DNA from: an uncultured Actinomycetes bacterium
Lineage (GTDB): Bacteria > Actinomycetota > Acidimicrobiia > Acidimicrobiales > Microtrichaceae
DNA length: 34,816 nt
NCBI GenBank assembly: GCA_903873135.1
Contig: CAIQNH010000065.1
Location: forward strand, 1-34,816
Reading direction: 5' to 3'
The position numbers and the translations under genes were made by a program. The first letter of the stretch is position 1, and each line of letters begins with the position of its first letter. The notes beneath the pieces were generated by a model. It worked only from the letters and a program-made list of their open reading frames with translations, did not search any database and had not been told where the DNA came from. Shown piece by piece: positions 1 through 34,816 of the stretch.

Positions 1-11
1 GGGGGGTGGAT

Positions 12-2060
12 TCAGGTGGGTGGGGACGGGACCCGGTCGGCCACGTGGTCGAGCGCCTCGGGGTTGGCCAGCGCGCCGGTGTTGCGCACCGGCCGTCCGT
101 TGACCCGGTCGGCCACGGCCAGCTCGGCGAGCTTGTTGGAGCGGGTGCGGGGCAGGTCGTCGACCTGGACCACGACCGCCGGCACGTGCCGGGGTGTGCA
201 GCCGGTCCGGACCCGGTCCCGGATCTCCGCCACCAGCCCGTCGTCGAGCACGACACCAGCGGCGAGTCGCACCAGCAGGACGATGCGCACGTCGTCGTCG
301 ACCTCCTGGCCGAACACGAGCGACTCCTCGACCTGCTCGACCCGCTCCACCTGCCGGTAGATCTCAGCCGTCCCGATGCGCACCCCACCGGGGTTGAGCG
401 TGGTGTCCGACCGACCGTGGATGATCAACCCGCCGTGCTCCGTCCACGCCGCGAAGTCGCCGTGGGTCCACACGTCGTCGAACGCCTCGAAGTAGGCCGA
501 CCGGTAGCGGGGTCCGGGCACGGCGCCGGGGGACTCCGGGTCCTCGTCGCCCCAGAACCGCAGCGGGGTCGACGGGAACGCTCTGGTGCAGACCAGCTCG
601 CCGCGCTCCCCCACCTCAGCCGGGGTCCCGTCCTCACGCCAGACGTCCACCGCCATCCCGAGGGCGGGCCCCTGGATCTCCCCGGACCACACCGGCCGGG
701 TCGGGTCGCCGATGGCGAAGCAACCGCAGAGATCGGTCCCACCGGAGATCGAGGCCAGGTGGAGCCCGTCGGCGCCCACCCCCCCGGCGACGGCGTCCGC
801 CACCCAGTCGAACCCCTCGGGCGAGAGCGGCGAACCGGTGGACGCGAGCGTGCGCAGGCGGCGCAGGTCGACGGTGTCGGCAGGTCGCAGACCACTCGTG
901 CGCACGGCGTCGAGGAACTTGGCCGACACCCCCAGGAACTCGAGCTCCTCGTCCGCGGCGAGCTGCCAGAGCACCTCCGGTCCCGGGTGGAACGGGTTGC
1001 CCTCGAACAGGACCGCCGTCACTCCGGACGCAGGGGCCGACACCAGCCAGTTCCACATCATCCAGCCGCACGTCGTGAAGTAGCAGGCCCGGTCGCCCGC
1101 TCGGAGGTCCAGGTGGAGTCGGTGCTCCTTCAGGTGCTGCAGCAGGACCCCGCCCGTCCGGTGGACGATGCACTTGGGAACCCCGGTCGTGCCCGAGCTG
1201 TAGAGCACGTACCACGGGTGGTCGAACGGGAGCTGCTCGAACTGCAGCGGCTCCGCCGGTGCCGACGAGAGCCACTCGCCCCAGGGGACGGTGCCGGGGA
1301 CCGGGGCCACCGGGTCGCCGGTCTCGCCGGCCACACCGTCGGCGAGGAACCCGACCAGCACGGTCGTCGTGCCCGGGAGGCCGTCCACGACTCGAACCAG
1401 TTCGTCCCGCCGGTCGAAGGACCGGCCGCCGTAGGTGTAGCCGTCGGCCGCGACCACGACGCGCGGCCGCACCTGACCGAACCGGTCCAGCACACCGTCG
1501 GCACCGAAGTCGGGGGACGTCGACGTGAACACCGCACCGATCGACGCAGCGGCCAGCGCCACCACGACGGTCTCGACCACGTTCGGCATCCACGCGGCGA
1601 CCACGTCGCCCCGCCCGACGCCCGAGGCGCGCAGCGCCGCGGCGCACCGGCCGACCAGGATCCGGGCGTCACCCCTGGTCAGCTCACGCCGACCACCGCG
1701 CTCGTCGACCGAGACGAGCAGCACCGACGCAGCGTCGCCCGCCAGGATCTGCTCGGCCACGTTGAGGCGCGCCTCGGGGAACCACGAGGCGCCGGCGATC
1801 GCCGAGCCGCTGGTCCCACCGACACCCGGCACGACGACGGGCCCCGAGACGTCGACGCCGTCCAGGAGCTCCTCGGCGAGCAGCCGCCAGAAGTCCTCGG
1901 GCTCGTCGACGGACCAGCGGTGCAGAGCCGTCGTGTCGGGCAGGTCCCACCCGCTGCGCTCGGCGGCGAGCAGGCGGAAGCGTTCGATCGCCGACGCTCC
2001 GACCCGCGCCGTCGGCGGGGTCCAGAGGGGGGTGCTCGGGGAATCGGACGACTCGGTCAC
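12..2060 (-). CDS. aacS: Acetoacetyl-CoA synthetase
   Basis: Predicted cytosolic AMP-forming ligase (682 aa, near the family's usual 650) that activates acetoacetate to acetoacetyl-CoA for ketone-body or polyhydroxybutyrate turnover. Visible: the family-like N-terminal cap (about 1-110), the STSPDFG segment at 180-186, the P-loop YSSGTTGVPK at 287-296, the GWMMWNW stretch at 332-338 typical of the AacS/acetyl-CoA synthetase branch, and a C-terminal PRTRSNK with the likely catalytic Lys at 643. The GTG start at 2060 is chosen because TAGAGC lies exactly 6 nt upstream, the leaderless pattern seen repeatedly in this window. The gene is divergent from the VOC gene at 2122, and only about 60 bases hold both promoters. 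The stop lies 12 bases from the window edge. Function is assigned from family resemblance; acetoacetate specificity is likely but not proven. Confidence 0.9.
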   Translation of the reverse strand: MTESSDSPSTPLWTPPTARVGASAIERFRLLAAERSGWDLPDTTALHRWSVDEPEDFWRLLAEELLDGVDVSGPVVVPGVGGTSGSAIAGASWFPEARLNVAEQILAGDAASVLLVSVDERGGRRELTRGDARILVGRCAAALRASGVGRGDVVAAWMPNVVETVVVALAAASIGAVFTSTSPDFGADGVLDRFGQVRPRVVVAADGYTYGGRSFDRRDELVRVVDGLPGTTTVLVGFLADGVAGETGDPVAPVPGTVPWGEWLSSAPAEPLQFEQLPFDHPWYVLYSSGTTGVPKCIVHRTGGVLLQHLKEHRLHLDLRAGDRACYFTTCGWMMWNWLVSAPASGVTAVLFEGNPFHPGPEVLWQLAADEELEFLGVSAKFLDAVRTSGLRPADTVDLRRLRTLASTGSPLSPEGFDWVADAVAGGVGADGLHLASISGGTDLCGCFAIGDPTRPVWSGEIQGPALGMAVDVWREDGTPAEVGERGELVCTRAFPSTPLRFWGDEDPESPGAVPGPRYRSAYFEAFDDVWTHGDFAAWTEHGGLIIHGRSDTTLNPGGVRIGTAEIYRQVERVEQVEESLVFGQEVDDDVRIVLLVRLAAGVVLDDGLVAEIRDRVRTGCTPRHVPAVVVQVDDLPRTRSNKLAELAVADRVNGRPVRNTGALANPEALDHVADRVPSPPT

Positions 2061-2066
2061 GCTCAG

Positions 2067-2072
2067 GCTCTA
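2067..2072 (-). promoter_or_regulatory. -10 element of aacS (leaderless)
   Basis: TAGAGC on the minus strand, 6 nt before the GTG at 2060. It matches the TAnnnT-like boxes at the same distance from many other starts here. Transcription would begin at or next to the start codon. No convincing -35 box is seen. Confidence 0.5.
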
Positions 2073-2109
2073 CCACACCCCACGACGAGGCCCTGCGACG
2101 TCACGGACG

Positions 2110-2115
2110 TACCAT
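2110..2115 (+). promoter_or_regulatory. -10 element of VOC gene (leaderless)
   Basis: TACCAT, 6 nt before the GTG start at 2122. No Shine-Dalgarno sequence is present upstream of that start, which fits a leaderless mRNA. Confidence 0.5.
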
Positions 2116-2121
2116 CTCCCG

Positions 2122-2580
2122 GTGCCCGTCCGTCGCCTGAACCACGCCGTCCTCTACGTCAGCGACGCCCAGCGCGCCGCGGCCTTCTACCGGGACGCGC
2201 TCGACATGGAGGTCGCGGCCGACCTGGGGCAGGCGGTGTTCATGTCGCTCCCGGCCAGCGACGCCCACCACGACCTCGGGCTCTTCACCGTCGGAGGGTC
2301 CGAACGGCCCGGCCGGACCGGTCCCGGGCTGTACCACCTGGCCTGGGAGGTCGAGCGCTTCGAGGATCTCGTCGAGCGACGGGCCCGACTCCTCGACCTG
2401 GGCGCGCTCAGCGGCGAGTCCGACCACGGTGCGTCGCTCAGCCTCTACGCGTCGGACCCCGACGGGATCGAGTTCGAGGTCTGCTGGCAGCTCCCGCCCG
2501 AGGAGTGGCCCGACGGTGTGACCACCCGCCGACTCGACTGGCGGGCGGCCACCGAGCGATGGGCCGGTCGACCGGACTGA
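2122..2580 (+). CDS. VOC-fold (glyoxalase/dioxygenase-like) protein, metal-binding type
   Basis: 152-aa protein of the vicinal oxygen chelate superfamily. It opens with RLNHAVLYVSD, the typical first beta strand carrying a metal-ligand His (H8). A second His (H72, in LYHLAWEV) and an acidic ligand near the end (E117, in DPDGIEFEV) complete the usual metal triad of a two-module VOC unit. Such proteins act as glyoxalase-like lyases, extradiol dioxygenases or epimerases; the substrate cannot be read from the sequence. The GTG start is set by the TACCAT box 6 nt upstream and by alignment to the first VOC strand; the frame is open far upstream, but that part is antisense to aacS. It is followed by a second VOC gene, 120 bases away. 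Confidence 0.8.
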   Translation: MPVRRLNHAVLYVSDAQRAAAFYRDALDMEVAADLGQAVFMSLPASDAHHDLGLFTVGGSERPGRTGPGLYHLAWEVERFEDLVERRARLLDLGALSGESDHGASLSLYASDPDGIEFEVCWQLPPEEWPDGVTTRRLDWRAATERWAGRPD

Positions 2581-2602
2581 CCTGAGCGGAACGCCCGACC
2601 GC

Positions 2603-2608
2603 TAGCCT
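2603..2608 (+). promoter_or_regulatory. Possible -10 of the VOC-budA pair
   Basis: TAGCCT lies in the 120-base gap between the two VOC genes. It would give a leader of about 85 nt before the ATG at 2701, which has a GGGGAG ribosome-binding sequence just upstream. This is weak evidence from one box only. Confidence 0.3.
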
Positions 2609-2700
2609 CGCCGTCGGAGCAGCGGACGGACCGAGCGGGCCTGCGGCACGGTGGCGCCAGCGAGCGCACCGCGTCAGCGAACGAGGGGAGATGGGCGTCG

Positions 2701-3063
2701 ATGCGAGTCAACTACGTGGTCCTCTACGTCACCGACGCCGAGGTCTGCCGCCGATTCTGGATCGAGCAGGTGGGCATGGTGGAGAAGCGCCGCCAGGAGG
2801 CGGACGGCTTCTCGGTCGTCCAGGTCGGCTTCGCAGACCAGTCGTTCGCACTCGAACTCGTCCCGCTCGCGATGATGGCCGACAACCCGCACGGCCTCGA
2901 CCTCGCAACCCCGTCGATCGCCCTCCACGCGGACGACCTCGACTCGACGCGGACGCACCTCGTCGAGCGTGGCGTCACAGCGACGGAGATCGGCGAACAC
3001 AGTGGCGTTCGGAGCTTCGCCTTCAGCGACCCCGAGGACCGCTGGTTCGCCGTCACCGGTTGA
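2701..3063 (+). CDS. Small VOC-fold protein lacking the first metal His
   Basis: 120-aa single VOC module. The first strand reads RVNYVVLYVTD, with Asn where metal-dependent relatives carry His. The second half has ALHADDLD and ends with FSDPEDRWFAVTG, the usual terminal strand. The missing first ligand suggests a non-catalytic binding protein, or an enzyme that gets ligands from a partner subunit; that is inference. The ATG at 2701 follows a GAGGGGAG ribosome-binding sequence. An out-of-frame ATG at 2691 overlaps the site and is rejected because it does not give the VOC protein. budA follows after 11 bases, so the two are probably co-transcribed. Confidence 0.75.
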   Translation: MRVNYVVLYVTDAEVCRRFWIEQVGMVEKRRQEADGFSVVQVGFADQSFALELVPLAMMADNPHGLDLATPSIALHADDLDSTRTHLVERGVTATEIGEHSGVRSFAFSDPEDRWFAVTG

Positions 3064-3074
3064 CGAACACGACG

Positions 3075-3938
3075 ATGGCGCGCGACATCATCGACGACCG
3101 CCTGATCGGGGCGCTGCACGTGCGGGCACTGTCGCGTGCCGGCCTGCAGCACGACTCGGTCGACGAGCACGTGGCCGTGCAGGCCGGCACCCTCGCGGCG
3201 CTGATGGAGGGCGGGTACGACGGCGACGCCACGTTGGCCGAGATCCTGAACCTGGGTGACCTCGGGCTCGGCACCGTCCAGCACCTCGACGGCGAGCTGA
3301 TCGTGCTCGACGGCGCCGCGTGGGCCGCTCGTGCCGACGGTCGGGTCGACACGCTCGACGGCTCGGTCCGCACTCCGTTCGCCGTCGTCTGCCGGTTCCG
3401 ACCCACTGCGTCCGTGCACTGCGAGGGACCGTGGACCCTGGTCGAGGTGCAGGACCAGATCGACCGGGTGGCCCGCTCCGGAGCGACGGCGCCGGCCGAC
3501 GCGATCGTCGCAGTTCGGGCGACCGGGAGGTTCACTGACCTCCGACTGCGGAGCGTCGCCCGGCAGCACCCTCCCTACGCCCCGCTGCGCGACGTGGTGG
3601 CGCACCAGACCGAGTGGCACGTCGACTCGGCCGTCGGCACCGTCGTCGGGTTCCGGTTCCCCGACGCGATCGCCGGCGTCGAGGTGCCGGGCCACCACCT
3701 GCACTTCCTCTCCGACGACCGAGCGACCGGGGGTCACGTGATCGACCTCACGATGCTCGACGGCGACGTGCAGGTGCAGACCTGTGACGACCTCCACGTG
3801 GAGTTGCCGGCGGGCGTCTCGCTCGGGACGCCGGGAGCAGTCGACCGCGACGACGTGCAGCGGGTCGAGGGGGGACACGGCGGGCCGGTCGATGCCGCGT
3901 CCGGGGCAGCCACCGACCCTCGCCGACCACCCCGCTAG
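3075..3938 (+). CDS. budA: Alpha-acetolactate decarboxylase
   Basis: 287-aa protein with the acetolactate decarboxylase fold; it converts 2-acetolactate to (R)-acetoin plus CO2. Recognisable family blocks are LAALMEGGYDGDATLAEIL (39-57), GDLGLGTVQHLDGELIVLDG (61-80), RTPFAVV (99-105) and the zinc site in GHHLHFLSDDRATGGHV (206-222). Zinc ligands H208, H210 and H221 keep the spacing known for Bacillus brevis BudA (H194, H196, H207). The ATG at 3075 sits 11 bases after the preceding stop. The last ~30 residues are an Arg/Pro/Gly-rich tail not normally present. No acetolactate synthase or butanediol dehydrogenase gene lies nearby, so the acetolactate source is unknown; it may divert excess branched-chain amino acid precursor. 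The stop overlaps the convergent YibE/F stop. Confidence 0.9.
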   Translation: MARDIIDDRLIGALHVRALSRAGLQHDSVDEHVAVQAGTLAALMEGGYDGDATLAEILNLGDLGLGTVQHLDGELIVLDGAAWAARADGRVDTLDGSVRTPFAVVCRFRPTASVHCEGPWTLVEVQDQIDRVARSGATAPADAIVAVRATGRFTDLRLRSVARQHPPYAPLRDVVAHQTEWHVDSAVGTVVGFRFPDAIAGVEVPGHHLHFLSDDRATGGHVIDLTMLDGDVQVQTCDDLHVELPAGVSLGTPGAVDRDDVQRVEGGHGGPVDAASGAATDPRRPPR

Positions 3939-3942
3939 CGGG
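3931..3942. terminator. 12-bp palindrome holding both convergent stop codons
   Basis: CCCGCTAGCGGG is a perfect palindrome whose central CTAG gives TAG stops to budA (3936-3938) and, on the other strand, to the YibE/F gene (3935-3937). With no loop it is a poor hairpin as DNA or RNA monomer, so termination is uncertain; the geometry is listed because other convergent pairs here show similar repeats. Confidence 0.35.
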
Positions 3943-5323
3943 CCAGGATGTCCGGCTCCGCACCGCGACGCGGCGCCACGAGCCTGGCGGCGAGCAGCGT
4001 CGTCAGCGGCACCGAGGCGACCAGCCCGATCGAGCCGACGAGGGTGCGCACCAGCTCGGTGGCCACGACCTCGGAGGTGAGCACCCGGGACAGCGGGCGG
4101 TCGTACTCCACGAACAACAGCAGCAGGGGCAGCGACGCCCCGGCGTAGGCCAGCGCCAGGGTGTTGACCGTGGAGGCGATGTGGTCACGGCCGATGCGTG
4201 ACCCGGCTCGGAACAGCTCGGTGAAGCCCATGGTCGGGTCGGCCCGACGCAACTCGGCGACCGCCGAGGCCTGGGTGACCGTCATGTCGTCGAGCGCGCC
4301 GAGCGCCCCCAGGATGATCCCGGCGAGCAGGAGCCCACCGAACTCGAGGTCACCGCCGAAGGCCCGGATGTACTGCGCCTCCTCGGAGAGACCCGACAGG
4401 ACCGTCAGCTCGGTGAACACCCACGACAGGATCCCCACCAGCACGAGCGAGGCCAGGGTGCCGAGCAGCGCGACCGTGGTGAGCGGTGTGAACCCGTGGG
4501 CCAGGTAGAGGGCGAGGTACGCCACGAGCGACGCCGCCACGATCGCCACCGGAACCGGCGGCTCACCGCCCACGAGTGCCGGGAGCACGAACACGACGAT
4601 CACCCCGATGCTGGCGAGCAGACCGGCGAGCGCGGCGAACCCGCGGAGACCGCCCTGCACCACGACCAGCGCTGCGAACGCGAGTGCGAGCAGCACGAGC
4701 GGCCACCGGCGCTCGCGCTCGAACGCCTGGGCGTACTGGTACTCGGGGAGCGCGTCCTCGAGGTACGGGACGACGAGCTGGTCCCCGACCCCGACCTCCG
4801 GGTACGGCCCCCAGTCGAAGAGCTCGACCGACCGCTCCTGGCCGGCGTCCGGCCCCTGCTCCAGCCGGAAGGTCACCGTGAGGCACACCCCCTCCTCCGT
4901 CGACGCCCCGGGGTCGACGGACGTCGGTGGGGTCCCACCGGCTCCGTCCGCACCGGACCCGTCGGCTCCGGTTCCGCCGGTGCCACCGGACGGAACCGTT
5001 CCGGGGCACGCGAACGGTTCCACACCGGTGACCGTGGCGTCGAAGTAGCCGTCGGCGACGCCGAGCGATCCGGGCTCCACCTCCCGGTCACCGCCCGGCC
5101 ACCACGCCACCACGCCGACGATGGTCAGGACGAACAGTCCGAGGGCGATCAGGTTGAGTCGACGACGGAGCGACTGGTCGAACCCACCGGAGAGGTCCCG
5201 CAGGTCGTGCGAGTGGCCGTGTCCGGACCCGGTGCGGTCCGGAGCGTGGTCGTGGTCGTGGTCGGCGGAGGGCTCAGGACCGGCCCGGCGCTCCGACCAC
5301 CCCGTCTCGGGATCGTCCTCCAT
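3935..5323 (-). CDS. YibE/F family multi-pass membrane protein
   Basis: 462-aa integral membrane protein of the YibE/F family (function not established). Layout: cytosolic His-rich N-terminus with five HD/HG/HS pairs at 21-39, first membrane helix about 55-75, an extracytoplasmic domain about 80-205 with a Gly/Thr-rich insert at 112-130 and two Cys (106, 147), then about seven more helices to the C-terminus. The conserved core includes the helix containing GALGALDDMTVTQASAV and the STVNTLALAYAGASLPLLLLF segment. The His cluster could bind metal; this is inference. The ATG start at 5323 overlaps the 3' end of the esterase gene by 50 bases, suggesting co-transcription with it. Its stop overlaps the budA stop on the other strand. 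Confidence 0.85.
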   Translation of the reverse strand: MEDDPETGWSERRAGPEPSADHDHDHAPDRTGSGHGHSHDLRDLSGGFDQSLRRRLNLIALGLFVLTIVGVVAWWPGGDREVEPGSLGVADGYFDATVTGVEPFACPGTVPSGGTGGTGADGSGADGAGGTPPTSVDPGASTEEGVCLTVTFRLEQGPDAGQERSVELFDWGPYPEVGVGDQLVVPYLEDALPEYQYAQAFERERRWPLVLLALAFAALVVVQGGLRGFAALAGLLASIGVIVVFVLPALVGGEPPVPVAIVAASLVAYLALYLAHGFTPLTTVALLGTLASLVLVGILSWVFTELTVLSGLSEEAQYIRAFGGDLEFGGLLLAGIILGALGALDDMTVTQASAVAELRRADPTMGFTELFRAGSRIGRDHIASTVNTLALAYAGASLPLLLLFVEYDRPLSRVLTSEVVATELVRTLVGSIGLVASVPLTTLLAARLVAPRRGAEPDILAR

Positions 5324-6611
5324 CGTCGGCCATTGTGGGCCGGTCGACCCCGCCCGGGGACGGACCCCGACCCGTCGCCGTCACCCCGCCACGCTCCTCG
5401 AGCGCTCGTTCGTGGACCCAGGTGAGGAACCGTTCCACGTACTCCACGGTCTGGACGGTCCGCACGCTCGGGAAGATCTCGAAGGCGTGCTGGGCTCCCT
5501 GGAGCTCGGCGTAGACGACCGGGTTGGACGACGAGCGCGACAACGCCGCAGCGAACCGTCGGGCACCACCGACCGGCACGAGCACGTCGGCGTCACCGTG
5601 CAGGAGCATCACCGGCGGGGCGTCCCCGTGGATGCGGTCGATCGGCGAGTACGAGGCCCACCCCTCCGGGTCCTGCTCCGGATGACTCCCCATGACCACC
5701 TGCTCCATGAACCTGAGGAAGGTGTCGAGCTGGTCCTGTCCACGGTCGAGCAGGTCGTAGACGCCGTAGAACGGGACGGCGGCCTGCACCGAGGTGTCGG
5801 CGTCGGCGAAGCCGGGCTGGAACTCCGGGTCGTTCTCCGTGAGCGCCATGAGCGCGCACAGGTGGCCGCCTGCGGAGCCGCCGGTGACGGCGATGAAGTC
5901 CGGGTCGACGCCGAACTCCTCGGCGTGCTCACGCACCCAGGCGAGCGCCGCCTTGCAGTCCACGAGGTGCGAGGGGAACTTCGCGGTGGGGCTGAGTCGG
6001 TACTCGATGTTGAAACCGACCCACCCGAGCGACGCCAGGTGGTTGAGCAGCGGCACTCCCTGCTCGTCCTTGGACCCGACCACCCACGCGCCGCCGTGGA
6101 TCTGGATGATGGCCGGACGGCGCTCCCCCGGTGCCGGAGGGTCGAGCGGCTCGTAGACGTCGAGTCGGAGACGGTGACCGTCCACCTCGCGGTAGACCAG
6201 TCCGCGCACCTTGCGGCGGCGACCGCGGCCGTTCAGCACGGGCAACAGGGCGCCCCGACGGTCGCAGCGGGGCCGCTCGTCGAGGAAGGCGGCCGGCACC
6301 TCGCCGCTGAGGGCTCCGCGCAGCTGCTCGCCCGCCCGGGCTCCGTCGACGATCTCGCGCACCAGCACTGCGGCCGCGGCCCCGGTCAGCCCCACGCCGA
6401 CGGCGTCCGCGACGCCGAGCCGACCGCGTCGGGCCCGCAGTCCGAGCACGGTCCGGACACCCCACCAGCCGAGCCAGACGGGGGCCGCCTCGGTGGTGAG
6501 CCAGGAGGCGAAGAACGACGGGATCGTCAGGACCCGGTTGCTGTGGATCGGGTAGCGGGCGTTGAGGGCCAGGACGAGCCGCACCACGCCCTGACGCAGG
6601 AGGGGGGACAC
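5274..6611 (-). CDS. Alpha/beta hydrolase, LipM/LipO/LipQ-type esterase (HSL family)
   Basis: 445-aa esterase/lipase of the hormone-sensitive-lipase group. Motifs: oxyanion HGGAW at 172-176, nucleophile GGSAGG with Ser246, acid D342 in HGDADVLVP, and His375 in QHAFE. A long N-terminal region with a hydrophobic segment around 66-85 precedes the catalytic domain, as in mycobacterial LipM/LipO/LipQ, so it may be membrane-associated. An upstream GTG at 6734 is possible, but the GTG at 6611 is preferred: TAGCCT lies 7 nt before it, and the longer form would begin with low-complexity residues crossing the promoter region of the divergent gene. A likely role is hydrolysis of short-chain or lipid esters. 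The 3' end overlaps the YibE/F start by 50 bases. Confidence 0.85.
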   Translation of the reverse strand: MSPLLRQGVVRLVLALNARYPIHSNRVLTIPSFFASWLTTEAAPVWLGWWGVRTVLGLRARRGRLGVADAVGVGLTGAAAAVLVREIVDGARAGEQLRGALSGEVPAAFLDERPRCDRRGALLPVLNGRGRRRKVRGLVYREVDGHRLRLDVYEPLDPPAPGERRPAIIQIHGGAWVVGSKDEQGVPLLNHLASLGWVGFNIEYRLSPTAKFPSHLVDCKAALAWVREHAEEFGVDPDFIAVTGGSAGGHLCALMALTENDPEFQPGFADADTSVQAAVPFYGVYDLLDRGQDQLDTFLRFMEQVVMGSHPEQDPEGWASYSPIDRIHGDAPPVMLLHGDADVLVPVGGARRFAAALSRSSSNPVVYAELQGAQHAFEIFPSVRTVQTVEYVERFLTWVHERALEERGGVTATGRGPSPGGVDRPTMADDGGRSRDGVVGAPGRS

Positions 6612-6618
6612 GCCGGTG

Positions 6619-6624
6619 AGGCTA
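6619..6624 (-). promoter_or_regulatory. -10 element of the esterase gene (leaderless)
   Basis: TAGCCT on the minus strand, 7 nt before the GTG at 6611. No ribosome-binding sequence stands in front of that GTG. Confidence 0.45.
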
Positions 6625-6736
6625 GCTGCGGTCGCCCGTCCGGCACCCACGGGCACGGTGGACCCGGAGTGGGGCAGACTTGGGGATCCGCCGGACTCCG
6701 GGTCCGGACGCACGCCACCACGACGGGGAGCCACCC

Positions 6737-8215
6737 ATGGAACGACTCTCGGGCATGGACGCCACGTTCCTGTACCTCGAGACCCCGACCGGCCACATGC
6801 ACGTGGCGATGGTCGGCATCTTCGACGCCGGGACGATGCCGGGGGGCTACTCCTTCCAGCGCATCAAGGACACGATCCGGGAACGCCTGCCCCTGGTGCC
6901 CCCGTTCCGTCGGCGGCTGGTCCGGGTCCCGTTCGACCTCCACCACCCCGTGTGGATCGAGGATCCGCACTTCAACCTCGACTACCACGTCCGCCGCATC
7001 GGCTGCCCGGCACCCGGTGGTCGCCGCGAGCTCGCCGAGGTGGCCGGTCAGATCGTCTCGATCCCACTCGACCGGAACCGGCCCCTCTGGGAGATGTGGA
7101 TCGTCGAGGGGCTCAAGCAGAACCGGATCGGGTTCGTCTGCAAGGTCCACCACGCCGCCATCGACGGAGCCTCCGGCGCCGAGATCATGACCGAGCTGTT
7201 CGACCTGGCACCCGAGGGCCGGGACCTCGCGCTCGATCCGATCGAGCCGGAGCACGTCCCCAACGACCTCGAGCTCGTGTCGTACGCCGCTGCGTCCAAG
7301 GTGCGACTGGCGAGCGACGCGTTCGGGCTCCTCGGTCGGACGGCCCGGTCGATCGCCCGTCTGGTCGGCAACATCCGCAACCCGGCCGTGGGTCACGGCG
7401 CCGTGCCGCTCACCGCGCCGCGCACCCCGTTCAACCAGGCGATCGGCCCGCACCGTACGGTGGCGTTCGCACGGGTGCCGCTCGACACGGTCAAGCAGGT
7501 CAAGACCGCCCTCGACGTCAAGGTGAACGACGTGGTGCTGGCCATCTGCACCGGGACCCTCCGCCGGTACCTCGAGCGGCACGACGCCCTCCCCGACATC
7601 CCGCTGGTGTCGGTCGTCCCCGTGTCGGTGCGGACCGAGGAGGAGGCGAACACCGGCGGCAACAAGGTGTCCGCCATGTTCACCGCCCTCCCGGTCAACG
7701 TCGACGACGTCGGCGAGCGGCTGCGAGCGATCACCGCGAGCACCGAGGGGGCCAAGGAGGACCACAACGCGATCGGCGCCCACATGCTGACCGAGTGGGC
7801 CGAGTGGGCCGCACCACGCACCTTCGGACTGGCCGCCAGGCTCTACTCCTCCATGGGGCTCGCCAGTCAGCACCGCCCCATCCACAACCTGGTGATCTCC
7901 AACGTGCCCGGGCCTCCGTTCCCGCTCTACTTCGCCGGGGCCGAGATGGTGGCCACCTACCCGATGGGCCCGATCATGGACGGCGCCGGGCTCAACATCA
8001 CGGTCCTCAGCTACCGGGACCACGTCGACATCGGCTTCCTGGCCGACGAGGAGCTGGTGGCCGACGTCTGGGACCTGGCCGCCGAGGTGGGTCCCGCGTT
8101 CGACGAGCTGGTCGCGCTCGCCGGCCTGACCGACCCGACCCTGGTGAAGCGTCCCGCTCCGGTGACACCGACCTCCGCCCAGGCCCGGTCCGAGGCGGAC
8201 CCCACCCCCGCCTGA
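6737..8215 (+). CDS. Wax ester synthase / diacylglycerol O-acyltransferase (WS/DGAT)
   Basis: 492-aa acyl-CoA-dependent acyltransferase that makes storage triacylglycerol or wax ester. It opens with the family signature RLSGMDATFLYLETPTGHMH, carries PLWEM at 116-120 and the catalytic HHxxxDG motif as HHAAIDG at 138-144, followed by the C-terminal condensation-like half (NVPGPPFPLYFAGAEM). Length matches the family (about 450-500 aa). The ATG at 6737 has GGGGAG upstream; an in-frame ATG at 6680 is rejected because the family begins at MERLSG and the ribosome-binding site fits 6737. The presence of this gene suggests neutral-lipid storage. The FadD19-like ligase 64 bases downstream has its own promoter-like box but could supply the acyl-CoA. 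Confidence 0.92.
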   Translation: MERLSGMDATFLYLETPTGHMHVAMVGIFDAGTMPGGYSFQRIKDTIRERLPLVPPFRRRLVRVPFDLHHPVWIEDPHFNLDYHVRRIGCPAPGGRRELAEVAGQIVSIPLDRNRPLWEMWIVEGLKQNRIGFVCKVHHAAIDGASGAEIMTELFDLAPEGRDLALDPIEPEHVPNDLELVSYAAASKVRLASDAFGLLGRTARSIARLVGNIRNPAVGHGAVPLTAPRTPFNQAIGPHRTVAFARVPLDTVKQVKTALDVKVNDVVLAICTGTLRRYLERHDALPDIPLVSVVPVSVRTEEEANTGGNKVSAMFTALPVNVDDVGERLRAITASTEGAKEDHNAIGAHMLTEWAEWAAPRTFGLAARLYSSMGLASQHRPIHNLVISNVPGPPFPLYFAGAEMVATYPMGPIMDGAGLNITVLSYRDHVDIGFLADEELVADVWDLAAEVGPAFDELVALAGLTDPTLVKRPAPVTPTSAQARSEADPTPA

Positions 8216-8241
8216 GCGGTCGGCGCCCCCTCTGGGCCCGC

Positions 8242-8257
8242 ACGGGCGCGAGCCCGT
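8242..8257 (+). terminator. Hairpin after the WS/DGAT gene
   Basis: ACGGGC and GCCCGT pair across a GCGA tetraloop, 26 bases after the WS/DGAT stop and just before the next promoter box. There is no T run, which is common in actinobacteria. It is a candidate terminator. Confidence 0.4.
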
Positions 8258-8266
8258 CACCTGTTC

Positions 8267-8272
8267 TAGGTT
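8267..8272 (+). promoter_or_regulatory. -10 element of FadD19-like gene (leaderless)
   Basis: TAGGTT, 6 nt before the GTG at 8279. The preceding bases ACCTGTTCTA (8259-8268) are identical to ten bases of the KstR-like site at 27656-27669, but the other half of that 14-bp palindrome is not conserved here. Confidence 0.5.
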
Positions 8273-8278
8273 TCCGGT

Positions 8279-9907
8279 GTGCCGTACAACATCGCCGACC
8301 TCTTCGAACACACCGTCGACGCCGTGCCCGACCGGCTCTGCGTGATCGACCGGGACCGGACCTTCACCTTCGCCGAGCTCGACGCCCGGGCCAACCAGTT
8401 CGGCCACTACCTCGAGTCCGCCGGCGTCGGGCCCGGCGACCACGTGGGGATCTACGCGGTCAACTCCGAGCAGTGGGTGACCGCCATGCTCGGGTGCCTC
8501 AAGGTCCGCGCCGTGCCGATCAACGTCAACTACCGCTACGTGGAGGACGAGCTCGCCCACATCATCAGCAACGCCGGTCTGGTGGCGTGCGTGTTCGACC
8601 AGACCTTCGCCACCCGGCTCTCCCACGTGGCGGGCGAGTCGCCGGACCTCCGGACCTTCGTCCACATCGAGGACGACAGCGGCGAGGACGCCGTCGGGCT
8701 CCTCGGCTCGGTGCCCTTCGACGAGGCGGTCGCCGCCGGTTCACCCGAGCGCGACTTCCCCGCCCGATCCGGCGACGACCACTACGTCATCTACACGGGC
8801 GGGACGACGGGACTGCCCAAGGGTGTCGTGTGGCGCAGCGAGGACATCTACTTCGCGCTCGGCCAGGGCATCGACGCCGTGACCGGCGAACGAGTGGCCT
8901 CGGAGTTCACCAAGGCGGAGCAGGCCGCTGCGTCGGAGACCGGCATGGTGTTCTGCATCATCCCGCCGCTCATGCACGGCGCCGCCCAGATCGCCACCAT
9001 GAGCCAGTGGTTCATCGGGACGACCATCGTGCTCCTGCCCAAGTTCGAGCCCGACCTCGTGTGGGACCTCGTCGACCAGCACGGCATCAACGCCATGCTC
9101 ATCACGGGCGACGCCATCGGCCGACCCCTCATCGAGGCGCTCGAGGCGGAGCCGGAGCGGTGGGACGCCTCGAGCTTCTTCGTCCTGTCGTCGAGCGCGG
9201 CGCTGTTCAGCCAGTCGGTCAAGGACCGGTTCCTGGAGCGGTTCCCGAACCTGATCATCACCGACTCGATCGGCTCCACCGAGGGTGGCTTCAACGGGAT
9301 CACCTACGCCGCCAAGGGTCAGGCCATCGAGGGCGGCGGGCCGACCGTCGACCCGGGACCCGACGTGGTCGTGCTCGACGACGACCTCCGGCCGATCGAG
9401 CCCGGGGACGACCGCATCGGCCGACTGGCCCGGTCCGGCAACATCCCGATCGGCTACCACAACGACCCGGTCAAGACCGCCGAGACCTTCGTCGAGGTCG
9501 ACGGACGGCGCTACGCCGTGGCGGGCGACTTCGCCCGGTGGACCCCCGAGGGTCGGCTGGTCATGCTCGGTCGGGGGACGGTGAGCATCAACTCCGGCGG
9601 CGAGAAGATCTTCCCCGAGGAGGTCGAGCAGGCCCTCAAGTCCCACCCGGCGGTCTTCGACTGCATCGTCGTCGGGGTGCCCGACGAGCGGTGGGGGCAG
9701 CGGGTGGCCGCGGTCGTCCACTTCCGGGACGGCCACGACGCCACGGTCGAGGAGCTCGCCGACCACGCCCGGACCCACGTGGCGGGCTACAAGGTGCCCC
9801 GGGAGCTCCACCGGGTGGACTCGATCCAGCGTTCGCCGTCCGGCAAGCCCGACTACCCGTGGGCCAAGCGTCTCGCGGAGTCCGGCGAGCACCTGGCCTC
9901 GTCCTGA
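8279..9907 (+). CDS. FadD19-like acyl-CoA synthetase (AMP-forming)
   Basis: 542-aa acyl-CoA ligase resembling mycobacterial FadD19, the enzyme that activates C26 steroid side chains. Shared blocks include NIADLFEH near the start, GSPERDF at 154-160, the P-loop YTGGTTGLPKG at 172-182, VVWRSEDIY, the ITDSIGSTEGGF acceptor loop, the hinge MLGRGTVSINSGGEK and the C-terminal SPSGKPDYPWAK with the adenylation Lys. The start is the GTG at 8279 (a second GTG at 8277 is out of frame), placed by the TAGGTT box. Predicted reaction: long-chain or steroid carboxylate + ATP + CoA to acyl-CoA. It lies downstream of the acyltransferase and is convergent with a related ligase. FadD19 resemblance is from remembered family sequence; the substrate is inference. 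Confidence 0.88.
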   Translation: MPYNIADLFEHTVDAVPDRLCVIDRDRTFTFAELDARANQFGHYLESAGVGPGDHVGIYAVNSEQWVTAMLGCLKVRAVPINVNYRYVEDELAHIISNAGLVACVFDQTFATRLSHVAGESPDLRTFVHIEDDSGEDAVGLLGSVPFDEAVAAGSPERDFPARSGDDHYVIYTGGTTGLPKGVVWRSEDIYFALGQGIDAVTGERVASEFTKAEQAAASETGMVFCIIPPLMHGAAQIATMSQWFIGTTIVLLPKFEPDLVWDLVDQHGINAMLITGDAIGRPLIEALEAEPERWDASSFFVLSSSAALFSQSVKDRFLERFPNLIITDSIGSTEGGFNGITYAAKGQAIEGGGPTVDPGPDVVVLDDDLRPIEPGDDRIGRLARSGNIPIGYHNDPVKTAETFVEVDGRRYAVAGDFARWTPEGRLVMLGRGTVSINSGGEKIFPEEVEQALKSHPAVFDCIVVGVPDERWGQRVAAVVHFRDGHDATVEELADHARTHVAGYKVPRELHRVDSIQRSPSGKPDYPWAKRLAESGEHLASS

Positions 9908-9938
9908 CCCTCCGGTCGACCCGCTGCGAGCGGGGTCA
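9905..9938. terminator. Inverted repeat spanning both convergent stop codons
   Basis: TGACCC (9905-9910) and GGGTCA (9933-9938) are perfect complements and include the stop codons of the two convergent acyl-CoA synthetase genes. An alternative inner hairpin, CCCGCT (9920-9925) with AGCGGG (9929-9934), uses part of the same bases. It is a candidate bidirectional terminator. Confidence 0.45.
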
Positions 9939-11558
9939 CTCGGCGGCGGCCGCCACCTCCCGGGCCCAGCGGTAGTCGGCCTTCCCGGTCGGGGACCGCT
10001 CCACGAGCGCGACGCTGACCAGCGACCGCGGCAGCTTGTATCCCGCCAGGTGGTCCCGGGCGTGCTCGACCAGGTCGTCCAGCGCGACCACCGCCCCGTC
10101 GACCGGCTGCACCACCACGGCGACCTGCTCGCCCCAGCGCTCGTGGGGGACGCCGACGACCACGCAGTCGTAGACGGACGGGTGGGACTTGAGGACGCCC
10201 TCCACCTCCTCGGGGAAGACCTTCTCGCCGCCCGTGTTGATGCTGATCGACCCCCGGCCCAGCAGCACCACCGAGCCGTCCTCGGCCACCTGCGCCATGT
10301 CCCCGTTGAGGGCGTACCGGACGCCGTCGACCTCGACGAAGGTCGCAGCGGTCGTGACCGGATCGTTGCGGTAGCCGACGGGCAGGTGGCCGGCGTGGGC
10401 GACCCGCCCGATGCGGTCGTCGCCGGGCGCGATCGGCCGCAGGTCGTCGTCGAGCACGACCGTGCCGGCCGAGACCTGGTCGAACCGCGCCGTGCCCGCT
10501 CCACGGGCACCAGGTTCGAGCCTGCTGCTGCCCTGGATCCCCGTCTCGGAGGACCCGAACCCGTCGGTGAACACGACCCCGGGGAGGATCGCCTGCAACC
10601 GATCGCGCACCGAGCTCGACAGGGGCGCGCCGCCGTTGGAGAACGCGAACAGCGAGGAGGTGTCGTACGGCCCGGACGCGTCCCACTCGTCGCACAGCGG
10701 CCGGGCCATGGCGTCACCGACCACGGTCGTCGTCGAGACCCGCTCCGCCTCGATCGTCCGCCAGACCGCGGCCGGGTCGAACGGCCCCCGGTGCAGGACG
10801 ACCCGAGCCCCGGCGAAGAGCCACATGAACGACACCCACTGGGCGGCGGCGTGCACCATCGGCGCCAGTGCGAAGAACGTGAAGTCGAAGTCGACCACCC
10901 GGTCGAGCACCTCGGCCGGCGAGGCGACCGGCCCCGACATCCGCATGGGGTCGCCCCCACCGAGGCATCCGAAGAAGGCGTCGCCCATGCGCCACTCGAC
11001 GCCCTTGGGCAGACCGGTCGTGCCGCCGGTGTAGATGACGTAGCGGTCGTCGTCCCCGCGACCGGGTACGTCCGGCCGGTCGACCGCCGCTCCTGCGGTG
11101 AACTCGACCAGGTCGCGGACGTCGAGCGAGCCGACCGCTCCGGTTTCCGGCGAGCCGTCGTCGACGGCCAGCACGACCCGGAGGTCCTCGAGCTCCGCCG
11201 CCACGGCGGCGACACGGTCGACGAGGCCACGGTCGACCACGGCGACGACGGCGGCCGAGTCCCGGTAGAGGTGGGCGAGCTCGTCGGCGGTGTAGCGGTA
11301 GTTGACGTTGACCGGGACGGCCCGGATCTTCCACGCGGCGAGCAGGGTCTCGAGGTACTCCGAGGAGTTGGTCAGGTGGCACGCCACCACGTCGCCGGGA
11401 CCGACCCCGAGCGAGCGCAGGCCGTTGGCCAGCCGGTTGGCACGGTCCTCGAGCTCGCCGTAGGTGAGCCGACGGTCCCCGACCACCAGTGCCGGCCGGT
11501 CGGCCGCCACGTCGGCCACGGCCTCCCAGACGTCGGCGAAGTTGTAGGTCCCGAGCAC
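9936..11558 (-). CDS. Acyl-CoA synthetase (AMP-forming), FadD17/FadD19-like
   Basis: 540-aa paralogue of the convergent ligase at 8279. It has the P-loop YTGGTTGLPKG at 176-186, the NVNYRY segment at 84-89, the hinge LLGRGSISINTGGEK and the C-terminal SPTGKADYRWA with the adenylation Lys. Both genes share the unusual LDDDLRPIAPGDDRIGR-type block, so they probably arose by duplication or belong to one subfamily. Predicted role: activation of a medium/long-chain or steroid-derived acid. The GTG at 11558 is supported by TAGCGT exactly 6 nt upstream and the absence of a ribosome-binding sequence. The substrate cannot be told from sequence. Confidence 0.85.
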   Translation of the reverse strand: MLGTYNFADVWEAVADVAADRPALVVGDRRLTYGELEDRANRLANGLRSLGVGPGDVVACHLTNSSEYLETLLAAWKIRAVPVNVNYRYTADELAHLYRDSAAVVAVVDRGLVDRVAAVAAELEDLRVVLAVDDGSPETGAVGSLDVRDLVEFTAGAAVDRPDVPGRGDDDRYVIYTGGTTGLPKGVEWRMGDAFFGCLGGGDPMRMSGPVASPAEVLDRVVDFDFTFFALAPMVHAAAQWVSFMWLFAGARVVLHRGPFDPAAVWRTIEAERVSTTTVVGDAMARPLCDEWDASGPYDTSSLFAFSNGGAPLSSSVRDRLQAILPGVVFTDGFGSSETGIQGSSRLEPGARGAGTARFDQVSAGTVVLDDDLRPIAPGDDRIGRVAHAGHLPVGYRNDPVTTAATFVEVDGVRYALNGDMAQVAEDGSVVLLGRGSISINTGGEKVFPEEVEGVLKSHPSVYDCVVVGVPHERWGEQVAVVVQPVDGAVVALDDLVEHARDHLAGYKLPRSLVSVALVERSPTGKADYRWAREVAAAAE

Positions 11559-11564
11559 GGCGAG

Positions 11565-11570
11565 ACGCTA
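11565..11570 (-). promoter_or_regulatory. -10 element of acyl-CoA synthetase gene (leaderless)
   Basis: TAGCGT on the minus strand, 6 nt before the GTG at 11558. Confidence 0.5.
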
Positions 11571-11602
11571 CCGCGGACCCGGGCACCGACCCGTGGACGC
11601 GG

Positions 11603-11637
11603 CCGGGTCCCGGGGTGCGGACACACCCGGGACCCGG
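11603..11637 (-). terminator. Strong 12-bp hairpin between TetR gene and ligase promoter
   Basis: CCGGGTCCCGGG (11603-11614) and CCCGGGACCCGG (11626-11637) are perfectly complementary with an 11-nt loop. It lies about 165 bases past the stop of the tandem TetR gene and about 33 bases upstream of the ligase -10 box. Termination of the TetR transcript is the simplest reading; a protein-binding operator for the ligase is the alternative. Nothing else is recognisable in the gap 11571-11801. Confidence 0.5.
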
Positions 11638-11801
11638 TGAGGAGGTCGACGCCAGCGATGGGGCGAGCGGACGTCTCGTCCTCGCACCTCTTGCTACCCC
11701 ACGCCGTGGGCGATCCCCTCACTCGGCCGGCCCGCGACCGGCACGCGGCGCCGGACCCGGCGCCGGTCACCGCGCAGCCGTTCAGTCGGCCTGCCGAACG
11801 T

Positions 11802-13058
11802 TCACCCCTCGTGGGGAATCAACCGCATGGCGAGGGCGGCCACCGTGTGCGGCGCCACGGTCGGGCGGGTGAGGCTGTAGGACAGCGCGGTGTCGACGAC
11901 GAGCCGACTGAGGTCGGCCCGCTCCTGGTCCGACACCGGGATGCCGAGCGCCGCCAGTCCCGCCTCGACGGTCAGGTCCAGCGGCACGTCGTCGTGGACG
12001 TCGGGACCGGCGGCGAGCGCGGCCCGCTGTCGCTCGAGTCCCAGCGCGCCCCACACGGCGGGCTCGATCCGGGCCAGTCGGGCGATCTCGCAGAGGTAGT
12101 CCGCCAGCGCCAGGTGCACGTCGACCGACAGACGTCGCTCCACCGCCACCCGCAGTTCGGGCAGGAAGCGGTAGGCGGACACGGCCGCCACCTCGGTGGC
12201 GCCCCGGAATCGCTCCCGGATGGCGCGCACCGGCACTCCGGCGGCCGTGGCCACGTCGGTCAGGCTCACCTGGTTGGCCGGCCCGGTGAACAGCGGTGCC
12301 GCCGCCTCGGCCACCCGGCGCCGCCACTCGATCAGCTCGGGGTCGGCTCCGTCGTGCGGCTCGAGGACCTGCATCGAGGACTCCAGCTCGTCGATGCTGA
12401 GGCGGACCGTGTCGGGCGCCAGGACGGCGCTGAAGAGCGCCACCATGGAGTCGGCGAGCAGGTCACCTCGGATGGCGTCCGGGTCGAGCATCGACTGGTG
12501 GAGGAGCCGCTCGGCCGTGGCCATCGACACGCGGCTGATCTCCCGACTGGTGAACGGCTCGACGAAGTGCCAGCCCTGGGTCTCGCAGACAACGTCCAGC
12601 AGCTCAGCGAACGGGCCCAGGTACTCCTCCCACACGCCGTCCCGGAGCCGAGCCGTGATCCGCTCGCCGTCGGCGTCGGAACCGGTGGCGGCCAGCACCC
12701 GCTTGAGGCGACGCTCGAACGTGGAGGACTCCGGACGGGTCAGCTCGTCCCAGTCGGCCTGCGTGGCGGCCCGGACCAGCTCGGAGGCGTCGACGGTGCC
12801 CGGCTCGGCGCGCAGCACCTCGGTCAACGCCCGCAGCGGCTCCAGGTCCCGAGCATCGACGAGCGACTCGATCATCGCCCAGGCCAGCCCCTCCTGCCCG
12901 TCGAAGTGGTAGCTGATCGTGGACGCAGAGATTCCGATCTCATCGGCGATGTCCCGCAGCGAGACTCCGGCGAGCAACTGGACCACACCCTGTCGATCCA
13001 CGACCCGCCACGCAGCCTCGACGATGGCGGCCTTGGCCGCGTCCTTGGGTTGTGCCAC
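11802..13058 (-). CDS. Tandem TetR regulator: two TetR-type DNA-binding units in one chain
   Basis: 418 aa, twice the size of a TetR protein. The first unit has a TetR-N domain at about 8-55 with the helix-turn-helix VSLRDIADEIGISASTISYHF (33-52), then a helical ligand-like domain. A second TetR-N-like unit begins near 247 (RRRVAEAAAPLF), with its own helix-turn-helix SLTDVATAAGVPVRAIRERF (265-284) and another helical C-terminal half. It could act as a single-chain pseudo-dimer. The GTG at 13058 is preferred over a longer GTG at 13127 because GGGAGAG stands 7 nt upstream and the protein then starts right at the first domain. No frameshift is needed. Neighbours are an acyl-CoA ligase downstream and an unknown protein upstream; targets are unknown. 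Confidence 0.8.
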   Translation of the reverse strand: MAQPKDAAKAAIVEAAWRVVDRQGVVQLLAGVSLRDIADEIGISASTISYHFDGQEGLAWAMIESLVDARDLEPLRALTEVLRAEPGTVDASELVRAATQADWDELTRPESSTFERRLKRVLAATGSDADGERITARLRDGVWEEYLGPFAELLDVVCETQGWHFVEPFTSREISRVSMATAERLLHQSMLDPDAIRGDLLADSMVALFSAVLAPDTVRLSIDELESSMQVLEPHDGADPELIEWRRRVAEAAAPLFTGPANQVSLTDVATAAGVPVRAIRERFRGATEVAAVSAYRFLPELRVAVERRLSVDVHLALADYLCEIARLARIEPAVWGALGLERQRAALAAGPDVHDDVPLDLTVEAGLAALGIPVSDQERADLSRLVVDTALSYSLTRPTVAPHTVAALAMRLIPHEG

Positions 13059-13113
13059 TGAACGCTCTCCCTCGTCCGTCGCATCGCTGTCCCGGCTCAC
13101 CCCGGGCGACGGG

Positions 13114-13905
13114 TCAGGATGGCACACCCAGACGGGTCCCGGGTGGTGACACCCGCCTCACCGCCGTCCGCTGCACGAGCCCGACGCCGTCGACCGAGGA
13201 GTCGGTGTTGGCGCAGCCACCGTCCTGGTGGGTCTGGTAGCTCGTGGTCACCGCCGTCGGAGTGGCCCGCCGACCGTCCACCCCGACGACCTCCGGATCG
13301 GACCAGCGCACGACCACGGTGGGGTCGTCGCACCGGGCGAAGACCTCGGACCACACGGCGCAACCGGTGATCTCCACACCACCCGGGACCAGGAGTCGCC
13401 GGACCTCGGTGACCGGCCCCACCGGCGTCCGCCGGTCCGGACCGAGTTCCGTCACCGACCCGGACCAGGCCGCCTCCGTGGACGACCCACCCGCCCGCTC
13501 GATCCGGAGCCGGTAGGCCGTCCCGGGGCGCCAGGGGAGATCCCGGGTGTTGGGGTTGCCCGTGGCGGACGGGAGCGTGGAGTCGGTACCGGCCAGCTCC
13601 CGACCGGTGTCGTCGTAGCCACCCCAGTTGACCGCCGTCGAGGCCGGGTGCGGCGGGAACCACTGCAGCCCCAGGTGGGCACCGCCCCGGTGACGACCGG
13701 ACCGCTCGGCGAAGTCGGCCTGCAGGGCCCAGAAGTGGAGTGCGGCCACCTGCGGCGGCTCGACGACCTCGAGCGTCACCTCGGCCGAGCGGAAGCGGCC
13801 GGTGATCTCCCAGCGCAGGTGGAACGACGAGGCCCCGTTGGCCGAGGGCGGAACCCCCGAGGTGCGCTCGCCGACACGGAGGAGACGTTGGATCCATCCG
13901 GGCAC
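13114..13905 (-). CDS. Hypothetical beta-rich protein
   Basis: About 263 aa, no family recognised. The sequence has normal protein character in this frame only: Trp- and Tyr-rich segments such as HLGLQWFPPHP, AVNWGGYDDTG and PWRPGTAYRLRIERA. These alternate hydrophobic and polar residues like a beta-sandwich, resembling carbohydrate-binding or DUF3472-like modules. Three Cys fall in its last third. There is no signal peptide or membrane segment, so it is probably cytosolic. The GTG at 13905 is a best guess; the frame stays open to 14037, but that region is antisense to the promoter and first codons of the divergent amidohydrolase-like gene. It may be co-transcribed with the tandem TetR gene 55 bases downstream. 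Confidence 0.6.
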   Translation of the reverse strand: MPGWIQRLLRVGERTSGVPPSANGASSFHLRWEITGRFRSAEVTLEVVEPPQVAALHFWALQADFAERSGRHRGGAHLGLQWFPPHPASTAVNWGGYDDTGRELAGTDSTLPSATGNPNTRDLPWRPGTAYRLRIERAGGSSTEAAWSGSVTELGPDRRTPVGPVTEVRRLLVPGGVEITGCAVWSEVFARCDDPTVVVRWSDPEVVGVDGRRATPTAVTTSYQTHQDGGCANTDSSVDGVGLVQRTAVRRVSPPGTRLGVPS

Positions 13906-13967
13906 CCGTCCAGCGTGGACCACGGAGCCCGGCGGGGGCGAACCACACGGACCCGACCGTCCCGCCC

Positions 13968-13973
13968 TAGAGT
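13968..13973 (+). promoter_or_regulatory. -10 element of amidohydrolase-like gene (leaderless)
   Basis: TAGAGT, 8 nt before the GTG at 13982. Confidence 0.45.
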
Positions 13974-13981
13974 CCGGTGGC

Positions 13982-14863
13982 GTGGAGATCCCCGGCGACA
14001 TCCCGATCATCGACACGATGATCGGCTTCCCGAGCACCGACCGACGTGAGGTCTACCGCTTCATGGCCGACGACCTCCGCGACGCCGAGTCGGGGACGTT
14101 CACGATGCCGGCGCAGTACATGTTCACCGACGTCCCGGCCGAGATCGAGGCCGGCGTCGATCCGGTGGGCGTCACCCTCTACACCATGGACCGCTTCGGC
14201 GTGGAGCGAGGTCTCGTCAACGTGGGCAACGAGACCAGGGAGGATCCCCGACGGGCCGTGCGGGACCACCCCGACCGGTTCCTCGCCGCGCTCGAGGTCG
14301 ACCCCCGGCGCGGCGTCGACGAGATCCGACGCATCCGGGCGTTCCACGAGGAGTACGGCCTCGTCGCACTGTCGACCTTCCCCTCCGGCTACCGGACGGC
14401 CATCAACGACGCCCCCTACTACCCCATCTACGCGACCGCGGTGGAGCTGGGACTCCCGATCTTCATCACGGTCGGCGTCCCCGGACCGCGGCTGCCACTG
14501 GCTCCGCAGAAGGTGGAGTACCTCGACGAGATCTGCTGGTTCTTCCCCGAGTTGACCGTCGTGATGCGCCACGGAGCCGAGCCGTGGCAGGACCTCGCCG
14601 TGAAGCTCATGCTCAAGTGGCCGAACCTCCACTACTCCACCTCGGCGTTCGCCCCCAAGCACTACCCCCGGGCGATCATCGACTACGCCAACACCCGGGG
14701 CGCCGACAAGATCATGTACGCGGGCTACTTCCCCGCCGGACTCACCTACGACCGCATCGCCGCCGAGCTGCCGAACGTGCCGTTCCGGGACGAGGTGTGG
14801 CCCAAGTTCCTCCGGGGGAACGCCGCCCGGGTCCTGGGGCTCGACGACGCCGCAGGAGGCTGA
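13982..14863 (+). CDS. Amidohydrolase-2-like protein with altered metal site
   Basis: 293-aa TIM-barrel protein of the amidohydrolase-2 (ACMSD/decarboxylase-like) group, related to the 410-aa protein at 26400. Family landmarks: a first strand PIIDTMIGFP (8-17), FLAALEVDP, the MRHGAEPW strand, a YAGYFPAGLTYDRI strand where relatives have a metal-binding Asp (DYP), and the C-terminal KFLRGNAARVLGLD. The N-terminal D-x-H metal motif is absent: the position reads IDTMIG, and the late Asp appears to be Gly/Tyr. It may therefore be metal-independent or catalytically inactive. The GTG start fits a leaderless box. It is convergent with the TetR gene at 14876. Confidence 0.8.
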   Translation: MEIPGDIPIIDTMIGFPSTDRREVYRFMADDLRDAESGTFTMPAQYMFTDVPAEIEAGVDPVGVTLYTMDRFGVERGLVNVGNETREDPRRAVRDHPDRFLAALEVDPRRGVDEIRRIRAFHEEYGLVALSTFPSGYRTAINDAPYYPIYATAVELGLPIFITVGVPGPRLPLAPQKVEYLDEICWFFPELTVVMRHGAEPWQDLAVKLMLKWPNLHYSTSAFAPKHYPRAIIDYANTRGADKIMYAGYFPAGLTYDRIAAELPNVPFRDEVWPKFLRGNAARVLGLDDAAGG

Positions 14864-14878
14864 GGCCGACCGGTCTCA
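14861..14878. terminator. Stem-loop spanning both convergent stop codons
   Basis: TGAGGCC (14861-14867) pairs with GGTCTCA (14872-14878), with one G-T wobble and a GACC tetraloop. The first TGA is the amidohydrolase-like stop and the last TCA is the TetR stop on the other strand. It is a candidate two-way terminator. Confidence 0.45.
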
Positions 14879-15493
14879 ACGACCGGCGGGCCCCTCGCCG
14901 AGCAGGACGGCCGCCGCCTCGGACAGCTTGTCCACGAGCCGGTCGGCCGGCTCGATCCCGGTGATCCAGCTGACGAGCGACGCCAACCACACGTCGGTGA
15001 GCAGGTCGATCGAGACGGTCCGGTCCGACGGTGCCGCACCGGACTCCTCCTCCCCGAGCGCGTCGGTGACGATGCGACGCATGAGGTCCCGCACCCCGGC
15101 CACGGCCGGTGCGACCGACGGCCCACCGGTGACCAGGGCCCGGATCAGCGTCTCGGTCACGGACGGTTCCCGCAGCAGTGCCCGGTTGGCGCGACGCAGC
15201 ACGTCGGCGACCCGCTCCACCGGCTCGCTGCCCCTCGGCGGTCGGACGGCGAGGCGGTCGGCCAGCCCGGCGACCTGTTCGTGCATCACCGAGACCAGCA
15301 GGAACTCCTTGGACGGGAAGTAGCGGTAGAGCGTGCCGAGGGCGACACCCGACTCCCGGGCGACCTCGCGCATCTGGACGCCGTCCCAGCCGCCGCTGCG
15401 GGCACGCTCGACGGCGGCACCGAGGATCCGTCGCCGCCGCTCCTCCTGCGCCGGGCTCAGGTCCCGGTCGCCGTCCACCCCGGGGCTGCTCAC
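14876..15493 (-). CDS. TetR family regulator coupled to DNA methyltransferase
   Basis: 205-aa TetR protein. The TetR-N domain lies at about 18-65, with a typical recognition helix ending VALGTLYRYFPSKEFLL (50-66), and a helical C-terminal ligand/dimer domain follows. The GTG at 15493 overlaps the TGA of the upstream methyltransferase by 4 bases (GTGA), so translation is probably coupled. The frame extends far upstream, but that part is antisense-like shadow of the methyltransferase. The pairing of a TetR gene with a methyltransferase in one transcript is unusual. Its DNA target is unknown; no obvious operator is seen in front of the methyltransferase promoter. Confidence 0.85.
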   Translation of the reverse strand: MSSPGVDGDRDLSPAQEERRRRILGAAVERARSGGWDGVQMREVARESGVALGTLYRYFPSKEFLLVSVMHEQVAGLADRLAVRPPRGSEPVERVADVLRRANRALLREPSVTETLIRALVTGGPSVAPAVAGVRDLMRRIVTDALGEEESGAAPSDRTVSIDLLTDVWLASLVSWITGIEPADRLVDKLSEAAAVLLGEGPAGR

Positions 15494-16995
15494 CGACCGT
15501 GGGTCGCGGTGCGGCCCGCGGTGGCGAGGAGCCCGACGATCGCCCCCTGGGGATCGTCCCCGAGGTCGACCACACCGGCGACCGTGCCGGAGCGGACGAC
15601 CGCCGACAGGACGGCGGCGAGCGACGTCCCCGGACCCGGGAGCTCGGTGGCGACGAGCAGGACCCGGGCGTCCGGGTCGAGCGCTCGGACGGCGGCGGCG
15701 GTCCCGACCGCACGGAGCACGCCCTCGTTCCTGCGCAGACCGGGGCGGGTGGCCGAGTACCCGCCGCAGACCAGCACGTGGCACGGAGCACCGTCGGACG
15801 TCCACGAGAGATCCACGCTCAGCCCCCCGCCGACGGACACGTCGGTGGCGACCTCCGAGGGGTCGCCACCGAGCTCCGCCACTGCGGCCCGCACCACGAG
15901 CGCGGCGCACTCACGGGCTGAGCACCCGCGGGCCCGGGCGTCGGCCAGGTCCACCGGATCACCGTCCGCCGACAGGTCGACCGGCCGCCCCACCTCCCCG
16001 CCCAGCTCGGCTCGGACGGTCTCGATCCGCTCCCGCGCCGCCTCGACGTAGCCGGGATCGGTGTCGTAGCCGACGAAGTGACGGCCGCTGCGCAGCGCAG
16101 CCACGGCGGTGCTGCCCGACCCGGCGAACGGGTCGAGGACCAGGTCGCCCAGGTACGTGTAGAGGCCGATCAGACGTTCCGGCAGCGTGACGGGGAACGG
16201 AGCGGGGTGCCCGACCCGGGTCGCAGACTCGGGCGGGAACTCCCAGACGTCGAGGGTGGCGTCCATGAACTCGTCCCGCTCCAGCGTGGACGCCCACGGC
16301 AGCCCCGCGGCCCGGCGCTCCGTCACTCCGAGGGCCCGGTCGAAACGACCCTTGGACGCCACGACGATCCGCTCGGTGGTGTCACGGAGCACCGGGTTGC
16401 CCGGACGCTGGAACGACCCCCAGGCGCAGGAGCCGGCGGAGCCCCGCTGCTTCATCCAGACCAGCTCCCCGCGGAGGAGCAGCCGCAGCCGATCCTGGAG
16501 GATCGACGTGACGTCAGCGGCGAGCGAGCGGAAGGGTCGCCGGCCCAGGTTGGCCACGTTGACGGCGATCCGGCCGCCCGGCTCGAGGGTGCGGACGCAC
16601 TCGGAGAAGACGTCGGTGAGCATCTCGAGGTACTCCACGTACGACGCCGGCACCGGACCCGACCCGAGCTCGGTCTCGTAGTCCTTGCCCGCGAAGTACG
16701 GAGGCGAGGTGACGACGAGCGCCACGGAGTCCGAGGCGACCCGGGACATGTCCCGGGCGTCGCCGACCACCAGTTCGTCGAGGTCCCGGGGCACGTCGGC
16801 ACCCGCCGGGAGCGCGTCCACGTGGAGGTCGGGGGCACTGAAACGGGCGTAGAAGTCGGTCGCGTCGTGGGACTCCCGACGCGACACCCCGAAGCTCGAC
16901 GTCGACGTCCGACGTCGGGTGCCCGACCTGCCCGGCCCCGAACCACCGGGCGGCCCGCTCACGGGCGCGTCGACTCCGTCGGGACGGCGAGGCAC
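15490..16995 (-). CDS. Site-specific DNA methyltransferase (N4-cytosine/N6-adenine, beta order) with extra C-terminal domain
   Basis: 501 aa. A basic low-complexity N-terminus (1-40) precedes the methyltransferase: catalytic motif IV TSPPYF at 96-101 comes before the AdoMet motif DPFAGSGST at 288-296, the beta-class order, and FVGYDTDP follows. TSPPY is typical of N4-cytosine and some N6-adenine enzymes acting on double-stranded DNA. After about residue 350 an extra domain follows (GLSVDLSW at 391-398, then a strand-loop segment VLVCGGYSATRPGLRR at 407-422, then helix and strand). It looks like a restriction-endonuclease-like fold, but the usual E-x-K is not seen. No separate endonuclease gene is adjacent, so this is an orphan enzyme, a fusion with a decayed nuclease, or a recognition module. 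The GTG start has TAGGAT 6 nt upstream. Confidence 0.85.
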   Translation of the reverse strand: MPRRPDGVDAPVSGPPGGSGPGRSGTRRRTSTSSFGVSRRESHDATDFYARFSAPDLHVDALPAGADVPRDLDELVVGDARDMSRVASDSVALVVTSPPYFAGKDYETELGSGPVPASYVEYLEMLTDVFSECVRTLEPGGRIAVNVANLGRRPFRSLAADVTSILQDRLRLLLRGELVWMKQRGSAGSCAWGSFQRPGNPVLRDTTERIVVASKGRFDRALGVTERRAAGLPWASTLERDEFMDATLDVWEFPPESATRVGHPAPFPVTLPERLIGLYTYLGDLVLDPFAGSGSTAVAALRSGRHFVGYDTDPGYVEAARERIETVRAELGGEVGRPVDLSADGDPVDLADARARGCSARECAALVVRAAVAELGGDPSEVATDVSVGGGLSVDLSWTSDGAPCHVLVCGGYSATRPGLRRNEGVLRAVGTAAAVRALDPDARVLLVATELPGPGTSLAAVLSAVVRSGTVAGVVDLGDDPQGAIVGLLATAGRTATHGR

Positions 16996-17001
16996 GACCC
17001 G

Positions 17002-17007
17002 ATCCTA
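17002..17007 (-). promoter_or_regulatory. -10 element of methyltransferase operon (leaderless)
   Basis: TAGGAT on the minus strand, 6 nt before the GTG at 16995. Confidence 0.5.
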
Positions 17008-17013
17008 CGGGGC

Positions 17014-17047
17014 ACCGCCCTGCGGACCGGTGATGCCGCGGGGCGGT
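17014..17047 (-). terminator. 12-bp hairpin after the Hsd4A-like gene
   Basis: ACCGCCCTGCGG (17014-17025) pairs with CCGCGGGGCGGT (17036-17047), 11 Watson-Crick pairs and one G-T wobble, with a 10-nt loop. It starts 5 bases past the SDR stop and ends just before the methyltransferase promoter, so it should separate the two transcripts. Confidence 0.6.
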
Positions 17048-17051
17048 CGGG

Positions 17052-17966
17052 TCAGTACCGGAGGCCCGGGGCTCGCGTGTGGAACACGTCGGTGGCCAGC
17101 CGGGTCCCGAGGGTCGTCGCGTCCCAGCGCTTGCCACCGTTGCCGATCGTCGGCCCGTCGGACCACCCCTGCATGAGGATGATGTTCTCGCCGACCGCCC
17201 GGATGATCTGACCGGTGACGTGGTCGGCCTCGTCGGAGGCCAACCAGGCGACGAGCGGCGACGACACCGACGGGTCCATGGGGTTCCACTCGTCCTCGGG
17301 GATCTCGTCGGGCTCGACGACGGCCGGTGCGTTCGGCATGGTCGCCGTGATCCTGGTCGCTGCCGCCGGGCCGACGGCGTTGACGGTGACGCCCGTCCGG
17401 TACAGCTCGAGACTGAGCGTCTGCGTCAGGCTCGCGATGGCCGCCTTGGCCGGCGCGTAGTTCGACTGTCCGAAGTTGCCGGTCAGTCCGGCGCCCGAGA
17501 CCGTGTTGATGATCCTGCCGTTGACGGGCTGGCCGGTCTCCTTGGAGATGGCCCGCCAGTGGACCGCTGCGTGCTTGCACGGCAGCCAGGTTCCCCGGAG
17601 GTGCACGCGCACGACGGCGTCGAAGTCGTCGACTCCCATGTTGAAGATGGCGCCGTCACGGACGATCCCTGCGTTGTTGACCAGGATGTCGAGTCGCCCG
17701 AAGTCCTCCACGGCCTGGGCGATCATCCCCGCAGCCTGCTCGTCGTCGGCGACGTCGGCGTAGTTGGAGCGGGCGGACCCGCCGCGCTCCTCGATGAGGG
17801 ACACCGTCAGGTCGGCGTCCCGACCGGACCCCTCCCCGGTGACGGAACCGCCCAGGTCGTTGACGAGCACCTGGGCCCCCTGTCGCGCCAGTTCGAGCGC
17901 GTGTCCCCGACCGATGCCGTGACCGGCGCCGGTCACGATCGCCACCTTGCCGTCGAGCAGTCCCAT
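17052..17966 (-). CDS. Short-chain dehydrogenase, Hsd4A / multifunctional-enzyme-2 type
   Basis: 304-aa NAD(H)-dependent SDR resembling mycobacterial Hsd4A and the dehydrogenase part of peroxisomal MFE-2, which oxidise (3R)-hydroxyacyl-CoA or steroid side-chain intermediates. The cofactor motif TGAGHGIG is at 12-19, NNAG at 97-100, and the catalytic triad is Ser157, Tyr170, Lys174 (SNYAPAK). Start and end match Hsd4A-type proteins: MGLLDGKVAIVTGAG and a C-terminal GWSDGPTIGNGGKRWD block. The ATG has AGGAGG upstream. Unlike many neighbours it has a ~60-nt leader, and a perfect 9+9 palindrome overlaps the presumed promoter, so it is probably repressed by a TetR-type protein. No MaoC hydratase gene is adjacent. 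Confidence 0.88.
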   Translation of the reverse strand: MGLLDGKVAIVTGAGHGIGRGHALELARQGAQVLVNDLGGSVTGEGSGRDADLTVSLIEERGGSARSNYADVADDEQAAGMIAQAVEDFGRLDILVNNAGIVRDGAIFNMGVDDFDAVVRVHLRGTWLPCKHAAVHWRAISKETGQPVNGRIINTVSGAGLTGNFGQSNYAPAKAAIASLTQTLSLELYRTGVTVNAVGPAAATRITATMPNAPAVVEPDEIPEDEWNPMDPSVSSPLVAWLASDEADHVTGQIIRAVGENIILMQGWSDGPTIGNGGKRWDATTLGTRLATDVFHTRAPGLRY

Positions 17967-18017
17967 GCTGCGTCCTCCTGCCGCCCGCCGGACCGGACCG
18001 CAGGGAGCGGCCCCCGG

Positions 18018-18038
18018 GATCTGACGGGTCGTCAGATC
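18018..18038. promoter_or_regulatory. Operator-like palindrome at the Hsd4A-like gene
   Basis: GATCTGACG and CGTCAGATC form a perfect 9-bp inverted repeat around a 3-bp spacer, 52-72 bases upstream of the ATG at 17966. It touches a TACGAT box (minus strand, 18036-18041) that can serve as -10. A related site stands in front of the aldehyde dehydrogenase gene (26361-26378). Size and symmetry suit a TetR-family dimer. Confidence 0.65.
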
Positions 18039-18041
18039 GTA
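18036..18041 (-). promoter_or_regulatory. Possible -10 of the Hsd4A-like gene
   Basis: TACGAT on the minus strand, overlapping the operator-like palindrome by three bases. It predicts a leader of about 60 nt, in line with the ribosome-binding site in front of this start. Confidence 0.35.
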
Positions 18042-18083
18042 CGCAACGGGCCGGTCGGCCGCGAAACCACGGCGGAGGGCCGG

Positions 18084-19616
18084 TCAGTCGGCGTACTGGT
18101 CCCGCAGGACGTGCTTGAGGACCTTGCCGGCCGGATTCCGGGGGAGCACGTCGACCACCTCGACCTGCTCCGGCAGCTTCTGGTTCATGAGGCCCTCCCC
18201 TCGGAGGAACGCCACGACGTCCTCGAGGCCGAGTCCGGACGCACCGTCGACGAGCTGCACGACGGCGCACACCCGCTCGCCGCTGGACGGGTCCGGCAGG
18301 CCGATCACCGCCACGTCGGCGACCTCGGGGTGCTGGTACAGGAGGTCCTCGACCTCCTTGGCCGAGACGTTCTCCCCCTTGCGGATGATCACGTCCTTGA
18401 GGCGACCGGTGATGACCACGTTGCCCCGGTCGTCGATCCGACCCAGGTCACCCGTGCGGAAGAAGCCGTCCTCGTCGAAGGCAGCGGCGTCGAGCGAGCT
18501 GTCCAGGTAGCCCCGCATCACCTGCGGAGCCTTGGCCCGGATCTCACCCTCCTCACCGGGGCCGGCGACCCGGCCGTCCAGCGTGACCAGACGGAGCTCC
18601 ACCCCCGGCATGGGCTTGCCCTCGCTCGCGGCGAGCTCGTCGTCGCCGTCGGTGGTCGCGGCCATGGTGAGGATCGGAGCCTCGGTCAGGCCGTACCCCG
18701 ACAGCACCGGAGCCCCGAACACCTCACGGAGCTCGGCCACCAGCGACGGAGGCTTGGGGGCACCGCCGCCCGGGAAGCCCCTGACGTCCGGGAAGATCGG
18801 CTCGGAGCGCGACCGCTGGTAGGCCAGGTACGCCTGGTGGAACACGGTGCCGCTCCCCGCCAGGGTCACTCGCTCACGCGACAGGACCGCCGGGGTGTCC
18901 TCGGGGTGGAAGCCCTCGGTGAGGATGTTCGAGCAACCGGACTGCAGGCCGGCGAAGAGCCACGTCACCCCGCCGATGTGGGTGAACGGGAACACCAGGG
19001 CGTTCCGGTCGTCCTCGGTGACCGCGAGGCGCGCGGCCATGCCGTGGGCGACCGCGGCGATGGAGGCGTCGGTGTGCTGCGCCCCCTTCGGGTCGGCCGT
19101 CGTCCCCGAGGTGTAGAAGAGCCAGCGCACCGGCTGGGCCTCGGCGTCGAGGGCCGCAGCCCTCGGCGGCAGCCCCTCCGGGTCGCCCTCGGGGAGGGTG
19201 CGGTCCGCCACGAGCACCTGACTGCCCTCGACGTCGGCGACCACCGAACGCGCCATCGACTCGTAGTCGAACCCACGCCACTCCGACGGCACGATGAACA
19301 TCGACGACTGCGCCTGTCGCACGATGAAGCCGACCTCACGCTCCCGGTAGATGGGCAGGAGCGGGTTCTGCACGGCGTCGAGCCGACTCAACGCCGCCAC
19401 GAGCACGAGCGACTCGAGCCAGGTCGGGAGCTGCCAGGACACGACGGTGCCCGAGCCGACCCCGAGGTCCGCCAGACCGGCGGCCACTCGTTCGGCACGG
19501 TCCCGGAACTCGGCGAAGGTGATCGTCCGCTCGAGCTCGTCGACGGCGAGCCGACCGTCCGGGCTGAGCTCGACCCGCTGGTCGATCAGCTCCCACAACG
19601 TCCTGCCCTGCAGCAT
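18084..19616 (-). CDS. Acyl-CoA synthetase / AMP-dependent ligase
   Basis: 510-aa AMP-forming ligase. The P-loop FYTSGTTADPKG is at 167-178 (Ala-Asp in place of the common Gly-Xaa), SGYGLTEAPI is the adenylate-binding block, and the C-terminal hinge GRIDDRGNVVITGRLKD and NPAGKVLKH (Lys498) are present. It is shorter than, and clearly different from, the two FadD19-like ligases; it resembles cyclohexanecarboxylate/medium-chain acyl-CoA ligases. The ATG at 19616 has AGGGGG upstream; a longer frame is rejected as it runs through the promoter. It lies upstream of the Hsd4A-like gene, which has its own promoter. The substrate is not determinable. Confidence 0.85.
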   Translation of the reverse strand: MLQGRTLWELIDQRVELSPDGRLAVDELERTITFAEFRDRAERVAAGLADLGVGSGTVVSWQLPTWLESLVLVAALSRLDAVQNPLLPIYREREVGFIVRQAQSSMFIVPSEWRGFDYESMARSVVADVEGSQVLVADRTLPEGDPEGLPPRAAALDAEAQPVRWLFYTSGTTADPKGAQHTDASIAAVAHGMAARLAVTEDDRNALVFPFTHIGGVTWLFAGLQSGCSNILTEGFHPEDTPAVLSRERVTLAGSGTVFHQAYLAYQRSRSEPIFPDVRGFPGGGAPKPPSLVAELREVFGAPVLSGYGLTEAPILTMAATTDGDDELAASEGKPMPGVELRLVTLDGRVAGPGEEGEIRAKAPQVMRGYLDSSLDAAAFDEDGFFRTGDLGRIDDRGNVVITGRLKDVIIRKGENVSAKEVEDLLYQHPEVADVAVIGLPDPSSGERVCAVVQLVDGASGLGLEDVVAFLRGEGLMNQKLPEQVEVVDVLPRNPAGKVLKHVLRDQYAD

Positions 19617-19651
19617 GTCCGGCCCCCTGGTGTCTCGTCGGTGCGCCGTGG

Positions 19652-19657
19652 ACTCTA
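19652..19657 (-). promoter_or_regulatory. -10 element of acyl-CoA synthetase gene
   Basis: TAGAGT on the minus strand, about 36 bases before the ATG at 19616. It leaves a short leader carrying the AGGGGG ribosome-binding site. Confidence 0.4.
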
Positions 19658-19682
19658 GGTCCGGCCAGACCCCTGCCGCCGC

Positions 19683-19699
19683 CTCGGGCACAGCCCGAG
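19683..19699 (-). terminator. Hairpin after the ADH-cyclase-membrane protein operon
   Basis: CTCGGGC (19683-19689) and GCCCGAG (19693-19699) pair perfectly around a 3-nt loop, 19-35 bases past the stop of the membrane protein gene. It has no T run. Confidence 0.5.
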
Positions 19700-19717
19700 C
19701 GGACCGGTGGCCGGAAC

Positions 19718-20359
19718 TCAGCCCGGGGTGGCCGCGATGGGAGTGCCGACCTCCACGACGACGACCGGTCGGGCTCCCACCGCTCCCCGGAGGGGGAGCT
19801 CTGCCGACCGTGGCTCCGTGACCGGCTCGCACGGCACCCCCGCACGGGGGACGACGCCGACGACGAGCACCGTGACCGCCGTGGGGTCCTCGGTGACCGA
19901 GATCCGGGCCAGCGCCTCCTCGGCGCTGCGGAGACAGCCCACCGAGACCCTGAGGGAACCGCCGTCGGGTGTCGGCACCGCGGTCGCCGGGAGGACGGCG
20001 TCGTCCACCGGGGCCGACCGGAGGGCCTCGGGGACCGGGTAGCTGAACGTGGTCACGTCGCCGTCCACGGCGACGGCGGAGACGCCGTTGGGGGCCGAGG
20101 CCCCTCCCGGCAGCGTGACGGGGACGGTGGCACCCGGGGCCTCCTCCGGGGTCGTCCCAGCGGTCGTCTGCGGCACGTCGAGCCGCTGCCGGTTGGAGGA
20201 CTGGGTGCTGTAGCCCAGCAGGACCCCGGCCAGGCCGATGCCGGCGAGGACGAGGAACCCGACCAGGAACGGCCAGATGCTGACGGTACGCGGCCCGGTG
20301 GGACCGTCGGTCGGTCGAGCCCGGGAGCCGCTCCGGAGGGACGGACGCCGACCTGCCAC
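19718..20359 (-). CDS. Small single-pass membrane protein with extracytoplasmic domain
   Basis: 213 aa, family not recognised. A basic N-terminus (1-25) precedes one membrane helix at about 28-50 (IWPFLVGFLVLAGIGLAGVLLGY). A Thr/Pro-rich linker and a Val-rich outer domain with two Cys follow, so it is predicted N-in/C-out. It begins with a GTG at 20359, 7 bases after the cyclase stop, and is the last gene of the ADH-cyclase operon. A longer frame upstream overlaps the cyclase and is not used. There is no enzymatic motif; a sensor or cell-envelope accessory role is conceivable but unsupported. Confidence 0.7.
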   Translation of the reverse strand: MAGRRPSLRSGSRARPTDGPTGPRTVSIWPFLVGFLVLAGIGLAGVLLGYSTQSSNRQRLDVPQTTAGTTPEEAPGATVPVTLPGGASAPNGVSAVAVDGDVTTFSYPVPEALRSAPVDDAVLPATAVPTPDGGSLRVSVGCLRSAEEALARISVTEDPTAVTVLVVGVVPRAGVPCEPVTEPRSAELPLRGAVGARPVVVVEVGTPIAATPG

Positions 20360-20366
20360 CGGCCGC

Positions 20367-21323
20367 CTACAGGATCGCGACCGGCGCGACGGGGGTGCTC
20401 GACGCTCCGACGATCGGCTCGGGCGCCGCCGCCAGCAACACGTCGCCCCGGCCGAGTTCGGCGCACCGCTCGGCGAGCAGCTCCAGATCCCAGTTCTGAC
20501 CCTGGAGCAGACCCATGTCCCGGACCTGCAACAGGTGGACCGCCAGGCAGTCGGTCCAGTCCGGGAGCGAGGGAGGGAACGCCTCGTAGGCGTAGGAGTC
20601 GGTGAAGGCACCGGCCACGTCGTGCGCGTGCATCCACTCCACCGAGTGGATCGAGAGTCCCGGCAACGAGTGCTGGCTGCCGACGGCGTACCGGAGCCGG
20701 TCACCACGGTGGTAGTGGCCCATCATGCCCGTCCTGACGAGCACCACGTCACCCGGGAGGACCTCGACGCGAGCCAGCTCGGCAGCGGCGTCCAGGTCCT
20801 CGGCGGTGATCGGGTAGCCCGGGTCGAGCTCGTCGAGGCAGTCGACCCCGTGGACCCTCGCGACGTCGAGCAGCACGCCCCGGGTCACGATCTGGGGCAG
20901 ACGCTCGGCACCCAGGACGGTCGCCCCGTACTGCGCGGTGACCGCCGAGGTCGGGAACCCGTTGTAGAGCTGGGAGTCGTAGGCCACGTGACACAGGGCG
21001 TCCACGTGGGTGCCGGCGCACGTGGACATGAACACGGCGTCGTCGGTCCCCTCCCAGATCCCCGGAGCGAACTGGTCACGCTCGTTCAGCGACGTGACGG
21101 TGAGGATCGGGTTGTAGCGGCGGGCCGGCTGGCCGACCTGGATCCCGTCCGCCCGCAGATCGACGGCCAGGTCGATCCGCTCGCCCAGCCGGACGCTCTC
21201 GACCCCCCGGCGGGTGGACTCCTCGGTGAGGAGGTTGCCGCAACCGAGCTGATCGTCGTCCCCCCATCGTCCCCAGTTCGACACCTGCGCCGAGAGTTCC
21301 AGCAGGTGCTCGGGGAGCGGCAC
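20367..21323 (-). CDS. Cyclase family protein (kynurenine-formamidase-like metal hydrolase)
   Basis: 318-aa protein of the cyclase superfamily, which includes bacterial kynurenine formamidase and polyketide-like cyclases. The metal-binding motif GTHVDALCH is at 104-112 (family H-x-G-T-H-x-D-x-x-x-H type). A later GLSIHSVEWMHAHDVAGAFTDSYAYE region supplies further family His/Asp residues. The family usually hydrolyses amide or ester bonds with Mn/Zn. The N-terminal NWGRWGDDDQLGCGNLL block is typical of the actinobacterial subgroup found beside dehydrogenases. The GTG start at 21323 lies 9 bases after the ADH stop, so it is in the ADH operon. The substrate is unknown. Confidence 0.85.
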   Translation of the reverse strand: MPLPEHLLELSAQVSNWGRWGDDDQLGCGNLLTEESTRRGVESVRLGERIDLAVDLRADGIQVGQPARRYNPILTVTSLNERDQFAPGIWEGTDDAVFMSTCAGTHVDALCHVAYDSQLYNGFPTSAVTAQYGATVLGAERLPQIVTRGVLLDVARVHGVDCLDELDPGYPITAEDLDAAAELARVEVLPGDVVLVRTGMMGHYHRGDRLRYAVGSQHSLPGLSIHSVEWMHAHDVAGAFTDSYAYEAFPPSLPDWTDCLAVHLLQVRDMGLLQGQNWDLELLAERCAELGRGDVLLAAAPEPIVGASSTPVAPVAIL

Positions 21324-21332
21324 GCCGACCCC

Positions 21333-22406
21333 TCAGTCCCCGAGGACGACGACGCCGCGAGCGAGCCGCCCCTCGTGGAGTTCGGCGAGGGCCTGGTCGA
21401 ACCCCTCGATCGGGTAGGTGGCCGTCACCAACTCGTCGAGCTGGAGTCGGCCCGCTCGGTAGAGGTCGACCACGAGGGGGACGTCGTGCGCCGGTCGGGC
21501 CGACCCGTACCGACACCCCATGAGCGACTTGTCGTTGTACATCGTGTTGACCACGAAGCTGGCCTCGGTGCCCATCCTGGGGACACCCAGCATCACGACC
21601 GAGCCCCCGAAGTCGAGCAGGTCGGTCGACAACCGGATGAGCGCTGTCGACCCGACGCACTCGAACACCCAGTCGACACCGTTCGGCCGGATCTCCCGCA
21701 CGGCCTCCACCAGGTCGTCGTCGGGTCCGGGGCAGATGAAGTGGGTGGCGCCGAACTGCCGGGCGACCGCCTCCTTGGCGGGGTTCGTGTCGACGGCGAT
21801 GATCGGCAGCGAGTCGCTCAGCGCCAGACCCTGGATCACGTTCAGGCCGATGCCGCCGACGCCGATCACGACCGACGACTCCCCGTGGGTGACCCGGGCC
21901 CGGTTGAACACGGCACCCACGCCGGTGAGCACCCCACAACCGATCAGGCAGGCGCTGGTCAGCGGCACGTCGGCGGGGATCGGGATGGCGGAGGTCGCCG
22001 GGACGACGGTCGACTCGACGAAGACCGAGGTGTTCGCGAACTGGAACGCCTTGTCGCCTCCGACGGTGAACGGTCGGGACAGCTTGCCCAGGCTGGTGCG
22101 ACAGAACGTCGGCTTGCCCCGGGAGCAGGCTGCGCACGTGCCGCAGTTGCCGAGCGTGGTCAGCACGACGTGGTCGCCCACGGCCGTCGAGGTCACGTCG
22201 TCGGCCACTGCCTCGACCACGCCGGCGCCCTCGTGGCCGAGCACCACGGGCGTCGGGAACATGATCGTGCCGTCGAGCACCGAGACGTCGGAGTGACACA
22301 GTCCGGCTGCGGCGAGCCGCACCCGGACCTCCCCCGGTCGCAGGTCGCGCACCTCGACGTCGTCACGCAACGCCGCGGTCTCGCCGTCCCAGACGATTCC
22401 CTTCAC
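21333..22406 (-). CDS. Zinc-dependent alcohol dehydrogenase (MDR family)
   Basis: 357-aa medium-chain dehydrogenase. Catalytic zinc ligands Cys37 and His58-Glu59 (GHEGAG) and the structural zinc lobe Cys88, Cys91, Cys94, Cys102 are all present. The NAD-binding GVGGIGLNVIQG and an acidic residue after the second strand (VDTNP) favour NAD over NADP. It resembles class-III/AdhB-type actinobacterial enzymes that oxidise primary alcohols. The GTG at 22406 is chosen over an upstream ATG at 22454 because a near-perfect GGAGGTGA ribosome-binding site precedes it and MKGIVWDG is the usual family start. It is the first gene of a three-gene operon with the cyclase and membrane protein. Confidence 0.88.
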   Translation of the reverse strand: MKGIVWDGETAALRDDVEVRDLRPGEVRVRLAAAGLCHSDVSVLDGTIMFPTPVVLGHEGAGVVEAVADDVTSTAVGDHVVLTTLGNCGTCAACSRGKPTFCRTSLGKLSRPFTVGGDKAFQFANTSVFVESTVVPATSAIPIPADVPLTSACLIGCGVLTGVGAVFNRARVTHGESSVVIGVGGIGLNVIQGLALSDSLPIIAVDTNPAKEAVARQFGATHFICPGPDDDLVEAVREIRPNGVDWVFECVGSTALIRLSTDLLDFGGSVVMLGVPRMGTEASFVVNTMYNDKSLMGCRYGSARPAHDVPLVVDLYRAGRLQLDELVTATYPIEGFDQALAELHEGRLARGVVVLGD

Positions 22407-22482
22407 CCCGTCACCTCCAGCAGCCCTCGGCGCCGGAGCGTCGGGGCGGATCATTCACCGGGGCGAGCGCCACGGCCTGCGG

Positions 22483-22488
22483 AGCGTA
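22483..22488 (-). promoter_or_regulatory. Possible -10 of the ADH operon
   Basis: TACGCT on the minus strand, about 77 bases before the GTG at 22406. It is identical to the box in front of the amidohydrolase at 27632. A weak CCGGC hairpin near 22517-22532 may end the sigma-factor transcript upstream. Confidence 0.3.
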
Positions 22489-22546
22489 GCCGGGGGCCGC
22501 CGGGACGGGACGTTGGGCCGGACTCCCCCGGCAGCGCCCACGTCGC

Positions 22547-24199
22547 TCAGGTGCAGCTCGGCCCGCTCGACACCGACCGCGAGGCCTTCCCGGAGTTCCC
22601 CGCTCCGTCGACCGCGGACGCCGAGAGGCTCACCGAGGTGGCCGGTTGCGGGAACACGAACGACACGGTGATCGAGGATCCCCCGGAGGACTTGCTGCCC
22701 GAGACCCCGCTCCCACTCCACGACAGGGTGATCCCCTGCACGCCGGACGCATCCGACGCCGAGGCGGTGAAGGTCCCCGAGCCTCCCCAGGGCACGCACG
22801 AGGGTCCGCTGATCTTGATCGAGGGGCCCTGCACGTCCGGCGGCTGCGTGGTCGTGGTCGTGGTGGACGGTGGCGGTGGCGGAGGTGCCGGGGGAGGTGC
22901 CGGCGCAGGCACCGGTGCCGGTGGCTGGACGTACTGCTGCACCGTCGAGGGGGTGGAGCCCTGCGGCGGCGACGAGGTCGTCGACGACACCGAGGCGGTG
23001 CCGCCCTCGGCCGGGGGCGCCACCGGGGGCGGCACCGGCGGCGGCAGTCCGGGCAGGAGCGGCACCGTCGACTCGGTGACGGCGGGTGCGAGGGTCGTCG
23101 AGGTCGAGGTGGGCACGGACACGCCTGCGGTGCGCACCTCCTCGATCTCGCCACGGTCGAGCAGGAGGGCACCGCCGCCGAGCAGCAGGGCGGCGACCCC
23201 GAGCGCCCCGACCACCGCCGGCCACCTGCGTCGACCTGAGTCGGCCGGCGGGAAGCCGTCCGGTCGCCACCGTCCGCCGCGCGGCACGCCGAGTCGGGCG
23301 GGCGCCTCGGCGAGGAAGCGCTCCCGCGCCGAGATCGGGGCGGCCAGCACCGTGGACTGTGCCGAGAGGGCCAGGGCCGACCCCGACAGGACCGCCTTGG
23401 AGACGCGCGAACGCAGGGAACCGCACCGTTCGCACTGCTTGATGTGTCGAGCGAAGCGCTTGCGCCAGAGGACGTTGAACTGTCCGTCCCAACTGTCGGC
23501 GACCTCGTCGAGTCCGTCGCAGTTGGACCGACCGGACCGGGCGATCAGCAGGGCCGACGTGGCGGCCTCGAGCCGCTCCTTCATGCGGTGGACCAGCTGG
23601 TAGCCGTGATCCCGCTTCACGCCGAGCGCGTCGGCGAGATCCTGCCCGTCGAGCCCCTGGGTCAGGTGGAGCTCGAGCACCATCCGGTCCCGCTCGTCGA
23701 GTCCGGCCGATGCGTCCTGCAGGAGGGCTGCCAGGTCCGCCTGGGTCGCGCCCGGCTCGAGGTCGACCTCGTCACCGATCACCGACGTCGCCGAACCGAA
23801 CGGGTCGGAGACCGAGAAGTCGTCCACGGCCGCCAGGTCCTCGTGGTCGGCGCCGGCGTCGGCGAAGACGTCCGAGGACCCCGGCAGATCCAGGCCGATG
23901 CCCCCCACCGCCCCCAGCGGGACCTCGCGCCGCCGCTGACGGCTCCGCCGGTAGACCTCGTGCCGGGCGATGGCGTAGAGCCACGACTTGAGCTTCTCGG
24001 GCTCTCGGAGCTGACCGAGCCGCTCGGCCGCCGTCAGGAACACCTCGGCGGTGACGTCGGCTGCGGCGTCGTCGTCTCGGAGCATGTGGACGCACATCGT
24101 GTGGATGCGGTCGGCGTACCGGTCGTAGAGGGTCGCGAGCGCGGAGGAGTCCCCGCCGAGCATCCGCTCGACCAAGGCAGCATCGGTGAGTGTCTCCAT
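22547..24199 (-). CDS. ECF-type sigma factor fused to zinc anti-sigma-like domain, membrane helix and outer domain
   Basis: 550 aa in one uninterrupted frame. Region sigma-2 is at about 7-90 (ALATLYDRYADRIH, AEVFLTAAERLGQL, LKSWLYAIARHEVYR) and sigma-4 at about 155-215 (LDERDRMVLELHLTQGLDGQDLADALG). A segment then follows with Cys227, His252, Cys256, Cys259 (HIKQCERC), which matches the zinc anti-sigma C-x24-H-x3-C-x2-C pattern of RsrA-like proteins. A membrane helix (326-347), a Thr- and Pro-rich linker (363-455, with runs of Pro and Thr) and a Cys-bracketed Ig-like outer domain (457-550) complete the chain. A sigma factor tethered to the membrane by its own anti-sigma domain would need proteolysis or conformational release to act. 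The ATG at 24199 begins right at the sigma domain; the frame upstream is not used. Confidence 0.85.
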   Translation of the reverse strand: METLTDAALVERMLGGDSSALATLYDRYADRIHTMCVHMLRDDDAAADVTAEVFLTAAERLGQLREPEKLKSWLYAIARHEVYRRSRQRRREVPLGAVGGIGLDLPGSSDVFADAGADHEDLAAVDDFSVSDPFGSATSVIGDEVDLEPGATQADLAALLQDASAGLDERDRMVLELHLTQGLDGQDLADALGVKRDHGYQLVHRMKERLEAATSALLIARSGRSNCDGLDEVADSWDGQFNVLWRKRFARHIKQCERCGSLRSRVSKAVLSGSALALSAQSTVLAAPISARERFLAEAPARLGVPRGGRWRPDGFPPADSGRRRWPAVVGALGVAALLLGGGALLLDRGEIEEVRTAGVSVPTSTSTTLAPAVTESTVPLLPGLPPPVPPPVAPPAEGGTASVSSTTSSPPQGSTPSTVQQYVQPPAPVPAPAPPPAPPPPPPSTTTTTTQPPDVQGPSIKISGPSCVPWGGSGTFTASASDASGVQGITLSWSGSGVSGSKSSGGSSITVSFVFPQPATSVSLSASAVDGAGNSGKASRSVSSGPSCT

Positions 24200-24216
24200 C
24201 GACCGCGAACCCTTCG

Positions 24217-24233
24217 ACTGGTGCGGCACCAGT
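24217..24233. promoter_or_regulatory. Palindrome upstream of the sigma-factor fusion gene
   Basis: ACTGGTGC and GCACCAGT form a perfect 8-bp inverted repeat around one base, 18 bases before the ATG at 24199. It could be an operator or an mRNA hairpin near the ribosome-binding region. I see no second copy in this window. Confidence 0.45.
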
Positions 24234-24243
24234 GTGCACCACG

Positions 24244-24267
24244 ACCTGCGGCTCCCGGGGCGCAGGT
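24244..24267 (-). terminator. Hairpin after the small secreted protein gene
   Basis: ACCTGCG (24244-24250) and CGCAGGT (24261-24267) pair around a 10-nt GC-rich loop, 7-30 bases past the stop of the gene at 24274. Confidence 0.4.
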
Positions 24268-24273
24268 GGAACA

Positions 24274-24741
24274 TCACGCGCTCCGACCTGCGAGTCGACG
24301 GGCGACCCCACCGGAGAGCCCCACCGCTGCGGCGACCACGATGAGACCGAGGCCCACGAGGAGCGCCGGGAACCCGCCCGGGCCGTCGAGCCACTCGGGC
24401 GAGGGTCCGGTCACGGTCGGGGACACCTCACGCTCGGCGGCGCCCACGGTGCCGGACCCCGACGTCGAGAGCAGCCGGACGGGATCGCCGTCGATCTCGG
24501 GGACGGGTTCGGGGACCGTGTCGACGACCACCACGACGCCGCCGGTCAGCGGCAGCACCGCTGCAGGTGGGACGGCGGGCGCCGCCGGAGCGGCCGCGGG
24601 GACGGCGGCCACCCGGGCCACGGGGACCAGGGCCGCTGCGGAGCAGACCAGCACCAGGAGCGGGACGGCCGCGAGCCTCCGCACGGGATGCCGTCTGAGC
24701 CCGCCGGTGGGCGGGAGCGTCGAACGTCGAGCTCGGATCAC
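24274..24741 (-). CDS. Small secreted or membrane-anchored Ala/Pro/Val-rich protein
   Basis: 155 aa, family not recognised. A basic N-terminus and hydrophobic stretch (22-46) look like a signal peptide or anchor; an Ala/Pro linker (47-62), a short outer segment and a C-terminal membrane helix (124-145) with basic tail follow. LPLTGG at 63-68 resembles a sortase motif but is in the wrong place, with no helix directly after it. The GTG at 24741 has a good AGGAGG ribosome-binding site 8 nt upstream. It lies directly upstream of, and in the same direction as, the sigma-factor fusion, so it may be a partner or target of that envelope-sensing system; this is inference from position only. Confidence 0.65.
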   Translation of the reverse strand: MIRARRSTLPPTGGLRRHPVRRLAAVPLLVLVCSAAALVPVARVAAVPAAAPAAPAVPPAAVLPLTGGVVVVVDTVPEPVPEIDGDPVRLLSTSGSGTVGAAEREVSPTVTGPSPEWLDGPGGFPALLVGLGLIVVAAAVGLSGGVARRLAGRSA

Positions 24742-24801
24742 GTCGTCGGCCTCCTGGTCGGTGCCGGCCCGTCGGGGCCGTCACCGTCCAGAGCGGCGAA
24801 C

Positions 24802-24814
24802 GTCAGGATCTGAC
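24802..24814. promoter_or_regulatory. Short inverted repeat upstream of the secreted protein gene
   Basis: GTCAG and CTGAC face each other around GAT, about 60 bases upstream of the GTG at 24741. The half-sites match those of the 18018 and 26361 sites but in the opposite order, so common regulation is doubtful. Confidence 0.25.
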
Positions 24815-24855
24815 ACTTTCCGACCCGGTGCGCCCGGTGTGGGGGGCTCCGGGGG

Positions 24856-24875
24856 GCTGCGACCGTGGTCGCAGC
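24856..24875 (-). terminator. 9-bp hairpin directly after the aldehyde dehydrogenase gene
   Basis: GCTGCGACC (24856-24864) and GGTCGCAGC (24867-24875) are perfectly complementary around two bases, starting 3 bases past the stop. This is a good factor-independent terminator shape without a T run. Confidence 0.6.
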
Positions 24876-24878
24876 GGC

Positions 24879-26339
24879 TCAGCTCGACCAGACGAGGCCC
24901 TGGAGCTCGGAGTACGCGAGCAGCCCGTAGCTGCCCCCGTCCCGTCCGACGCCCGACTGCTTGAAGCCTCCGAACGGAGCCTCGTGGTTGCGCTGGAGGG
25001 TGTTGATGCCCACCACGCCGGAGCGGAGCTGCGTCCCGACGTTCCAGGCCCTGGCGGTGTCGCCGCTCCAGACGTAGGAGTAGAGGCCGTAGTCGGAGTC
25101 GTTGGCGATGGCCACGGCCTCGTCCTCGTCGTCGAACGGGACGACGGCGACGACGGGCCCGAAGATCTCCTCCCGGACCGGGGTCATCTGGTTGGTGCAC
25201 CCGACCAGGAGTGTGGGCTCGACGTAGTACCCCACGTCCATCGACTCGGGCCGACCGCCACCGACCGCCGCCTCGGCCCCCTCGTCGATCCCGGCCCGGA
25301 TGTAGCCCTCGATGCGGTCACGGTGGACGTCGGTGATGACCGGGCCCACGACCGTGTCCTGCTCGGTCGGCGCGCCGACCTTCATGTATCCGGCCGCCGC
25401 CTGCAGGCCCGCGACGAGCTGGTCGTGGACCGAGCGGTGGACGATCACCCGGGTCGGTGCCGTGCAGATCTGCCCCGAGTGGAAGCCCCACACCGAGGCG
25501 ATGCCACCGATGGCCGCCTTGAGGTCGGCGTCGTCGAAGACGATGCAGGCACCCTTGCCGCCGAGCTCGAGGAGCAGTCGCTTCATCTGCCCACCCGCCA
25601 CCTCGCCGATGCGCCTCCCGACGGCGGTGGAGCCGGTGAACGAGATCATGTCGGTCGCGGGGTGTGCCACGATCGCCTCGGATGCGGGGATGCCCGTCCC
25701 ACCGACCACGTTGACGACGCCGGGCGGGAAGCCGGCCTCGACCAGCAGCTCGACCATCCGGAACACGGCCAGCGGGTCCTGCGGTGCCGGCTTCACCACC
25801 ACGGTGTTCCCCATGGCCAACGCCGGGCCGATCTTCCCGGCCATGTTGACCATCGGGAAGTTGTAGGAGGTGATGCAGCTCACCACACCCACGGGCACAC
25901 GGTTGGCGGCGGCATTGATGACGCCACCCGGGGCCAGCACCGTCGAGGGCATGACCGCCGGGGGCAGCGGGTCGAGCGTCGGCTCGAGCGCACCCGCCGC
26001 GTAGCGGCGCAGCCGGGCCGCTGCCTGCGGGACCTGGATCGTCTTGGTGGTCCGCATCGTGGCGCCGGTCTCGGCCACCACCAGGGGCACGAGTTCCTCG
26101 GCGTGGGCGTCGATGAGGTCCGCCGCGGCACTGAGCAGTTCGGCCCGCTCCTCGGGCGAGGTCCGCGACCAGGCCGGGAACGCCGCTGCGGCCGCCTCGA
26201 CGGCGGCCTCCGCCTGCGCGACCGAGGCCTCGGGCGCCTCGGCGACGACCTCCTCGGTGGCAGGGTTGACGACGGCGTAGCGGCTCTCGGGCTCGACGGC
26301 GTCGCCGCCGATCACCAGGGAGTACGAACGTTGGCTCAT
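24879..26339 (-). CDS. Aldehyde dehydrogenase (NAD(P)-dependent)
   Basis: 486-aa enzyme of the aldehyde dehydrogenase superfamily that oxidises an aldehyde to the acid. Catalytic residues are visible: Asn160 (SYNFP), Glu258 (LELGGKG) and the nucleophile Cys292 (GQICTAP). The C-terminal FGGFKQSGVGRDGGSYGLLAYSE block is typical of the group. The ATG at 26339 is supported by TACGGT exactly 6 nt upstream (leaderless) and by the family start. A CTGA-type palindrome 10 bases further upstream suggests repression by the same protein that binds at the Hsd4A-like gene. The aldehyde substrate is unknown; nearby genes suggest a lipid or steroid breakdown intermediate. Confidence 0.9.
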   Translation of the reverse strand: MSQRSYSLVIGGDAVEPESRYAVVNPATEEVVAEAPEASVAQAEAAVEAAAAAFPAWSRTSPEERAELLSAAADLIDAHAEELVPLVVAETGATMRTTKTIQVPQAAARLRRYAAGALEPTLDPLPPAVMPSTVLAPGGVINAAANRVPVGVVSCITSYNFPMVNMAGKIGPALAMGNTVVVKPAPQDPLAVFRMVELLVEAGFPPGVVNVVGGTGIPASEAIVAHPATDMISFTGSTAVGRRIGEVAGGQMKRLLLELGGKGACIVFDDADLKAAIGGIASVWGFHSGQICTAPTRVIVHRSVHDQLVAGLQAAAGYMKVGAPTEQDTVVGPVITDVHRDRIEGYIRAGIDEGAEAAVGGGRPESMDVGYYVEPTLLVGCTNQMTPVREEIFGPVVAVVPFDDEDEAVAIANDSDYGLYSYVWSGDTARAWNVGTQLRSGVVGINTLQRNHEAPFGGFKQSGVGRDGGSYGLLAYSELQGLVWSS

Positions 26340-26345
26340 GCGCCG

Positions 26346-26351
26346 ACCGTA
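26346..26351 (-). promoter_or_regulatory. -10 element of aldehyde dehydrogenase gene (leaderless)
   Basis: TACGGT on the minus strand, 6 nt before the ATG at 26339. Confidence 0.5.
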
Positions 26352-26360
26352 ACGTCCGGG

Positions 26361-26378
26361 CTGAGGGTCCGTCAGATC
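26361..26378. promoter_or_regulatory. Operator-like site at the aldehyde dehydrogenase promoter
   Basis: CTGAGGGTCCGTCAGATC contains the 15-base core CTGA(N7)TCAG that also appears in the perfect palindrome at 18018-18038 (CTGACGGGTCGTCAG), and the flanking GATC is shared on one side. It lies 10 bases upstream of the -10 box, where a repressor would cover the -35 region. Confidence 0.5.
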
Positions 26379-26385
26379 AACGGAC

Positions 26386-26398
26386 GTCCCCGAGGGAC
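26386..26398 (-). terminator. Small hairpin after the amidohydrolase gene
   Basis: GTCCC and GGGAC pair around CGA immediately after the stop of the gene at 26400. It is short, so it is a weak candidate. Confidence 0.3.
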
Positions 26399-26399
26399 C

Positions 26400-27632
26400 T
26401 CAGGGCTCGAGGTCCAGACCGAGGAGCTCGATGGCGTTGCCGCGGACCAGCTTGCGCTGGATGTCGGCCGGCAGGTCGCCCATGAGCTTGACGGCGACCT
26501 CCTTGGAGTGCGGCCACGTCGAGTCCGAGTGGGGGTAGTCCGTCTCGAAGCAGACGTTGTTCACGCCCACCGCCTCGATGTTGTCGAGGCCGTAGACGTC
26601 GTCGAAGAAGCAGCCGAAGATCTGTCGGTAGTAGTAGGTGCTCGGCGGCTCCGGCACCAGGTCGCCGATCCCGCCCCAGCCCCGGTTCTCCTCCCAGACC
26701 TTGTCGGCCCGTTCGATGATGTAGGGGATCCAGCCGATCTGTCCCTCGGAGTAGGCGAGCTTGAGCTCCGGGAACCTGACCAGCACGCCCGAGAACAGGA
26801 AGTCGGTCATGGAGGCCATGGCGTTGTTGAACGTCAGCGTGGAGCCCACCGCAGCCGGGGCGTCGGCGGACGTCGACGGCATCTTGGAGCTCGAGCCGAT
26901 GTGCATGTTCACCACCGTGCCGGTCTCGGCGCACGCAGCGAACAGCGGATCCCAGTAGCGGTCGGCGTCGTGCACCGACGGCAGGCCCAGGTAGGCGGGG
27001 ATCTCCGAGAAGGTGATGGCGCGGCCGCCCCGGGCAGCGTTGCGCCGGACCTCGGCGGCGGCCAGCTCCGGGTCCCACAGCTGGACGATGGCCAGCGGGA
27101 TCAGTCGACCGTCGGTGCCGGCGCACCACTCGTCGAACTGCCAGTCGTTGTAGGCACGCACGCACGCGTCGGCGAGCTCCTTGTCGCTCGCCTCGAGGAA
27201 CCGCTGGCCGCAGAACCGGACGAAGCTCGACGGGAACGACATGGACGCCTCGGTCCAGTTGGCGTCCATGTCCACCAGGCGGGCGGCTGGATCCCAGCAA
27301 CCGCGTCGCATCTCGTCGTAGGTGATCGGGACGACCTGCACCTGGTCGCGTTCGAATCCCACTGCGGCCTCGAGCCGGGTCAGCGGGAACCGACCGTCCT
27401 CGAAGGACCACCAGTCCCCCACCTCGCCGTCCTCGTCGGGCTCGAAGCTGAACACGCCGCCCACGAAGCTCATCACCCCGCGCTGGCGGAACGACTTGGG
27501 CCCGGCCTCCTTGAACCGCTCGGGGAGGCGGTCCTGCCAGACCCCCGGGGGCTCGATCACGTGGTCGTCGACCGAGACGATCCGGGGGATGTCCACCTCG
27601 CTGGCCGTTGCGGAACCGGTGCTGGCGCTCAT
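26400..27632 (-). CDS. Amidohydrolase-2 family (metal-dependent TIM-barrel) hydrolase or decarboxylase
   Basis: 410-aa amidohydrolase-2 protein with an intact metal site, unlike its relative at 13982. The first strand carries SVDDHVIEP (20-28, D-x-H type), the middle has NMHIGSSS, and the C-terminal half has FETDYPHSDSTWP with the conserved Asp. This subgroup is common in actinobacterial lipid and steroid gene clusters; reactions range from C-C hydrolysis to decarboxylation, and the true substrate is not known. The ATG at 27632 has TACGCT 6 nt upstream (leaderless), and a 14-bp site matching the KstR operator pattern lies over its -35 region. The aldehyde dehydrogenase gene follows but has its own promoter. 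Confidence 0.87.
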   Translation of the reverse strand: MSASTGSATASEVDIPRIVSVDDHVIEPPGVWQDRLPERFKEAGPKSFRQRGVMSFVGGVFSFEPDEDGEVGDWWSFEDGRFPLTRLEAAVGFERDQVQVVPITYDEMRRGCWDPAARLVDMDANWTEASMSFPSSFVRFCGQRFLEASDKELADACVRAYNDWQFDEWCAGTDGRLIPLAIVQLWDPELAAAEVRRNAARGGRAITFSEIPAYLGLPSVHDADRYWDPLFAACAETGTVVNMHIGSSSKMPSTSADAPAAVGSTLTFNNAMASMTDFLFSGVLVRFPELKLAYSEGQIGWIPYIIERADKVWEENRGWGGIGDLVPEPPSTYYYRQIFGCFFDDVYGLDNIEAVGVNNVCFETDYPHSDSTWPHSKEVAVKLMGDLPADIQRKLVRGNAIELLGLDLEP

Positions 27633-27638
27633 GGCAGC

Positions 27639-27644
27639 AGCGTA
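27639..27644 (-). promoter_or_regulatory. -10 element of amidohydrolase gene (leaderless)
   Basis: TACGCT on the minus strand, 6 nt before the ATG at 27632. Confidence 0.5.
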
Positions 27645-27655
27645 CCGCCCTCCGC

Positions 27656-27669
27656 TGGAACCTGTTCTA
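27656..27669. promoter_or_regulatory. KstR-like operator
   Basis: Read on the minus strand the site is TAGAACAGGTTCCA, a full match to TnnAACnnGTTnnA, the pattern known for the mycobacterial cholesterol-catabolism repressor KstR. It starts 12 bases upstream of the -10 box of the amidohydrolase gene, in the position of a -35 element, as expected for a repressor site. Whether this organism has KstR is not visible here. Confidence 0.55.
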
Positions 27670-27675
27670 CCGGCC

Positions 27676-27713
27676 CTCCCGAGCGGCCACGGAGCGTGAC
27701 CTCCGGCCGGGAG
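27676..27713 (-). terminator. Bulged hairpin after the SDR gene
   Basis: Three nested pairings, CTCCC/GGGAG, GGCC/GGCC and GGAG/CTCC, form about 13 base pairs with small bulges just past the stop at 27721. It probably separates the EthD-SDR transcript from the amidohydrolase promoter. Confidence 0.4.
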
Positions 27714-27720
27714 CGGGGGC

Positions 27721-28506
27721 TCAGCGGCGGAACAGCTCCAGGAGCGGGCCGAGGACCGGGTCCATCTGGGCCGAGGACAGGGTGCTGCCGCCGTCGAGCA
27801 CCAGGTTCTGACCCGTGAGGTACGACGACTGCGGTCCGAGCAGGAACTCGACGAGCGCCGCCACGTCGTCGGGGGTGCCGAGTCGGGCCATGGGCGTCCG
27901 GTCCTCGAGACCGGCCCGGGTGGCCTCGTCGCCGGCGAGCACCTCGTTGAGCGGCGTGCGCACGAAGCCCGGCGACACGCAGTTCACCCTGACCGACGGG
28001 GCCCACTCGAGTGCGGCGGACGCGCTGAGCGCCACCACCGCCGCCTTGGCGGCTGCGTACGGCCCCTCGCCGAGGGTCGGTCGGACCCCCGAGACGCTGC
28101 CGACGGTGACCGCCGCCGACGGCCGGCCGGTCGCCTCGTACGCCGCCCGGAGGTGGCCGACCGCGCCCCGGAGGTAGTGGAACGTCCCGGTCACGTTGAC
28201 CCGCCAGATCAGGTCGACCTCGTCGTCGGTGTAGTCCTCGAGCGGCTTGAGGTTCCCCACCCCTGCGCACGCCACCAACCCGTGGAGACCACCGAACTCG
28301 GCCACGGCAGCCTCGATCGACGACTCGGCCTGCTCGCGGTCGGCGACGTCGGCGACGAGCGCCAGTCCACCGACCGAGTCGGCCACTCGACGTGCCGCCT
28401 CGGCGTCGCGGTCGACGACCGCCACGCGGACGCCGCCCCGGGCGAGCCGCACGCAGGTGGCCTCGCCGATGCCGGAGCCGCCACCGGTGACCAGGACACC
28501 GCTCAC
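27721..28506 (-). CDS. Short-chain dehydrogenase/reductase
   Basis: 261-aa classical SDR. Cofactor motif TGGGSGIG is at 7-14, with an Asp after strand 2 (VVDRD, 30-34) that favours NAD. The usual NNAG is ACAG here (79-82). Catalytic Ser137, Tyr150 and Lys154 (PYAAAK) are in place, and the C-terminal YLTGQNLVLDGGSTLSS is canonical. Predicted oxidation or reduction of a hydroxyl/keto group on an unknown substrate. The GTG at 28506 overlaps the TGA of the EthD-type gene by 4 bases (GTGA), so the two are translationally coupled. Confidence 0.87.
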   Translation of the reverse strand: MSGVLVTGGGSGIGEATCVRLARGGVRVAVVDRDAEAARRVADSVGGLALVADVADREQAESSIEAAVAEFGGLHGLVACAGVGNLKPLEDYTDDEVDLIWRVNVTGTFHYLRGAVGHLRAAYEATGRPSAAVTVGSVSGVRPTLGEGPYAAAKAAVVALSASAALEWAPSVRVNCVSPGFVRTPLNEVLAGDEATRAGLEDRTPMARLGTPDDVAALVEFLLGPQSSYLTGQNLVLDGGSTLSSAQMDPVLGPLLELFRR

Positions 28507-28874
28507 GGCGCCGCCCGGTCGCCCACGGCGCCGTCGATGACCACGTGCGGCTCGTCGGTGATGAGGAACTCGATGCGATCCATGTCGATGAAGCGTCGCT
28601 CGTCAGGAGCGACGAGCTCGGCGTAGTCGGGCTCGGCGATGAACCCGGCGAAGTCGTCGATCGACTCGAACCACTGGACGGCCACACCGTCGACGTCGTC
28701 GGTGCCCGACAGTGCGTCCGGACGGTGTCGCACGTGCTGCTCGTAGCGGACGATGTGGCGGCTGAGATCCGGGTTGCCTGCGATCAACGGGCCGTGGACC
28801 TCCCGCCAGTGACGAACGAACTCCTCGCGGGACAACCCCTCCCGACGGCGAAGCAGGGCGAACATGACGACCAC
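28503..28874 (-). CDS. EthD domain (dimeric alpha-beta barrel) protein
   Basis: 123 aa. The N-terminal strand VVMFALLRRREGLSREEFVRHW and following WREVHGPLI are characteristic of EthD-domain proteins, a ferredoxin-like barrel fold found with monooxygenases and dehydrogenases of catabolic clusters. The second half has VQWFESIDDFAGFIAEPDY and a terminal strand. The GTG at 28874 follows GGAGG; the ATG nine bases later is a possible alternative start. A much longer upstream frame is rejected because it is antisense to the cyclic-nucleotide-binding gene. It is coupled to the SDR gene by a 4-base overlap. Function of the domain is not well known. Confidence 0.8.
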   Translation of the reverse strand: MVVMFALLRRREGLSREEFVRHWREVHGPLIAGNPDLSRHIVRYEQHVRHRPDALSGTDDVDGVAVQWFESIDDFAGFIAEPDYAELVAPDERRFIDMDRIEFLITDEPHVVIDGAVGDRAAP

Positions 28875-28930
28875 GGGACCTCCAGGGGGTCGTGCCGGTC
28901 GGTGCTCCGGCGACCGGACGGGACTCCGCG

Positions 28931-28940
28931 AGGTTAGGCT
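28931..28940. promoter_or_regulatory. Overlapping divergent -10 elements
   Basis: On the plus strand TAGGCT (28935-28940) stands 6 nt before the GTG at 28947. On the minus strand TAACCT (28931-28936) can serve the EthD-SDR operon with a leader of about 50 nt. The two boxes share two bases, so polymerases would compete for one opening site. Confidence 0.4.
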
Positions 28941-28946
28941 CACCAC

Positions 28947-29399
28947 GTGAGCGCCACCCGTGACTCCCGAGATCGGTTCCGGAACCTGCCGATGTTCGCC
29001 GATTGCTCGGACGCCGAACTCGCCGAGATCGACCGGCTGGCCGACGAGGTGCAGGTGGGGTCGGGCCGGATGATCATGCGCCAGGGAGACCTGGGCCAGG
29101 AGTTCGCCGTGATCATCTCGGGGACGGTCGACGTGGTGCGGGACGAGGTGACCGTGGCCACGCTCGGTCCCGGCGACTACTTCGGAGAGCTCGCCCTGCT
29201 CGAGGCCATCCCCCGGACGGCGAGCGTGGTCGCCGCCACGGACGTGGTGCTCGAGGTGATCGACCGTCGGGGCTTCAACACGCTCCTCGACGACCTGCCC
29301 TCGCTCAGCCGGTCGATGCTCAAGGGCATGGCCCACCGGCTCGTGGAGCTCGAGCAGACCTGCCGAGACCTCCGGGACCGGCTCCCCGCCTCCGACTGA
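28947..29399 (+). CDS. Cyclic-nucleotide-binding domain protein
   Basis: 150-aa protein made of a single CAP/PKA-type cNMP-binding domain. Beta-roll features are visible: RMIMRQGDLGQEFAVIISGTV (41-61), the phosphate-binding cassette FGELALLEAIPRTASV (79-94) with Glu81 and Arg90, and a final helix. No DNA-binding or kinase domain follows, so it is a stand-alone sensor or a subunit. The GTG start fits the leaderless box. The gene is divergent from EthD-SDR and convergent with the LLM oxidoreductase gene. What it signals to is unknown; a GGDEF-like gene lies in the convergent operon. Confidence 0.88.
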   Translation: MSATRDSRDRFRNLPMFADCSDAELAEIDRLADEVQVGSGRMIMRQGDLGQEFAVIISGTVDVVRDEVTVATLGPGDYFGELALLEAIPRTASVVAATDVVLEVIDRRGFNTLLDDLPSLSRSMLKGMAHRLVELEQTCRDLRDRLPASD

Positions 29400-29420
29400 C
29401 GGCCGCGGGGTCGTCAGTCG
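29393..29420. terminator. 9-bp hairpin spanning both convergent stop codons
   Basis: CGACTGACG (29393-29401) and CGTCAGTCG (29412-29420) are perfectly complementary with a 10-nt loop. The TGA of the cNMP-binding gene and the TCA (reverse stop) of the LLM gene both lie in the stem. This is the best two-way terminator candidate of the window. Confidence 0.6.
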
Positions 29421-30358
29421 ACGACCGACGGCCAGACCTCGGCACCGAAGCGCTCGAGCTGGTCGGCGTACTCACTGGCGGAGTCGGCGAGGAAGCGGAG
29501 CTGGAGCTGGTTCGCCCCGACGGCACGGTACCGACGCACGGCGGCGGCCACCTCGTCGGCGGATCCGCTGACCGTCCAGTCCGGGTCGTCCGACCGGGCC
29601 GGACCGAGCCGCACCGGGGCACCGTTGATCCCCAGGTCGAATCGCTCCGGCCGTCCTGCCGCAGCACGTTCGGATCGGATGAACTCCACCGCCGCCCGCA
29701 TCCCCATCTCGGGGGGACCCTGCGGCAACCAGCCGTCCCCCAACCGCGCGGCGCGGCGCATCGCCGGTCGGGACGAGCCACCCACCCAGATCGGCGGCCC
29801 GCCGGGGCGGTGGGGACGCGGCCGGACCCCGACGCCGACGTCGGCGCCCGGACCTCCGACCGTCGGGTACTCGTCCTCGAAGGCCGCACGGATCACCTCG
29901 ACGGCCTCGTCGGTCGTCGCCCCCCGGTGCTCGTGATCGACCCCGAGCAGGTCGAACTCCGAGCGCAGGTGTCCGGCACCCACTCCCAGGATCGCTCGGC
30001 CACCGCTCAGATGGTCGAGCGTCGTGAAGGCCTTGGCGGTCACGAGGGGGTGTCGGTAGGGCAGGACGTACACGTGGCTCAGCAGGTGCACCCGTTCCGT
30101 CCGGGCGGCGAGCCACGACAGCGTCGCCACCGTGTCGTACCAGGTGGCCGACATGGACTCGTCGGCCGGACGCGGGATGGCCACGTGGTCGCACACGGCG
30201 ACGTAGCAGGCCCCCGCTCGGTCCGCAGCCTCGGCGATCGCACCCAACTCGGCTGCGCCGGCCGTGGTCTCCCAGGGCTGGACGTAGATCGTCGACTGCG
30301 ACTGGATCGGGAGCTGCAGCCCCCACACCACCTCGCCGTCGGGGATGACCGCAGCCAT
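29414..30358 (-). CDS. LLM-class (F420-dependent) oxidoreductase
   Basis: 314-aa luciferase-like TIM-barrel oxidoreductase. Blocks typical of the F420-dependent actinobacterial group: an N-terminal strand VVWGLQLPIQSQ, CYVAVCDHVAIP, LDHLSGGRAILGVGAGH, the strand GPPIWVGGSSRPAMRRAARLGDGWLP, and a C-terminal VGANQLQLRF. Coenzyme F420 rather than FMN is inferred from family habit. It is the last gene of a four-gene operon; its ATG overlaps the previous stop by one base (TGATG). Likely a redox step in the same acyl-CoA/steroid pathway as the thiolase; the substrate is unknown. Confidence 0.87.
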   Translation of the reverse strand: MAAVIPDGEVVWGLQLPIQSQSTIYVQPWETTAGAAELGAIAEAADRAGACYVAVCDHVAIPRPADESMSATWYDTVATLSWLAARTERVHLLSHVYVLPYRHPLVTAKAFTTLDHLSGGRAILGVGAGHLRSEFDLLGVDHEHRGATTDEAVEVIRAAFEDEYPTVGGPGADVGVGVRPRPHRPGGPPIWVGGSSRPAMRRAARLGDGWLPQGPPEMGMRAAVEFIRSERAAAGRPERFDLGINGAPVRLGPARSDDPDWTVSGSADEVAAAVRRYRAVGANQLQLRFLADSASEYADQLERFGAEVWPSVVD

Positions 30359-30858
30359 CAGTGCCCGCCCCGGGCGTCGGCCCGGGCGGCGTCGATCACG
30401 ATCGACGGGTCCTCGAGGTCCGGGCTGAAAGTGGCCGCTCCCACCTGCACCACCAACGAGAACGTCCCGCTCCCGGTCGTGAACGGCAGCGCCGCGACGC
30501 CACGGACCCGGTCAGCGAGCGCCGGGCCGGCCAGCTCGCCGCCCGAGGGAACCACGAGGAGGAACTCGCCGTCCCGCACCTGACGCAGGAGGTCGGTCGA
30601 TCGGATCAACGGGGCCAGACGTCGGGCCAGTTCGTCGGCCACGTCGGCCGTCCAGTCGGCGCCGCCCGCCACGGGCGGACGGACGTCCGGAGTCGGGCCT
30701 GCGTCACCTCCGAAGGGCGACACCACGTCCCGGTCCACCGGATCGATCAGGGACAACGCCAGCACGGTCGCCTGGGAGCCGGCGGCGCCGAGGCGACGCA
30801 GGAAGGACGTCGCCTCGTCGATCACCTCGGCCTCGGGACGGGCGGACTCGTCGCTCAC
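30358..30858 (-). CDS. Small protein with degenerate GGDEF-like domain
   Basis: 166 aa. From about residue 75 the sequence follows the order of a diguanylate cyclase domain: LARRLAPLIRSTDLLRQVRDGEFLLVVP, then a helix with ALADRVRG, then a strand ending VQVGAATFSP. The signature loop reads RDGEF (95-99) instead of GGDEF, and the N-terminal half is shortened with a loop insert, so catalysis is unlikely; nucleotide binding or a structural role is possible. The GTG at 30858 overlaps the thiolase stop by 4 bases (GTGA), which fixes the start. A GGDEF-like gene inside a thiolase/LLM operon is unusual. Fold assignment is by eye and should be treated as tentative. Confidence 0.6.
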   Translation of the reverse strand: MSDESARPEAEVIDEATSFLRRLGAAGSQATVLALSLIDPVDRDVVSPFGGDAGPTPDVRPPVAGGADWTADVADELARRLAPLIRSTDLLRQVRDGEFLLVVPSGGELAGPALADRVRGVAALPFTTGSGTFSLVVQVGAATFSPDLEDPSIVIDAARADARGGH

Positions 30859-32048
30859 CCGCGGTCCGATCCCCAGATGCCGACGAAGCTCACCATCTCC
30901 CCCGGGTAGCCGCCCAGGTTGTGCGTGAGGGCGAGTCCGCGGTCGGCGGTCTGGATCCGACGATCCTCGGGGGCTTCGCCGCGCAGCTGCAACCAGCACT
31001 CGAACAGCATCCGCAGACCGGACGCTCCGACCGGGTGACCGAACGACTTGAGACCGCCGTCGGTGTTGACCGGCAGCTCACCGTGCAGGTCGAACACCCC
31101 GGCCTCGCAGTCCTGCCACGCAGTGCCGCGGTCGGAGAAACCGAGGTCCTCCATGAGGACGAGTTCGGTGGGTGTGAAGCAGTCGTGGACCTCGGCCATC
31201 GCGAGCTCACGACGCGGGTCGGTGATGCCGGCCTGTGCGTAGGCGTCACGGGCAGCCATCTCACACTCCGGGAAGTGCGTGTAGTCGTAGTCGGGGTCCA
31301 GCAGGCCGGACCCGTTCCCGGCGACGAACGACAACGCCTTCACGTAGAGGGGAGCGTCCGTGTAGCGGTGGGCGTCCTCGGCCCGGACGACCACCGCCGA
31401 CGCCGCGCCGTCGGCCACGCCGGCGCAGTCGAACACCGAGAGCATCCCTGCGACCTCGGGCATGCGGCAGATGGCGTCCACGTCCATCTCGCGACGGAAC
31501 TGCGCCCTCGGGTTCCGGGCGCCGTTGGCGTGGTTCTTGGAGGCGATCCGGGCGAGCGTCCGGCGGAGCTCCGTCGGGTCCACCCCGTACTTGCGGGCGT
31601 AGGCGGGAGCCACGAGCGAGAACATCGCCGCAGCGGTCAGGGTGCGCTGCGTACCGTCGGTGGGGATCGGGAACGCGTTGAGACCCTGGTAGCCCGAGTC
31701 CTTCACCTTCTCCACGCCGACCGCGGCGGCGACGTCGTAGGCGCCGGAGGCCACGGCGTAACAGGCCTGCCGCAGCGCCTCGGACCCGGTGGCGCAGTAG
31801 TTCTCGACCCGGGTGACCGGCACACCCTCGAGCTTCAGCGGCGCCGCCAGGGTGATCCCCGACATGCCCGACTGGGCAGTGCCGAGCCACCAGGCGTCCA
31901 CGTCGGCGGGTCGGAGGTCGATCGCCGAGAGCGACTCCAGGGTGGCGTCGATCGCCAGGTCGTCGACGCCCCGGTCCCAGTGCTCCCGGAACGGGGTGCA
32001 GCCCATCGAGACGATGGCCACCCGATCAGCGATGCCGTGACTCCCCAT
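30855..32048 (-). CDS. SCP-x-type thiolase / lipid-transfer protein
   Basis: 397-aa thiolase of the SCP-x/Ltp branch, which cleaves or condenses beta-keto acyl-CoA or acts as a retro-aldolase on steroid side chains. The nucleophile is Cys85 (ENYCATGSEA); His288-Asp289-Cys290 (VHDCFTPTE) and the GHPVGASG loop at 337-344 with His338 complete the active site, so it looks catalytically intact. The ATG at 32048 overlaps the preceding stop by one base (TGATG). Partner enzymes of this branch usually need a DUF35 protein; here DUF35 is the C-terminal part of the gene directly upstream, so a complex between the two products is likely. Confidence 0.9.
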   Translation of the reverse strand: MGSHGIADRVAIVSMGCTPFREHWDRGVDDLAIDATLESLSAIDLRPADVDAWWLGTAQSGMSGITLAAPLKLEGVPVTRVENYCATGSEALRQACYAVASGAYDVAAAVGVEKVKDSGYQGLNAFPIPTDGTQRTLTAAAMFSLVAPAYARKYGVDPTELRRTLARIASKNHANGARNPRAQFRREMDVDAICRMPEVAGMLSVFDCAGVADGAASAVVVRAEDAHRYTDAPLYVKALSFVAGNGSGLLDPDYDYTHFPECEMAARDAYAQAGITDPRRELAMAEVHDCFTPTELVLMEDLGFSDRGTAWQDCEAGVFDLHGELPVNTDGGLKSFGHPVGASGLRMLFECWLQLRGEAPEDRRIQTADRGLALTHNLGGYPGEMVSFVGIWGSDRG

Positions 32049-33475
32049 CAGTCCGCCTCCCCGGGGGTGACCGAGCCTGGCGCCGGCCGGGCCTTCCAGA
32101 AGTAGTTGGCGATGCCGTCCGCCGTCCCGATCCGACGGAAGGTCATCTCGACCTCCATCCCGATCCGCACGTCGGCAGCGGCCACGTCGGTGAGCTCGAG
32201 CGGCAGTCGACCGCCGCCCTCGAAGTCGCAGACCGCGAACACGACCGGCGGCGACGGCGAGTAGGCGAGGGAGTCGACGGTGAATGTCGCCACCGTGGCC
32301 CGACGGTCCGCCACGGGCGTCGGGTCCATGTCGTCGACGTGCTGACCCAGGTAGGACACCCGCGCCGGCGGCAGGTGGAGCGCACCACTGGAGCGATCGC
32401 GACTCCCGACGAAGCCGTACTTCCAGTCGGAACGACGCTCGGCCGCCGACGCCGACATGCGCGCCGGCTCCGGCCGGTTCGGCGGCTGGACCGGGAGCAC
32501 GCCCCGCCACGCGAGGTACTTCCCGTACGGGAGGGCCGACCCACCGTCGACCTGCTCGGCCACGGTCGGCCCGGACATCGTCGCCTCGGTCCGCCGGAGG
32601 ACGGTCACGTCGGCTCCGTCGGCCAACGACACGAGCGCGACCACCTCACCCGGCGAGGACCGCTCGAGCAGGTCGGCCACGAGGAGACCCGGGTGGGCGG
32701 CACCGCAGAAGCCGACGCTCCGCTCCAGACGATCGGTCACCTCCACACCAGCGGCGCCGAGACGCTTGGCGAGCACCGCACCGGCGCGAGCGTGCGGGGC
32801 GCTGACGGCGACCCGAGCGACGTCGCCGTCGGTGAGGCCGCACGCGGCGAGCGCCCGATCCCACGCATCCACCGACAGGTCGTCGTAGCGCTGCTGGCCG
32901 AACCGCTCCTCCCAGGCGTGGACGCGCAGCTCGCCCGGAGCGCGCCACCGGTCGAGGAACTCGTGGGTGGCGGACGCATCGCCCAGGAACTCGGCCACGA
33001 GCGGTCCGACCGAGTCGTCGCCGACGAGGACCGCTGCGCCTGCGTCGCCACCACCCGACTCGTCGGTGGAACCGGCCAACCCGGTTCGGACGTCGCCTGC
33101 GACCACGGCCACGAGACGGTCCGACGAGTGCAGGGCGTTGCGCAGCGCCGACGCAGCTCCGCGGAGCCCGGGCCCGGCGTCGAGGGTCGAGACGGAGCCC
33201 GGGAGGCGGAGCGCTGCGTGCAGGAGCGGTGCACCGGACTTCTCCGCGTAGACGGGCGCCGTCGTGGCGAAGCTGAGGGAGTCGACCAGTTCGGCGTCGA
33301 TGCCTGACGCCAGCACCACCCGGGCCGCAGCCACGCCGAGCGTGACCGGGTCCTCGTCGTAGGAGGCCACGGACCGGGTCCCGGCCCCGCCACCGGAACC
33401 GAGCACCGCAGCGATCGCAGACCGTTCGAGCCGCCAGTGCGGCAGGTACCCGCTGGCGGTGATGATGCCCCTCAT
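32048..33475 (-). CDS. HMG-CoA synthase / KAS III-like domain fused to DUF35 (OB-fold) domain
   Basis: 475 aa. Residues about 1-300 have the thiolase-like fold of HMG-CoA synthase (GIITASGYLPHWRLER start; DSLSFATTAPVYAEKSGAPLLHAAL; RVAVSAPHARAG; ERSVGFCGAAHPGLLVADLLE). The region where the nucleophilic Cys should lie (STLDAGPGLRGAASAL, 96-111) has none. Residues about 315-475 resemble a DUF35 OB-fold (FVGSRDRSSGALHLPPARVS, TFTVDSLAYSPSPPVVFAVCDFEGGGR, MTFRRIGTADGIANYFW), but the zinc-ribbon Cys pairs are missing. It is probably a non-catalytic scaffold or substrate-handling partner of the adjacent thiolase. It is the first gene of the operon and divergent from the TetR gene at 33619. Confidence 0.8.
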   Translation of the reverse strand: MRGIITASGYLPHWRLERSAIAAVLGSGGGAGTRSVASYDEDPVTLGVAAARVVLASGIDAELVDSLSFATTAPVYAEKSGAPLLHAALRLPGSVSTLDAGPGLRGAASALRNALHSSDRLVAVVAGDVRTGLAGSTDESGGGDAGAAVLVGDDSVGPLVAEFLGDASATHEFLDRWRAPGELRVHAWEERFGQQRYDDLSVDAWDRALAACGLTDGDVARVAVSAPHARAGAVLAKRLGAAGVEVTDRLERSVGFCGAAHPGLLVADLLERSSPGEVVALVSLADGADVTVLRRTEATMSGPTVAEQVDGGSALPYGKYLAWRGVLPVQPPNRPEPARMSASAAERRSDWKYGFVGSRDRSSGALHLPPARVSYLGQHVDDMDPTPVADRRATVATFTVDSLAYSPSPPVVFAVCDFEGGGRLPLELTDVAAADVRIGMEVEMTFRRIGTADGIANYFWKARPAPGSVTPGEAD

Positions 33476-33541
33476 GTTCCCCTGTCCTCGCTCTCGGCAA
33501 CCCCGACGGCGACCGGTCTCCCACGGCCACCTGAGGGCCGG

Positions 33542-33563
33542 GGCAGTCTAGGGTCGGAGTGCC
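33542..33563. promoter_or_regulatory. Imperfect palindrome over the divergent TetR/thiolase-operon promoters
   Basis: The 22-base segment is symmetric as GGCAnTC-N8-GAnTGCC. It covers a minus-strand TAGACT box (33545-33550), a possible -10 for the HMGS-DUF35 operon. A TAGGGT at 33588-33593 can serve the TetR gene. Position suggests the operator of the TetR regulator at 33619, but the symmetry is imperfect. Confidence 0.35.
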
Positions 33564-33618
33564 GGACACCCCACAACGGACGACCGGTAGGGTTGGCGCT
33601 CGTCGTCTGGAGCACCCC

Positions 33619-34383
33619 ATGACCACTGATCGAGCGAGCGAGCGTCGGGAACAACGCCGGGAACAGCTGCTCACGGCCGCCGCGCAGTTGGTCACCGAAC
33701 GCGGCGTGGACGGCCTCACCATGCACGCGATCGCTGAACGCGTCGACTGCGCCGTCGGGACGATCTACACCTACTTCCCGTCCAAGTCGGCGCTGCTCGC
33801 CGCCCTGATGAGCGACGCCGTCCAGCTCCTGCTCGACACCTACCGGGCTGCGAGTGAGTCCTGGAGCACCGAGCTCAGGGACACACCGGCGGACGTCGCA
33901 GCCGCTGCTCGGGTGTTCGCGTTCACCGAGCTCTTCGTCTCCGCCCAGCAGCTGCACCCGGAGGAGTTCAGGTTCCTCCAGATGCTCATCACCACTCCGG
34001 AGACGCTCATCGAGCCGGGCGACGTCGCCTCGGTGCTCCCGTCCTCGCTGTCGTTCCTCGCCGAGGTCCACGACCTGCTCGACGCTGCGGTCCGTGTGGG
34101 CACGATCCGCGAACCCGAGGGCCGGGACGACCCGCTCCGGCGGACGCTCCGGTGGACCGGCGCGCTGCACGGCGTCCTCCTGGTCGCCAACGTGGCGCAC
34201 GTGTCCGGATTGCCCGACGCCGACGCCTACGACCCGTCGGTGCTCTCCACAGAGGTCACGGCCGACCTGCTCTCGGCCTGGGGTGCATCTCCCGAGGTGG
34301 TCGCCGACGCCAGATCGGTGGCCGGTGGGCTCCGCCCGAACGCTGCTCCGAGCACCAACCCGTCGGGGGCCGTCAGCGCCTGA
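33619..34383 (+). CDS. TetR family transcriptional regulator
   Basis: 254-aa TetR protein. The TetR-N domain is at about 12-62, with GLTMHAIAERVDCAVGTIY (32-50) as helix-turn-helix and TYFPSKSALLAALM after it; the rest is a helical ligand domain with a disordered Pro/Ser-rich tail. The ATG at 33619 is chosen because GGAG stands 6 nt upstream and the domain begins directly; a GTG at 33559 gives a longer, unlikely N-terminus. It is divergent from the thiolase/HMGS-DUF35/LLM operon with 143 bases between, so it most likely controls that operon and itself in response to an acyl-CoA or steroid ligand; this is inference. Confidence 0.87.
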   Translation: MTTDRASERREQRREQLLTAAAQLVTERGVDGLTMHAIAERVDCAVGTIYTYFPSKSALLAALMSDAVQLLLDTYRAASESWSTELRDTPADVAAAARVFAFTELFVSAQQLHPEEFRFLQMLITTPETLIEPGDVASVLPSSLSFLAEVHDLLDAAVRVGTIREPEGRDDPLRRTLRWTGALHGVLLVANVAHVSGLPDADAYDPSVLSTEVTADLLSAWGASPEVVADARSVAGGLRPNAAPSTNPSGAVSA

Positions 34384-34392
34384 CGTCCGGGC

Positions 34393-34417
34393 GGGCCACC
34401 CGATGCGGGGGTGGTCC
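34393..34417. terminator. Hairpin between convergent TetR and surface protein genes
   Basis: GGGCCACCC (34393-34401) pairs with GGGTGGTCC (34409-34417) with one G-T wobble and a 7-nt loop. It sits between the stops at 34383 and 34427 and could act for both strands. Confidence 0.5.
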
Positions 34418-34426
34418 TCGGTCAGT

Positions 34427-34816
34427 TCACTCAGACCGTGACCGACGCTGCAGCGTCGAACCGACGAGCACCAGGCCGGCGAGCAGCAGGATGCTCGCAG
34501 CCAGCACGATCAACTCGGATCGGGCACCGGAGAAGGCGAGCGACCGGGCCGATCCGTAGTTACCGACGCTCCGACGCTCCCCGACCTGATCCCCGACCAG
34601 CTCACCACTGCGCTCGCTGATCCCCGCGACCGCTGCCGGGGGTGGGTTCGGCACGGTGGTCGCACCGAGCACCTCAGTCGGGACCGTCGTCGTCGGTGCC
34701 GTCGTCGTGGGGATCGTGGTGCTCCCACCGACCTCCGTCGGGATGGTCGTCGTGGTGGTCTCCGGAACCGTCGTCGTGGTCGTCTCCGGAACAGTCGTCG
34801 TGGTCGTCTCCGGAAC
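34427..34816 (-). CDS. C-terminal part of a cell-surface protein with LAFSG sorting-like signal (5' end outside window)
   Basis: About 129 residues of a protein continuing beyond the right edge; no start is in view. The visible part begins with repeats of VPETTTTT, a Thr/Pro stalk. A short linker (ERRSVGNYGSARS), LAFSG (34526-34540), a membrane helix (LIVLAASILLLAGLVLVGS) and a basic tail (LQRRSRSE) follow. LAxTG-type motifs before a helix and basic tail are known substrates of class E sortases; here Ser replaces Thr. It is probably a wall- or membrane-anchored exported protein. The ectodomain and function cannot be judged. It is convergent with the TetR gene. Confidence 0.75.
   Translation of the reverse strand, partial: VPETTTTTVPETTTTTVPETTTTTIPTEVGGSTTIPTTTAPTTTVPTEVLGATTVPNPPPAAVAGISERSGELVGDQVGERRSVGNYGSARSLAFSGARSELIVLAASILLLAGLVLVGSTLQRRSRSE
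34746..34816 (-). repeat. Tandem 24-bp repeat coding for VPETTTTT
   Basis: Three copies (34746-34769, 34770-34793, and 34794 to the window edge) differ at one or two bases. Each encodes eight residues of the Thr/Pro stalk. More copies may follow outside the window; such arrays vary in number by slippage. Confidence 0.85.

Follow-up and report, generated by a model that had tools for sequence, protein, structure and literature searches.

The window analysed here, the whole 34,816-nucleotide stretch of DNA from an uncultured Actinomycetes bacterium, carries on its minus strand a gene whose product probably unites a signalling pathway in one protein, that is, an ECF sigma factor held inactive and membrane-bound by a class I anti-sigma module of the zinc type that forms part of its own C-terminal half, the probable sensor being an extracytoplasmic PKD/Ig-like domain. 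According to the list of open reading frames and the translation, the gene encodes 550 aa (22550-24199) and occupies 22547..24199 together with its stop codon (22547-22549). Its ATG, at 24199, is in the same place in the three orthologues L009, L010 and L011, and is preceded at a distance of 10 nt by GAAGGG (24210..24215, minus strand), a likely ribosome-binding site that also stands before the L009 and L010 starts. A plus-strand reading of 22547-24199 was ruled out by an in-frame stop. All the parts that the sequence-only reading had proposed for this frame (sigma-2 and sigma-4 regions, a set of zinc ligands, a membrane helix, a Pro/Thr-rich linker and a Cys-bracketed Ig-like outer domain) were recovered, and its idea of a self-tethered, self-inhibited sigma factor was supported by the conserved ligands, the confident fold predicted for residues 1-321, a SigW-RsiW-like placement of the sigma domains and the hydrophobic helix that follows the module in most homologue frames. 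The novelty that it implied did not hold, because fusions of a sigma factor, a zinc anti-sigma part and a membrane helix have already been published for groups ECF48, ECF52 and ECF53 (PMC8999054, PMC5826349).

The window protein was clearly recognised as an ECF sigma factor by sequence profiles. Sigma region 2 (residues 1-92; 23924..24199, minus strand) gave a match to Sigma70_r2 (PF04542) at residues 24-91 with an E of 3.2e-11 and 43.3 bits, over the Pfam cut-off of 24, and the sigma70-ECF model TIGR02937 of NCBI matched residues 20-211 with 62.7 bits, over its cut-off of 42.9. The latter match thus ran to residue 211 of sigma region 4 (residues 153-222; 23534..23743, minus strand), while the region-4 Pfam models taken by themselves were all under cut-off in the window protein, Sigma70_r4_2 (PF08281) reaching 19.3 bits of the 25.7 needed at residues 159-205. 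The profile searches suggested by the sequence-only reading were therefore positive for sigma-2 and remained below the Pfam cut-offs for region 4 and for zf-HC2, and the separate identification of sigma region 4 and of the zinc module as such is proposed from their homologues and from the predicted structure. The sigma-4 part of the AlphaFold2 model aligned with solved sigma factors in VIA, and block pLDDT values were 89-97 for residues 1-90 and 87-95 for region 4. Between both regions lies a variable linker (residues 93-152; 23744..23923, minus strand) that is poorly conserved, has no sigma-3 domain and showed a pLDDT <50 at residues 106-144.

The putative zinc anti-sigma module (residues 223-305; 23285..23533, minus strand) contains Cys227-x24-His252-x3-Cys256-x2-Cys259, at the residues that had been proposed, and so presents the Hx3Cx2C motif and the upstream ligand that are a feature of class I zinc anti-sigma factors. 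Besides Cys227, Cys256 and Cys259, the only cysteines of the 550-aa protein are those at 36, 468 and 549. Helices were predicted at residues 228-235, 243-255, 257-270, 274-280 and 289-302, with block pLDDT values of 87-97 except for 69 at 271-280 and 73 at 301-310. The zf-HC2 match at residues 246-259 (11.5 bits) failed the Pfam cut-off of 22.2, and for this reason we kept the name zinc anti-sigma-like module and did not call it a zf-HC2 member. All four ligands were kept in 77 of the 80 homologue frames that matched the A3 profile at E <=1e-6, a count that includes duplicates and leans towards ligand-bearing proteins. The rows of A3 had been picked by a pattern requiring the zinc motif, which dropped 12 of the 35 scanned loci (L078 was left out by hand), so that the invariance of the ligands within A3 is by construction. 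In three loci of a single genus, g195 (L106, L108 and L129), zinc ligands have been lost and the layout has been kept.

The module is followed by a cytoplasmic juxtamembrane segment (residues 306-325; 23225..23284, minus strand) with GFPP at residues 315-318 (23246-23257). Of 70 homologues, 33 have a G[FY]P motif on the cytoplasmic side ahead of the membrane helix, compared with a mean of 0.88 in shuffled sequences, and its distance from this helix was mostly 11-20 residues. The membrane helix itself, previously placed at 326-347, was found at residues 326-348 (23156..23224, minus strand; Kyte-Doolittle value of 2.34). Of 74 homologue frames, 70 showed a hydrophobic helix beyond the zinc module, L095 being counted twice in both numbers since its locus overlaps a neighbouring copy; the four others were L058, whose tail is cut off, L113 and L117, which reached 1.59 with a limit of 1.6, and L079, which has a short tail. 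The sigma frame of L079 ends shortly past its C...H...C..C module, and no membrane helix was found in it.

Outside the membrane, a linker rich in Pro, Thr and Ser (residues 349-456; 22832..23155, minus strand; 31 Pro, 18 Thr and 12 Ser of 108 residues) leads to a predicted PKD/Ig-like beta-sandwich (residues 457-550; 22550..22831, minus strand) that is bracketed by two cysteines, Cys468 close to the beginning and Cys549 as the last residue but one. The first AlphaFold2 model, built from 8 rows, had a low mean pLDDT of 59.6 and was relied on for the outer domain only, where block pLDDT was 73-88 for residues 461-550. In VIA this domain was nearest to bacterial PKD domains (4jrw_A, Z 11.3, 85 residues, 2.2 Å), and no Pfam family matched it at cut-off, Big_7 giving an E of 0.027. 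The outer tails of the homologues had exactly two cysteines in 41 of 70 cases, none in 29 of 70 and never an odd number; in these counts the tail of L097 looks frame-shifted and the helix chosen for L123 is its last one. Such a two-or-none pattern is as would be expected from a disulfide in an oxidising compartment, the related sequences not being independent of each other. The outer modules of nine homologues were scanned with Pfam, and those above cut-off were CAP (L112), PASTA (L105, in two stretches), a beta-helix (L123), BACON_2 (L120 and L054), a HYDIN-like Ig (L054) and Big_9/cadherin (L064). PASTA is usually a cell-wall-binding module. Among the same nine, L107 gave no outer-module match, and L062 and L106 gave only sub-threshold Ig or BACON matches. 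In the Pfam scan, L106 and L120 showed no Sigma70_r2 match at E 0.05, which makes them divergent members.

For residues 1-321, AlphaFold2 gave a mean pLDDT of 83.1 and a pTM of 0.78 with a disordered sigma linker, using a 58-row alignment (A4) of the window protein and 57 of the 72 reference sequences. The arrangement of sigma-2 and sigma-4 resembled that of SigW-RsiW (5wur/5wuq), for which Foldseek gave a TMt of 0.78-0.80 and an rmsd of 3.0-4.4, and in VIA the placement also fitted CnrH-CnrY (Z 13.4, 3.4 Å) and RpoE-NepR (Z 12.5, 3.3 Å), the overall range for the three complexes being Z 12.5-15 and 3.3-3.4 Å over 149-157 residues. ECF sigma factors in RNA polymerase complexes deviated by an rmsd of 20-29 Å over both domains in Foldseek, and in VIA they either aligned on sigma-2 alone or deviated by 26-28 Å. 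RpoE-RseA, AlgU-MucA, BldN-RsbN and SigK-RskA did not share the placement (9.6-15 Å in Foldseek), and SigE-ChrR aligned on sigma-2 only in VIA. SigG1, whose entry names no anti-sigma factor, fitted in VIA (136 residues, 2.5 Å) but not in Foldseek (9.7-10.2 Å), and because of the VIA fit the predicted placement is not unique to anti-sigma complexes. No solved anti-sigma chain was among the best 50 rows for the 1-321 model, rows that barely reach past residue 219 and so do not speak against such a likeness. In PMC7406223, the class I zinc anti-sigma domain is described with its helix 1 on sigma-4 and its helix 4 on sigma-2, and RsiW is described as wrapping around the sigma domains, in contrast to anti-sigma factors that are sandwiched between them. 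The model is compatible with an RsiW-like, occluded state, as judged from the placement of the sigma domains and not as proof of contact by the module.

A scan of genomes gave 27 relatives. Six, from actinobacterial MAGs (L009-L014, two of them Microthrixaceae), matched over the sigma regions and the zinc module, the other 21 matching mainly over sigma-2. Sigma-2, sigma-4 and the zinc module were 78-93% identical to those of the orthologues L009-L011, and the differences in the sigma and zinc part fell mostly on third codon positions. Two stretches vary without evident constraint among the orthologues, namely the linker between sigma-2 and sigma-4 and the Pro/Thr linker, the latter differing at all three codon positions; the outer domain was between these extremes, with 72/94, 66/93 and 51/93 identical residues to L009, L010 and L011, respectively, and was least constrained in L011. 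The own genome of the window has, on contig C37, a second protein of the same layout that has no outer domain, and this domain is missing or different in L012 as well as in the C37 paralogue. In L010 and L011 a second fused sigma-zinc-membrane protein (L010:568-2067 and L011:698-2044) is encoded upstream and in the same orientation of L010:2859-4541 and L011:3010-4638; in the own genome such a paralogue is on the separate contig C37.

The search of related genomes for the same architecture, another suggestion of the sequence-only reading, thus yielded homologues with the same order of parts, and across the phylum this order is kept. The sigma-zinc profile was matched at E <=1e-3 by 132 of 148 genomes of the same class, many of the matches listed being to the sigma part only. 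The profile of sigma-4 plus zinc module was matched at E <=1e-6 by 139 of 396 genomes of the phylum, in many of them over sigma-4 only, and near full-length matches (E <=~1e-14) were present in 39 of the 396 genomes, as read off the match table.

Upstream of the likely ribosome-binding site, the CGTGGTGCANNNTGG block (24229..24243, minus strand) is a candidate promoter element, found at position -44 relative to the start codon both in the window gene and in L009, L010 and L011. No genome-wide enrichment of this block was detected, as with <=1 mismatch it had 23 + 19 matches, compared with 39 + 33 for the reversed control pattern. Its use as a regulon mark was ruled out by this smaller number of matches, and the genome search for the -44 block revealed neither a regulon nor a target promoter. 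Farther upstream, 74 nt before the sigma gene, a frame of 155 aa (24274..24741, minus strand), whose C-terminus consists of a hydrophobic helix and a basic tail, could encode a partner. Of 10 upstream regions, 7 (those of the window gene and L009-L014) had a same-strand frame with a C-terminus of this kind that ends 65-218 nt ahead of the sigma gene, and such frames were absent from the three others examined, which precede the C37, L010 and L011 paralogues. In the L011, L012, L013 and L014 frames the helix is preceded by LAFTG, LAYTG, LAFTG and LAVTG, respectively, which we take to resemble a cell-wall sorting signal of the LPXTG type. The frame at 24274-24741 contains no LA[FYV]TG-like pentapeptide and gave no tblastn match in the other loci, so at best it may be a like-placed, fast-changing gene. 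After the sigma gene, the minus strand of the window (18084-22454) bears an alcohol-dehydrogenase-like gene, recognised by eye, and then the genes at 20367-21323 and 18084-19832. The order of these three genes was the same in L009-L012, and the first two had matches in L013, farther away.

According to PMC8999054, the ECF48, ECF52 and ECF53 proteins combine a sigma factor with a zinc-finger anti-sigma part and with one to two membrane helices in one fusion, and their activation by proteolysis is expected. The member SCO4117 (ECF52) of Streptomyces coelicolor has been partly studied and a truncated form of it is discussed as the released sigma factor; like the window protein, it has an ECF sigma factor, a zinc finger, a membrane region, a Pro-rich extension and an outer domain in one chain (PMC5826349). 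The ECF52 outer domain is carbohydrate-binding, whereas that of the window protein is PKD/Ig-like with two cysteines, and neither the window protein nor its tail gave a Pfam match to NPCBM, the carbohydrate-binding domain of the ECF52 type. For lack of this domain the window protein is not filed as ECF52, although it probably works like it. Three homologues, L143-L145, have the same layout with an NPCBM tail, and also the upstream Cys and H-x3-C-x2-C (the profile match of L143 covered profile positions 9-259); from the tail we infer that they are of the ECF52 type. ECF48 and ECF53 share with the window protein the C-terminal zinc-finger fusion and the membrane helices, a comparison made with their description in PMC8999054, and this protein could be a member of either group or of an undescribed one.

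A tree of 76 rows was built from the sigma columns only, including 60 of the 72 reference sequences. The NPCBM-tailed group (L143-L145) was separated from the clade of the window protein and grouped, by a long branch of 2.71, with 12 other ECF sigma factors. A single clade of all 64 fused rows, and with it a single origin of the fusion, was not rejected (p-AU 0.464), several rows had long branches, and a possible false joining of two pairs of control branches was flagged by the program. The 12 other ECF sigma factors are not all stand-alone, as four of them (L017, L021, L024 and L026) end in a long hydrophobic tail. These four come from other phyla and have no H-x3-C-x2-C, representing a different kind of membrane-fused sigma factor.

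IutY (ECF243) of Pseudomonas putida also carries a sigma and an anti-sigma part in one membrane protein, from which the sigma factor is released by Prc and RseP cuts, and its anti-sigma domain is described as periplasmic (PMC5411451). The zinc module of the window protein lies, on the contrary, between sigma-4 and the membrane. IutY is presumably FecR-like, and a FecR-type domain was not among the five Pfam families listed for the window protein up to E 10. SigW-RsiW of Bacillus subtilis provides the nearest solved placement of sigma-2 and sigma-4, and RsiW has a zinc motif according to PMC7406223, but it is a system of two proteins and that of the window is a single chain. The kind of fusion is consequently already known, and what we describe is a variant of it with a different outer domain and a set of family-wide features: varied outer modules, the juxtamembrane G[FY]P, a small gene upstream for a C-terminally anchored, surface-type protein, and an inhibitor that would be left on the sigma factor after a membrane cut.

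In the mechanism that we propose, the zinc module would inhibit by covering sigma-2 and sigma-4, and a site-2 protease, in response to a signal at the outer domain, would cut the protein within the membrane helix or close to it. Regulated proteolysis appears to be the likeliest trigger, by analogy with IutY and with the proposal for SCO4117. M50 matches occurred at four loci of the own genome; they also occurred in 14 of 14 control genomes, and hence their presence is weak evidence. Since the inhibitor would not be removed by a cut at the membrane, activation would call for one more step, and this second unlocking of the zinc module still on the sigma factor could be a partial degradation from the new C-terminus that halts at sigma-4 or, alternatively, zinc loss or a conformational change.

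Other readings of the same architecture have to be weighed against this one. The zinc module could be chiefly a cytoplasmic thiol/zinc switch, in which oxidation or zinc loss frees the tethered sigma factor, the role of the membrane helix and outer domain being no more than to localise it. The persistence of all four ligands in 77 of the 80 frames would suit such a switch, cytoplasmic zinc anti-sigma factors are often redox sensors (PMC7406223), and no protease evidence points specifically to the window protein; however, we consider it unlikely, since the model shows a folded outer domain, the varied binding or Ig-like modules of the homologues would be needless for idle anchors, and the same paper suggests a structural role for zinc in membrane-bound anti-sigma factors such as RsiW. 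The strongly conserved zinc ligands and outer folds also weigh against a constitutive or developmental turnover, in which proteolysis matures the protein by default, regulation is mainly transcriptional and the outer domain has no ligand. This we regard as very unlikely, even though no ligand of the outer domain is known and positive autoregulation and stage-dependent expression have been suggested for SCO4117 (PMC5826349).

The sequence-only reading had itself named the possibility that the C-terminal half is unrelated filler, which would make the protein an ordinary soluble ECF sigma factor. The free evolution of the Pro/Thr linker, the sub-threshold zf-HC2 match and the absent or differing outer domain of L012 and the C37 paralogue are what can be said for it. 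Nevertheless, the zinc module was about as conserved as the sigma part in L009-L011, its ligands persisted in nearly all the homologue frames, the helix came after it in 70 of 74 and the outer domain was modelled as a confident beta-sandwich, making this explanation extremely improbable.

The one-protein pathway, our preferred reading, may also be extended to a much more speculative picture that we hold to be rather doubtful. Here the Actinomycetota would possess a large family, evolved separately, of membrane-tethered and self-inhibited sigma factors, whose outer modules (PKD-like, CAP, PASTA, beta-helix, BACON and cadherin-like) would be freely swapped, each converting a different wall or surface cue to transcription within a single polypeptide. 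The sensor of the own lineage would work with the small surface-anchored protein encoded upstream, and activation would need a step of partial proteolysis or unlocking involving G[FY]P.

As one chain would serve as receptor and anchor and also as inhibitor and transcription factor, a whole pathway from the outside of the cell to its genes could be moved or studied as a single gene. The window protein also sharpens the question posed by the ECF52-type proteins, namely how a sigma factor sheds an inhibitor that is covalently joined between itself and the membrane. The family would amount to a natural series of single-protein sensors, provided that its outer modules can be exchanged for one another.
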